Shown: piece after piece, positions 1 through 64,000 of the stretch
Numbering within the stretch: position 1 is the stretch's first letter
Layout: each line of letters starts with the position of its first letter
Source of the DNA: Diplonema papillatum
Taxonomy: Eukaryota > Euglenozoa > Diplonemea > Diplonemida > Diplonemidae
Direction: 5' to 3'
DNA length: 64,000 nucleotides
NCBI GenBank assembly: GCA_030068145.1
Contig: JAPJBO010000522.1
Span: 62,001 to 126,000 of the forward strand
Translations under genes and position numbers: made by a program
The notes under the pieces: model-generated
The model's input: only the letters and a program-made list of their open reading frames with translations
Told to the model about the DNA's origin: nothing
The model's database searches: none

Positions 1-3000
1 CAGGAGGTGCTGCTGTGGCTGCAGACGGTAGACCTGCGTCGTCGTCCTCAATTGAGCCAGTCTCTGGGTCTCAAGTAGCATCCCTTCAAGAAGAAGAAAG
101 AACAAGTCGTTCGGCACCGAGACTTCTCGGTGACACAAGGCAGAGAGTCACCTGAACAGCTACACCACCATCGCACGCCTGGCGACGCGGGATGAACCGA
201 CAGCTGACTTAAGGTGTCCGAGTTTTCGCTCATCAGATCCCACAAAGGGTGTCGGTTCATCTTGACAGCAGGACGGTGGCCATGGAAGTCGGCATCCGAA
301 CATGAGTGTGTAACAACTCACCTGCCGAATGCACCGGTCCCGAAAATGGATGATCCACCCGCGTACTGGTATCACAAGGCCAGGAGTGCGTGGTGTGTTC
401 TCCTCGGGTGGCTCGTCTGCCGCGGCTGCTGAAAAGCACCATCAGGAGCTCTGCAGAAGAGCTTGGAACAGCAGGATCTTCTATTTCGTTTTCTGGTACA
501 CCATCTGCAAGGCAGGGGGTGAATGCATAAATAGCGCAGGACAGGCAACAACCACTGTTCCCCTCACCTGGCCCCGTCCAGCTCCAGAACCCAATCAAAA
601 GAAAGAATTGCTCAGGGTAGTCGAAGGCCTGACAATCACACTAATGCAACAAATTTGCCAATTGTATTCGGTCGCTCTACCGACGGATGCCATCCGCTGA
701 AACCTTTGCGCCTGTGCGCAGAACTCGGCGTGAATGCTACAATATAGCACACAGGACAGTGGTACCGGAGAGCCTCAGCACTGCTTCGCGACAGGCCAGT
801 GACGCCACATTCCACTTGCGCGTCGCTGAGATCCTTGTTGTAGTATTGTAGGAACTTCGCCCCTGAGAGCACGACCTACTCAGTGTTGGATACGGTACTG
901 GATAAACGACCTGATATACTTTGACTGATACGCTGCGACCGCTGACGAGCTCCAGCATTGTGTGCGTTTGCCTTTTCGTGGCGATGACCGAGGAATGTGC
1001 AATATTGCAATGCAACCCAACTCCCAGAGAAGAATCTAGAACAAAACCCTGAGCGAACTTACACTCTAAAACCTGAACCCCAGAAGATCGCGGACTTGGA
1101 CCGAACCCGACCAGTCCGTTGCACCAAGAATTCTGCGTGCCACGAAAGAGAAGTCAACCCCTGCTCGCACCGAACCCCGGTTTGACCACAGGTACTTCCA
1201 CCTGTAGAACACGGAATAGAGACACGTCGCCACCCGTTGGAACATACGGGTCCCGTCACGAAATGAAGCCCGCTTGCCCTAGCCGCGTACACTCGCGAAC
1301 TTGTGATAAACTTTGTCATCAAGCCTGTCGAAAAAGAAAGAAAGAAGGCTACACGGACCTGCTCCAGGTCCTCCGTCGAGCGACCATCAACCATCCGTTT
1401 TGATGGTCCGAAAGGAAAGTTGAGGACAACCCTCAACCATCCGTTTTGATGGTCCGAAAGGAAAGTTGAGGACAACCCTCAACCATCCGTTTTGATGGTC
1501 CGAAAGGAAAGTTGAGGACAACCCTCAACCATCCGTTTTGATGGTCCGAAAGGAAAGTTGAGGACAACCCTCAACCATCCGTTTTGATAGTGAAATCGTG
1601 CCTTTCAGAACAAGCGAGGAGAGTACTGCCGCAAGATGCACCGAAAGAAGCGCTTCGGCGCTTGAACAATCGGGACAATGGCACAGGAGAGGATTGAATT
1701 CGAGGGGAGGTTTAGTCCCGCCAGAGATGAGAGACTACCACTGAGAATCGTCGCCAAAATACCGAACCTCTAAACCACCATAAAAGCTAGAAGTAGCGCC
1801 AAGCACGCGCTCATAGCCAACAACGAGCATGACGTGCGGAGCTACGGACCGAAGCCGACCGAACGATAATTTACGGGCGATGTTATGCGACGTACTGGAC
1901 TAAACGAAGGGGTCTGCCACCAAGAGCCAGCCGGATGGGCGTCCTGGCTCAAGCATTAGTTGAAGTCTAGCCCGACACAGTAAGGCTTTCTATCCCAACC
2001 CCCGCCCGCCGACCACTTTGCATGCACCAAGCTGAATCCCACAAGAAAGACACCAGTCTGTACGTCCCACGGGATCGTCGGAAACACAAAAATAAAAGCC
2101 TCTATGCCATCATGGTGCGAACAGACGCAAGTCGAACGAAGAGCACTATAATCACGAAACAAACCTTGGCCTCCCTCCCCTTTTTGTCTTTTTCTATTTT
2201 TTTGCATCCCTTTTCTTCAAACGTCCCAGAGTGACACTCTGTCCTGTCTGCAGGCATCCAGGTTCCGAGTCCGCCTTACGTGCGTAAACACTTTCATCCG
2301 TGAAAGTAAGGCCCCGTGCGGTTTGTGACGAGCCACTACCCAAACCCTGACGGAAAGATGCGAAAGCCAAAGGTTGTGTTCGCACCGTAGCAGGACCGAG
2401 AGTCACCAGACCAAGTACTCATCGGTGATTCACAGCTAGCTTCAGAACGTGACGTGATGGTACGTGGCTGCCGTCTGCCGAGAGCTGTCTGTGGGCTGCA
2501 ATTGCTGAGTCGCCGGCTCACTTTCGTTGATAACAGACAAATCAGCGACCGTGCGTCTTTTATGGGGCGACCATTCCTTCTGATTGTTTTCAACAGTTTT
2601 TTCTGCATTAAATCGGAGTTGCCAACCTCCTCGCGGTGGTCCACGACTCCGTAGTATGAACCCATGTTCTGGTTCCACTAATACCCCAGTCCCTCCACGG
2701 GAAAGAAAAAACGTAGGTTAATGCAAAACACTGTCTCATGCATGTCTTGTGTAAGCATCAAGTCATTTCGGCGAAACAGAGAAACAGAGAGAGAGAAACT
2801 CCATAGATAAGGCAGACCTAGGCCGCTGTGTCTTTCTATCTGAATGACACCTCAACACAAAAACAAGTTGTCGACAACTAACAAGTAAAATAATAAAACA
2901 GAATTACGCGTTTCTTTTTATCACGGCGTTGCGCGCTTCTTGTTCTCCGTCGAAAACTGTTTTGTACTGACAGGCCTTCAACTACACTGAGCAGCGCACT

Positions 3001-4405
3001 GTTAGGGCAACAACCAGGAACAAACTGGTAGGTGAGCAGCAACACCTCCTGAAAGTGAGCCAAGGGCGAAGGACGTATCTGCGGCTGCTGCGGCAGTTGC
3101 GCGGTGGTAACCCCACACGCAGAACGCGGGGAAGGGGAACGTGTTTTCCCAACTACATTGAAGCCCCTTCTCGACCGTAGCATCCGAGGAAGGTGCAAAC
3201 AGGGAGGGTGCTACGGTAGTCGTGCACGGGTCTTGGGCGCGTGCCTCGTGAAAGGCGGGTGCTTTGTGATACGCCGCGAAGTTCTCTCCGGGTGCAATCC
3301 GGAGAGACCGGCGTCGAGTTTCGGCTCACAGCCGGTTCCCTCGGGCGGCAACCCTAAGGGAGAGAGAGAGCGCCAGACACAATCCATCTTAAAAAGGACA
3401 CACACTGAGCAGCGCACTGTGCACGTGTTGCCATTAGCCGTGCTTGCGCACGTGGACGGGGACCGGCTCCTTTTACCTCGCTTCTGCTGAGTAGAGTAAC
3501 AGACGCGCAAAAGGACGGAGCCACGGCATCGGCGAGCTCTTAGGATTGAGCAAGCATGCTCGGTTTTCACTTTCGAGGGCATCGTGTCGGTTGGCATTGA
3601 GTTATTTGGAATACATGAACCGCATGGATTAGCAGCAGACAACCTTTTTGTTTAGCACTGGGTGCTGTCAAGTGCAGGTGCCATGAAGGCAGCCAAGCAC
3701 TGATGTTGTTTAGCAGCGGCTGCCGAATCGGGACACAATCGAGCTGCTAACTCGTACTCGGTCTTGACAACGCAATTTGGCAGGTGACGACATCACAAAG
3801 TAACCTGACCTACGAGAAAGTGCATGCTAATCCACGTGTTCAAAATAACGGCGCCTGCCTGCCTTCATGGCACCTGCACTTATACTGGGGCGGCATAGAG
3901 AAAGAAGAACTACTCTACGGTACCACAAAGTCAAGTGCGTTCGCTGCTGTGCTCCGCAGGGTAGCCTGCAACTGCAGCAAGATAATGCACAGCCCAAGCT
4001 AAGAAGCGACAGGCATATAAAGAGAACTTTTCCATTGTCCTCGGTGTTGAAGTCATCCACGGGGTTTCTAGAAGTCTTGCTTCACCCTGAAAACCCTCTT
4101 CCGCCCGTTTTGGTCATGGTAGACTTGTTCTCCAACCGACTCGATCAACACGGTAGCGGCTTCACGTGACAAACAACTTACAACAGCCCCATCTCCTCCC
4201 CATTCCCCGCCAACGTCAAGTAGTATCGACCGTTTGCAACTAGAGCTTGTTCGCGCCCAGGACTGTTTTACGACCTCCCGTGTCACGATGCTGCGCTATT
4301 TTCCATTTTCCCAAACCGAGTCTTTAGACGTTCAGTGTCTCTGTTCACGCGAGGCATGAAAGGATACTATTATGATGAAAGGCACAAGAAAGAGAAATAA
4401 AAACA
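1..4405. other. Intergenic, no supported gene
   Basis: No reading frame here has coding-like codon use or a recognisable domain. The stretch holds a 46-bp tandem repeat (1388-1588) and partial copies of a dispersed repeat near 2837-2935, 3592-3640 (reverse) and 3790-3850. The rest shows nothing I can name. Confidence 0.6.
1388..1588. repeat. 46-bp tandem repeat, about 4.4 copies
   Basis: A 46-bp unit beginning CAACCATCCG is repeated almost perfectly. Each unit contains one short inverted repeat, CCATC/GATGG around a 6-nt loop. The junction between units makes a second, GTTGAGG/CCTCAAC around 4 nt. The last copy is truncated and diverges after GTTTTGAT. Confidence 0.95.
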
Positions 4406-4408
4406 GGT

Positions 4409-4565
4409 CCAGCTGATCCTGCCAGTAGCCATGTGCCTGTTTCAGAGTTAAATGGATTACCAGCGGGTCTGCTGACGGCTCATTAAATTGATGGCAATCT
4501 ACGCGGGGAAAGGTGCCTTTTAGGCCCAGTTGGAAAGCAATGGTAACACCACTACTAACACATGC
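4409..4565 (+). pseudogene. Divergent fragment resembling the 5' end of SSU rRNA
   Basis: From 4415 the sequence GATCCTGCCAGTAG matches the universal eukaryotic SSU rRNA 5' end. The next 20-25 bases follow the same register with only transitions and one missing base. Further on, CGGCTCATTAAAT (about 4476-4490) and CTAACACATGC (about 4553-4565) occur in the order and rough spacing of the corresponding 18S motifs. After that the similarity fades, so only the first 150-200 nt of an SSU gene is represented. It may be a decayed rDNA fragment, an insertion from another organism or a separately transcribed piece. It is too divergent to be the functional 18S of a typical eukaryote. Confidence 0.6.
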
Positions 4566-5039
4566 CCGAATAGTCCAACTCAATCCATTCAAAACCGCGG
4601 GGCCGAGGTAGATACAGTAGACAAGAGCCAACGCTGCAACCGACCACCTGTGTGTGGACGAAACAGAGCTGGTATTGCCGTAAAGGGCATCTTTTGGCTT
4701 CCCCAGTCCCCGACACGAGCTCCAAATGGCTCGCTAAAGAGAAGCGAGCAGTGAAGACTGCCATCTCTTCTCGCTTTTCCGGGGCCTGGGGCTGGCTCAG
4801 GCTAGGGCGCGAATCACCACTTTCCCCGCCTGCCATGCAATTTAAAGGAATACCCTTGAATATGAAACTGAACTTCACGCGAGCTTTTTTCAGCAAGAAA
4901 CTTACTCGGCATCTGACGACGTGTGCTTGTGTGTCGTGTGATTGAAAGGAGAAACATTGCTCCTGGTCTCACATGTTCAAAACAAAAGGTTCACTTCCTT
5001 GAACTGAATCAACCTCCTTTCCCTTGTAACCTTGCAAGC

Positions 5040-5165
5040 TCCTTTCTTCCTTTCCCTTGCAAATTCCTTTCCCTTGCAAGCTCCTTTCCCTCACAGCCTC
5101 CTTTCCCTCACAGCCTCCTTTCCCTCACAGCCTCCTTTCCCTCACAGCCTCCTTTCCCGTGCAAA
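5040..5165 (+). repeat. 17-bp pyrimidine-rich tandem repeat
   Basis: About seven units of the form CTCCTTTCCCTCACAGC, with the first copies reading TTGCAAG instead of CTCACAG. Each unit is a pyrimidine run followed by CAG, so the array looks like consecutive 3' splice sites. I see no exon attached to it. Confidence 0.9.
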
Positions 5166-6177
5166 TTTGCAGACTATTCGAAGTCTGTTTCTTGGTTTTC
5201 TCCTTGTGGTGGTTGTTTGGTTTGGTTGTGTCCGTGGCTGGTCTACCTGACGGTTACTGGCTGATGCTGGCAGCGCGTGAAGCCTGGGCTACTTTTCTAC
5301 ACTACAAGCCGAGTTTTCTGCACTACAGTTTCGTGTTTCCGAGACTACAGGCTGTGTTTTCTGTCTGCAGGAATTTTTGCATAAGCGCCAGCTTGAAAGG
5401 AAACGCTCGACGATGCTGCCCGCCGAAGAACAGAAGGGATCCCAAGTGCTGTAACTACCGAACCCCGTGTTGCTACCCCTACACGACAAATCACACAAAC
5501 ACAACAGGTCAAAGTCCTGAGTGAGACAACACACGGTGGTGTAAGCGAAGAACAAATCAGATTGTGTTTGTATTGTATTTTCCCCTCTACCTCTATATTT
5601 CTTCCCTCCATTCGGAGTCGAAGCAGCTACGTCGAGTATTTTTGGTTTCAAGAGCATTCGTCATCAGACTCGGAGACGGCCTTTGCGCCTGGTGTGTGTG
5701 AAAGTAGCCCTCGCGATGCATAAAAGTCAGTGGATCGGCAGTAAGACTATCAAAATAAATTATAAAGCATAGAACCAAAGATAGCTCAAAGCATCTGCAG
5801 AATAACACGAAAAGCCTCTAGGCAAAACCCCGTTTCCACGTATCTTCTTACCTCGAAAACGTCGTCTCCTTGCACTCTGGTTTTCCAGATTGCCACTCGA
5901 GGGCTCTCGGTGGCCTGACGGTTACTGACAGTTACTCCTGCCAAGCGCACCACTTGGGCTGTCAGTATGAAGTGCTGACAAAGTCCGCCCCACGGGCCTT
6001 GAAGGGATGGGACACAGTGTTGAGCTACGGCAGCTCACTGTTTCAATCCTCCAGGCACCCGAAAAGACACCAACAACCGGCAGCGCGTCCTCAGCGTGCG
6101 CATGTCCATGCTTGCCTGACGATAACACCCACACACTGGCCAAAGAAAAGGCTTTACTCGCACGTCTTCATGGCGGT

Positions 6178-6262
6178 TTGCTTGCATCCCCTCTTCTTCG
6201 CTACAACTGTGAAGCCAAAACTCGAGAGACCAGGCAGCGGCTTTTCTCACGTGCCAGCCTTT
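6178..6262 (+). repeat. Dispersed repeat copy (inverse partner at 12970-13050)
   Basis: The run from CATCCCCTCTTCTTCGC through the CTCGAGAGACC block to TTCTCACGTGCC is matched on the opposite strand at 12970-13050 with scattered substitutions and small indels. In one frame both copies read HPLFFAT..KPKLERP-like peptides, so the family may once have been coding. It is more likely a dispersed non-coding repeat. Confidence 0.7.
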
Positions 6263-7731
6263 GCCGTTGGCGCGGATGCCTGAGTCAGCTACCGGCTCTA
6301 TATTCATCGCCGGTCACTTCGGCAGTTGCCCTATGGCTAATGCTGCTGCCTTGTTGCAACGACGTAAAAAAAAAAGTTCACCCTACTATGCAACGATGGT
6401 TAGGCAGATGCGCGCGTTGTAGGAAATACTCGAGGGAGCAACTCTAGAAGGGTTCTCTTTTTTCTGCGGTACTGAACACGAACGGAAGGCACGGCTAACC
6501 GCAGAGCAGAGCGGACGGGGTCGTGGCACTGTGCTCACTCCGACTCAAGCTCTGCGAGCTGCGGGGCCGCCTCGCTCTCGGCGCCCGGAGCGAACTTGTT
6601 CTTGTTCCTTGGTGCTCTAACAACAGGTACCGGGTAGGCATTTTGTCTCCAGCTTCCGCACTTTACGCTCCATGTGCCCTGTGAGCCTGGCGCCACGGAC
6701 CTGACGCTACACGGTGAACTCCAGTGCCACCCGCTTTTCAGGTGCTGGATCCTCACATATTATCTCTGATGCCTCACCCGAAGGCACGCGCACGTTGCCC
6801 GCGCTTCTTTTTGCCAACAGTTTGGCTCGAGCTTTGAGGCCGGAGTTCACCGTGTGCATGTAGACTTCGCTCAGTGTCCTGTGCGCAAGAGATCGACAAA
6901 AAAGCACAAGCAATCAATCGAAGCGGCAAACAACGAACGAACATCATAAAACCCGAGTCAAGAAGTCCGGAGGAAGCCCTCCGTCACTTGCGGGACGGGG
7001 GGCCCGGGGGGAGAGCGTCTTCGACGAGGGCCGAAAAGGGGTCTCCGCCGTGAAGCGCAGAATTCTTGAAGGGTGTCCGCAAAGAAGCTTTCTCAACTCA
7101 CCCAGCACACCTCCAGGTACTTCACAGGAAAGAACAGGTGGAACAAGGAACCCCTGTAAGTACGTTCCGACGCAACAGAACAAAACAGAAAACGATCTTA
7201 ATGCGCCCACAACGGTGCGCCCACAACGGCTTAGTGGTTGCCTCTCCCGTTCTAGCCACCGCTGGTGCACTACTTGTGGCACCAAAAAGATACAAATCCC
7301 GATACCATGCCGCATAAAGAACATGATTCTGCAAATTAAAACCGCCCGAACAGTACAGTTTTTCGGGAGGGGAGTTGCTGTGTGCACCTGCGGTCTTTGT
7401 GTTTTTTCCGTACTTGACCAACAGGTTCACCCCGTACGCCAAGTCCGCCCTTCGGTATAAGTTCGGCCAGAACTTCACTCACTTCGTTCACGAAGTTCTT
7501 GATCCCTCTCTATAAGAGGGGTTGGGCGACAGCCCTGAATTTTTGAAGTCCACTTGCTTGGCAAATTTTCCCAAGAATCCTCCCAGAAGAGAAGTGAGGA
7601 GAACGGAAACTCCCCGGCACTCTAACTCGTCTTTCTCTCTCTCCTCCCTCTTCCTTGTTTCCGACCAGCTCCCCTCGATCGATTTTGCGTCAATTGCCCT
7701 GTCGTACAGAAAAGCACCAGCTGCCCTCACA

Positions 7732-8161
<430 letters not shown>

Positions 8162-8227
8162 TTCTTGCCACTACCACTCAAATACGATACACACCTTGGT
8201 ATACGAACCTTAAAGGAACCTTTACGA

Positions 8228-8290
8228 CAATGGTCACCCGGAGACTTTAAATCCCCGGATCTTTAAGCGAATTTACGCCTCTAAAGAAAA
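8228..8290 (+). repeat. Dispersed repeat copy (GGAGACTT...AAGCGAA type)
   Basis: The segment TGGTCACCCGGAGACTTTAA followed by CCCCGGAT and AAGCGAATTTACGCCTCTAAA recurs in altered form at about 10318-10388, 12008-12062 and, inverted, 54228-54290. No coding capacity is evident. Terminal structures are not clear. Confidence 0.6.
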
Positions 8291-8334
8291 CGTGAACCAC
8301 AAGAATTGTTTGCCAAGTAGCCTCAGCTTGATAA

Positions 8335-8598
8335 TACGAAGAACGAAGCGGATCGAGGGCTGGACCCAACTGCATCCTCGAAGCCGCGCAGAGGCACACG
8401 CGGCTCGCCGCCCTCTTCGGCACCTGGGCCGCGGCCTGCGGCAGCAGCATGGCCGGGGCTCCGCCGACCACAGTCCCGCATGTCGGCGTCCTCGTCGCCA
8501 TGCAGCGCTTCTTCTACTGGACCACGGACAGTCCACCCAACTGCTCTCTACACCAGCCCAAGCGAAGTAAACGCAATTCCGGTGTACCGATAACTTGA
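8335..8598 (+). other. Possible orphan coding exon (GC-rich)
   Basis: The frame open from 8335 to a stop at 8596-8598 has a core (about 8400-8530) in which almost every codon ends in G or C, like the real genes of this window and unlike the flanks. The core reads LAALFGTWAAACGSS, then MAGAPPTTVPHVGVL and VAMQRFFYWTTDS. There is no recognisable domain. A possible splice donor (GTAAAC) follows at 8567. It could be an isolated exon of an unseen gene, a 5' exon of the gene at 13.3 kb, or a chance GC-rich patch. Confidence 0.3.
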
Positions 8599-8750
8599 TT
8601 GATCTCCCCCCTCCTCCATCAAAACTGCACTATCCCCCACTGAACAGCCAACGAGACGAAGGCTTCCTCCCCTTAACCGCCGTACTACTACAAATGCTTC
8701 CCCCTTTCCTTTTTAGAAACCTTTTCTCCTTTCCTCTTTACTTTGATCAT

Positions 8751-8945
8751 AGGTGTCACGGCAAGTTTTGGCAGCCACTGCTTAGTGCATGTTAATCCAC
8801 GTGGTTCATGTACTTAAAAGAACTCAATGCTTAGCAAAACTTGACGTGGGCGGCTTTAGATTTACATCTGAATGACACCTCAATACAAACAAAGTTGTCG
8901 ACAACAAGTAAAAAAGAATAAAACAAAACGACGCACTTCTTCCGC
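8751..8945 (+). repeat. Dispersed repeat with 8-bp terminal inverted repeats
   Basis: AGGTGTCA at 8751-8758 is mirrored by TGACACCT at 8873-8880, enclosing about 130 bp. Similarity to the copy at 63781-63990 continues past the right inverted repeat through the GTTGTCGACAAC palindrome and an A-rich stretch. A right-hand fragment lies at 2837-2935 and partial copies near 3592-3640 and 3790-3850. Size and structure resemble a MITE-like or SINE-like non-autonomous element. Confidence 0.7.
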
Positions 8946-9489
8946 CTCCCCCGTTTTCTCTCTTCAGCGAACTTGTTTGAATACCTCCGGTGCGTCCAGG
9001 GGGGCGAGCTGAGAACCCATCGAGGAACCATGTTGAACGACAAACCCTGATGCGCTTTCGAGACCAGAGCAAGTTTGGATGGGGACGCTTCGAAACCTTG
9101 AGGGTTCAGAGCTAAAATGAATTTCTGATGTCGACAGCACTGACGACAGGTCGAAGGAGAAAGCAGGCGGACTCACCTTTGGCCACGGGCTTCGGCTAAA
9201 GAGGCAATGTCCATACCGCGGTCCTTCGAAATCACCCTGGAACTCAGGGTACGGAATCACGTGTTCATGCGCGCCAACAGGCACGCAAGAGCCAAAAACG
9301 CGCACCCTGCCGAAGATGACACCTGTCTCTTCTGCAGCCGACGAGATCGGGCATAATTCGTGGTCGCGACACTGTGGTTTTCACGCGATTTACACCTGCA
9401 TGTGCACCGAGAAATCAAAGCTGCGTGTATGAAAGGAAGCCTCACGGATGGTCCAGAAGTTGGGGGTCTCCGTGGTGTGGACGAGACTG

Positions 9490-10465
9490 TTTTTGACCAT
9501 GCTTCTCGTTGTTCCCGCCCTCGCTCCCCTCGATCGGTCTCCCGTTAAGCGCCCTGCGAGCTTGAGTTTCTTACAAGTCAAGGTCCGAACAGACCCCACC
9601 GCTGTATCATTAACCTACTTCCTTCCCATCTGTCGCAGGGGTTTTCGACGAAGCCTCTTCACCTTGCCCTGTAAAAACTTGCCGCCTTCTCGCAGATCTC
9701 AGCGCCGAAGGATACCCAATCCGGCCTACATACGACAGGAACCACCAGCCATGATACCCCTCCCGCCTTTTTCCATAAAGCCGGAAAGTCTGAGTAGATT
9801 GTTGAACCCAACCCGCCTCAAACGGCTACCGGAAACCAAAAAACCGAACTTCGCAAACAAAGTTATTGCCTTAAAGTGGCCTTCAAACCCCAAAGCGCTC
9901 TGAAGTCACTCAACCGGCAACCCAACTGAAGTTTTCGACCATGCTCCTCGTTGTACCCGGCCTCGCTTTCTTCGATCGGTCTCCCGTTAAGCGCCCTGCG
10001 AGCTTGAGTTTCTTACAAGTCAAGGTCCGAACGAGACCCCACCGCTGAAGCCTACTTCCTTCCCATCTGTCGCAGGGGGTTTCGACAAAGCCCTTTCACC
10101 TTGCCCTATGAAAAACTTGCCGCCTACTCGCAGACCTCAGCGCCGAAGGATAACCAAACTGGCCCTACATACGACAGGAAGCACCAGCCCATGATACCTC
10201 CCGCCTTTGTCCATAAAGCCGGAAAGTGCTCATTGTTGAACCGGAAACTAAAAAGTGTACACGGTCACCAAATATACAACCCGCACTCATATAGCCCTTT
10301 CTTGCTCTGAGAGAACCCATTTGACAACGGTCACACGCCTAAACCCCCCCGGAATTCCAAGCGAACTTTAACTCTAAAAAGCCGAACTTCTCAAACAAAG
10401 AAATTGCCTTAAAGTGGCCTTCAAACCTCAAAGCGCTCTGAAGTCACTCAACCGGCAAAACCCAG
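9490..10465 (+). repeat. Direct tandem duplication of about 450 bp
   Basis: The block starting TTTGACCATGCTTCTCGTTG (about 9490) is repeated from about 9937 with small indels. Both copies share the CGATCGGTCTCCCGTTAAGC stretch, the CAAAGCGCTCTGAAGTCACT end and most of the sequence between. The second copy carries an extra segment (about 10265-10370) that includes a dispersed repeat. The frame in the first copy (9448-9903) is not preserved in the second, so it is not a gene. Confidence 0.85.
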
Positions 10466-12572
10466 TCATGCCCCGAAGAAACCTGGCGCCCTAGCAGTAG
10501 CAGTGCGGCTTCTATCTACACTGTAGCGTGCGTTTGCCGGGCGTTCGAGGTGTTCATTGGTGCTGGCGAATTTGTCCTTCGCTTCGTCGATTGTGACCCC
10601 TTCGCGCTTTGCCTCACAACGCGCCAAGCGTTCACAACCGCCACAAACAACAGCTTCCGGGCACCACAATGTTCTTAGACAGTCGCGGCTATCCAACGAC
10701 TTCAACCTCGTTTTTCGATAGACAAAAGAAAAATCAAAATGGTAACATAGACAGATAACAGTGATCCAGCATCGACCGACACATTTCATTCTCCGTCCCC
10801 CCGTCATGGTTTGGCCCCAGGGAGGTGCGCATAGTCATGTGGCCAAATACAATATTCGCCCACTGTGTTTTGCTTCAACATTCCGTGAACCTTCTTAGTG
10901 TGAAGGTTCCGTGTGTTCGCTTTGCCATCCTTGGCGGAAATGTGCTGTAGCCCAAATACAGATGCATCTGGGGTTAGACTAGCTCAGGGGATATTTTAGA
11001 GGGTCCCTGCGGACCCCTCGAGGACAAATACTCGACGTAGCACTCCGAATGGAAGGGAGGAAGTATTGGGGTAGAGGGGGCAAATTATACAGCAACACAA
11101 CAATCTGATTAGTTGTCGTATAGGGGTAGACTCGTATGACGTCCGTTCAACACGTGGTTCGGTAGTTACAGCACTTGGGATTTCTTCTGTTCTTTGTCTG
11201 GCAGCTTCGTCGAGCATTAACCTCCAAAGAGGCGCGTAAGTAAATAAGACAAGGGTCTACGAGGGGGTTCAAGGGGTCCGGCAACAGCTTTCCAGATTTT
11301 AGCTCTCAGAAAACCTGCGACCGACTGCGGAACGCGGCGCATCACAATGAATGAAAGAAGCCGGATCACTACAGCGAAGATGCCTCTTTCCAGGGCAGGT
11401 ACTCTCATGTGGCAAGGTGGCCGGTGCTTCCTCACAGGCCTGACGCACGCCTGCGTCCTCTCCATCCAACCCTCCGTTTCTTCTCTCTTCGTATTGGCAC
11501 CCGCGAAGCCAGAATCGTCGCTGCTAGCGGGTCCGGAGAGAAGGGAAATATAGCCATTCGGAGTTGTGTCACCCCCTCTAGCTTTCGTTCAAATATGCAC
11601 CGGCGGCCCCTCGAATATTAGCTTCTCCCTGGGGGGACAAACCATGCCCCTTCCCCGCACCGTTTTTTACATCGCTGTTGATTGCCTAATGCATGGATCA
11701 TGTGGTCCGTTGACGCATGGAAAACAGTCATCCTCCCCTTCTCTTTCACGCACAACACAACGCGATTCTGCGCACATCGTTATTCATTGCAAACGATTGC
11801 TTCCGTCTCTGCGTTTCCTCACTGTCACTGCACTCCACAAAAAATGAATCGAGGTGCAGAGTGACACACCCAGCTTAACTGAAGAACGACTGTGGGTCGC
11901 TATAGGTGAAGTGTCTCCGCAACCGACACGACACACGCCCTCGAAGGGGTTCCGGGGGTTGGACTGGAAAATCTTAGCCCAGTCTGACGAATTCCCATTA
12001 TTTTTCCACATGGCCAAAAGTCACCAGGAGGCTCCGGAGTTTCAAGCGAACTTTCACTCTGAGCACACACTAAAGGACTGGGCTGGGGAGGGAGGAAACT
12101 TCTCTGTCGTGTCACTGTCTCCAATATAATTGCGCCCACGCATGTTCGGTCCACACCGGACATGTCTGTAAACAGCGCGAGCGTTGTCTGGCAAACCCCC
12201 GGAGACTTCAAGAAGGGGGAGAAATATACGACCCCACTCATTGTAATCCGAACGCTAACTTCACATTCCCTTCTATGCTTCCGCTCCCTGATTTTAGACG
12301 CACAAACGCTCACCCGTCCTATTTTCTTCCTTCAACCTGATCTCGCTGCAAGCTTCTGTAGGTACCACGAATTAAAGAAGTGTTCGAAAAGAGAAGCGGA
12401 ATAGTTTGCTTTCCCCCCCCGTCTCTTCCCACTGGTTTCCTTTTTCTTCAGTGGTCAGCAGCAAGATCAGCAGCTTCCTGGCTTCGCCTTTTTCTCCACT
12501 CATACAGCGCGCGGCAACCAGACAGGAACGGTGGACTGGAGCGACGGGTACAACCAGACGAGTGAGGATTAC

Positions 12573-12930
12573 TTGCATCGTTGCATCGGTGCACCACTTT
12601 GGTAGGCACAGGGCGACCATGAAACAGTGTAATAGAGCCACGGCGGTGCAACGATGTAGTAGCCGTAAGCAACGATGCAAAGATGCAGTAGTTGCCAGGG
12701 TAAAGGTGCAACCAACGATGGAGTCCCAGCCATAGAGCGACATGGAACGATGTGTAGTGCAACGCTGCAACAGGACCAACCATAGATCTGAATTCTGTAT
12801 GCAGCACAATCTGGGCGACTGACCAGAGGCGACAAAGCAACGATGCAACGTAGACAACAATGAACCGGCAGTAGACCCATAGGGCAAGGCGGTGCGATGC
12901 AGTAGCAGTTGACTGGTTTAGAACGTTGCT
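12573..12930. repeat. Field of GCAACGATGCA-like short motifs
   Basis: Variants of GCAACGATGCA and its complement TGCATCGTTGC occur about ten times at irregular spacing, for example near 12583, 12650, 12668, 12710, 12758, 12838, 12857 and 12918, with another at 13110. They lie upstream of the gene that begins at 13280. Whether this is a decayed minisatellite or a cluster of binding sites cannot be told from sequence. Confidence 0.6.
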
Positions 12931-12969
12931 GCAAACAATCCCAGTGACAAAGCCAGCATCGTAGTTGCA

Positions 12970-13050
12970 AGGGCACGAAAAGTGAGAACCGGCCGCTGCT
13001 GCTGGTCTCTCGAGCTTTGGCCTCACGGTGGCGAAGAAGAGGGGATGAAA
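12970..13050 (-). repeat. Dispersed repeat copy (inverse of 6178-6262)
   Basis: Read on the minus strand this matches 6178-6262 across the CCCCTCTTCTTCGC and CTCGAGAGACCAG blocks with a few changes and an extra GCAG-type repeat unit. Confidence 0.7.
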
Positions 13051-13279
13051 GCTATCCGCCAGGTAGACGCGTCGTAGTTCTTCTTGACTAGCATATGGAT
13101 AGCATTTTTTGCATCGCTGCAAAAGGGTCCCGGCAAGCCAATATTTCGGGAGGTGTGTGAAAAGGGAGTACGGTCTCTTTGCGAAAACAAAAGTTGTCGG
13201 GTTTTCATTTTTCATGAATCTCGTCTCGACACAACAGGTTCGAACATATAAACCACACAACAATCTGCCGACACGAGGA

Positions 13280-15925
13280 ATGGAGGAGGCGTGGGCAGGG
13301 TACCTCGCCCGCGCTGACATCAAGCAGTGCAATGCGGGGTGGCCAAAACATCGTTTCGAGGAAGGATGGAACCCGTACTTAGCTGTCGACGCTCGGCTGC
13401 CGAGTGCAAGGCCAACAGTGGACGAGCTTTCGATGGAGACTGACGACGAGAAGGAAGCGGCGATCGGGTTGTACCAGAAGTGGAGCGAGGCCCACTTTCA
13501 CTGCTCCCTCCTCGAAAAGTCGCCGGAGGAAGACCTCCGCTCGGGGAAGAAACAGACAGCCGCCGAGTGCGCGAGGGAAATGGCCGCGATCGAGCAACTC
13601 TTCGCCTTCGAGAAGGCAGACACCGCGACCGAACAAGAAGCCGTCCAGCAGGCAGCCGCAGGCAAGCCCTCAGCTTCCGCTTACTGGGCCACGCGCCTCT
13701 CCCTAGCCCGCGACGACGCCCGCCGACGGGTTTTCGAACCGCCCACCGACTTCCCGTTGCGGAACACCCCGAAGCTGAAACAGCTGTACGACTTCCAGCC
13801 CCCGTCGGCCGCAGTCGTTCCCTCCGGCATCGGCGGCGGCGCCAGTCTGACCGCGAACGGGAGCAGCACCCTGCGGAAACCCCCGCTGAAAAGCGGCAAA
13901 TTCGGGTCCTCCCGCAAGCCCGGCTCGTCGACCCGCAAACCCGGTTTGTCGACCGGCGACGACGCGAGGTTGAACAAAGCCAGCGCCACCGCGAAGCGCA
14001 ACTGGATGAAGCTCGCCGCCGGCATCCGGCTGACGCTCCTGCAGGACTCGCTGGTCCCCGCTACCGACGCGGGGTCGTCCCTCTGCAGCGCCGCCGTCCC
14101 CTTCTCGCGGCGGAAGCCGTGGTGCTCCTTCGACTACTCCGACGTCGACAGGCTCGCCCGCGAGCAGTTTGCGAAGGCCGCGAGCTGCCAAGCGCCGGCG
14201 GACGCCGCGGCCGCGCTGCTGTCGCCGTTCCAAGTGGTCACCTGGCGCTGCTCCGAGGCGCAGCGGGCGCACTACTCGATGCGCGCAATCTTCCTGTTCG
14301 TCACCGAGCACTTCGCCGCGCTCGACGCGAGCGGCCAGCCGGCGGGCCCGAAGCCAACAGGCAGCCCGCTCGGCGTCGCCGAAGGCCAGGCCACCGCGCA
14401 AGGCACCGAAAAGGGCGCAAAAGACAAGCGCGGCGCGTCGGCCGGCGCGAAGGACAAGTCCGGGAATCAAAACCCCGCGGTTCCCCCTCTAGGAACACCG
14501 GGGGCCAGCAGCGAGGCGTGGCGGCAAATCTGGTTGAAGGCAGAAGGCACGGCACAGGAGATCTCTGGGCTGGTGCAGGTGATGGCCTGCGCGGTCCACA
14601 GCAATGCTGTGGAAGCCACGTCGTTAAAGGTCGAGGTGGTAGCCGGGAGGGCGCCTCCTGACCTTGATTTGAAGGGACATCCCCTCGAATCACCAGCAAA
14701 GAGCTATTGGAACGTGGCCGCGTGGTCCGGCAAAAGGTACATTCTCGACGTTTGGTCGGCGTGCGCCCGACGAGGTGGCGTGCCGGCGGAGTACTACTTC
14801 TTGACGCCGCCAGCTCTGTTCATAACGCAGCGGTGTCCCGACGACAAACAACATCAAATCGCGGTCAAGCCCGTCGCGACTTCCGCCTGGGAACTGTCCC
14901 CCGTCGCCATGCCGGCGATGCACGCCGCGGGTGTCCGGCTTTTCTCCCACTTAAAATACGCGCACATAGCTGCGAAAACGCTGCCGCTGTCTATACAGTT
15001 CGGGATACCTTCTGACAAGCCGCCCGACCTGATCGGTAAGCTGTACACGGGAGGTATCTCGCAGCGTTCTTCTTCGGGAGACGGCGACGCTGAGGAGCGA
15101 GAAGACGTCACGCAAGGACACGTGTGGCAGTCCCGGCAGCTTTCTATCGGTTCGGTCACGTTTGCGATCATTCCGCCGGACAGTGGAATCTTCACTTTCG
15201 AACTTTGGGTTCGGAAAGTGCGCACCGACGATCAACCGACGCGCAGCAGCGACAGCATCACTGCCCTCGTTTCAACCGAGCTGAACGAAGACCTCTACGC
15301 GTTGGGCACGCGGTACCAGATATCCTGCGGTGTGCAAGCCAACGACAGTCCGCTGTTCCCCATCCAGAACATCCTCCCGTCCGCCGCCATTGTCAGCGCC
15401 CCGGGGCTCGGCAAAATAGCAGCGGCCGGCGGTCTCGGCTCGAGCCCTTCCGGCGTCGTTTTCACCGTCTACCCGTCGCGTCCAGACATCCAAGGCGTCG
15501 TCGTTGTCGAGAACCGAAGGCCGGACACGAAGAAAACCGCGCCCGCCGACGCGCCAGTCCCGGCAGCTGCAGCCGCCGGCCACAACCAACTCGGGCAGTC
15601 GACCGGCGCTGCCGACACCGGCACACTCTCAACGCCCGAAAGCTGCATCAACACAGTGCTCCCCTACTCTCCATCCCTCGGCTGCTTCACAGGCGTGATC
15701 CCTGCCGTGAAGCGAGGTACCATCGACGTCTTCGTCAGGATCCGCGGCTCCTTCGTTCCCGCGTTCATGAATTTTGCTGTCGTGGCAAACCTGTCTCCAA
15801 AAGACGATTTGCGCGGTGGCCAGCCCCTGATTCCAGTCCTGCCACGGCCCGAGGTCACGGCAGTCGCACGCAGCATAGGCAGCTGCCACACCAGCATCGA
15901 CCCACCGGAAACAGAGGCCGCTTGA
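13280..15925 (+). CDS. KY/hillarin-type transglutaminase-like protein, probably catalytically inactive
   Basis: The frame encodes 881 aa from ATG 13280, which has a good initiation context (purine at -3, G at +4). An in-frame ATG at 13214 and an open frame back to 13109 lie upstream, so unseen 5' exons are possible. Residues about 1-400 are Ala/Ser/Lys-rich without a named domain. Residues about 415-570 resemble the transglutaminase-like fold of the kyphoscoliosis-peptidase family: GLVQVMACAVHSNAVEA then VEVVAG, SYWNVAAWSGKRYILDVW and EYYFLTPPALFI. The later beta-rich region fits that family's C-terminal part. The family's usual Cys in GxCxGYA and His in HAWN are replaced here (GLVQV and SYWN), while the Asp strand remains, so peptidase or crosslinking activity is unlikely. 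It shares strand and GC-rich codon use with the dynein gene 2.9 kb downstream. Relatives bind cytoskeletal proteins; a cytoskeletal role here is inference. Part of the 3' end is duplicated at 16785-16870. Confidence 0.65.
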   Translation: MEEAWAGYLARADIKQCNAGWPKHRFEEGWNPYLAVDARLPSARPTVDELSMETDDEKEAAIGLYQKWSEAHFHCSLLEKSPEEDLRSGKKQTAAECAREMAAIEQLFAFEKADTATEQEAVQQAAAGKPSASAYWATRLSLARDDARRRVFEPPTDFPLRNTPKLKQLYDFQPPSAAVVPSGIGGGASLTANGSSTLRKPPLKSGKFGSSRKPGSSTRKPGLSTGDDARLNKASATAKRNWMKLAAGIRLTLLQDSLVPATDAGSSLCSAAVPFSRRKPWCSFDYSDVDRLAREQFAKAASCQAPADAAAALLSPFQVVTWRCSEAQRAHYSMRAIFLFVTEHFAALDASGQPAGPKPTGSPLGVAEGQATAQGTEKGAKDKRGASAGAKDKSGNQNPAVPPLGTPGASSEAWRQIWLKAEGTAQEISGLVQVMACAVHSNAVEATSLKVEVVAGRAPPDLDLKGHPLESPAKSYWNVAAWSGKRYILDVWSACARRGGVPAEYYFLTPPALFITQRCPDDKQHQIAVKPVATSAWELSPVAMPAMHAAGVRLFSHLKYAHIAAKTLPLSIQFGIPSDKPPDLIGKLYTGGISQRSSSGDGDAEEREDVTQGHVWQSRQLSIGSVTFAIIPPDSGIFTFELWVRKVRTDDQPTRSSDSITALVSTELNEDLYALGTRYQISCGVQANDSPLFPIQNILPSAAIVSAPGLGKIAAAGGLGSSPSGVVFTVYPSRPDIQGVVVVENRRPDTKKTAPADAPVPAAAAAGHNQLGQSTGAADTGTLSTPESCINTVLPYSPSLGCFTGVIPAVKRGTIDVFVRIRGSFVPAFMNFAVVANLSPKDDLRGGQPLIPVLPRPEVTAVARSIGSCHTSIDPPETEAA

Positions 15926-16054
15926 TGAAGGGTAGTGCGCCTGAGCGACGTATCGTCGATCACCTTTGCACTCTGCACTGCACACTCCCGACCCGACGCG
16001 GGCTTCGAAAACAGACGCCGGGCACCAGGACCAGGGATACCGTCCCCTGGCGTG

Positions 16055-16672
16055 CAAGTGTAGTACCCGCACAAGTGTAGTACCCGCACTAGTGTAGTAC
16101 CCGCACAAGTGTAGTACCCGCACAAGTGTAGTACCCGCACAAGTGTAGTGTGTAGTACCCGCACAAGTGTAGTACCCGCACAAGTGTAGTACCCGCACAA
16201 GTGTAGTACCCGCACAAGTGTAGTACCCGCACAAGTGTAGTACCCGCACAAGTGTAGTACCCGCACAAGTGTAGTACCCGCACAAGTGTAGTACCCGCAC
16301 AAGTGTAGTACCCGCACAAGTGTAGTACCCGCACAAGTGTAGTACCCGCACAAGTGTAGTACCCGCACAAGTGTAGTACCCGCACAAGTGTAGTACCCGC
16401 ACAAGTGTAGTACCCGCACAAGTGTAGTACCCGCACAAGTGTAGTACCCGCACAAGTGTAGTACCCGCACAAGTGTAGTACCCGCACAAGTGTAGTACCC
16501 GCACAAGTGTAGTACCCGCACAAGTGTAGTACCCGCACAAGTGTAGTACCCGCACAAGTGTAGTACCCGCACAAGTGTAGTACCCGCACAAGTGTAGTAC
16601 CCGCACTAGTGTAGTACCCGCACAAGTGTAGTACCCGCATAAGTGTAGTACCCGCACAAGTGTAGTACCCGC
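16055..16672. repeat. 17-bp minisatellite, about 36 copies
   Basis: The unit GTAGTACCCGCACAAGT repeats almost perfectly, with a few copies reading ACTAGT or ATAAGT and one register slip (GTAGTGTGTAGTA, about 16145). Because 17 is not a multiple of three, the three minus-strand frames read the same 17-residue repeat in different registers and all stay open. These frames are products of the repeat. Confidence 0.97.
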
Positions 16673-16784
16673 ACGCACAACTGGTCAGTCCACAATTGCG
16701 GCCCGCTCTCTATGCCCGACAACCAGGTAAGCACCGTGTTGCCTACACCACGATCTTCGCGTAAACTCTGCGCTGAAGGGCACA

Positions 16785-16870
16785 TCGTGTCCCGTCATAC
16801 CTTGTACGCTGTTGTAGCGATTTTGTCTTCAAAAGACAATTTGCAGGGCCACCCCTTGATCCCAACCCTG
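16785..16870 (+). pseudogene. Decayed copy of the 3' end of the KY-like gene
   Basis: This segment matches 15752-15842 of the upstream gene with scattered substitutions. It reads AVVAILSSKDNLQGHPLIP where the gene reads AVVANLSPKDDLRGGQPLIP. Similarity ends on both sides, upstream near the minisatellite. It is best explained as a partial duplication, with the minisatellite between the copies. An alternative terminal exon is less likely because no consistent splice arrangement was found. Confidence 0.7.
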
Positions 16871-17483
16871 CGCAGCAGCGGCGGGCAGCATTATGCAGCT
16901 CCCACTGCGCTCGTGCATGGACCGGATACCCGAGTCGGCTTAAAGACGGATATCCTCCAATACCGCCGCAAGAACCTGCAAAAAATGATCACTCCTGAAT
17001 TCTGCCGAATGCTGACTGCTCAGCCAGGCCGAAAGAACGGACATTTAGCAGTGCTCGTCCCGAGCGACGTTTCCTTTTTGGCAAGTCCTCCGATGCCTCA
17101 ACTCCAACGGACGACTGCAACTGTGGGCAGTCGGCATCAGTTGCTCTCTCGCAGTTCGGGGATGTTTCGTGCACCCCTTCTTCTTGTGTATCTTTAGCAT
17201 GTTAACTAATACAAATTACTACGTCTCCATCGTTCGTTTTCGTTTCTTGTGTCGCACAGCGCAGGCCTCTAAGTCAAGTGCCGATCCTGCATCGGGGTGC
17301 AGAAACGAAGGAGGTGATTTGTTGGAAAACAACCGTATTTTTCGAGACTGGAGGTCCTATGAACATGCAATGTGAATAGCCTCTATTCGAGCCAACCCGG
17401 CTTTTCTTGCAACAATTATGAAACCGTATTGTTTTTGGACTGGATAATAGTTCAGAGCAAGCTTTTTCCCCTTCTGGGAAAAT

Positions 17484-17556
17484 GCACAGGGGTGGCAGAG
17501 TGAGCGGGCGCCGGCCTTCAGGCCGGTCGGCCCGGGTTCGAACCCCGCCCGTGACA
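17484..17556 (+). other. tRNA-like module with Pol III A and B boxes
   Basis: TGGCAGAGTGAGCGG fits the A box, and GGGTTCGAACCCC fits the B box and T-arm with a four-pair stem. A perfect GCCGG/CCGG hairpin sits where an anticodon arm would be, and the module is 73 nt long. The acceptor ends pair poorly, position 8 is not T, and the anticodon loop cannot be made 7 nt, so it is not a normal tRNA. T-runs follow at once (ATTTTTCC). A tRNA pseudogene or the head of a tRNA-derived SINE is likely. Confidence 0.4.
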
Positions 17557-17739
17557 TTTTTCCGGCCGGGGATTGTTTTCGAGGTTTGCTGCGTTCCGGG
17601 GTCTAATGTGCCCGAAATTTGCGTTTTTTGCGGAGTTTCTCAGTATCTCGCGGTATTTGGGTCACCCCGTCGCCCCGGGAGAGGGCCGGCGGGGGGGGGA
17701 CGGGCGGGAAAAGGCTGCCGCAAGGGTGCGGCGGGGCCT

Positions 17740-17880
17740 CCCGGGTACGAGCGCCAAACTTTACCCGTGCTCGGTGGGTCCGAGGGGTGTCCCCCCCGGG
17801 TACCAGCGCCAAACCTTTCCCGTACTCGGTGGGTCGGGGGGGTCCGGGGGGGGTGTCCCCCCCCGGGCACGAGCACCGAC
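17740..17880 (+). repeat. GC-rich tandem repeat with long G and C runs
   Basis: The block CCCGGGTACGAGCGCCAAAC occurs at about 17740, 17796 and 17863 in progressively altered form, separated by TCGGTGGGTC and runs of G and C up to about 8-9 long. The G-runs could form quadruplexes. No coding signal was found. Confidence 0.75.
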
Positions 17881-17962
17881 CTTGACTTCACCCGGACTCT
17901 ACCACCCTGGCCGAACTTCGCTTCGTGCCCGAACTTTTTTCAGTACCAGCGCAGCCTGAGCG

Positions 17963-18058
17963 CTTAGCACCAGAACTTAGCAACGCCCGAACTTAGCATC
18001 ACTCGAACTTAGCTTCACCAGAACTTAGCATTGCCCGAACTTAGCTTCGCCCCGAACT
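17963..18058 (+). repeat. Array of GAACTTAGC units of about 19 bp
   Basis: Six imperfect units of the type GAACTTAGC plus a C-rich decamer (ACGCCC, ATCACTC, TTCACCA, ATTGCCC, TTCGCCCC). No coding signal was found. Confidence 0.8.
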
Positions 18059-18802
18059 TTACCTGCTGCCTCCAGTCTCGCCACGCGCCGGCCTTAGCCG
18101 AGCGCACGTACTTTTGTTGGTGCGATGTCTGTGTTAGGGGAGTACGATTCTCAAACCAGCCGTTTCGTCCGTATCGAAAAGAAATTACGCGGTTCCTGAA
18201 CAAATTGTAGATGGGCATCTCGTGAGTCTCCCTCCGAGTACTGAAGATCCGAGGCACCGACGAAAGCCGTTGAACCCAGGTCGGAGAAGCGACTGTGCGC
18301 TTCTTCAGCCAATTACCAAGTCTCCTGGTGATACCTGGGGGTTCGGTGTGAAGCGATGTTTACGGGATTCTTGAGCGAATTGCCATACAGGGCACCAAGT
18401 GCTGGAGGTCCGAGAACTACAAGTCATGCCCCAACGGGATTTGAGAATCGAAAGCACCGTTTAATCCATATTGCAAAGCGGTTCAAATGCCGCCAATCTC
18501 ATGCCTTCGACCAACACAACGGTGCCAGCTTGCACGACACCCCGAGTGTGCGTTTCAGATGTCAAACTGCTTGTCGTATAATAGTGAACGTGCGGCACAT
18601 TTCACAATAGCAGGATTACCAGCGGACTGCTGAAAGAAGGCGACGAGACGCAGCGATCCGGCGCCTTACACTTACACCAAAGAAATCCCTCGCGTCGCTC
18701 CCCCGTTTCCGATCGACGTGGCAAAGGGACCGCGCACAACACCCTTTCCGCGCACACACACACAAAAAGATGCAGTAAGAAAGGCACACGACCCCGCCTC
18801 CC

Positions 18803-21800
18803 ATGCCCGAGGCCGAAATCGTTCAATGGCTCGCGAAGAAGGCGTGCGCCATCCTCGGGGTGGCCGACACCGTCGAGATCGCCTCCGCCTGTAGCCCGCC
18901 CTTCAATGCGGCCGCGCGGGCGGCGACGGACGCGGACTCGGACCGCACCGTCTCGAACAGCAGCATCTGGTCCGTGATCTGGGCGTCGCGCCTGGCGTAC
19001 ACCACCGTGCTGGACTGGATCCACGACGCGAGCGCCCCCGTGCTGGTCATCACGCACACGAACTTGACCGAGCAGCCGCCACAATCTACGGAAATCGACG
19101 CCGACTGGCTCTCCGCGTCGGTGGTCGAGTCCGTGAAGCTGATTGCGTACGTCGGCCTCGACGGGGCAGATTTCAACGCGGTGGAAGGCAAGTGTTTTTT
19201 TGTCAAGCAGAGCGCGTGGGCAGACGTCGCGGACCGGATGCTCGCCCCGGCACACACCCACACCGCCGACAAACGGGGCGGCGCTGCTGCCCGCGAAGCG
19301 GCCCAGCCTGATGGCAACCGAAGGGGCTCGATTGCGCAGAGAGGGAGCAGCTTGCAGTCGTTGCACTTCGCCTTCACCGACAGCGTCATCGAGGCGCCGG
19401 TGTTCCCCCCGGACCGTTTGTTGAAGAGGACGAGCCACGACGCTTCCGCGTTGCCGGCGGCGTACCGCCGGCAGAGCCGCGCGGCGACGGAGGCGGCAGA
19501 CGTCCCGGCGTGGGCGCGGGGACACGGCCTGCAGCTGCAGTCCGCGGAAACCCTGCTCGAGCGGGGCGTCGCGTACGGGCTGCTGCCGCTGGGCTCGCCG
19601 CCCGTGGGCAGCGTCTTCGGCGTCGACAGCCACCGGCTGGCGGCGGTCGAGTGCCTGTTCGCCGCCTGCCGCGACGCTGTCGCGCGCAGCCTCGCCACCG
19701 GCGACGCGCGCAAGGCGGCCTCCGCAGCCCTCGCCGAAGCGTGCGCGCGCGAGTGCAAAAAAACGAACGCCCGCCCCGACTTGCAGCAAGCAGCGGCCCC
19801 GGCGAAGAAGGCAAAGCGCCACAACCCCCCGCCTTCCCTCGCACCGCTGGGGACAAACGAGCCGCCTGCCAACACTATTCCCAGTAATACCGCTGCTGCG
19901 AGCAATACCGCTGCTGCGAGCAATACCGCTGCTGCGAGCAATACCGCTGCTGCGAGCAATACCGCTGCCACCGCCGGGGCTGGGGTCCTGCGCGCGGCGC
20001 GGGAAGCGTTGAAGTTCGACGTGCCGCCCCACGCTTCGACGGAGGACGAGGTCAACTTTTGGACGCGGCAGTGCCGGGTGCTGCGCGGCGTCGCGCGCGA
20101 CCTGGGGCCGGGGCCGGAGCGGCCCGCGGCGGCGGCCGCCGACGCCGCCGCGCCGGCGGCGCTCGCGAAGGCGACGGTCGACCTCGAGCGCGCGGCGGAG
20201 GCCTGCAGGCAGTGGGCCGCCCACCTAACCCCGCTGATCGCCCTCCAGCACAAGCTCTCGGGCGTTGCCGCCGCCTCCGTCGAGAGCCTGGCGAGCCCTG
20301 CTGATCCGGGGCGGAAGGGTGCCGCGCGCCGGAAACAGGTGCCGCCGGCCCTGGTCAAGGCGTGCAACGAGACTGCGCACGTGTTGGCCCGGCTGCTGGC
20401 GAGCGTGCGGCGGTTCGAAACGTGCAGGAAGGAGCACTTGTCGACGGTGGTGTCCCGCGTCTCCGAGACGGTCACGCAGGCGGTGCACAAAGTCGTCGTC
20501 TCCCTGCTGACGCCGTCGGAGCCGTCGCCAGTGGGCTCCCCGACATTCGAAGAGGCGCTCGGCGGGCACCCTCCGTCGCCGCCGGCCGCCAGCAAAACGC
20601 GCGTCCGCTTCGAGAAGCCGGCCGACGAGGACTCCGCGCCTTCGCCGCCGCCGCGCCTCCCGTCGCAGACGCGCCGCCGCATCGACAACTTCTTCGCGGC
20701 CGCCGTCGCAGGCGCGGCCCTCGGCTCGGGCTGGGCCGATCACACAGCGGGGCCGCCGACGCCGGCCGCGGTGCTCGAAGCGGCGGTCGTCGTGCTGGAC
20801 GCGTTCAAGGCGGTGTTTTTGAAGGTGCGGGCGCTCGAAGCGTGCGTGGCCCTCCGCCTCTGCGTCCCGTCCGCCGCCGGCTTCGGCGTCCTCGACGACC
20901 GGTCGCAGCGGTACGCCCACGTTTCCCGCCTGATCGCCGACACCGAAAAGATAGAAGCCGCCATCGGCAACGAATCGAACAACCGCCGGCACCCGATCTG
21001 GGCGCAGGCCTGCCGATCCGCGAGGATCCGGCTAAAGAAGGTGCTCGGAGAGCCCGTCGGACTGCTGTGTTGCTTCGACGCCGACTTCGAACAACGGCGG
21101 GACGAGGTCAACCGCGCGGTGGAGTTCGCAGAGGCCGACTTGCTGGCCGCGCATGACCGGTGCACGCGGGCCGCGGGCGGCGATTTGCGCGAGTTTGCAA
21201 GCGCCGCGATCCACTTGCACCCCTTGCGCCACCGACCGGCTTTTCGGGCCCCCTGGGCGCGCACCGTGGCTCGGGCGCTTTGCTTGGCATTTCACGACCT
21301 CCAGCTCGTCGCGGCCGCGTTCGCCCGCATCAAACAGGCGGGCGCCGGCATCGCCACGCAGAACGCAGCCCACGGCAGCGACGGCAACGGCGACGACGCG
21401 CCGCCACTCGCGGGTGCGGCAAACAACGCGGCTGACAATTCGGATGACGGTGCAAGCGGGGAATCGACGGCTGACGTAGCTCCGCAGCGCCGGGAGGCAG
21501 CGACTGAGGGCGGGGGGGAGCTGGAGGTGAAGGGAGCCCTGGTCCGGTCTGCGGGGGCGCTGGCTCTCGCGTTGGGGCTGCGGGCCCGGCTGGCCGTCCG
21601 CCACTTGGACCGGATCCTCCGCCCTGAGGAGCACACCGCGCTCGTCCTGCCGGCCAGCGACAGCGGAGGCCTGCTCTGCAGCCCGTCCGTCGCAGAGCGC
21701 GGCCTGACCGAATCGTCCTCGCAGTACTTCCGGCAGCGGGCCGCGGCGCTCGCGGAAATTGCGCGCTTCGTGCGTGACGACCTGCCCCGCTGGCAGGCCG

Positions 21801-24800
21801 CCGCCGCGCGCGGCTGCGCCGCGCTGTCGAACAACAACCTGTTGGTGCCAGCCGCCTTCGAACGGGCGTCCAATCCCCGCCTGGTTGCGGTGCCGCACAG
21901 TCCAGCGGCGGCGCCGTCGGTATTCAGCCGGCGCTCGTCTGAAGCAGCCAAGCCGGCCGGGAAGGTTGGAGGATTCGCGGTGTCGCTGCCGAGCGACGTT
22001 GTCATCCTGATGCGCGAGGCGGCGTCTCTGGTCAAGCTGGAGGAGGGGTACCCGCTCGTGCCGGCGGTGCACGCGCTCCTCTCGCGGTGGGACGTCGTCA
22101 GCCTGCGTCGCATCCGGCTCGAGACGGTCACCGCGCGGTACAACGACGTCGTCGTTAACGCGTCGCCGACCCTCACCCAGCTTCTCTCCGCCGAAATGTC
22201 AGCTGCCGCGGCTGCCCTCCGCGAAGGCTGCGAAACCGGCTCTCCTCAGGTACGTATTCCCTGTTTCGTTCTAATTTCCTCCAGTTCCTTCGACCCGGCA
22301 CTCGAAGGTCTTCACCACGTACTTATACTAATGCCAAACTGCAGCATGATAGGCAAACGTAGTATTCGAAATACCACAACAAGTATCCTGCCTCAAGTCC
22401 TTTTAGTCGCATGGCATTGTTATCATGGCAATTCCTTTTCTTGTGTGAGAAATACTGTGCTTGTCGTCGAATAAGCGGTACGTGGCATTGTACTTATCAT
22501 TCGTTACCTACGGGTGTTTTCCGGGGCTACTCGGGTTGACCCGTCAGATGCCGCCTCCCGTGGCTGTTGCTCGTGGGAAATGTTTGAAGAGCGTGGCCTG
22601 TCTGCCCGCCTTGCTTTTGGTCAAGTCTTTCGTTTTCTTTGGGGCCGATCCGAGGTTGGGAACTTTCTTTCGACTTCTTTTCAGCACAGTGCGCAAAACC
22701 TTCCGCAGGAACCGACGCGGGGCTTTTCGTGGTCCGGTGACGTAGGAGTGGAGGAGTACATCGCAGGATGCGAAGCGGCCGTGCAGCGGTTGTCGGAGGC
22801 GGAAATGGTGGCGCGCAAGCCCGCCCGCCGTGCGCTGGAGGTGGTGCAGGACCTGCAGGAGATGTTCCCGCTCAACCCGAAGCAGGGCGACCGCACGCTG
22901 GGCGCCGGCGACGAGTGGAAGGCGTTTTATGTGTCGAGGCGCACCGAGCGCAGCCGCGCCCTGACAGCCGTGTCGCCGAAGCTCATCGCGAACGCGCTTT
23001 CCGATCTCAAACGGGAGAGGGCGTCCGAATCCAGCCGCATGCGCAAAGCGTACGCAACGGAAACCGCAGAAGAGATCGTCGAAACCCTGAAAGCCGCAGC
23101 CGTGACCGCGTTGAAGCTGCTGGAGCAGCAGCTCACCGAGAATTGGATCAAGGAACACGCAGGCATCCCCCTTCTGTCGTTCAGCATGCACAGGACCATC
23201 CCGGGCACCGCCAGCGGCGCTTCCGCCTTCTCGGATCTGCGCAACAGAGAGCACCTCGTCCTCTTCAACCCGACGTGCGCCCAAATCGAAACCGCGGTGG
23301 GCGACATCATGCACGACTTTTGCCGGTACCCCCGCGAATTCGCCGAACAATGTGGGATCCCCCCCACGGCGCCTTCGAAGGCAACCCCGGCAGACGCCGC
23401 GATTGCTCTGCTGACGGCCAGCATCCGTGCCAAGACGGCGGCGGCGATGTCGTGCACGGAGCGTTACGTCGCGTGGTTCGCGCCCCTCGTCGAGAAGTGG
23501 TGCGCGACGTGCAGCTCGCCGCGGGCGGCGCTGTTCGACCGGCTGTCGAAGGCGGCGGCGCAGGGCAGCACCGCGGAGAAGATCCGAGCGGCAGCGAAGC
23601 GCACCGCGTGGCAGAAGAAGGCGCCCGTGACGCCCGCCATCGTCCACCTCAAGAAGCAAGCGGCCCCCGCCTGCGCCGAGCCGACTTCCGCGTCGCTGGC
23701 TGCGTACCACGACCGCTTCGCGAAGCTTCTCGAGGAAGGCGACCAGACCGTTTCCGCCCTTTCGCAGAAGCAGACGTCGGTCCGACTGGCGGGGTGGCTG
23801 GTCCTGGACACGAAGCCCGTCATCGACGGCGTGCTGCAATCGATCATGAAGCTGCACAGAGCCGTGGCGGAGTTCATCCGCGACGCGGCCGAGGCGACGC
23901 TGGCCAAAATCGAGGCGTGCGCGTCTGAATCGATAGCGGAGCTGACCGTCACCGACACAGGCGACCCTTCCTCGCTGGCAGCCCTGTACACCACACTCGC
24001 CGCCATGCGCAAAGTCTGCGACTTCGACGCGAACCTGCAGGAGATGACAGAACCCCTCTCACCGAGCCTTGCCCTCCTCCGTAAACACAAGGCGCTCCCC
24101 ACCGCTGTCATTGCCTCCCTGGAGCAGCGCCTGAGTGCGATCCCTACCAAATGGAAGGCTGTCATGCGCCGGGTGACGTCCGTCAAAAGCCAGGTGTCGA
24201 TGGCACAGGACGCGCAGATCGCAGAGCTGACAGGGCGCCTCGAAGCTTTCAACCAAAGAGCAAAGCGCTTCGTCGACGAAAACAGCCAACGACTGCCCGT
24301 GAGCTTGGACTTCTCGGAAACTTGCCCGTACGACCGTCTGTCCGAAATGCAACGAGGGGTCTCCTGGCTGGCCAACAAGGAAAGAGATCTGTTCCAACTG
24401 GGAGAGGTCCTTGAATACTCTGTTACCGCATCTCGGACATTAGCTCTGTTCGCGAAGTCAGTGCGGGTTTGCAAGACGCTGTGGGACATCGCCGGGCATG
24501 TCGAGTCGACCCTTGGCGAGTGGGAGGAGGTTGAGTTCGCGGCGTGCGACACGACAGGTCTGCAATCCGTGCTCCGCTGTCTGGAAAAGGATTTGACGCC
24601 TTCGGAAACGACGCTCGACTGGACGGAGAGCAACCGTGCGTCGTGGTCCGCGCTGGCAGGCAGGGCTGCCGGGAGCCAGGTGATCCGGAGGGGGACCATC
24701 AAGGCCCACCCTCTTCACTACCGCCTCGTCGAGATGCGGCAAGAATGGGTCAGGTGCCTGCACATGACCAATCCGCTGCGCGGGGTCGCCTTGCGGGAGC

Positions 24801-27800
24801 GGCACTGGAGAGCTCTCTTCGGGAAGAAGGGCGTCGAGTTCGAAGGAGACAAGCCGACAATGGGCGATGTGCTGCGCTTGGGCCTCAAAGAGGAAGACAG
24901 CGCCGCCGTCGCGTTGGTGGCAGACGCTGCGGAGAGAGAGCTGGCGGCAGAGCAGCAAGCGTCCGCCATCCGAAATCGCTGGGAATCGACGTTGTGCCCG
25001 CTGCGGTGGTACTCGCTGCGGACGGCGGAGACCTTCACCGGCACCTGGGTGCTGCAAGAGTCGGTGGTCGACAGCTTTTTGCAGCTCCTTCACTGCGACA
25101 CGTTGACGCTGCATTCCCTCTTGCACCTCCCAGCTGCCGCGCACCACCGAACGACCGTCCACTCGTGGCTGGCCCGCCTCGACAGAATGGAGGCGACCCT
25201 CCGCCTCTGGAGCGCCGCCCAGAAGGACTGGCTGTTCTTCGTCGCCGTCCTGCAGAACGAGTCGTACCTCTCGTCGTACCGCTACGCGCACGCCTTGTAT
25301 GCAGGCAAGATGGCGGAAATAGCCCGCGGCGGGGGGTCAAACCGTGCAGGCAGGATGACGCTGGATGCGGCGACTGAGACGGTTGTTCCATTTTTGTCGA
25401 CCCCCGCGTTCACGGAGGCCATGGCTAACATGAGGAGCAAAGTGAGTCTCAAGCTTGAAACGAGCTTCCGCACGCTGCCGAGAGCCGCGTTCTTGCAGGA
25501 AGCCACCGTCTTGGACATCATCAGCAAGGAAGGCGACCCGAAATCGGCACTGCAGAGCTTCGTGCTGATTGCGAGTGGGTGCCAGCGAGTGGTCCTAAAT
25601 GACGATAAGACCGGGGGTGCTGTGGGGGATCTGTCAGCGGTGTCCGTTTCGAGTTTCGACGGGGCTGACACGCTAGCTTTCGACTACCCTGTGGCGTGCA
25701 GGGGCCCCGCGGCGAACTATTTCGCAGAAATACTGGCTGCTTCGCAACGGGCGGTCGTCCGGGAGCTGTCCTGCGTGCCGGCTTTGATCAGAGAGACGCC
25801 GCATCACCTCTGGGCGAGGGAACGGTGCTCGCAGGTTATCGTCGCCGCGGCGCGGGTTCGGTTCAATGCGGAAGTGTCAGCCTGCTTCGACCAGTTGGAA
25901 GACGGGCACAGCGAGGCTCTGACGGAGTTCGCGAAGATTCTGGAGACCGAGCTGACCATCCTGTGCAGCTTCGTTCGCGGCGACGGGGGGATCCACGCCA
26001 TCGCCGCCGGGTTCAATCAATCAGCCGGCGTGACGAGCGCCGAGAAGGCTCGCATCGCCTCCCTGCTGCTGGTCGATTCGCACCACCGGCACGTCTTGTC
26101 GCAGATCATCGCAGAAGGCGTGAAGAAACCGACGGAACTGGCTTGGGCTTGCCAGGTGCGGTTGCTCATGGAAGAGGACCAAAGCGGCGTTGCGGCGACG
26201 TGCTCGTTTGCGGGGGTCATCTCACTCGGGTCCGAGTTCGTAGTCGGGGCGCCGAGCATCCACAGCGTGCCGACCCTCGAAGGGGGGAAGTGCTTGGCGG
26301 GGCTGCTGCGCGCGTACGGCAGCCACGTCGTCGGTGTAGTCACCGGGATGCCCGTCTCGGGTAAGACAGGCATTGTGAAGGACTTGTGCGGGATGCTTGC
26401 CCAGCATTTGGTCGTCGTTCCGTGCGCGTCCGCCCGGAGCGGCGACCTGCCTGTCAGCGACTCGGTGGAGGCCCTCGACGGCTTGTTCTCTTCGCTGGTG
26501 ATCACCGGCTCGTTCATCGTTTTTTCGTCGGTCGACGAGCTACCCCCTGCGTCCCTCAGCTGCATCGCGCGCCACGCCGCCGAAATCTCGCAGCTGAAAG
26601 CCGAGCGGAAGACGCGGTGCGGCATCTTTGCGACGCTGACGACCCGCCACCACCCGTCATCGTCACCAGCGGGCTTCCTGCCCGAGGCGCTGAAGAGGAG
26701 CATGCGACCGATCGCGCTCGTGCAGCCGCCGTTTGCGGACGTCGCCCGCCCGGCACTGGCGTCGTTCGGGACCAGGGCGGCGGCGGCGCTCGCGCGCAAG
26801 ATCGCCGCGTTTTTCGAGGAAGGCCGGAAGTTGGTGCCGGCGGCGCCCACCAGCTGGCGCCTACCCGCCCTCGCCCGCGTCCTGCACAGCGTCAGCAGGA
26901 GGAGGCCGACGGCCATCAGCGAGGCGCATGCGGTGGCATCTTCGGTGCTGGCGACGGTCATCGACACGCTCCCCGACGAAGACGCGAACCTCGCGAAGGG
27001 GCTCTTGGAGAGCTTGTTCCCCGAAGACATCTCTCAAACGCTGAGTGCGCAGACCCCGAGCCACATGGACGGCCCTCTAACGGAACTCCGCTTTTCCCGC
27101 GGCGAATCCGGCATGTTCTCCCAAGCTTGTTCCCGGCTCACGGCAACCGCCGGCGGCCGATCTGTCAGCTGCGTGATAGGCCCCCCCCGCTGCGGAAAGT
27201 CGTCCTGCTGCATGACGGCACTGCGTTCACTGAAGCTGGACGCGCGCGCCGTGCACCCTTGCACGTCCGGCCTCACCGCCCGCCAGCTGTTCGAAGCTAT
27301 AACCAGCGGGCAGCTGCTCGGGATCAAGACCGTTGACCACCCTCCCTCCCACGACGACGTCGGCGCCTGCGTCGATGCTTGCCGAGCGGCAGTGAAAAAG
27401 GCAAGACTGCGGTCGCACCGACACCCTTCCGCGCCTGCCACCCAAACTGCCAGCAGACGCGCGGTGTGGATCGACGGTCTCCCAGTCGCTTGGATCCCGG
27501 ACATTGTCGATGCAACGACCAGAACCGCGACCGCTGGCACGTTTTACCAACCGAGAGTTGTACTGGAGCTGCTGCATTTGCGGGACGCGAACCCGTGCTC
27601 GATATCGCAGATAGGCGTTGTGGCTCTGTCGTCGGCGGATGTGGGGTGGCTGGCGGTCAAGGACCGATGGCTTTCGTCGTTGCCGTCGCTGTGTCGGCAG
27701 GAGTTCGACCACCTGTTCGACACGCACTTCCCGGGCGTGTTGCAACGGGTGGCGACCCACGTCAGGACGCGGCTGGTGCCGACCAGCGTGCAAGAAACGC

Positions 27801-30800
27801 TGCAGAGCTTCATCTCGGGCCTGCTGGCAGGCATCCGCTCCCTCTCCGCCGCCGGCGCGGAGTCCGTCTTTTCGGCGGCCACGTTTTTTACCCTCAGCGG
27901 CCTCGCCAACGACGCAGCGGAAACGCAGGCGTTCCTGCTGTGGTGGTCGCGCGAGTTCGCCGTCAGCGCTTCACTCCCCGATGCCGATCCGAGCCCGCTC
28001 AACTCCGTTTTGCCGTACTTGAAGCACATGTCCGACCGCTTCGGCGTCTGCGCATTTTCCCCGGTGTTGGTGGACGGCACCTTCTCTCTGTCTGGACCCG
28101 ACGGGATGCGGTTCGCGCCGACCGTAGAGCAGCGCTCGGCGGCCTCGCTGTGCGGGCTGCTCCTCCGCGACGACACGGCGAGGCGCAGCGTCGTCATCGA
28201 AGGCGCGCACGGCTCCGGCAAAAGCGTCGTTTTGCGCTGCTTGCACTCGCACTTCGCCGAGAGCCTCACCGGGGTCGACATCGTGTTCCAGCACGGCAGG
28301 CTGGACGCCGAGGCCGCCGCGAAGCGGCGCGGGAAGGTGGTGTGGGTGGTGGACGACGTGCACGCGGTGGGTGAGAGCGGCAGGGAGGCGCTGCGCGGCG
28401 CGTTGGAGGCAGACGTGTGGTCGGCGGCGGTCTGCTCGCGGGCGAAGCGGGCCGGCGCTGCGCCCCGCGCGGCGGGCGAGCGGTTCTACAACAAGTGCGC
28501 GTCGCTGTCCGTCGGCGGGGGCCCCGGCCTGTGGCTGGAGATCGCGTTCCACCTGCAAACCGACAGGCGCTTCGCGGCGAACCCGGCCGCAGACCTTGCC
28601 TCTGCCTTCGCGTCGCTGCGGAAAGCAACGGCGAAGTTGGCGTGCGGGCTGCCCGACGCATTCGACGAGCCGGTGGCAGACTTCGCGAACCCGGAGCTGT
28701 ACACGCAGGGCTCGTTTCCGGCGGGCCACGACGAAGACGACGACGACGCCGCGGCGAAGCCCGGCAGGCGGCCGCAGCTGGCGAAGAAGAAGATCTTCGG
28801 CGTCGAGCTGCCGGCCATCGGCAGCCAGCCGGGCGCGCGCAGCACGACGTGGAAGAAGATCCGCAAGTGGGGCGGCTGCTTCTCCTCCCGCAGCAGGGCC
28901 GGCGTCGTGCTCGACGTCGTCCTGCGCGTTGGCGAGGGCTACCGCGAGTGGGCCAGCGATCCGAACACCACGGTCACCTCCGCCATGCTCCAGAAGCTGT
29001 GGGCGCAGGAAGCGGAGAGCGTCGCCTGCGAGTCGACGGTTCCCTTCGCCCGCGGCGAAGTTGCCGCGCTCGTCCAAACCATCGCGAAATCAGTCTTCTC
29101 GACCCCTGCGGCTCCCCCGCCCCAGCCGCCGAAGGCGGCGCCGGAAGCTCCGCCGCCCCCGCCGCCGCCGCCACCCGTTGTTGAAGTGCCGCAAGACGCG
29201 CCGCAGTCCCTGCGGATCCCCATCCCCGGCGACGTCTCTGCCGTGGCCGTCCACGAACCGAAGTCGCCGTCGAAGCGCGCGGTTAAACGCAGCCCGAGCC
29301 GGCTCATCGGCAGCACGCTCGCGGCTGCTTTGGACCACAAGCTGGCGGCGCAGGGTTCGGCTCCACACGACGCGGAGCCCGAGGGCGAGCTGGAGGTGGA
29401 GGTGCAGGCCGGCAGGCCGCCTCCCGTCGAGATCCCGCCGCCGACGCGCCGCCGGCCGATTCCGCTTTGGACGGTTCCCGCGGTGGTCAACACCGCCAAC
29501 TCGCACGCGCAGTTCTGCATGAACCTGGTGCGCCGCGCGATGCCGAAAGGATCCCGAGACGTGGTGACGGAACACGTCGCCGCCCACGTCATCCGCCTAG
29601 CACGCGTGATGGAAGTCTGCAGGATCCGCTGTGACGGTTGCTTCACCGTCGTGCTATGGGGCGCGCGCGGCATCGGCAAGGAGGTTGTCGCGAAGATGGC
29701 AATCTGGCTGCTCGGGATGACTCCCGTTGTGTACAACGGCGCATGCCTTTCAGACGAAGACCCGCCCCTCCATCATTGGGGCCGCAGCAACTTTTGTTTC
29801 ATCGTGCGGGAGACCGCCTGCGGCGTCGATGATCTCCTCGCGCACATGCGTGCGTCGGTTGAAAAAATGCAAGCGCAGCGCGAGTCCTCGTCGTGCTCGA
29901 CGGCTCCTTCGTTGTCGTCATCCTTCGCGGAGAACGAAGACGGCGGCCCCCCATCATCAGCTGATGCCCGTCCGTCACCTTCTGTCGTGTTCCTCTCGTC
30001 GCTCGACCGAAGAGCCGCAGCGGACACGAACCGGACTGTCGGTATCGGGGGACACCCCTGCACGCCTCCCGTCTGCTTCCGCAGGCTGGTGGAAACGCAC
30101 CCGTTTATCTCGTCGATCTGCGGGCAGTACTACATGTCCGAGCCCACGACGCGGGATTTGCTGGACTCCGCAAAGGAGTTCCTCCAAAACACGAACGGAA
30201 TGGAGGTGCTGGGAGGCCAGGCGGCGGGGACCCTGGCCAGCTTCGCTGTCGCGATCCACGAAAGCTCGTCGAAAAGCGTGTGCACGTACGTCGTGCGGGG
30301 CGGCTGGGGCGCCCGCCGCCCCGACGCGGCGGGCGGGTCGAAGGGCGGCAGCAGCGCTGCCAGCTACGCACGGCTCTCCTCCTTCGCCAGCACGTCGTTC
30401 CTCGACCAGACAGCCTCCTCGTCGACCACCCTGCTGGTGGCACCCGCTGCGGACAGGAAGCACCTCGGTGACGCGCCCAGCACGTCGAAGCCCGAGCACA
30501 CGGCGCGCGCGAAAGAAGCCAGCCACGCGCCGGCCGCCTTCGGCATGCGCCACTTCTTCGACTTCCTCAAACTGGCCGTCGAGGTCGGGTGCCAGACGCA
30601 GAAGCAGGAGCAGGAGAAGCGGTGGGCCTTCGAGGAAGGGCTGGCGAAGCTCCATTTGTCGACGAAGCGCGTGTCGGACCTGGAAGACGGCGTCGCGGAG
30701 GACCAGGCGACGATCACCGTCCACAGGACGAGCCTCGAAAAGGCGCGCCGCCTGCTGGAGAAGACCAGGACGCAGCACGCGGAACACGTCGTTTTGCTGC

Positions 30801-33800
30801 AAATGCAGGAAGGCGCGCTGACGAGGGCTGTCACCGAAACTGCGACGCTGACCAGAGACGTGGCCCACGCGTTGTCGTACCTGAAGCCCGCTGCCGACGC
30901 GGTGACGACGGCGGCGAAGGGAGTCGACAAAAGCGTGCTCGTAGAGCTGCGTGGCATATCGAAACCAACCCACGACACGCTCACCGTCTGCGCCGCGGCC
31001 ATGGTCATGCTGTCCGATGCGCCGAAGGTGCCGAAGGACCGGTCTTGGGCAACGACGAAGAAGATCTTCTCCTCCCCGCAGCTTTTCTTGCAGCAAATCT
31101 CGACGTTCAGCGCGTCGTCGGTGCCGCTGGCGCACGCCGAGTTCCTCTCGAGGCAGCTGGCCGACCACCGGAGTGTCTTCAGCGTCCAAAACGTGGCCAA
31201 GTCGTCCCACGCGGCATCGCTCCTGTGCGCGTGGGTGCTGGCGGTGGCGAAGTACTGCGAGCAGCGCGTGCTGGTCCGGCCCAAGGAAGAGAAGCTGGCG
31301 GCCATCAAATGCTCGGTCGAGAGCATGGCGGGCGCCACCGAAAAGGTGCGCGAAAAGGCGCAGCACCTGAAGACGGTGCTGGCAAACGTCAACAAGGAGG
31401 TCGACGGCCTCGAGGAGCTTGTCGCCCGCGCAGAGGCACACCGCGACATGACCGCCGGCAAACTGTCCCGCGCTAATGCGCTCATCGATGCGCTGGGCAG
31501 CGGGAGTGAGTGGCTGTCGTCGATCACGGCGGAGCTTCCTTCCAAGCTCGGCGACGTGTCTCTGGCAGCCGGGTTGGTGTCGCACGCCAGCGGCATGACC
31601 GAGCCTCTGCGCAAGCGGTGCTTGCGGCAGCTGTGGCCCCGCATCCTGTCTTCCCGCGGGGTGTCGTACTCAGACAGAACCCCGCCGCTCATCGACCCTT
31701 CCGACATCGCGGTTTGGGAGAACTTGGGCTTGCCTCCGCATTTGTCGGCGCACGAGTCTGCCGCCGCCGTGTGGTGTTCTCGGCGCGTGGCGCTGCTGTC
31801 GGACAAGCACAACATAGCCGTGCCCTGGCTGCAGGAACTGGTCCAGCCTGTCGTCATCGACGTTTTGGAACAGCCCAACTACTTCGAGCGCACGCTGTCG
31901 TGCCTCGCGCACGCCGCGCCGGTCCTCCTCACGAACGTCGACGCCGCACTGGACTCGGCTCTCGACCCTTTACTTGCCTTGCTAAGCGACGAGCCGCACA
32001 CCGCCAGCTCTGCCCACCCGCAGCTGGTGCTCTCCAGAGAAGTCAGCGGCACCCACGCGGGCGGCCCGACGGCCCGCGCCGGCGACGAGGGCGAAGCCCG
32101 CAAACCCGCGGGCGACGGCGCGTCCGAAGCAGCGGGTAAAAAGAGGGCGGTGGTGCTGAAGGGGAAGCAGTACGCGGTCGCGGCGGGGTTCAAGCTCTTC
32201 GCGGCGACGCGGCTGCCCGTGTGCGACCTGCCCCTGGCGCTGGTGGAGCGGTTTTGCGTCGTCAACTTCGAGCTCGACGGAGAAGGTGCTGAGAACTTGT
32301 TGACCCTCGCGTGCGTGCACGCAGCGAACTCGAACTTGAAGGCGTCGCGGTTGAGCGTGGCCCGTGACGCGTTGTTGGCACACCAGAACCTGCAGCAGGC
32401 GGAGACTGCGCTGCTCTGCGTCCTCAATGCGTCGGAGGCTGAATTTCTGGACCAGCCGGACCTGGTGTCGGCGCTGAACTCGGTGAAGCGTGAGAGCCAG
32501 CGGTCGATGACGGCGCTCGAAGCGAACGTGGCGTGCACCAAAATGGTGCGCTGCCTCCGAGACGACCACCGCCCGTCGATCCAACGAGCGGCCGTGCTCC
32601 TCTCCCTGGCACAAGCCGCCGAAGAGTTGCACGTCATGTACTCCTTTCCTGTCGAGTTGCTGCTGTCTCTCTTCCTTTCGTCTCTCTCGCGGGCTATCCG
32701 CGCCAAGTGCGAACGAATGAGCGTCGATCCAAACCCGCCCTCAAACGCTAAACATGCAGAGGTATGCCATCGATTCTGTTGATGCTCTAACAACTCTGTG
32801 CCGGTAGAACCAGAGTTCTCCGAGAAGTTTTGTTCCTCAGGAGAGATGCACCGCAACCTTAGCAAACTGTCAAATTGAGTCTACAACTCTTTCGTTTGTG
32901 CAGATTGCTGCCGCAACAACCAGCGAAGAAGTTCAACGAAAACAAGGAAACGGGTGCACGTTTCTCTGCAAGGGTCAAAGCAACGAGAAATTCGACCGCA
33001 GGAAAAAAGAGCCAAGCATGCGTGACTTTTCCGCGATCTCAAAGGAATGCCTCGTATCTCTTTTTTCGTAACTCCTTTGTGTTACAAAGTGATGCCACAT
33101 GGAACACGAACTGACAGGTTTACTCGCTCATCGTCAGTGAAATGGTTGGAGTGGCGACGGAAGCTGTGTTTGTGCACGTGCTCTCGTGCTTGCGCCCTGT
33201 TGATCAGCGCGCGTTCGCGGCAATGTACTGCTTCAGGCTTGTCTCCGAAGAGTCGCCGGACAGCATCCGCGCGGAGCTGCTACACTTCTTGCTGCAAGGC
33301 CCGCCGTCGATGGACGACGTGCCGCCGTCGGACATCGACAACCCCGTGTCGTGGATGCCGACCGCTCGCTGGTGGGCGTGCACTGCACTCGAAATCGCGT
33401 CGCCCAACGTTTTCTCGGGGCTTACCATCGACTTGGTCTCGCACGCCCGGTGGCAGACGTGGTACACTGCCCACGACACGTGCGAGACGCTTCCCGGCTC
33501 GTGGGAAGAGCTGCACGCCTTCGAGAAAGTGGTGCTGCTCAGGGCTCTGCGCCCGGACAGAATGCCGGCCGCTCTGGACCGTTTTGTCAACGCCGCGTTT
33601 TCAGAGAAGTTCTCGTTCTGGTCCGCTACCAGGGCGACACCGCTCCAGGTCTTGGCCGCGTGTCTGCCTTCGAACCAAGAAGAAGCACCGGAAGAAGCCA
33701 AGCCCAGCAATGCTGGGCTCGACACGTCGATGACCGACGGCTGGAGTGATTTGGAGCAAAGCGGCGCGGTGAACGACAACGTTCTGCTGCGCGACATGCC

Positions 33801-35997
33801 GAAGAGGAAAGTGATCTTGCTGTGGACATCGGAGGGCGACGTGTTGCCAATGGTGCAACGAGTGCACCAAAACGGGGCGAAGGCGGGCACGCCGCTGTTG
33901 GTCGTCGACGCGCACGACGACTCCGCTGCCAGCAAAATCGGGAAAGCCGCCCGCCGCGGGGCGTGGGTTATCATCGAATCCATCGAGTTCGCACCTTCTG
34001 CGATATTGGACGGCATCCGAGTGTCCCGCAAGCGCTGGGACACTGCACACGAGAGCTTTTGCATCATCGCCTCGGCAAGCCCACAGCGCGCTCACGAAGT
34101 GCCCGCGTGGCTTCTGCAGTACGCGAGGGGTATCTCTGTAGACGCCGCGCGCCCTTCGCTGCAAGCCTCTCTGCAGACCCACTGGGAGTCAGTTGCTTCG
34201 TGGACACCGGATGTTGCCCGCAGAGGCGAGTACTTTTCGTTGCTTTTCCTCGCGTGCTACTTCCATTCGGTGTGCACCGTGCGCGGGCACCTGCCTCGTT
34301 CCACTGCGTCATGGAACGTCCCGCACAGTTTTTGCGGCAGGGATCTCGACCATTGCAGAAGCGTTCTCGAGCTTTGGTTGAGGAACAACAAAGACGAGAT
34401 CACGTGGAGCGACGTGCACCGGCTGCTTACAGACTGCGTGTACGTGAATCATGCCGTCGATCCGGCGGGCGTGTCGTTGGTGGAGGGGCTGGCCACGGGT
34501 GTCGCGTATTTCGACGAGACGGGCTGGCTCGGTGTAGGATCCCGCCCACTGCCGTCGCCGAACATATCCGTCGCAGACTTGACCGCTGCCACTGAAGACG
34601 CGCGTTGGTCGTTTTTGGAAGAGGCGGAGTGCGTGATTGTGGCGCCTTCGGCGATTATCATGCAGCAGTGCACGGAAGTCAGCGCCTTGAGCGCGTCCTT
34701 GCGTAGACTCGCGCCCGCGGAACGGAATGGTGTCCACAACAATCCGCTGTTGTCGCACGGTAAGTACGACGCGGGGCACGTACTGTTGGCAAACCGTGTG
34801 CCCAGGTCGTTTTGCTCGCCAGCACATACAAGCGGGAGCTCGACGGCAGGGGGGGTAGCGTTGGATGACTCCTCCCGCAGGTTGCAGCCAGGCCTCCAGC
34901 CGCAACCGCCGCCATCTCGCGGGTCTTCTTTGGCCGGAGCACCCAGCTTTTCACACAGCCACCCCGGCCTTCGCTTGTCGCAGATGAAATCGAACGCCGC
35001 ATCTTCTCACCACCATCACCAGCAGCACCACCATCACGTCGACCATTCTTCGCAGCTGCTTGCGACACTGCCGCCGCTGTTCGATGAGGTCGCCATAGCG
35101 AAGCGCGCGTCGCATTCCCATAATTTTGCAGGAGCGATGCAGCACCCTCCGAACACGCACGGCAACGCGTCGCTGCTGCACGCGAGGCTGCATCCAAGCA
35201 GAGCCATGGCACGCGCGTGGCTCCTCGAAATCCAGCAGTGCAACCGTCTGCTCACCCGTGTGAAGGCCGATCTGTCTCAGGCAACCGAAACGGAGGAACC
35301 ACCTCTTTCCCTTGACAAAGCGGCCCGGGTCCCGGACGCGTGGGTGGCGGCAGGGTTCGAAACGACGCTCCCGCTGGCTGCTTGGTTCCGCGACGTGAGG
35401 AAAAGGGCGGCGTACTTGAAGGAATGGGCCATCGACGTGCAGGCCCCGCCGGTCATCTTCGTTAACCTGCTGCTGCGGCCATCGGCGTTCCTGACGTGCA
35501 TCAAGATGCAGGTGGTGGCTTCGCACGCGGGCAGCCGCGCGCGCACTCTGTCGTCGGCGCCGCCCTCGCTGCTCGCAGAGGCGAAGCCCGAGCCTAGTTT
35601 GGACCGCTTCGACTTCGTCGCGGACCTGCACTCCAAGCCGCCCGAAAGAATCGAGGCGCCTCCGAAGCACGGCGTCTTCCTCGGAGGGTTCACGCTCTTG
35701 TTCTGCGCGTGGAATGCCGCAGAAAAAAGAGTGACCCCCACCGTGCACGACGCGCTGACTCCGCTGGACCGCATCGTCAATTGCAGGGTCGTCGAGCGGA
35801 CAGGCGAGGTCCCGCCCGAATATAAAGGGTCCTGGGCTTGCCCGGTTTACGTCACGCGGACCAAACGAACGGCGCTGGGTATCCACATAGCGCTGCCTCC
35901 GTCAGACACCGTGCACCCCGCAACGCTCACTGCTTCGGGCGCCTGCGCCATCCTCGAGGACCCAGGCGATGCAGATCTGCCGTCGACGCCTATGTGA
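18803..35997 (+). CDS. Divergent axonemal-type dynein heavy chain (three exons)
   Basis: The predicted protein is 5467 aa: exons 18803-22249, 22685-32761 and 33118-35997, joined by phase-0 GT-AG introns of 435 and 356 nt. Exon 1 is a long tail with five NTAAAS repeats (from 19881). Exon 2 carries the linker and AAA1 (P-loop GMPVSGKT, 26345). AAA2 has GPPRCGKS (27179). AAA3 has GAHGSGKS (28202) and VVWVVDDVH. AAA4 has GARGIGKE (29659). A coiled-coil stalk flanks a microtubule-binding region (about 30600-31480), followed by AAA5. Exon 3 holds AAA6 and the C-terminal domain, ending in the typical CPVY motif, with a His-rich insertion (about 35010-35040). In AAA1 the Walker B FDEFNR region reads FSSVDE, and the sensor-I segment MNPGYAGR reads LTTRHHPS, so AAA1 hydrolysis is doubtful. 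At 32904-33053 a 50-codon phase-0 exon with good splice sites may also be included. Family certain; subclass unknown. Confidence 0.9.
19881..19972 (+). repeat. 18-bp tandem repeat inside the dynein tail
   Basis: Five units of about CCGCTGCTGCGAGCAATA encode (NTAAAS)n between two better-conserved parts of the dynein N-terminal region. The repeat keeps frame, so it is tolerated as a flexible linker. Confidence 0.95.
22250..22684 (+). other. Dynein intron 1
   Basis: The donor is CAG|GTACGT at 22250. The acceptor follows the pyrimidine run TTTCTTTCGACTTCTTTTCAG ending at 22684. Both lie on codon boundaries, so removing 435 nt joins the tail frame to the linker frame without a shift. Because the intron length is a multiple of three and few stops occur, the downstream frame stays open into the intron as far as 22514. 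Confidence 0.85.
32762..33117 (+). other. Dynein intron 2
   Basis: The donor is GAG|GTATGC at 32762 and the acceptor is CTGACAG at 33117, both phase 0. The joined protein reads ..KHAE|VYSLIVSEMV.., which matches the usual spacing between AAA5 and the conserved xYSL segment before AAA6. A stronger-looking acceptor (TTCGTTTGTGCAG, ending 32903) opens a 50-codon frame to a GTATCT donor at 33054, so an extra exon is an alternative. Confidence 0.7.
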
Positions 35998-37167
35998 CCA
36001 CCGACAGCGCATTCTCATGTTCCATATATTCCGTCCAGTGTCCATTTGAAGTACCGGTGTCGGCACTGATGGGACTATGGTTCAGTTCTGCTGCGGTTGG
36101 CGGCAGATACACGTTGAAATCAGAAATTGTCTAAACTCGTTCAGTATGGCTGTTAGTTGAACCGGCAAGGCTTATCAACGACCAGCCGCAGTCAATCCCA
36201 CTGGGGGCTTCAGATATCAATCATCTCGATTGCAGCATGCTGGAAGCGCCCAGACGGTGTCGGCCTTTGTAAAACGCAGTCCTCAACTCAACCGTACAAT
36301 CGCACCCTGTAGTGCCCAATTGTCCCGCAAGCAATCAAATGTCGCAAGGTGCCGGGCTCCGTCGGGAGTCGTACCGAAACTGCACGTCCCACGAGATCGG
36401 CGGCAATACACGTAACACACAAAAAGAGGAAGACGCGTCCATTAGTCAGCGAACGATTCTAGAAGCTACGGCAGCAAAGACACTGAAAGTAGGCCCACCG
36501 CGGCTCGCGAGCTTTCCAGCTCGCAGCCAGCCATTTACATGTGCGTCGCAAAGCGACCATCCGCACATTCAAGCGGACACTATATTGTTTCCGTTTTAAC
36601 ATTTCTTTGCCGTTCTGTTGTCTTCGATCCGATACTTCAAAAATCAGCGTTCAGTGCGCATTGGAGCTGATAGGCTGTGAAGTGGATATACAGGTACGAA
36701 GCGATTGTGAAGCCTGTCTCCCCAACCTCTTCGATGGCCTGCATTATTGGAGTTTATGTGAGTTTATGTGGATAGGCGGTTGTGGCCCAGGGCCGAATGC
36801 GTGTGGTCAGTTTTGCGTTTTCCTCTTCACTTGAGATTGATTCCGGATCGAATAAATGTTGAACTTACTCACTTGGATTCCTCTTGCTAAGGAATTATAA
36901 CGATTCCTGATGACCGGTCATTGTGCTGTTTGATATATCGTCCAGATTTCTTCATTTGTTGCCCGAAAACAGGCCATCCTTTTTTAGATTTTCTATTCGC
37001 GATTCTACCTGCTCAAAGCAAACAGCATCTTGAAAGCAGCAAACGTGTCGCACACATTCCGCCTTGCCCGTTTCGAGGCTTCCAACCACTTGTCCACACA
37101 AAAAGGTCTTACGTGCACTGCGATTCCGCCCTGATTGCTTCGAACCGAGCGGGAGGACCACCGGCGC
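35998..37167. other. Intergenic, nothing recognised
   Basis: AT-richer DNA without coding-like frames between the dynein gene and the next gene on the same strand. It presumably holds the dynein 3' UTR and the next promoter. No motif stands out. Confidence 0.6.
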
Positions 37168-39036
37168 ATGAAAACCTCTAGGCGGGGGTGGTGCGTGTTT
37201 GTGGGCGCGTGGGTGGAAAAAGCGGGGAAAACAATGCGACTGCCTGCAGCGGCGAGCCAACCCGGAAAAAAGCAGCGCCCCGGCCAGGCGAAGCCGCCGC
37301 GGGGCTCCGCGGCCGAGAGCGCAGTGACCCCGTGGGACGACGCCGCCGATTGGTCCACCATCGCCGAAGCGTTCGACTTCCGCAAAGCGCGCCAGACGCG
37401 CGGCCGGATGCTGTCCGACGACGACGTGACGCGGTTCTCGGCGTTCGTGGCCCGCGAGAAGCAGAGCGGCACTGAAGGCGAACTCGACGGCGGCAGCCGT
37501 GAAAACGAAGGCCCGCGAACATCCTCAGCAGGGGCCCACCTCAGAACGCCACGCCGACGATCGTCATCAAGCCCTGCCAGCGACAAGCAAAAGCAGGGCA
37601 AAAAACCGTCCGTCAGCACGCCTCGCACACCCTTCAAGCCCCAGTCGCTCTGCCACACTCAGCCTTGGTCCCTCGCCAAAACCCCTGCTCCGTTCGGTTG
37701 CAAGATGACCGCGTCTTTTCCGAAGGACGCCGACACCACTCGGACCCCCCCTTGCAGCGCGCCCCTCTCGTGGGGTGCTATTAGCACCAGCACAGCGAAG
37801 AAAATGGCCACCAAACCAGGACATGACGTCTCTGCTCTGCAGACTCCGCAGCAGAAACCTCGCGCCGAAGAAGACACGCGAGCCACACCCGCACAAAGCA
37901 CGTCGACCGAAGAGAGTCGCCGAGATGCTATGCCGTCACCTTCGACTAAAACCGACTCACCGGAAACATCGGCGTCCACGGGGGGCACCCGCGTTCTGCT
38001 GTCGGAGCACCGGGAAACCACCGCCATCCTGCCGCCGCCAAAAGCGCCCAGCGCCACCTGCAGTGCTGCGGAAGATCTGGCAGCAGGCAGCGAAATGCTG
38101 TCCGTCGACGCGGTCACAGTGCGGGCGGCGAAGGCGATATCCGAAGTCGAACGCGCGGTGGCCTGCGGAGACGCGTCGCCTCCGGCGTTTTTGAAGGCAG
38201 GGTGCAGTGGCCAACGGACGCAACCCGCAGAACAGCAGGCGCTTGCGGACCAGGCTGGGCTGCGGTCGTCGTTCGAAGCGGACCGACTCGACGGTCTCCG
38301 CGGGCTTGCCAGCGCGCTGTCGCCAGCCGACGCGAGTCGATCGCGGGCGGCTCGTGAAGCATCTGATGCAGTCGACACGATATCGCGGTCCGTCCGCTAC
38401 GCCGGCGACGACATCCTCACCTTCGCAGCTTCCCTCGTGAAAGAAGTCAGTACCAATTCGTCTCTATCCACCGAGCTTGCCAAGCTCGACAACCGGCTTT
38501 CGTCTGTGAACAACGAGCCACGGGAAGTGAAGCACCCTTCGTTCAACGCGTTGCCGGCTGGTATCGCGAAAGATGTGCAGGAGCTGCTGCTGGATGTGGC
38601 GCGCCGGAGTCAGTGTGTCTTTGCGTCTCAAATTGACAGTTTGAAGTACGAAGTTGACGTCCTGCGCGCTTCTGTCAAAACGATGGAGGCGTCCTCAAAG
38701 GCGCGAGACGGCCGCCTGCGCAACCTGCAGGACATTGGCCGTGAGCTGTCTTCACGCCACGGCTCACTGGCTTCCGAAGCACGAGTCCTCAGAGACTCCG
38801 TTTATCGCGCCTCCCGAACAGCAGCACCACCGATCGCCTCTTCCCAACCTGCAAACCCGGGGTCACACCGACCATCAACCGCTGCGCCCACAGCCCTCCT
38901 CCCAATTACGACGCCTATAAGGTCACCCGCATCCGCTCTAAGCCGCACCTCTCCTGCATCCGTTCCTCCCGACGTACTTGCCGCACTAGCTGCCATCCCT
39001 GCACTGGGCACCGATGCTAGGTCGCGACGGCTGTAG
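37168..39036 (+). CDS. Unrecognised low-complexity/coiled-coil protein
   Basis: The frame is a single exon of 622 aa from ATG 37168. A second ATG at 37234 has the better context (A at -3) and would give 600 aa. The N-terminal two-thirds is polar and low-complexity, rich in Ser, Thr, Pro, Lys and Ala. Near the start is a more ordered stretch, WDDAADWSTIAEAFDFRKA and then RGRMLSDDDVTRFSAFVARE. The last third (about 38120-38820) is Leu/Glu/Arg-rich with heptad-like spacing, for example IDSLKYEVDVLRASVKTME, and probably forms coiled coils. No catalytic motif, signal peptide or membrane segment is seen. GC-rich codon use matches the neighbouring genes and supports it being real. A structural or scaffold role is only a guess. 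Confidence 0.6.
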   Translation: MKTSRRGWCVFVGAWVEKAGKTMRLPAAASQPGKKQRPGQAKPPRGSAAESAVTPWDDAADWSTIAEAFDFRKARQTRGRMLSDDDVTRFSAFVAREKQSGTEGELDGGSRENEGPRTSSAGAHLRTPRRRSSSSPASDKQKQGKKPSVSTPRTPFKPQSLCHTQPWSLAKTPAPFGCKMTASFPKDADTTRTPPCSAPLSWGAISTSTAKKMATKPGHDVSALQTPQQKPRAEEDTRATPAQSTSTEESRRDAMPSPSTKTDSPETSASTGGTRVLLSEHRETTAILPPPKAPSATCSAAEDLAAGSEMLSVDAVTVRAAKAISEVERAVACGDASPPAFLKAGCSGQRTQPAEQQALADQAGLRSSFEADRLDGLRGLASALSPADASRSRAAREASDAVDTISRSVRYAGDDILTFAASLVKEVSTNSSLSTELAKLDNRLSSVNNEPREVKHPSFNALPAGIAKDVQELLLDVARRSQCVFASQIDSLKYEVDVLRASVKTMEASSKARDGRLRNLQDIGRELSSRHGSLASEARVLRDSVYRASRTAAPPIASSQPANPGSHRPSTAAPTALLPITTPIRSPASALSRTSPASVPPDVLAALAAIPALGTDARSRRL

Positions 39037-39599
39037 TCGCACGTGACGATCACAGCCACTCTGTGGAACAGCAGCAGCTTTCTTGTACAAATCCCCTGCT
39101 ACGTTCACCAACGGGAGGTTCTAGAAGCTCTTGTGTACGATGTACTTGTAGTCAATACATTCTCTGTGTATCCTGTTCTTGCTGTTTCCCTACTCTTCAT
39201 GCCTTCGCTCTTTGCCGATAGTGGCGAGCGCACCAGTGTCATCCCAACGTGCCAATTGCGCATCGCACAGGGGAGCTACGTACCGTTCCAACAAGCCATT
39301 GGCAAGCTGCACAAGTGTCGGGTGGTGGCCTCCTGCCGTGTACAGAATTCTTCCTCAACAGTGAGGATATTGGGAAGCACACCAAAAGACTTGTGCCAGC
39401 TTAGTGCTGGCTCATGGGCTCCTCAAAAAAACCAACCACAGTCAACACGGCGCTGGTGCGTCGGGTATCAATCACAGGGCCCCTATGCAAGCATTTTGAC
39501 AAACTGGACCCCCCAAGGAGGAGGTTGGGGGGATAGGCGCGTGTGGTGGGGGTGGTGGTGGTGTTAAGAAATCCCCCTCAGCAATCGCCAGCTGCGAAG
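39037..39599. other. Intergenic with G-rich tract before the phosphatase
   Basis: No gene. From about 39514 to 39566 the plus strand is strongly G-rich (GGAGG, GGGGGG, GGTGGGGGTGG, GGTGGTGGTG) and could form a quadruplex in the phosphatase leader. Confidence 0.5.
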
Positions 39600-41093
39600 A
39601 TGTCTGATAAAAAGGCCAATGTGAAGGGCTTCTTCAAGCGGTTCAAAGAGAACCGCGAACAGAAGGAGGAGCAGATGCGCAGGACACAGCGTGAGAAGGA
39701 TGACGATCAGAAAGAAGGCGGCAAAGCGGCTGCCCTCATGACTCGCGTCAGTCGAGACACCGCAAAAAACCCGCAAGTCAGCCACAACATGCCAGCACGA
39801 AGCAATCAATACAGCGACTACAACCTGTCACCTGTCAACTTCGAAGAGGTGCCAGCCATGCTGCCGAAGCGGCTTCGAGAGCACCACAACAAGAACCTTC
39901 TTGTGCTCGACCTCGATGAAACGCTTGTCCACTCGTCGTTCAAGCCCGTACAGAACCCGAATACGATCCTTCCCATTTCTATCGACGGCCAACTCTTCAG
40001 CGTGTACGTGAAAAAGCGACCCTTTCTCGACGAGTTCATGCGGAAAATTCAAAACATGTTTGAAGTGTGCGTGTTCACAGCATCTCTCTCGAAGTACGCT
40101 GACCCGCTCCTCGACGAACTCGACCCCGGCAGGCGCCTGATGGGTGGCCACCGACTCTTCCGCGAACACTGCTCGCATACCAACGGCGTCTATGTCAAGG
40201 ACCTCTCCTTGATGGGCCGTCCTCTTGAGCGCATCGTCATCATCGACAACAGCCCCGTCGCGTACCTCTTTCAGGTGCTCTTCTTAAATTTTTAGTTTTA
40301 ACAATCTTGCGAGTTGCCCTTCAATGTATTGCGCAGGCTAAAAAAACGTAGACAGCGTGTTTTGGTGGTTGGTCAGAATTCCTTGCCTGAAAATGACACA
40401 GGGTAAATACAAGTGCGAAAGCGATCAACCGGCACACACAAACCAATTGTTACCTTCGTGGGGGGCAAGTCTCATCTCGGTCGGCGCACCGATTGTCGCG
40501 TTTTTACACAGCACTGTCTCCCCACCTTCAAAGGAGCGGCATGTTTGGGTGGCTTTTTGGTCGGACCAGTTTGTTATTATTCAGCTGTGTTGCAGCTTCG
40601 ATGCTACTGAACATCTATCCTCTCCGGGGCGGACAAAGCCGCAGCGCTGACGGCGTTGTTAGCCGCAAGCTTACAAAACCTTCCAACAACCAGCACGCAT
40701 CCGACATGGCTTCGTAACGCGAACCCGGAGCGCGTTGCCAGTCTCCCGCTTTTTCAATTGGCATGGGTGTTGAGGCTAGGCACAAGATGTACGCCCGCGG
40801 GGTTCAATGGCACGGCTTCTTTGGTGCCTCAAACTTACAGACCTTCCGGTGAGGGTTACTACCACGCAGTATTCTGCGCATAGTGTGGTTATCCGGAGCA
40901 GCCCTTGAAAACCAAACCCCAAACTTTCAATCAGCCCCGCAACGCGCTTCCCTGCACATCGTGGTTTGACGATCCCAACGATACTGAATTGTACGACTTC
41001 TTCTCGATTCTGGAACGACTCGCGGCTACTGAGTATGTCAGTTCAACAAGAAAAATATTTTGTCTCAACTGCTTTATTTATAGAGGAGGCTGA
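39600..41093 (+). CDS. FCP/SCP-type protein phosphatase (NIF domain)
   Basis: Exon 1 runs 39600-40274 (ATG with A at -3) and exon 2 starts at 40935. The intron 40275-40934 is phase 0 (CAG|GTGCTC, acceptor TTTCAATCAG). Residues about 1-85 are Lys/Glu/Arg-rich. Residues 100-258 form the HAD-like catalytic domain: DLDETLVHSSF with nucleophile Asp104 and Asp106, then FTASLSKYADPLLDELDP, then IDNSPVAYLFQ. Across the splice the line continues PRNALPCTSWFDDPNDTEL, as in SCP/CTDSP and Dullard relatives. Such enzymes dephosphorylate serine in the RNA polymerase II C-terminal domain or in signalling and membrane proteins; the substrate here is unknown. The C-terminus is uncertain: without more splicing the protein ends ..RGG at 41093. 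A 47-nt intron (41037-41083) would instead give a basic tail ending near 41240. Confidence 0.9.
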
Positions 41094-42011
41094 CCCGAAG
41101 GCATCAAAAGACAATTGTAGACTGCTTGTGCCAAGTACAAACGACCGTCCCGCGTTCCGTGGGAAGAACTGTGCCAACCATGCATGGACTGATTTTCGCG
41201 GAATACAAGTTGTTCGAAATGTAGCTGTCACCCCAGCTGTTTAAGATCTACTCGCCAACTTAAGCATACACAGGAAGAAGCAACAACGATGCTTCTAGTA
41301 ACGGTGAGTGAACAGGACAGAGCCCAGGCCGGCCTGAACTGATGTTCTACGGATAAATCGCACTGTAATGCAACTGCATGGGACACAAGGGAGGAAGTAC
41401 ATCTGCGCAGCATCGCAAAACGACAATAATGCTTTTCTAACTCTGACAAGGGGCAGCCAAGAAAAACCTGTCTTTCGGATGATTAGGGCGACTCAATGCA
41501 TCACTTTGAGATGTGTACAAATGCTCTCCATGGGGGTCGTGAAGCCCACAAGGTGCATTCTTATACTTTGAAAAAAAATGCGACACCTCCACAGCAACGT
41601 GTATCCGATTCTCGACGAGTTCATGGAGACAATGTAGCGACACAGCAACGATAGTGTCTCTCATCCGCCGTCTCTTGCCGAGATCGTCAGGCGCCGGGCA
41701 GTTTCGCATTTTGTAGCTCGGAGAGCTCCCGCAGCCTCTGCGATAAAGCTGTGGCATCGCGCAAAATCCTGACGCTCGTGCAGTAAAGAAGGCGCTGTGC
41801 ACGACCGCATTCGCAATGAAACTCACTGGAGATGCAGCACCCTTCCTCAAGCTGGCTTAGAATTGTTTAGCTAACCAGTGACAGTCCAATCGAACAAGGT
41901 GTGCTGCGCGCCAACGACGTAGCTCACCACGCGGCGATCCATGCTGCCACTCGTCCCTTTGAGTGTTTACAAGGACGCTGCAATCTTGTTGGTGTGGACT
42001 AATCTGCGTTT

Positions 42012-42065
42012 CCACGACCGGTGTTTTAGAATCTCCGGTCGACGATTCTAAAACACCAGTCGTGG
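42012..42065. repeat. Long hairpin, 22-bp arms
   Basis: CCACGACCGGTGTTTTAG plus AATC (42012-42033) pairs with 42044-42065 with one mismatch, around a 10-nt loop. There is no T-run or adjacent gene end. Confidence 0.9.
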
Positions 42066-43093
42066 GCAGAGGGGAGGTTGCTCGTGTCGGGTGATTCTGT
42101 AGAAGAAGAAAACCGGAAACTTTACTGGGGGGGGTCAAATACAGCCGGGTTTGCGGTACTTTTTTCCATTTTTTGCGGGAAAATTGCAGGATCGGCACGC
42201 CGAATATTCAACCCCCCCCCAGTACAATACCGACCTTCTAATCCACAAATAACGCTAAAACGAACATGGCCAGTGACGATGTGTAAGCACACAAACAGAA
42301 GAAACCCGACAGACATCTACAATGAGCATTCGAAATGCGAACACCGAGCCGGTCCTGGGATGGCAGAAAACAGGCACGTTGTTCCTGACAGAGGAACCCA
42401 TTTAGTTCAAGGTGACCTTGTTTCTTGATTCATTTCTGTTTGTCATGTCCTGTACTGCTGGTTCCAATGGAAAAACATGCTGGGAAGACAGTCGGAGCTG
42501 AGATTTCAGCGACAAACTACGTGCCAACCGACACGCTCAAAAAACGAAGCGCCTGTGGTCTTTGTTGCGTAGTGCTTCCGCAACGGCCTCGAGAATCGCC
42601 AACAGGGCACTTGCTTCCCCATGCTTTCTTCGTCGGAAAACAGATGACAAGTTAGTTGCTTGGGAACCTCAGAGAGGCGAGCCGATGCCACGAACGCTTA
42701 ACACACCGAGGACACGAAATGCTATAGAGTCACCAGCCTCAGGGTGTGTTGTCGTTCACCTCGGTTTCAAACACTTAGTTTCGCACGACAAACCGTGAAA
42801 GCAAGAAAGAAAAAGAGCGGACCAAGCAGAACCTCACAAACAATCAAGTCGTCGAATGACATTAATTTGCGTCCACACGAAATTGTCGGTAACAAAAATC
42901 CACAAATAACGCTAAAAAACAACAGCTACCAAAAAAAGTTTGGGGTTGTTACCCTGCCACTGCCATGCTTGCTGTGGTCGTCACGGTACGAATTACGGCT
43001 GGTGATTGTTCTTCCAGCATGTGTGGATGCGGGTAGCCGCACCACATATTTTTCGATACCTTCGGGGGCTTATAGATTGTGCGACCCACATTA

Positions 43094-43197
43094 AGGCTGA
43101 TCTTTGAGTAGCCGACATGGCTCAGCGGATACCTGATAGCTCGCACGGCATAAACGGTTTCCTCGTTAGCTTTCAAAGGGCTGCCTAAGATCAGCCT
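43094..43197. repeat. Inverted repeat enclosing about 80 nt
   Basis: AGGCTGATCTT (43094-43104) is exactly complementary to AAGATCAGCCT (43187-43197). The enclosed segment includes an A-box-like TGGCTCAGCGG (43118-43128) but no matching B box. Confidence 0.75.
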
Positions 43198-44518
43198 ACA
43201 TGGCTTAAATGGCGGCCTTGAACGAGTCCCGACACTAGGGTCCCTTTATACAGCTACAGCTGAGTCAAACTGAAAGCTCTTTGTCCAGACGTAAAATTCA
43301 CGAGATATGCCTTCCTCGCTTTCTAGTCTTAGCGTAGTGAGAGACGAGGCACCTAAACCATCTAACCAGAGGACGTGTCAGTTAGACTTAGGCCAACACT
43401 TGCCGGCAGAACGGAGGACCCCCCCTTTATGTTTTTTGACGGACAGATGACGGCACGGAAAACCTATTACACATGCCGAACCGACCCTTTCGGGTAGGGG
43501 CACTGTGTCTACCCCTTGCTTTCGGGTAGGAATGGGGGATGCGACGTGAGAGAGCTCAGCACCGATCTGCCAGCGACAGGCCCTCAGCCCCGGCCACAGC
43601 TTTTTCGTATAGGCTACTGTGGCCAACACCGCTCGGCCCCCTCTCCCCATGCTGGACAATGTCCGCCAAAGTCTAACTGACACGTTCCCCCAGGGCAGTG
43701 TCCCGCCCGTCTGATTCTACCGGGAGTCAATCGCTGCCCTTCCCCTCGGTGCGATTTGTTTGCTATAATTGAGAAAATTAACCCTAAACCAAGCTCGTGT
43801 ATCGAGTACACTATTCCGAGGCATACGTATAGTTCTGTTGTGCGACGATACCACCACAAGCAACCTGTCCTTGCCCAAGTAGAGTGGAATGAATTTTGGT
43901 GCGATGTCGAGTCGGACTTTCGCTGAGCGACGAACCCACTCCGAAGAAACAAGGATCGCATCGCAGCTCTCTTGTTCCACGCCTAAGGTCTGTTCACTGC
44001 AAGGCCTCCCGTCCTGTTAGTTGATTCAACATCACGATAAGAATGTAGCGGATGAGCCATTCCTTCTCGCACAAAATGCGTAAGCATCAACACAATACAA
44101 ACCTTGCGTACTGCTGGTGTGAAGGGACTTAATCTTATTCAGAAACTTGGGTCCGGAGAGATTTAGTTTGGCATGAGGCTGTGCAGCGTAACGGCCCGAG
44201 CTTCACTGATCTTAACCCGTTCCCATTCCTAGAATGGAGAAACCACATATGGCTCCGTTCGCCGAGTTGCCGTAAGTCACGGAGAGAAAACTTGTGGCGA
44301 AGCGAAAACGCCGGCAGAAAAGGAGATGGGAAGGTACTACTCACTTTCACCAGTCCGTTTGGGGTTTCGAGACGCTGCTTTTGGGTCCTATGGCTCTTCT
44401 CCGAAGAGGTATTGTCCTCTGATAGAGTGAGCAGATGTCATCTCACTTTTAAGACACGGCAGTGACGCGCATGCTCTTGACGCATCTCACCCGAGGATGT
44501 GGCAAGCTCTCTCTGTGC

Positions 44519-44909
<391 letters not shown>

Positions 44910-44968
44910 GCGGACCCGTTTTAACGTGGTGCCTCCCTTTACGAAAGTACGACCACGCTCATTTATGG

Positions 44969-47900
44969 CTAGGTAACGGCCGATGCACCCTCGGGCTGGG
45001 AGTGGGGGTCTCTGTTCGCTCTTCTGTTTGCATGGTGCTTCGGGCAGCAGCTGGCTAATGCTTCGTTTGCTACTACGCAGTCGCCGCAGCGTCCTAGTCT
45101 GTGTGCTGTGCAAAAGTGCATCCGCGGCCTTAGACCATCCGATCCGTGATGATGCTGCTTGAGGCGACAGCAGGTCTCCGCCGGTAGGCGCTTTTTGACG
45201 CACTCCCTGCATCGCGGCTTCCTGTGATGCGAGCAAACCACTCCGGGGCGGGAGGTATTCACCGCGCCTTCTGGGGCCTCGAACGGGGGGGCTCCTTCGC
45301 ACGGTTCCGTGCTTGAGCTTCTTCCTGCCGCTTCAGCCTTCGTCTTCCAATCCGGCTTTCCCTGCGTCCACCCTGCCGGATAGGCCTCCTCTGGCAAAAA
45401 AGTTGCGGCCCATCCCAGGTGCGGAGGGAACGGGCTGTTTTCTTGTTGGTCTGGCCGATTTTCTCGTGTGTGTTCGCGTATCTTCATGATCACATCCTCG
45501 GTCGCGGTCAATAACTGTGCACGCCTCGAAACACCCCGCACAACCGTTCCTCCCACAGATGTCAAAACGGTGGTGGAGTATTCATGGCCGCAGAACCACG
45601 GCTGTGCAACCACCTTCCCATACGCCTTCCCCATTTCGATGAGGCTGAGCGCTTTTCCTAGACCGGACCGACGGAAGTTTGCCAGCATGGTCTCTTGTTG
45701 CTGCCGGGTGGGCCTTTGGCGTTGCACCAGGTCCATGGCGGCGTTGCTGAGCGCGTCCGCGTCTGTGTTCTGCTCCCGCGCAACGTGCTCAATGTGCAGT
45801 GTCAGCCGTCTCTGCAGGGACGACACCTTCAAGGCCGCGCGCGTCAGATACGGCTTCAGTTCCTCTGAACATGCCATGCGTCGTGCGAGGTGCCCGACAA
45901 CCAGCGCCGAGTCGCCTCGCACCGTGCATTCCTCTCCTTCCGCTTCGCCTGCATCCCCCAGCAGGTGCAGGCCCGCTAGCAGTCCTTCGTACTCTGCTAC
46001 GTTGTTGCTGCGCACGGTCGGCAGTGGCAGGACCACTTCTGCCACTTTCACTCCATCGCGGTACACGACTGCCCCCGCCCCGGCAACGGCGAAGGCGGTC
46101 CCATTCGCTCTCGCCCCGCCATCGAAATAAACCAGGAGCCTGCTGTCTCCCATTTCCCGGGCCGGTAACGTAGCGCGGGCTGCCGTTGCCTTGCCTGTTG
46201 GTGCTTGTGGAGGAGCTGAGTAGAACCTACTCTTCAGGTCAGGGAGTCGCCGTCCTGTGTACAGCTCGAAATCCACTGCCAGTTCGATGAAACTGGTTCC
46301 CAGCTCATCGTGCCCTGGGGGGGCCCACTTCGTCTGCTGCAGCCAGTCGGTAAATGCCATCCACATCTCTTGGCCATATTTCCACTTCGTTCCGACGGCG
46401 GAAGGTGCAATGGCAGGGACCGTGAGTCTGTGTGGTTCTGATGGCTTCCACCCACGCGGGTAGTCCACGGTCCTGTGATGCCTGGCGGACCTGTCAAGCA
46501 GGCCGTCTGCTTCCTGACGTCGAGTTAGGACCTCGACGAAGAAAAGGTGTAGCCGCTTTAGTACACGCAACCTTTCTTCCCTAGCTGCCGGCAGCCCGGG
46601 GATCGCTTCGTCTCCTCGTACAGCTGGGGCCACCCCGCACAAGCGTAGGCACGGGGGCCAATTCCTTTGCACGTTTACCAAGTCTCCGTGCTTCGATCGA
46701 CTTCGTTCCCAGGCTGGGCACATCCAGAACAAGTGCTCTACCGTCTCCCGGTCCTGTGTGTCGCAGTACGGGCAGTTTCGTTCACCCAACCCCGTTCGCC
46801 CGGTTGCCGGTGTGGCCCCCGCAAGTACCGACTTCAGCATGCCGGCTTCGTACGCGGTGAGGGGGGAGTCCCGCATTTCTAGTAGGTGCCGGGTTGCCTG
46901 GTGGTCTACCCCGTTCTGCACACCCCCGAAGTCCGCTGCTCGCCGCGCTGCGAGCTGAGCCATCTCACGCAGCCTCAGCGCGTGCCGCAAGTCGTGTTGA
47001 AAGATTCGGGTGCAGCCTTGCGCCGCTGCATCGTGCACTACCTCGTCTCCGGCTTCGTTCGTGTAGGCAATGCTGGTCGGTGCCACCCAGCGCCACTGGA
47101 GCCCATCCAGAGCTCTCTTGAAAAGGGCTAGGGGCCCTCTCAGCATTAGTAGCGTGTCGCTTTGCTCCCATGCCGTCCGGGACAGAGTCCGCGCGGACTC
47201 CCACTTCTCGACTTGAACAGCCCAGGTGGTTATTCTCCGGTAAACGGGCACTACTACCGGGTCGAGTCTGTGCCCGTGGTGCAGTATGTGCAGCACGGCC
47301 TCCTGGGCTCGCCGCGGCGGTCCCGTCCACACCGCGTCAGTAAACAGCCTTCGTAGGCGCACGATGTCCCGCTTCCTGAGTTCGGACACTGCGGTGCCGT
47401 AGTACCGCTTTGCCCCTGCCGTCATACTAACGACCAGGTCTCTTGCGTCGCCTGGAAGCGGGAGACAGCTAGCCCTTTTCAGCACGAGCTCGGCTTCAGC
47501 GTTTCTCTCCAAGATACGCCTTGACGGTTGTATCGCCTCCCCCGGCGGCACCCGATCCGTCGTTATCATCGCCCCCAGGGCATCAAATGTTGTGCGCCTC
47601 CGTATCAATTCGGTCTGCTCGCTGTTCCCCTCCTCGTCTTTGCTCTCCGCGTATTCGATCGTTTGCGGAGCGTCCGGCGCCGTTGTGAAGAAATGCGATT
47701 TCTTCTGCGTGCAGACTTTCATCCCGGTCAGCCCTGCAAACCGTCCTGACCGCCTGGCCGCCTCCTCCAGGTTTGCGAGTGACTTCAACATCGCATACAC
47801 ATCGTCGACATACGAGAGTGGTATCGCTGCTTCGATGTCTGCTATGTGTCGCATCCAAACGCTAATCAGGACGTTGATGAGAATGACACTTAGGGGGCAT

Positions 47901-50821
47901 CCCTGCATGATCCCGTTCGTCGGAATGAAGCCCTCACCTACTGTCGCTCCCATTCGAAAGTGGCGCTGCATGCTGGCGTAGGCCACCCGCAAGGTCCGCA
48001 GCACAACCTCGTTGAATCCAAGCTCCCCAGCCAGCTTAAAAGCTATCTCAATCGGGACCGAGTCGAAGCACTTCTTGAAGTCTAACGCAAGGCCGTAGAG
48101 TGGTTCACCTGTCAGGTGCGCCTCCTCAATGAGTGCTGCCAAGTGCCATATTAGGTCGTCCGTGCCATGCTCCTTCCGGCAGCCATGCATCCCGCTTGGC
48201 GCGATCTCGTCCATCCACGCGAGTGCTTCTTTCGCCCTTATCGCTGCCCAGATCCGGTATAGGACGGGGGTTATGGATATGGGCCGTTGCGACAGGGGAT
48301 CTCCGGTGCTCTCGGGCTTCGGCAGGAGGTGTATTATTGCGTGCATGAGTTGCTCCGGCCATAGTCCTTCGGTTTCCACTGCGTTCATGGCATCGGCCAT
48401 TAGCTCCAGGATTTCAGGCGGCAGTTGCCTTAGCTCATGCACACGCCATCCGTGTAATCCGGGGGATGTTGTCTTCTTCATCTTCTTGAGGGCCGCATCC
48501 ACATCGGCCGCGCCGATAGGTCTGCATTCCATCGCGTGCGGCGCAGGGAGGTACCGGGCGTAGTGAGTCTTGAAGGCCTCCCATTGGGGCTCCGGGATGT
48601 CCGTGTATTTTTGAAATATTCCGCCCCAGGCTTCAGGTCCTCTCAGCATCTCGTCGATTTCCCTCGGGCATGCAGTCAGAGTCCCGTCCCCTCGCCGCAG
48701 GAACACCGATGGGCTTCCCTGCTGTCCGGCCAGGAAACGGTAGATCGCACCCTTCTCTTGGCTGCCCCACGCTTTCTGGATTCTCTCTTTCCAGAGGCGA
48801 GAACGCTCCGTCTTCAGCTCTGCTACAGCTTCGCGTTGCGTCCCTACCAACTTCTCTGCTGTCGCCACGAGGTACTGCAACTCATCCTCGTCCCCGGTGC
48901 AGGGGTGCTGCGCCAATGACTCTTCAGCAGTACACCGATGCAAAGCGTTTCTCGCGTTCCGTTCCGCAACCGTCATTGCGCTAGGCTGGCCAACGCTCAG
49001 CCTCTGCCTCGCCTCGGCAATCACAGTGCGTAGCATCCCAATCACCTTGTCCCGCTGTCTCACGGACCTATCCGTCGCACCCCGTGCCGTGCACGCCTGC
49101 CTTGCGGACGCGTGCGCCTTCCGAGTGGTGAATCCACCAGCCCTGCCCCGGTAGGCGGTTGATCCTGGCGGGAGGCTCTTCCAGTGCAGGCCAGTCAGGT
49201 AGGCTTCCGCCACTTCCGATGCGTTTCTCAGCGCCCCGTCTGCTCCGCTGACCGCGCGGTTGCGGTCCAAGGCCGTGGTTAGTACACTCCTCATCTCCTC
49301 CTGCGTCATCAACGGCGGCTTCTTCGGGAAAGGAGTGGGTATCCAGTGACCGCGCTCGGGCGGTGTAGATGCCGGGATGCTGAGTGTAACAAACACTGGA
49401 CAGTGTGTCGGGATGTCGTGTTCTCCTGCCTTGGCGGTTTCCACCGTCACCAACGTCCGCGCTGCTACGGCGTTGAGAAAACACATGTCTATGCGAGAGC
49501 CTGCTGCCCCCGCCCAGCAAGTGGATGGAGGGGCATTTGAGCCCTCCTGGGCGGCTGCTGCCGCATCTACCCATCCATTTTGGCAGGCAGCCGCCAGGGA
49601 CATGCTTTCCCCTGTTGGTGTGTTAAAATCGCCCAAGACAGCTATCGGCACTTGCCCGAGTCCTGCAGCCATCTCGAACACATCGGCAAGGAGCTTCTCC
49701 CGTTCCTGGACTACCGCTTGCTCCCTGCCAACAGGCGCGTACACCGATAGCACATGTAGAACCATTCGCGCATTGCCTGTTGCTACAACGGCATGTGCGA
49801 CCCGTGTGCTTTTCGCCAACCGCTTCTCCAACTCCGTGGTAGGCTGTGTGGTTTTGGCAACTAACCCGCGGGTGGTGACCGCTGTGCCGCCCGGCACCCG
49901 CTGTCCGATTCCGTTCGCGCCGACAACAATCGGTACGTCTTCTCCCCAGTGGCAGTCCCATCCGTACGCTCCTAGAAAGAGCTCACTCGTCCTCTTCGCT
50001 TCTGGGCCCGCCCTGGTTTCTTGTAGGGCAACAATGTCCGCCGGCAGGTTCGCCACCGTCCGACACCTCGCGCTTATGGACCCAATGTTCGCCGTCGCGA
50101 GCACTATATCCTTACAGGACGCATCTCCATTGCGAACTGGGTGGCGAGGCGCTTGCTCCACGGCTGTTAGCCTGCTCAAGGGAATCTGAGACACCTCGGG
50201 GGCGGTTGTCGCCAGTTGCCGGAGGATGGTATGCGGCACGTTCAATGCGTCGTAATGTTGCGGCCGGTAGGTCAAGACTATTACGCGTGACGCATTTGGC
50301 GCCCGTCCCTCACACCTGAGGAGTGCCGGGTGCGTTGTTGAGAGCACCCACACTGTCGCTCTGAGCACCTCAGCAGCTGCTTGCAACGTGAGGTGGTCAC
50401 CATATTGCCCGTCTCCGGCTACGGTGAAGAGGTATTCCGATAGCGTCACATCAGCGGGGATGAACGCTACCGGCGGGTTGTGACGAAGCTGCCAGGTGAC
50501 CTTCTGCCGTAAGGAAGTAGCCGAAAGACTCAGCTTACTCCCACGGAGCAAAGCGGCAAACTGGCAATTACCATCTTTCTCAACTGGGACCCGTCTCGCA
50601 CAAATGGTCGCAGCCGCCTCGTCCAGCTGCGCGTCGCCGCTTTCCGCTGGCGTTGGTTGATAAACTGCGGCTTGAAAAAGTGATGATGATGATGGCCTCG
50701 CACTCGCGACTTCCCCTTCTCGTCGGGTTTGGTTGTTTGTACCAGAGTTGGCGCACCGGGTAGCGCCAGTTGACGTGTTTGTATTGTTTGCCGTCAGTTC
50801 TTGCCCGGTGCGCCCAGCTCC
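44969..50821 (-). CDS. LINE ORF2: OTU protease, endonuclease, reverse transcriptase, RNase H, Cys/His repeats
   Basis: The frame opens immediately after the ORF1 UAG and runs 1950 codons without a stop. It has no Met codon until about codon 353, inside the endonuclease, so it probably cannot start on its own. OTU protease motifs are KDGNCQFAALL at about codons 82-92, YGDHLTLQ, and HYDAL at about codon 189; the Asp, Cys and His are all present. The AP-like endonuclease (about 240-480) shows ADIVALQETR, LGDFNTPTGES, SRIDMCFLN and a late His (THCPVF). The reverse transcriptase (about 760-1010) shows LALDFKKCFDSV, GIMQGCPLS and YVDD (47801-47812). A CPYC..H..C cluster follows. RNase H shows LLVYFDGGARANG (about 46140) and HVAREQNTDADALSNAA (about 45765). 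Two CxxHRxxRCxxC..CC..H repeats end the protein (about 45060-45235). Proposed expression is as a fusion of about 2380 aa with ORF1 by readthrough. Confidence 0.9.
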   Translation of the reverse strand, partial: GAGRTGQELTANNTNTSTGATRCANSGTNNQTRREGEVASARPSSSSLFQAAVYQPTPAESGDAQLDEAAATICARRVPVEKDGNCQFAALLRGSKLSLSATSLRQKVTWQLRHNPPVAFIPADVTLSEYLFTVAGDGQYGDHLTLQAAAEVLRATVWVLSTTHPALLRCEGRAPNASRVIVLTYRPQHYDALNVPHTILRQLATTAPEVSQIPLSRLTAVEQAPRHPVRNGDASCKDIVLATANIGSISARCRTVANLPADIVALQETRAGPEAKRTSELFLGAYGWDCHWGEDVPIVVGANGIGQRVPGGTAVTTRGLVAKTTQPTTELEKRLAKSTRVAHAVVATGNARMVLHVLSVYAPVGREQAVVQEREKLLADVFEMAAGLGQVPIAVLGDFNTPTGESMSLAAACQNGWVDAAAAAQEGSNAPPSTCWAGAAGSRIDMCFLNAVAARTLVTVETAKAGEHDIPTHCPVFVTLSIPASTPPERGHWIPTPFPKKPPLMTQEEMRSVLTTALDRNRAVSGADGALRNASEVAEAYLTGLHWKSLPPGSTAYRGRAGGFTTRKAHASARQACTARGATDRSVRQRDKVIGMLRTVIAEARQRLSVGQPSAMTVAERNARNALHRCTAEESLAQHPCTGDEDELQYLVATAEKLVGTQREAVAELKTERSRLWKERIQKAWGSQEKGAIYRFLAGQQGSPSVFLRRGDGTLTACPREIDEMLRGPEAWGGIFQKYTDIPEPQWEAFKTHYARYLPAPHAMECRPIGAADVDAALKKMKKTTSPGLHGWRVHELRQLPPEILELMADAMNAVETEGLWPEQLMHAIIHLLPKPESTGDPLSQRPISITPVLYRIWAAIRAKEALAWMDEIAPSGMHGCRKEHGTDDLIWHLAALIEEAHLTGEPLYGLALDFKKCFDSVPIEIAFKLAGELGFNEVVLRTLRVAYASMQRHFRMGATVGEGFIPTNGIMQGCPLSVILINVLISVWMRHIADIEAAIPLSYVDDVYAMLKSLANLEEAARRSGRFAGLTGMKVCTQKKSHFFTTAPDAPQTIEYAESKDEEGNSEQTELIRRRTTFDALGAMITTDRVPPGEAIQPSRRILERNAEAELVLKRASCLPLPGDARDLVVSMTAGAKRYYGTAVSELRKRDIVRLRRLFTDAVWTGPPRRAQEAVLHILHHGHRLDPVVVPVYRRITTWAVQVEKWESARTLSRTAWEQSDTLLMLRGPLALFKRALDGLQWRWVAPTSIAYTNEAGDEVVHDAAAQGCTRIFQHDLRHALRLREMAQLAARRAADFGGVQNGVDHQATRHLLEMRDSPLTAYEAGMLKSVLAGATPATGRTGLGERNCPYCDTQDRETVEHLFWMCPAWERSRSKHGDLVNVQRNWPPCLRLCGVAPAVRGDEAIPGLPAAREERLRVLKRLHLFFVEVLTRRQEADGLLDRSARHHRTVDYPRGWKPSEPHRLTVPAIAPSAVGTKWKYGQEMWMAFTDWLQQTKWAPPGHDELGTSFIELAVDFELYTGRRLPDLKSRFYSAPPQAPTGKATAARATLPAREMGDSRLLVYFDGGARANGTAFAVAGAGAVVYRDGVKVAEVVLPLPTVRSNNVAEYEGLLAGLHLLGDAGEAEGEECTVRGDSALVVGHLARRMACSEELKPYLTRAALKVSSLQRRLTLHIEHVAREQNTDADALSNAAMDLVQRQRPTRQQQETMLANFRRSGLGKALSLIEMGKAYGKVVAQPWFCGHEYSTTVLTSVGGTVVRGVSRRAQLLTATEDVIMKIREHTRENRPDQQENSPFPPHLGWAATFLPEEAYPAGWTQGKPDWKTKAEAAGRSSSTEPCEGAPPFEAPEGAVNTSRPGVVCSHHRKPRCRECVKKRLPAETCCRLKQHHHGSDGLRPRMHFCTAHRLGRCGDCVVANEALASCCPKHHANRRANRDPHSQPEGASAVT

Positions 50822-50824
50822 CTA
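50750..50824 (-). promoter_or_regulatory. Predicted stop-codon readthrough element (UAG plus stem-loop)
   Basis: On the coding strand ORF1 ends GAG-AAG-AAG-UAG followed by G. After a 7-nt spacer begins a perfect 11-bp stem (50804-50814 with 50750-50760, GGCGCACCGGG pairing CCCGGTGCGCC) with a 43-nt loop that can form an inner TGACG/CGTCA helix. The frame after the UAG is the same as before it. This layout (UAG-G, short spacer, stable structure) is that of known readthrough stimulators such as the gammaretroviral gag-pol junction. Function is inferred. Confidence 0.6.
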
Positions 50825-52114
50825 CTTCTTCTCCAACGGGCTGAAACGATTGGCGGTGCCAATCATCTCAGTGAGCAGCTGCTGCTTGCCGCCGCCTTTT
50901 CCTCCTTTCGCCTTTCCAGCTGGCACCGGCCGCCTTGTCGCCTCGGTCAGCTGTTTGAGTTGCTCGTCCAGCTCCCTCGCGTCTGCCTCTTTCCTTGCCT
51001 TCTTCCCTTTCCTCGTGCTTGGGCTTTGAGCAGCGGCTTGGCCTGGGAGTGGCTCCTGTGCGGCGCCTTCTAAAGGCTCGGGCGGCGAGACAGCCGGCTG
51101 TGAGGCTTCGACGGGCGGTGGTGGCTGTGAGGGGGCTGCTGGCTGTGAGGAAGGTTCTGGCTGTGAGGAAACTGCTGGCTGTGAGGAAGCCGCTAGCTGC
51201 GGGGGTACCGCCGGCTGTGGAAGTGCCATTAGTCTCACGAGCAGCGATTCAACGCGGGCGTTCATTTCTTCGGTCACGCCGGCCAGTTTCTGCTCGACAT
51301 CCGCCATCCATAGCAGCTGGCGTGCGTACGCCGCTTCCTCGCGTTGCGTCGCGATTTGGGACTGTGCGTCTGCCCAGCTCATCAAGCGCTTCTCGAACGC
51401 TAGCTCCCAGGTTACGCGGGCGTTAGCCCGCTCCTTCTCCCACACCTCACGCTGCCTCCTCTGCTGCTCCTCCCATGCAGTCCAGGCTGCCGTTGTCACG
51501 TCGCTGCGGATTTCGTTCCGCATCTCTACGTCGTTGGTGTCACGCGTTGCGGGCTGCAGCTCATCAAGTTGGGCCTGAAGGCGCTTCTGCTGCCTTTTCT
51601 TGGTCTCTCCATCGGCCTTGACCGCCTGTCTCCATTCGGCCTCTCCCCTCTTCTTCCCGAACTCTACCAAGAATTCCGTCTTGGTGTATCTGGGGCCCCT
51701 TGGCTGCTTGTTGTCCGGCAGCCGGCTCGGAGGCCCGGCCGCTGCCAGGCGTTCAATCTCCTCCTGGAGCTTGCGGACCCGCTCCTCCTTCTTCGCTTCC
51801 TGTTCAGCGAGAATTCGCTCTTCCACGTCAACGATCTCGGCCTCTTCATCGCCGACCCGCACCTTCTTGGCAGGCGGGGGTGCCGTCGCTTCTACGTGCG
51901 CGGTGCCTCGCCTAACCCGCACACGCGCTCCGGACCACCCCAACTGCTCAATCAGGCGCTCATAAGCACCCGCCCTTCCCTTCAGCACCTCGAGCCGTAT
52001 CGTGTACTCTCGGGGTTCGGGCAGGTGCACCACCCGCACTCCTGCGAACCTTTCGTTGCCCGGGGCGTTCACCCCGGGTTCCAGGGGGACCGCGTGGAGG
52101 TTGTTCGCATCCAT
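50822..52114 (-). CDS. LINE ORF1 protein (coiled coil, basic tail)
   Basis: The first plausible start is ATG 52114, about 40 nt after the microsatellite, giving 430 aa. The longer open frame back to 52216 only translates TG repeats. The protein begins MDANNLHAVPLEPG. It has a charged Lys/Glu/Arg-rich helical middle (about residues 90-290) that should form coiled coil, an unassigned conserved-looking patch PRYTKTEFLVEFG..EW, and a Pro/Ser/Gln repeat region of SQPA units (about 51110-51215). It ends in a basic Lys/Gly-rich tail, GKAKGGKGGGK. There is no CCHC knuckle. By analogy with other LINEs it would bind element RNA. It ends at the UAG discussed as a readthrough site. Confidence 0.8.
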   Translation of the reverse strand: MDANNLHAVPLEPGVNAPGNERFAGVRVVHLPEPREYTIRLEVLKGRAGAYERLIEQLGWSGARVRVRRGTAHVEATAPPPAKKVRVGDEEAEIVDVEERILAEQEAKKEERVRKLQEEIERLAAAGPPSRLPDNKQPRGPRYTKTEFLVEFGKKRGEAEWRQAVKADGETKKRQQKRLQAQLDELQPATRDTNDVEMRNEIRSDVTTAAWTAWEEQQRRQREVWEKERANARVTWELAFEKRLMSWADAQSQIATQREEAAYARQLLWMADVEQKLAGVTEEMNARVESLLVRLMALPQPAVPPQLAASSQPAVSSQPEPSSQPAAPSQPPPPVEASQPAVSPPEPLEGAAQEPLPGQAAAQSPSTRKGKKARKEADARELDEQLKQLTEATRRPVPAGKAKGGKGGGKQQLLTEMIGTANRFSPLEKK

Positions 52115-52154
52115 AACTTTTAAAGTTTGTGTAGTGCGTTGTGGATTTCCCCCC

Positions 52155-52200
52155 GTGTGTGTGTGTGTGTGTGTGGGTGGGTGTGTGTGTGTGGGTTTTG
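52155..52200. repeat. (TG)n tract at the retrotransposon 5' flank
   Basis: About 38 bp of TG repeats with GTGGGTGGGTG interruptions, adjoining the element's 5' end. It is the short counterpart of the 390-bp tract at the other end. Confidence 0.95.
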
Positions 52201-53249
52201 TGTGTCGTGCAAGCACAGGTTTGAGGCTTTAGGCACAACAGGACTGCGCCCATTGTGCCACTCACGATCAAGTGTATCAGCATTTGTTTTCTATCGCCTG
52301 GAAGAGGCAATAGAGGAAGCGTCATGCGCAAATTGTATCGAATTCTGAGTGATCACAGCAAGCGGATGGCGGCGGAACGGCCTTACTCCAGGCCTGACGT
52401 CTGAAAGTTGTGCATGCCCGCATTCAGATGACAGTCGGGCCGTCAGGCGTTTACTTGAGTGTACACGCACACACTCCGAAAGGAGACTATATACCCCCCG
52501 AGGGTGTACGATGCGCCGTGTAAGCCCCACCATGGATGAGCTGGACTTTTGCGGTCAGGGGAAGAAGGGGAAGAAGTGCTTTCTTCTACCTTACAAGCAA
52601 AAACAGTTGAGAGGATGCTAAAAACTAACTCCGAGAGGTGGCTGGCCAGAACCAGGTTGCGATTCCGGGTTGGCCATGCGAAGACAGAGTGTCCAAGCGT
52701 CTGGTTTGCGGTATTTACAAGTTGCAGTTCACTGAGGGAATTGTCGCATCGGATTGTTCAACAGTGCTGTTTTCAATTCGGACCCACAGCAGGTGGACCG
52801 CAGATAGTGATTAAAGATAAACAGTTGAGTGCACATTGGTTTCCTATATAATAATTTTGAAAGAGAAGTTGGAGAAACCTTCTACACGTTTGCCAAAATA
52901 AAAGGGCTAGCACGCAGCAGAGCAGGGGCGTAGCATGTTGGGTTTGTGGACAGTGCACCACGAAACCTGCCCAAAATGAGGTGTAGGAAAAAGTCTGTTT
53001 CGAGCACCTAGTCCGAGCACATCAGGTAGTGTAGATGGATGTGTGCGAAGCTGGCGTGTACGCACCTCCTGAAGCTCCCGGCCCGACAGTATACTCGCTC
53101 TGCCTCGGTGGGCGCCCAGTTTAGGGACGGGTTTGCGGGTTTACGCGCATCTTAGCAACATTCCGGTTCTCTAGACAGATTCTTGCAAGGCTCTCAGGGA
53201 GGAAATACGGAAACCCTCTTCAAAAAAGAAAAAAATAAGCAATTTACCT

Positions 53250-53452
53250 TATAGCCAGCAGGTACAATTGAAATTCCCTAACAGCCAGCAAAAACAAATT
53301 TAATTCCCTTCGAGCCAGCAAAACAAATTCTATTCCCTTCGAGCCCGCAAAACAAATATTTTTCCCTTCGAGCCAGCAAAACAAATTTAATTCCCTTCGA
53401 GCCAGCAAAAACAAATTTAATTCCCTTACAGCCAGCAAAAACAAAGTTAATT
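53250..53452 (-). repeat. 30-bp tandem array (left copy)
   Basis: Six to seven units of about 30 bp, on this strand TTTGYTTTTGCTGGCTCGAA followed by GGGAATTAAA. The same unit recurs in opposite orientation at 55899-56148, and a single copy lies at 54528-54555. Confidence 0.9.
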
Positions 53453-53570
53453 GGGTCTTTGCAGTTAATACACCAATGAAATTTCAATTTCGACTTAATG
53501 CACTGCCAAATTTTGAATTTGACTTAATACACTTCGAAAAAAAAATTAGACTTAATACATGCACCTGAGG
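53448..53570 (+). repeat. Inverted repeat, left arm
   Basis: The TTGCAGTTAATACAC, CTTAATGCACTGCC and AGACTTAATACA segments recur inverted, in the same order and spacing, at 54412-54545 with moderate divergence. The arms flank about 840 bp. Confidence 0.75.
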
Positions 53571-54411
53571 AGTGAATTTCTGGGTGAGCTATGTTGGTGA
53601 CTTTTGTGGGCGTGACAGATCCCAGCTTGTGCGGACAAGCCAAAATCTCAGCTTGCACACCAAAAATCTCAGATTGACCGTTGAGAAAGGCAGGCAGCCA
53701 AACGCAAATACTCTGGAAATGGTACCCCCACGCACACAATCAAGTGCTCCTGTACAGACGAAATCTGAGTGTTGCTACAATATTTGAACACACTGAATTT
53801 CGGGCCCCACACTTTTGAGCAGACAAGACTTGAGTGTTGCGAAATTTGAAGACACTGAAATTGGGATCTCAAACACTGACATCCACTGTGAACAACCTGA
53901 AAGCGATCTCTCTTGATACAACGTTAAGCTCCGGAGGTGTTGTAATCACCAAAGCCAACTTCCGCAAACAGGAAATCTCAGGCTGTGCAGTCATCCAGAA
54001 ATCCCAGCGCAAATCTCAGATTGTGCGGTTTCCTCGAAAGCTGGGGTGATTTTTGGTCTGCACAATCTGGGATTTTGCCCTTAAGAAATTTGACTCACAC
54101 TACCCGCCTCCCAGCCTCAATGGTCAACCGGAGACCCTAAAACACCGAACCTCCACAATATACGCTAGGAATTTGAGTTGCGAGTTTGGAAATCTCAGAT
54201 AGTGCAGTCGTCTGCACAATCTGACATTTTCTAGAGTGCAAGTTCGCTTAGGGATCCGGGCTTTCAAGTCTCCAGGCGACCATTTTCTGCCCGCACAATC
54301 TGACACCCACCAGCCGCAGTCAGTTCGCACGAACACGGATTTCGGGCCCCGGTTTCGATTAGTTCTGTTGCTAGGGAAAGAAATGTTTTCCGGCGAAGTG
54401 CCAAAAAATTT

Positions 54412-54545
54412 GGGCTGGTGTATTAAGTCTAATTCTTTTTTGGGGCAGTGCATTAAGTCTAATTTTTTTTGGGCAGTTTATTAAGTCGAATTGAGAATTT
54501 GGCAGTGTATTAACTGCAATAGCCCAATTTAATTCCCTTCGAGCC
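54412..54545 (-). repeat. Inverted repeat, right arm
   Basis: Reverse complement of the 53448-53570 arm, with extra GCAGTGCATTAAGTCTAATT-type units. It ends in a TTAATTCCCTTCGAGCCAG unit that belongs to the 30-bp array family. Confidence 0.75.
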
Positions 54546-54876
54546 AGGAACAGCAATTTTTTTTTGGAATTTTCACATTTTCCGGATGTAGGCCTATTTT
54601 GACCCATTTTGGCAAATCTTCCAGATTTTGGCCATTTTTTGCCATTTTGGCCGATTTGCCCATAGTTTGGCCTATTTTGGCCTCTGTTGCCGGGTTTAGA
54701 CTTTGGCCAAGTGTTGGCCATTTTTGCCAATGCCTCCAGATTTTGCTCATAATTTGCAAAGTGCATTTCCCTGACAACAGTTGAGGAAAACAATTTCCGA
54801 CAGGAGTCGCCGTTGACAGGGACTGGTCCCCTAAAAAGCACTGATCACTCCCCAGGAGCAATCAGTATTCTTACTT

Positions 54877-54944
54877 CATCAATTCCAGCACCATAATCAA
54901 ACTCACTGTACATCAATTCCAGCACCATAATCAAACTCACTGTA
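54877..54944 (+). repeat. 34-bp direct repeat, two copies
   Basis: CATCAATTCCAGCACC through CTCACTGTA is repeated exactly at 54877-54910 and 54911-54944. Confidence 0.95.
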
Positions 54945-55448
54945 TAATCAAAGCGCTTCTTTTTGATTCAGAAAGGATTCATGTCCGCGCGAACCCCCTA
55001 CGGCACTGTAAAATGTAGGGACAGCCCTATTCCTATTGCATGTTCGCGTGTTTCACAATAACCCGGTCGGTTCCTCCATATGTACAGGCTTGCTTTTGCA
55101 CGCATGTGTATCCTTTTTCAGGGTGTGCTTATCCCTTCCATCCCTTTGCTTAGTTCGTGAGCCATGATTGTTTCGTCAAAGGCATGCATCCTGGCAGGTA
55201 TCCCCTTTTTTTTTGGGAGGACAAAGCGGGAAGGGGGGGGTTAATATTGCATCATCCTGCGTAAAGTCATCTGCACTACGATCAACAGAATTCGCTCTCT
55301 AAGTACAGAGTCAAGTCTCGTCTGTATACGCGATGCGGTTTACCGAAGCCATCGAGCGCCACGGCCAGGGATGGATACGTTTACTCGCTGATCGATGCTA
55401 CGGCAGTACAGCAAACCCACTATGCAGCCTGAGTTCAGCCCCGCGCAC

Positions 55449-55627
55449 CTAGCGCTCACAAGGCAACCCATGATCACTTCGGTGTGAGGGATCAGTCCTG
55501 ACCGAGCCTAATGCCTGCCGGGCGCCTGCTCCGTTGCGCATCTAGCGCTCACAAGGCAACCCGTGATCACTTCGGTGTGAGGGATCAGTCCTGACCGAGC
55601 CTAATGCCTGCCGGGCGCCTCCGTTGC
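55449..55627 (+). repeat. 93-bp direct repeat, two copies
   Basis: The block CTAGCGCTCACAAGGCAACC through GCCTGCCGGGCGCCT occurs twice with one base change and a short indel at the end. Each contains GATCACTTCGGTGTGAGGGATC, a possible small hairpin. Confidence 0.95.
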
Positions 55628-55898
55628 GGTGTTTTGAAAACTAGGTAACTTTGTGCTCAGCGGTCCTACGAATCATGTTCCACGTCCTGTGATTCGTACT
55701 TTCAAGCTTAATGCCATGAATCATGTTCTACCTCCTGTGATTCGTGTGACTTTTAACAATCTTGTCCTTTCGCCACCACTCCTTCCTACAGCAGGACAGG
55801 TCCTGCTCTGTGGGCAACCAATGTTTTCTCACTCAGGCTGGTAGAACTGGTCATCCTGTCCAGGCGTCCAGACTGGTGGGACTGGTGTGGTCAAGTGC

Positions 55899-56148
55899 TA
55901 TAAGGGAATTAAATTTGTTTTTGCTGCTGGCTATAAGGGAATTAAACGTGTTTTGCTGGCTGTGAGGGAATGCAATTGTTTTTGCTGGCTCGAAGGGAAT
56001 TAAATTTGTTTTTGCTGGCTGTTAGGGAGTTAAATTTGTTTTGCTGGCTCGAAGGGAATTAAATTTGTTTTGCTGGCTCGAAGGGAAATAAATTTGTTTT
56101 TGCTGGCTGTTAGGGATTTCAATTTGTTTTGCTGGCTCGAAAGGGAAA
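55899..56148 (+). repeat. 30-bp tandem array (right copy)
   Basis: About nine units of GGCTCGAAGGGAATTAAATT plus TGTTTTTGCT, with variants GGCTATAA, GGCTGTGA and GGCTGTTA. Inverse orientation of the array at 53250-53452. Confidence 0.9.
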
Positions 56149-58072
56149 TACCCCCAAAAAATAACCCACATGCGAACGCTTCTCTATCCCACTCTTTAAA
56201 ACATTGTGGTATCAAAAACGGTCAATCCGTTGAAGATCATCGCTGATATTTCCATTCTCACGGGGACAGGCAACAACATCACGTCTCTTCGGCACAACTC
56301 GACTACTTGACAACTCAGGCAGCGTGTTTTAACTGCAGCTACTAGACGATATCTATACTCGTCATTGCGAAGACAGCGCCCAGCCCGCCGGCGTAGCGTA
56401 TGCTCTGGTCCAACCCCGTCTGTCGAAGTGTGGTGGGTGCAACTGCCACAGTCAGTCGATCATTTCTTACTACGCCAAGCATCGATCGGGGGTGTCACTT
56501 CAACACCGCAACCATGCATTTGAAGAGACAGGTCATTCAAGACCCGTGTCTTTCGAACAACATTGTCTTTATGCCAAGCGCCTGTGTGTATCGTGGACTG
56601 ACACTGCCAACGCTCACGCACATCGTTGCGAAAAATTAAATGAAAAGAGGCCCGCAAGCCTCAAACAAGACTCCTCCGAGTCCGTCTGGCGCACAGTAAA
56701 AATAGCCTTGCACCCGGGCAAGCACGCAACGGTAGCACAGGGCCGCAGCCGTCCGCTCCGCTCTGTGTTAAGTAACCGTCTGTTCAGCCAAGCCCACGCG
56801 TTGATGCTTTGGTTTGGGAAATCAGTAGAGTTCCGCCGCGCACGTGAAGCTCGACTTCCATGTGTTGCAGGCTTTCCCCGGCACACTTGTGCTTGCAAAA
56901 AGAAGAACTTTAACTCTAAAAAGGGGAGGTGTAGCTGCTCATTTGCCAGATCCGCACCTGTCGGGAAAAGAAAAGAAAGCAAAACAACGAAAATCGCCGA
57001 CCACACAAAAAGAACTAATTATTTCGAGATCTACGGGTTTCCTGTGATCGAAGGAGAAAGAAAGAGAACCCACATATATTTCTCCTCTCCTACCTCTTTA
57101 CTTTGGCCTCATTAACTTTCAAATTTAACAACTCGTACTGCGCAGTCTCTCGGCAAACTTAAACACCCAAACCTGATGAACCACCGGTGCCCACCAGCTT
57201 TTTTGTGCTGTTCCAAGGACAGAACTGCTCGCTCCGGACTAGGACCTTCCCATCTTGGGTGTGATGAAAAGCTGGTGGTCATTCTCCAACATGGTTTGGG
57301 GAACCAAGCAGCACCGCTCCCGAGAAATGTGTGTCTCTCACTGTACTACCAGCTCCGCGTCGGGGCAAAAAAGATGTCAAGTACCGCCAATAATCGCGGG
57401 CGCGAAGGAAGCGTATCCATTTTTGGATACTTGTCTTATAGCCAGCAGCTTACATTTTGATTAGCTTATAGCCAGCTGAAGTTACATTCTCGTATTGGCT
57501 CATAGACGTCTCGAAGAATTGCTTTGGCTCAAGCCACTAAAATGTTTCAGCTGGCTATGAGCTTAGTATCCCAACTATTCTTCCATAGGTCGAAGTTTCT
57601 TCACACCCACTGGCCACTGTTCCACATTTTGTTGCGCGACAACAAGCAGAACGAGCAATGCGAAACTCGCATGATTTGGGACTACCCCTCGGGTTCGGCT
57701 CGACTGCTTTGAGACTACAGGTCCCGTTGCTGCAGGATTCGGTGCACCGTTGGGGATGTTTGCACTTTCGCCTTCGCAATAGTAAAGCAAAGGGTGTATG
57801 AATTCGCAAGAGACTGCCGTGTCTGAGGCTTCCGGAACTGACGGAACACAAGAAACAAAAGGAAGAGAAGTCTCCGCAAGGAACGGTTCGTTCTCTAGTT
57901 TGGGGCTTTGGGTCAAGGTGTGCAGCGCAAGGTCGGGCGGCACAAAGAAGTGTCACAAAGAAGCCCAACTGGCTTGTCACTATCACGAGTCGAGACAACT
58001 ACTGCGTGTCGTTTACTTTACAACACTATTCAGTCCCTTCCCACCCTAAAAGGAAGGGTGGGGGGAGGGCGG

Positions 58073-58093
58073 ATGTATGGCCGACGAAGCTGA
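58073..58093 (+). other. Short upstream frame overlapping the kinase start
   Basis: ATG at 58073 opens a six-codon frame (MYGRRS, stop 58091-58093) that overlaps the presumed kinase ATG at 58077 in another frame. It could lower or tune initiation. Whether the transcript includes both is unknown. Confidence 0.4.
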
Positions 58094-61000
58094 AACGGGC
58101 AGTGCTTGCGATGTTCGGAGTACAGTCGCTGATGAGGGCGGGGCCAGCGAACCGCGCTCGTTGATCTGCATGGAAGATGTTGATGAGGGCGGCACAACCG
58201 CAACAGCCACCCCCGGTGGCCGGTCATCCGGCGCACAAAAGAAGTCGCCACCGCTGAGTAGTCTCGACAAGAAAAAGAGTCGGTTCGACAGCAAGGAGCA
58301 TTGCCAACTCTCTGCCACAGGAACAGAACCCGACACGCAGGCCCAAACAGTCAGGGCTCAGCTACCGGCTTCTGTCGGCCAGCCTTCGTTGGGAAATGCA
58401 GCAGCAGGCGACGCTTCTATGACAAAGGGAAAAGAAAGCCAACAACGAGAACCGCAGGATTCGACCCAACCTCCTGGAGCTTCCGATGCAAATGTCGGGG
58501 GCCGAAGGGAAGGTTCTGCAGAAGTAGCTGCATCCCAATCGCATGTCTCTCAGTCGCCCGTACACGGAGGTTTCCCGGACACAGCGTCTGACAACGGCGA
58601 CAAAGACAGCCAGGCTGTGCCAGCCGCGGACGAAAATGCAGAAGAACCGAAAGAAGCCGCCAGCAGAAGCACAAGCGGGCCACCCACGAACAGCTCCTCC
58701 TTAACACTGCGACCCGACCCCGTACAAGGCAGGCGGCCAGCGCACCTAACCCCGCCGCCGCAGTCCGTAATCTTGGGCACGTCGACCCCTATTCCTGGCC
58801 GCCTCACGCCAGCCTTTCGCATGCAGCAGGACTTCTACTTTCCGGACCTCGACACACAGTTTATCAGGCGGCTCCGGGACAGCTACAACGTGCTCGAAAA
58901 AATTGGAGAGGGCTCGTATGGGTCCGTTTTTGTGGGCAAGTGTTTGAAGACACAGAATAAATGCGCACTGAAAGTTATGAAGCTCGACCAGCATCAGGAA
59001 GGGGTATGTAGTTTTTTTCCCTACTGGGGGTTTACCAGCATCCCTGGGTTTACGAGTTTGCGGGGGATGACCGAGTGAACCGATGCTTCTCGTCCCACCT
59101 TTTAAAACACGGCAGTGTCACGCATGCACTTGACAGACGCCAGCGTCCGCCATTGTGCAAGTGTGTTACAGTCGTTGGGTGTTATTGACAAGGGGTTTCA
59201 TCGGACACTCAGATGGGGCCTCCGTGTCGGTGTTGTAGTATCGCTTTTGGACTCCTTCTTCGACTTCGCGCGGTCCCCACGCCCCGCCCTGCCCTTGGTG
59301 TTCGGCTTGCGGCTAATTCTCCTGCCTGGTCTCGTGCATCCATCGGACCTACTTGTGCTTCAATCCTGACGTGTAGTGCATCCGGGGCGAAACCTGCGTT
59401 GAGTGTCGCACGGTTCGCCCCTTCTCGCGTGGCGGCTTCGTAGGCAAATACACCCACAGCGAATACAGCTACCCAAGGGCTAAAAGAAAACCACATTTCA
59501 GTCAATATCTTCGGAATGGCAACATAAAAGTAGGAAATGTGTCGTGCACACGTTCTGATAAAGTGCGAACCAATGGCTTGGCAATATTTCCCGTTCAATA
59601 TTTCTTCTGCAAAACAAATTATGCGACGACCTACCACAGTTTCCGCTGACGTCGGTGCGAGAAATCAACATCGCCACGATGTTTGCTGGTGTTCGAAACA
59701 TAGCGCACATGCGCGAGATCCTCATGTCCGAAGGTATGTGCCCGCCTTCCTGAGCGACCATCCTTGCGCTTCAAGCACAAGGCGTTGACCGAGCTATGCC
59801 TAAACACGCACAGAAAAAAACGCGGTTCTTGTATTCGACTACGTGGACTACGACCTGGCAGGCATCCTCCTTTCGAACTTTCAACTTCCTTTACGTATGA
59901 CATCGGTTTCTTATCACAAGCTGTGCTCATGTTGTGGCCTTAGGCGATCTTCCTTCTCTGTCACATTCTGGGTGACGAGGTTGTATCAATCAGGAGTTCT
60001 CCTTCCTGTGCTACGCTTTTTTTTTGTACAAGCACCTGCCATGTAGAAAATACTTGAGGCTGCCAGTTGCGAAATCTCAAAAGAAGTAGAATGGCCGCCG
60101 GGCAACGTCCTACGACCAGAGATCGTGCTAACGGGTAGAAATAGCTACTTCGCATGTAGCTATTTCTACCCGTTATAGAACAAAGAATTGCAAGAGTGGT
60201 CTGGAAATTCCGCGAACCCACAGGGCACATCAAATCGCTCTTCTTTCAAATTCTGAACGGCTTGGCGATCCTGCACCGGGGACGCATTGTACACCGCGAT
60301 ATCAAAGGTATGCTTGCCACGCAAACCCGCACTGTAGGGGAGCAAGTTCCCTTGCATTTTGTGTCGCTGGAGTCGATTGTCCGGCGAGCAAGGCTGGGAG
60401 CTATTTTTCCTTCTCGTTGTAGAGGTGAAGACAGGAAACAAGTACTCCTCTCGCACCACGAAGTCGAAACTTCACGGCAAAGAAGCAAGCTCGGGACTCC
60501 TCAAAAAAATGAAACGTAGTATAAACGTTCGCGTTTCCCTTCGTTGTGGGTCCCCAAATTGTCATGACTTCACATTTTCCTCTGATATTCAGCATCGAAC
60601 GTTCTTGTCGATAAGGATGGAATTGCGAAGCTTTGTGATTTTGGGCTGTCGCGGCAAATATCGGATGGTGACCGGCGGACCAGGAACGTGGTGACGATGT
60701 GGTACCGGCCGCCGGAGCTGCTTCTGGGAGATGTCTACGACAGCAAGATCGACGTGTGGAGTGCGGGCTGCCTGCTTGCGGAAATGTTTCGGAACGAGCC
60801 GCTGTTTCGCGGAAGAGATCAGGAAACGCAGCTGCAGTACATAACCGAGCTGTGCGGGACGCCGAACGAGTCAAATTGGCCGAATGTCGGCAAACTGGAG
60901 CGCTATGTCACCATCCGCGATGACAAGCCGCGGAAACTGGTGCCTGTATTGAAGCAGCTATGCTCTGCGAAGCGGCGGAACATGGACAAGCCTGATCGCG

Positions 61001-62656
61001 AAATCCCAGACACTGCACTCGACTTGTTGGACTGGATGCTCACTTTGGACCCGTCGAAGCGCCCGTCCGTCAAGGAAGCGATGGACCACCGGTTTTTCTA
61101 CTACCAGAACGATGTCTTCACAGACAGCCCAAAGCCTGTCCCTTTGCTAATTCCCGGTTGGGCGGAATGTCACGAGTGGCAAGTCAAGCGAGCACGTCAT
61201 GCACGAGATCACCACAAAGGTCACGGCAAAGGCCCCCGCGGAGGCCCACAGGCCGCTGGTGAATCTGCTCACAAAGGGCAAAAAGGTATGCCGTCCAGCG
61301 CTAAAGGAACCCGCTCCGGCAAGGGCGGCTCCGACGCTGCACAGAAAGGGAGCAAAGGCGGGAAGCCTCCAGCCAACACCAGCGGGAAGCCCAGCGGAAA
61401 GCCCAGCGGCAGGTTCGACCCAGGCGGCGGCAAAGCTGGGCTTGGCTCCGGGAAGCAGTCGGGTGCTCTCAACATGGGCAAGCCCAACGCGCCCTCCGAC
61501 AATCGAGGTGAGAAAGGAAACAGGGGCCGCACACAGGTCTGCTTATTTCAATTTCCATCCTGAAAAGATGCCGCGACTTGTGTGCCGCGACTTTGAAGTA
61601 TTTGCTTTTTGCTGGCAGAGCTCGCAGTTCAATACGGCCTGAACACTCTCATTCAAATCGGTTACCAGCACGACCCTGGCCCCCAGATGTCTAAGTAGTT
61701 ACCGCACCACTGCTTGGCCAGTGGTTGACCATTGCAAAGTGAGTCTCTTTGTTACGGACTCGGCCGTCAACGAAACTGTCTGGCTCGATTCCAGCAAGAC
61801 CTACCGGAAAACCAGGGAGTTGTCACCCTTACAGTCCTGCGTGTCCAAGTCCCGTTCCTTCTGCAGAGTACTTTATACACGCAGGCGACAAAGGCTGATC
61901 GTCCCGCGGAGGGCGGAAAAGGTGCACCTGGGTATGCTGCCTTTTTCTTCTTCTCGTATTGGGTCAGATCCCGGCAATATAGTCTGGCCGGTTTTGAATA
62001 AGTCCGAAATAAAATATTCCTAGAAAGAGAGGTCAAACATGTCTTAGCAGACCCGTGGCCTCTCCCGACCCACCTGCATGTTTTCGTGGCCATCGCTCGA
62101 ACATATATTTGGTAGCGAAAAGTATGTGCGAGATCAGCAAGCCGTTTGTTTAATCGTGATTCGAACGGCGTAAAAGTTGGCGATTGCGTAGCTCTCCACT
62201 GTCGACGATCCGGATTCCTGTGGACCCGCTTGAGCCGTCAGGGATTGGAAGTCGAATACCCAACTCGGGAACTTCATCCTCTGCCAGGTGCGCCAATATC
62301 CAGAAGGTTAGGCATCAAGCACAGTGGCAGAAAAATGCAAAAGACGCTTAAACGCTTGAAGAGGGGTAAACGTCTCTGAAACCGATCATTGAAAGTAGTT
62401 GAGACGGGTCCAATACTCGATCATTGCTTTTCCATTGCTAACTCAACACAGACGCGGGCAGAAGCGACCTAGAACGCAGAGCTCAAGCGGACCCCCGCCA
62501 AAGATGAAAAAGACCGGCCCAGGTGGAGGAAAGCCTTCGAACACCGGCTCGTCAGCCATTATTATGAATGAAGTTCTCACCAGCAAAGAGCTTGCCGCAG
62601 TGCAACAACAAATTGCTCGCAGCAGCTCTGCCAGCAGCGCGAATAACAAGAAGTAG
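58077..62656 (+). CDS. CDK9/CDK12-like protein kinase (seven exons)
   Basis: Exons are 58077-59003, 59640-59733, 59814-59894, 60224-60307, 60593-61536, 61885-61931 and 62452-62656. All junctions are GT-AG with matching phases, and the total of 2382 nt gives 793 aa plus stop. The kinase domain (about 270-566) shows the glycine loop GEGSYGSV, Lys in CALKVMK, the cyclin-binding helix FPLTSVREIN (PSTAIRE/PITSLRE position), VFDYVDYDL, HRDIKASN, DFG, and VVTMWYRPPELLLG with the T-loop Thr. RPPE and the helix type favour transcriptional CDKs (CDK9, CDK12/13) over cell-cycle CDKs. The N-terminal 270 residues are disordered and Ser/Glu/Pro-rich. Residues 567-793 are Lys/Gly/Ser-rich. The model rests on sequence alone; the last two introns are the least certain. 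The cyclin partner and substrate are unknown. Confidence 0.85.
59004..59639 (+). other. Kinase intron 1
   Basis: The donor is GGG|GTATGT (59004) and the acceptor CCTACCACAG (59639). Removal joins ..DQHQEG to FPLTSVREIN exactly as in other CDKs. Confidence 0.85.
60129..60175. repeat. Perfect 20-bp hairpin in kinase intron 3
   Basis: 60129-60148 (ends GTAGAAATAGCTAC) is exactly complementary to 60156-60175, with loop TTCGCAT. It sits 48 bases before the acceptor of exon 4 (60224). Confidence 0.95.
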
Positions 62657-64000
62657 TGCCCTCTCTCCGTGTTGTACCTTTGCGCCCGAGGAAAGGTAAT
62701 GCGTCACGCCGATGAATTAGACGTCCCTCGGGCTGTCGCAGTGGCATCTGAATATATTTCAGTTCAGATGATCGACCGACAGACTGCTTCAAAGCATGCA
62801 CGGCAAGATTCAAAGCAGCAGCCAGGACGCTGACCTAACAAATGTAAATTGAGGAAGTGCCGGGTTCAAAGCCGGACGGCTTGCGGAGCGTGTGCCGGAT
62901 ACCCGGCTATTGGCAGCTTGCTAAAACATCAAGGGCCGGTCGGCTGGCCTGCCAAGAGAGATTTCTGAGGTTGGAGCTCTTGCTTTGGGCGTCGATTTCC
63001 AGTCACTTCTAGCCCTCGGCGCCTGTCTCTTGCTCAATCTGCGACACCGCTTGTAGATATCTTCGACATTTCCTTCCCTGAAACGAATACGCGACTGCAA
63101 GTTGGGGATGCATCCGAGTATCAATTGCGGAGTGACCCGATCTCTCTTGCCCGATCTGCTGTACAACACACATCAAGCTGATGCCAAGGACATCCGATAG
63201 GTAGCAAAAATAAAGTCGTGCCATAGACAACAGGGCAACTTGGTCAGTCTATTTTACAACAGCCGTCAAATGAAAGGGCACTGAAGGATAAGAAGTTGCT
63301 CGTTTTGCTATCAAGAACTATAAACTTAATTTAACTCTAAAAACACGGATTGGAAACGATCGTTTACGAGAATTCGTCATTTTGGCCTGAAAAAAAACGA
63401 CCGTGAAAAAAAAAAACGATCGTTTTTTTTCCATAGGGGTTTGCTTAGGTACCCAGGAAAGCCTGCTACACGGGAGCGGTTGGCGGTACTGCAGAGCCAC
63501 GGGTCTCCGGGTCAAGTGGCTACCAATTTCCCAAAGTAATGGCACTAATGCATCACGGCGTGGCGCACCTTGGGGGGGGCTTGACGCTTGCGCTGAGCAC
63601 AAGCTCGTCGAGACGGTCAGCCGCAGGGCAGAGCGGACGGTTGTAGCACTGTGCTGCTTTCGACTCAAGCTTTGCAAGCTGTGGTTGACCGCCACGTTCC
63701 TGGACTCGGAGCGGCTTTTTTCTCAACAAAATAGCAAGTTTCCAATTACTTCCAACTTTCTCCTTTACCTTGCATCAAATAGGTGTCACGGCAAGTTTTG
63801 GCAGCCGCTGCTTAACAGTGTAGTGCATGTTAATCCATGTGGTTCATGTACTTAAAAGAACTCAATGCTTAACAAAATTTGACGTGGGCGGCTTTAGATC
63901 TACATCTGAATGACACCTCAACCACAATATGTTGTCGACAACAAACAAGTAAAAGAATAAAACAAAACTACGCATTTCTTTCCCGTTTTCACATTTCTTC
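62657..64000. other. Intergenic, dispersed repeats
   Basis: No supported gene. About 63605-63675 is related to 6505-6570, and 63781-63990 is a copy of the TIR-flanked repeat at 8751-8945. An A/T-rich palindromic stretch with ACGATCGT motifs lies near 63350-63430. Confidence 0.6.
63781..63990 (+). repeat. Dispersed repeat with terminal inverted repeats (second copy)
   Basis: AGGTGTCA (63781-63788) and TGACACCT (63911-63918) frame 138 bp that match 8751-8880 closely, apart from an inserted ACAGTGT-like stretch. Similarity continues past the right end through TTGTCGACAACA and AAGAATAAAACAAAAC. Confidence 0.85.

Follow-up and report, generated by a model that had tools for sequence, protein, structure and literature searches.

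The polymerase of a lineage of non-LTR retrotransposons in Diplonema papillatum, a diplonemid and marine flagellate, is very probably translated by programmed readthrough of a single UAG, which would yield an ORF1-ORF2 fusion in the subfamilies that carry this stop. The reading was put forward in an earlier note on one copy, and a sequence comparison of subfamilies supports it. It is favoured because the UAG and the following G are conserved, the spacing to a downstream RNA structure is exact, the structure is conserved and partly covarying, ORF2 is under coding selection before its first AUG, and related subfamilies with an AUG near the stop lack the stem. In the proposed mechanism, the majority of ribosomes would halt at UAG and release the ORF1 protein, a coiled-coil and presumably RNA-binding protein, and in a minority the UAG would be decoded by a near-cognate tRNA, with help from both the UAG-G context and the RNA stem 7 nt downstream. 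The ribosomes that continue would produce a fusion of ~2381 residues, giving a gag-to-gag-pol style ratio within a LINE, and later cleavage of the fusion by its OTU protease or another protease is a candidate step.

The copy studied lies in a window of 64,000 nucleotides of D. papillatum DNA and is an APE-type non-LTR retrotransposon (LINE) of subfamily A that is young and associated with (CA)n, complete at 44909..52154 of the minus strand. Its ends, common to the copies compared, are GGGGGGAAATCC at the start and ...AACGGGTCCGCAA at the finish, and they are approximate because (CA)n adjoins, with unstranded microsatellites at 52155..52205 (element 5' end, likely target) and 44521..44908 (3' end). 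Reverse transcriptase (RT) and APE endonuclease are found in one ORF (Pfam: RVT_1 4.3e-18, Exo_endo_phos 2.6e-11). A search of the element found no LTRs, its only direct repeats of at least 30 nt being (CA)n and an ORF1 minirepeat. There is a simple-repeat (CA)n tail at the 3' end, and 5' truncated copies are present among the 25 loci first collected. R1-clade elements such as Mino target (AC)n, and the D. papillatum element is likewise an APE-type element in (CA)n arrays but differs from them in host and domains. At least nine subfamilies are present in the genome: five (A, B, C, D1 and D2) have UAG and stem and four (E1, E2, F1 and F2) have UGA and AUG. Many of them occur as copies that are near-identical in sequence and so probably recent. 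An RT tree of 13 rows, where A is the only one of the five UAG subfamilies included, places P0001 and P0003 next to A (100/100) and sets F, P0020/21 and P0022/23 apart from this group. The gene models of P0001, P0003 and P0020-P0023 were left out as start-site evidence; the P0001 model begins hundreds of codons inside its ORF2.

ORF1 (50822..52114, minus strand) encodes 430 aa ending in NRFSPLEKK and has a small alpha/beta domain, then a long coiled coil and a basic, low-confidence C terminus, which is probably disordered. Its UAG (50822..50824, minus strand), the proposed readthrough site, is followed in frame 0 by the 1950 codons of ORF2 (44969..50821, minus strand), open from 50821 to 44972 and closed by a UAG at 44971-44969. 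This terminal stop stands after SAVT in every case; A, B, D1 and D2 have UAG there, and C has UGA. No in-frame AUG occurs before codon 353 (49763..49765, minus strand), which is the first. The earlier note had described one frame across a single UAG, 1950 open codons and a first Met at codon 353, and all of its coordinates were confirmed; it was also right that a start at this AUG would forfeit half of the endonuclease, as the AUG lies inside that domain. ORF2 is in the frame of ORF1 in all subfamilies read, unlike in programmed frameshifting, where it would be in another frame.

Codons 1-54 of ORF2 form a linker that contains the RNA structure (50660..50821). The domains that follow are, in order, an OTU-like cysteine protease domain (residues 83-166, 50324..50575), the APE-type endonuclease (Exo_endo_phos, residues 242-457, 49451..50098), the reverse transcriptase (RVT_1, residues 835-1051, 47669..48319) and RNase H (RVT_3, residues 1580-1695, 45737..46084), all, like the linker, on the minus strand. 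The OTU assignment made earlier stands for subfamily B, which exceeds the Pfam cut-off of 23.3 bits (26.0), and falls below it in the window copy of A (18.6) and in C (22.7). The model of the OTU region is poor (mean pLDDT 54) and its PDB matches are weak (best E 0.024; TM-scores 0.22-0.37), the best 26 of them being deubiquitinases that, with few exceptions, carry OTU or DUBA in their titles.

Downstream of the UAG, the G, the 7-nt spacer and the perfect 11-bp stem reported earlier are all present in the window copy. The spacer GGAGCUG (50815..50821) separates the stop from the 5' arm GGCGCACCGGG (50804..50814), which pairs with the 3' arm CCCGGUGCGCC (50750..50760). The first four bases of the spacer (50818-50821) are also able to pair, forming an outer 4-bp helix with 50744..50747 that covaries between A, B and D2, and the loop contains a hairpin UGACG/CGUCA (50771..50796, with 50792-50796 paired to 50771-50775) that has a compensatory change in B; all these features are on the minus strand. 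A perfect 11-bp Watson-Crick stem that starts at most 14 nt into an 80-nt stretch is unique in the 7.2-kb element, and when spans of up to 140 nt are allowed 9 of 6993 start positions score as high, the junction included. The fold of the junction has a z-score of -3.27 and is equalled in stability by 1 of 200 dinucleotide shuffles; 4.5% of the 80-nt stretches of the element are at least as stable. The stem statistic in the single copy is moderate, and the main weight is carried by the comparison between subfamilies.

UAG followed by G is found in all 35 distinct junctions read from the five UAG subfamilies, so the sense codon named in advance as evidence against readthrough occurs in none of them. 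These junctions comprise 18 distinct ones from subfamily A and those of 17 of the 17 loci fetched later (L026-L042). For A, 19 of 25 loci match the junction anchor and six do not, L022 and L025 represent one junction, and the anchor would miss copies without the ORF1 end. Among the 102 and 114 ORF1 matches listed, none is part of an open frame of more than 832 aa, some matches stopping short of the ORF1 end. A recent nonsense mutation in an originally fused frame, which the earlier note had considered, is excluded by a stop common to subfamilies whose ORF1 proteins are 53-64% identical. Since A, B, C, D1 and D2 have common ancestry, the frame and stop that they share do not count as independent, and for a single subfamily an open linker is not rare by chance, arising in 5-21% of shuffles.

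In the representative of every UAG subfamily, the best local stem begins exactly 7 nt past the UAG (nt 8); it measures 11 bp in A, 13 bp in B and 10 bp in each of C, D1 and D2. All 50 of the 50 cells of the 10-bp core are paired, a count that falls to 16-25 of 50 once the core is slid by 1-4. Covariation is seen at pair 6 (A-U, G-U or C-G), at pair 11 (G-C in A, A-U in B) and in the outer helix (GGAG/CUCU, GGGG/CCCU, GUCG/CGAC), and the inner hairpin is compensated between A and B. The alignment of copies thus has a conserved UAG, spacer length and stem with compensatory changes at some pairs, as the earlier note expected under readthrough, and a stem without conservation, which it expected otherwise, is not what was found in these five of five representatives. 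Independent covariation is limited, as 7 of the 10 core pairs are invariant, a two-sided change occurs at pair 6 alone and the D1 and D2 arms are identical. The stem of C is within the minimum-energy fold at 200 nt and absent from it at 155 nt, and the first 60-80 nt of the C junction show no stronger folding than the remainder of the locus. The arm-to-arm spans are 64, 64, 73, 97 and 133 in the five representatives, all differences being multiples of 3, and no conserved pseudoknot (loop-to-3' pairing) was found in the junction comparison.

Judged from A versus B, synonymous change is suppressed directly 3' of the UAG. In codons 1-25 pS is 0.194 versus 0.547 beyond codon 50, a value as low in 46 of 20000 random codon sets, and three of the four synonymous changes are matched on the opposite helix strand, the fourth turning C-G into U-G. 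As pN is about equal to pS in codons 1-25, protein-level selection cannot be demonstrated in that stretch, and conservation of the Gly-Arg that follows the UAG was rejected as proof of translation, the stem forcing those residues. The ORF2 part 5' of the first AUG is, by the same comparison, under purifying selection, with pS 0.542 and pN 0.145 in codons 60-310, upstream of any AUG.

Subfamilies E and F are, at the level of sequence, a natural control for the UAG and the stem. E1, E2, F1 and F2 have UGA and an AUG at codon 5-19 in 6 of 6 loci read, no stem of more than 5 bp at offset 7 in these six loci, and look like cases of reinitiation at the AUG. Subfamily F was rejected as a fused ORF1-ORF2, as UGA is present and the apparent 2544 open frame is not one frame. 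An F-like ORF1 in subfamily E was also rejected, its last 112 residues (the part read) matching neither A nor F ORF1.

This resemblance of E and F to AUG reinitiation is one reason to consider that ORF2 is begun in A-D by termination-reinitiation or non-AUG initiation near the UAG. CUG at codon 9 is common to A and B, and SART1 requires structure downstream of its UAAUG stop-start site (PMC5972666), so that 3' structure alone is no proof of readthrough. Such initiation is nevertheless unlikely. The first AUG of ORF2 is at codons 353, 314, 157, 237 and 313 in the five representatives, none near the stop, and the AUG upstream of the OTU domain that was named beforehand as contrary evidence occurs in none of them. 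A non-AUG start is argued against by D1, which has no near-cognate in codons 1-29 and only AGG at codon 30; the others have near-cognates at differing codons: A and B have CUG9, C has GUG12 and D2 has GUG10. Moreover, the position of the stem is set by the UAG and not by any start, loop indels preserve the frame, and A-D invariably have UAG-G where E and F have UGA.

Excision of the UAG and the stem as a non-canonical Euglena-type intron with pairing ends would join ORF1 to ORF2, and is considerably less probable still. Introns of this kind occur in euglenids and hemistasiid diplonemids (PMC12621601, PMC6221363), the variable loop shut by a fixed stem is similar, and the UAG-plus-stem length is divisible by 3. 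Under such splicing, however, neither the length modulo 3 nor the open frame need persist, yet both do in five of five representatives, and no GT donor is common to all five at a homologous place, as read by eye. Copies without the segment are expected from spliced RNA, whereas 35 of 35 junctions retain it, within the reach of an anchor that misses copies without the ORF1 end. The D. papillatum genome paper reports such introns as undetected (PMC10161547). A canonical GT-AG intron is disfavoured as well: in-frame GT-AG spans are present in every subfamily (13-29), with no donor seen common to all.

Full-length ORF2 could also result from RNA editing of the UAG (e.g. to UGG) or from UAG being sense in the host, and the helix adjoining the UAG and the ability of related trypanosomatids to reassign stops (PMC12153298) are compatible with this. 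It is highly improbable, given that UAG also serves as the terminal stop of ORF2 in four subfamilies (A, B, D1 and D2) and that edited RNA would return as TGG, while 35 of 35 junctions have TAG; in the available portion of the D. papillatum genome paper, the tRNA-editing genes ADAT2/3 are the only editing genes named (PMC10161547). That ORF2 is made only as a short product from the AUG at codon 353 of A, with the linker-OTU part as a relic, is scarcely credible, considering the lost half of the endonuclease, the purifying selection on codons 60-310 and the unrelated places of the first AUG.

The arrangement favouring readthrough resembles type III signals, which consist of UAG, a 3' G or purine-rich octanucleotide and a structure ~8 nt on, and which join an upstream protein to the polymerase in gammaretrovirus gag-pol and some plant viruses; gammaretroviruses use a compact pseudoknot and other members stem-loops (PMC3542737). 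The D. papillatum element has the UAG, the 3' G and, in all five representatives, a structure that begins at nt 8, its energy support being weak in C, and its octanucleotide is purine-rich in A and B (6/8), less so in D (5/8) and C (4/8). It differs from the viral signals in being a diplonemid non-LTR retrotransposon and in having a stem with a variable loop and no conserved pseudoknot found. SART1 (UAAUG) and human L1 solve the same problem, ORF2 from one RNA, by reinitiation (PMC5972666), whereas the stop in A-D has no AUG close by; E and F, from the same genome, resemble the reinitiation type. L1Tc of Trypanosoma cruzi, another euglenozoan non-LTR element, likewise has an unusual device for its translation (PMC5972666), but its 2A sequence splits the products of one ORF and the D. 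papillatum element has a stop between two ORFs. Recoding is needed or discussed for the Drosophila non-LTR elements TART and HeT-A (PMC5009743), but pol of TART has a start codon and occupies a different frame, and is not behind an in-frame UAG. In searches of open-licence PMC papers, no report of ORF1-UAG-ORF2 readthrough in a non-LTR element was recognised. Type III readthrough, established in certain retroviruses and plant viruses, would apparently be new to LINEs.

It is likely that the polymerase of this LINE lineage is made by gammaretrovirus-like UAG readthrough as an ORF1-ORF2 fusion, with relatives using a nearby AUG, and that both devices are exchangeable 5' modules in one genome: in E, a UGA-AUG start with an F-type OTU precedes an A-D-type OTU/ORF2 body, and UAG and stem are absent. 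The production of LINE ORF2 from one RNA is settled in few cases only, and with five UAG-stem and four UGA-AUG subfamilies in one genome, switches between readthrough and reinitiation can be put to a direct test. D. papillatum is described as genetically manipulable, although the study in question obtained just one of its reporter lines in this species (PMC12621601). If true, the range of gag-pol style readthrough would come to include non-LTR elements and the diplonemids, a group abundant in the sea.

The window element on the minus strand (44909..52154) is a full-length APE-type non-LTR retrotransposon of subfamily A, which consists, from 5' to 3', of a short 5' leader, ORF1 (430 aa), a UAG, ORF2 (1950 codons), a short 3' tail and (CA)n. 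Its 5' end, GGGGGGAAATCC on the minus strand, lies directly after (CA)n. ORF2 contains, in order, an OTU-like protease, an endonuclease, RT, RNase H and a Cys/His-rich C terminus. The genome (G000, with the window in contig C522) has 271 Mb, and annotated Diplonema papillatum proteins match both ORFs, P0008 covering ORF1 at 100% (a rounded value, a few residues being different). Public gene models of these elements (P0001, P0004 and others) mislead: they start late, seem to include false introns and bear the name 'Ribonuclease HI'.

At least 25 copies in the genome match ORF2, and with 98-100% identity they mark a young and probably active family. In the window, (CA)n is found at both ends of the element (44521-44908 and 52155-52205). 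Intact ends of subfamily A copies are flanked by (CA)n wherever shown, as are those of subfamilies B, C, D1 and D2 (12 stretches), and one array (L054) holds a D1 element, then a C element, so insertion into (CA)n arrays looks target-specific.

The earlier note placed the ORF1 UAG at 50822-50824, with the ORF2 frame open beyond it and an 11-bp stem (50804-50814 with 50750-50760), and its coordinates are all correct on re-reading. It also held that a UAG kept in other copies would support readthrough, and in the junctions read it is kept. The junction anchor is present in 19 of the 25 ORF2-matched loci (18 distinct junctions, including the window's own) and has no match in the other six; TAG and the next 97 nt are identical in all 19. 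Seventeen further loci (L026-L042), picked non-randomly to sample subfamilies among the ORF1 matches of P0010 (102) and P0017 (114), all have TAG followed by G. They comprise three B, five C, four D1 and four D2 loci and one degenerate A copy (L031); later stops occur in L028, L031 and L038. Between subfamilies, ORF1 identity is 53-64%. In one D2 copy (L036, C417:111530-112680 of G000) an in-frame deletion has removed the whole OTU region, and junction and stem are intact. Just upstream of the ORF1 stop (50825-50900), the ORF1 proteins of A-D have in common a C-terminal NR[YF]xP[LI] motif with QQ in front of it.

The stop codon of ORF2 itself is UAG in four subfamilies (A, B, D1, D2) and UGA, at the same place, in C, so UAG is, by its own use in these elements, a real terminator in this host. 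The ORF2 C terminus (44969-45000; L051-L054), where Cys/His-rich motifs precede SAVT-stop, is nearly invariant across subfamilies, and SAVT-stop is also present in the distant proteins P0020, P0021 and P0023.

No other stem of equal length exists in the element within 80-nt stretches. With spans up to 140 nt, 9 of 6993 start positions score as high, the stem itself counted, as do 1 and 4 of 1351 starts in B and C loci. Conservation of the stem and compensatory changes in it, which the earlier note weighed as evidence on readthrough, are both present, the latter at some pairs. In one representative per subfamily (A, B, C, D1 and D2), the best stem begins 7 nt downstream of the UAG and measures 11, 13, 10, 10 and 10 bp; the loops vary, and the spans between the arms of 64, 64, 133, 97 and 73 differ by multiples of three. 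Ten core pairs are formed in 50/50 cells, and sliding the 3' arm by 1-4 leaves only 16-25 paired. Seven core pairs are invariant in the five representatives; pairs 5, 6 and 8 vary yet remain paired, pair 6 being A-U, G-U or C-G. Pair 11, which lies outside the core, reads G-C in A and A-U in B and is unpaired in C and D. An outer helix from the first four bases past the UAG covaries among A, B and D2; C and D1 do not form it in this manner. In C, the stem belongs to the minimum-energy fold at 200 nt and is absent from it at 155 nt. The loop between the arms carries low-complexity codon runs, His in D1 and Ser in C (L032-L034, L039, L029), perhaps expanding in threes.

Between A and B, pS is 0.194 in codons 1-25 past the UAG, a level that 46 of 20000 randomly drawn codon sets reach or undercut, versus 0.547 beyond codon 50; it is also lowish in codons 26-50 (0.312 over 20 codons). 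All synonymous changes in codons 1-25 fall at paired positions, those of codons 1, 6 and 10 being matched on the opposite side of the helix and that of codon 4 converting C-G to U-G. Since pN there (0.184) equals pS, the conserved entity seems to be RNA rather than protein. Codons 60-310, entirely upstream of the first AUG, have pS 0.542 and pN 0.145, which indicates that they are translated and maintained as protein. Openness of the linker (codons 1-54) is by itself weak evidence, because stop-free linkers arise in 5-21% of shuffles, per subfamily.

The related subfamilies E1, E2, F1 and F2, reached by searches with P0004 and P0001, serve as a natural control in this comparison. In all six loci read (L055-L060), ORF1 stops at UGA with ORF2 in the same frame, and an AUG follows at codon 5 (E), 19 (F1) or 7 and 11 (F2). 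None has a stem above 5 bp starting at offset 7; around the stop the maximum is 8 bp, reached by a stem at offset 1 in F2. UAG and stem thus occur in five subfamilies without a nearby AUG and are absent from four having one. Subfamily E (L057, L058; G000 C2203, C7) carries two tandem OTU domains within ORF2, the first nearest to F (48% versus 35% to A) and the second to A (56% versus 32% to F), apparently through recombination between retrotransposon lineages; the end of its ORF1 resembles neither A nor F.

Comparative evidence throughout, from subfamilies that share ancestry, makes it likely that ORF2 of A-D is expressed through UAG readthrough, which accounts for the UAG identity, the G at +4, the fixed spacing, the structure, the frame-keeping and the missing start. 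The main rival, reinitiation at a non-AUG codon, draws on SART1, which likewise has downstream structure according to PMC5972666, and is improbable given that D1 lacks a near-cognate codon for 29 codons. A Euglena-type intron spanning UAG and stem, a rival particular to this host group, is even harder to credit, as the junction frame is open, the lengths vary in threes and the genome paper (PMC10161547) reports none detected in D. papillatum. Searches of the open-licence PMC library turned up no paper recognised as an earlier report of ORF1-UAG-ORF2 readthrough in a non-LTR element. Type III readthrough, defined in PMC3542737 by UAG, a 3' G or purine-rich octanucleotide and a 3' structure about 8 nt on, fits the A-D junction, and ORF2 of these retrotransposons would be produced in this way.
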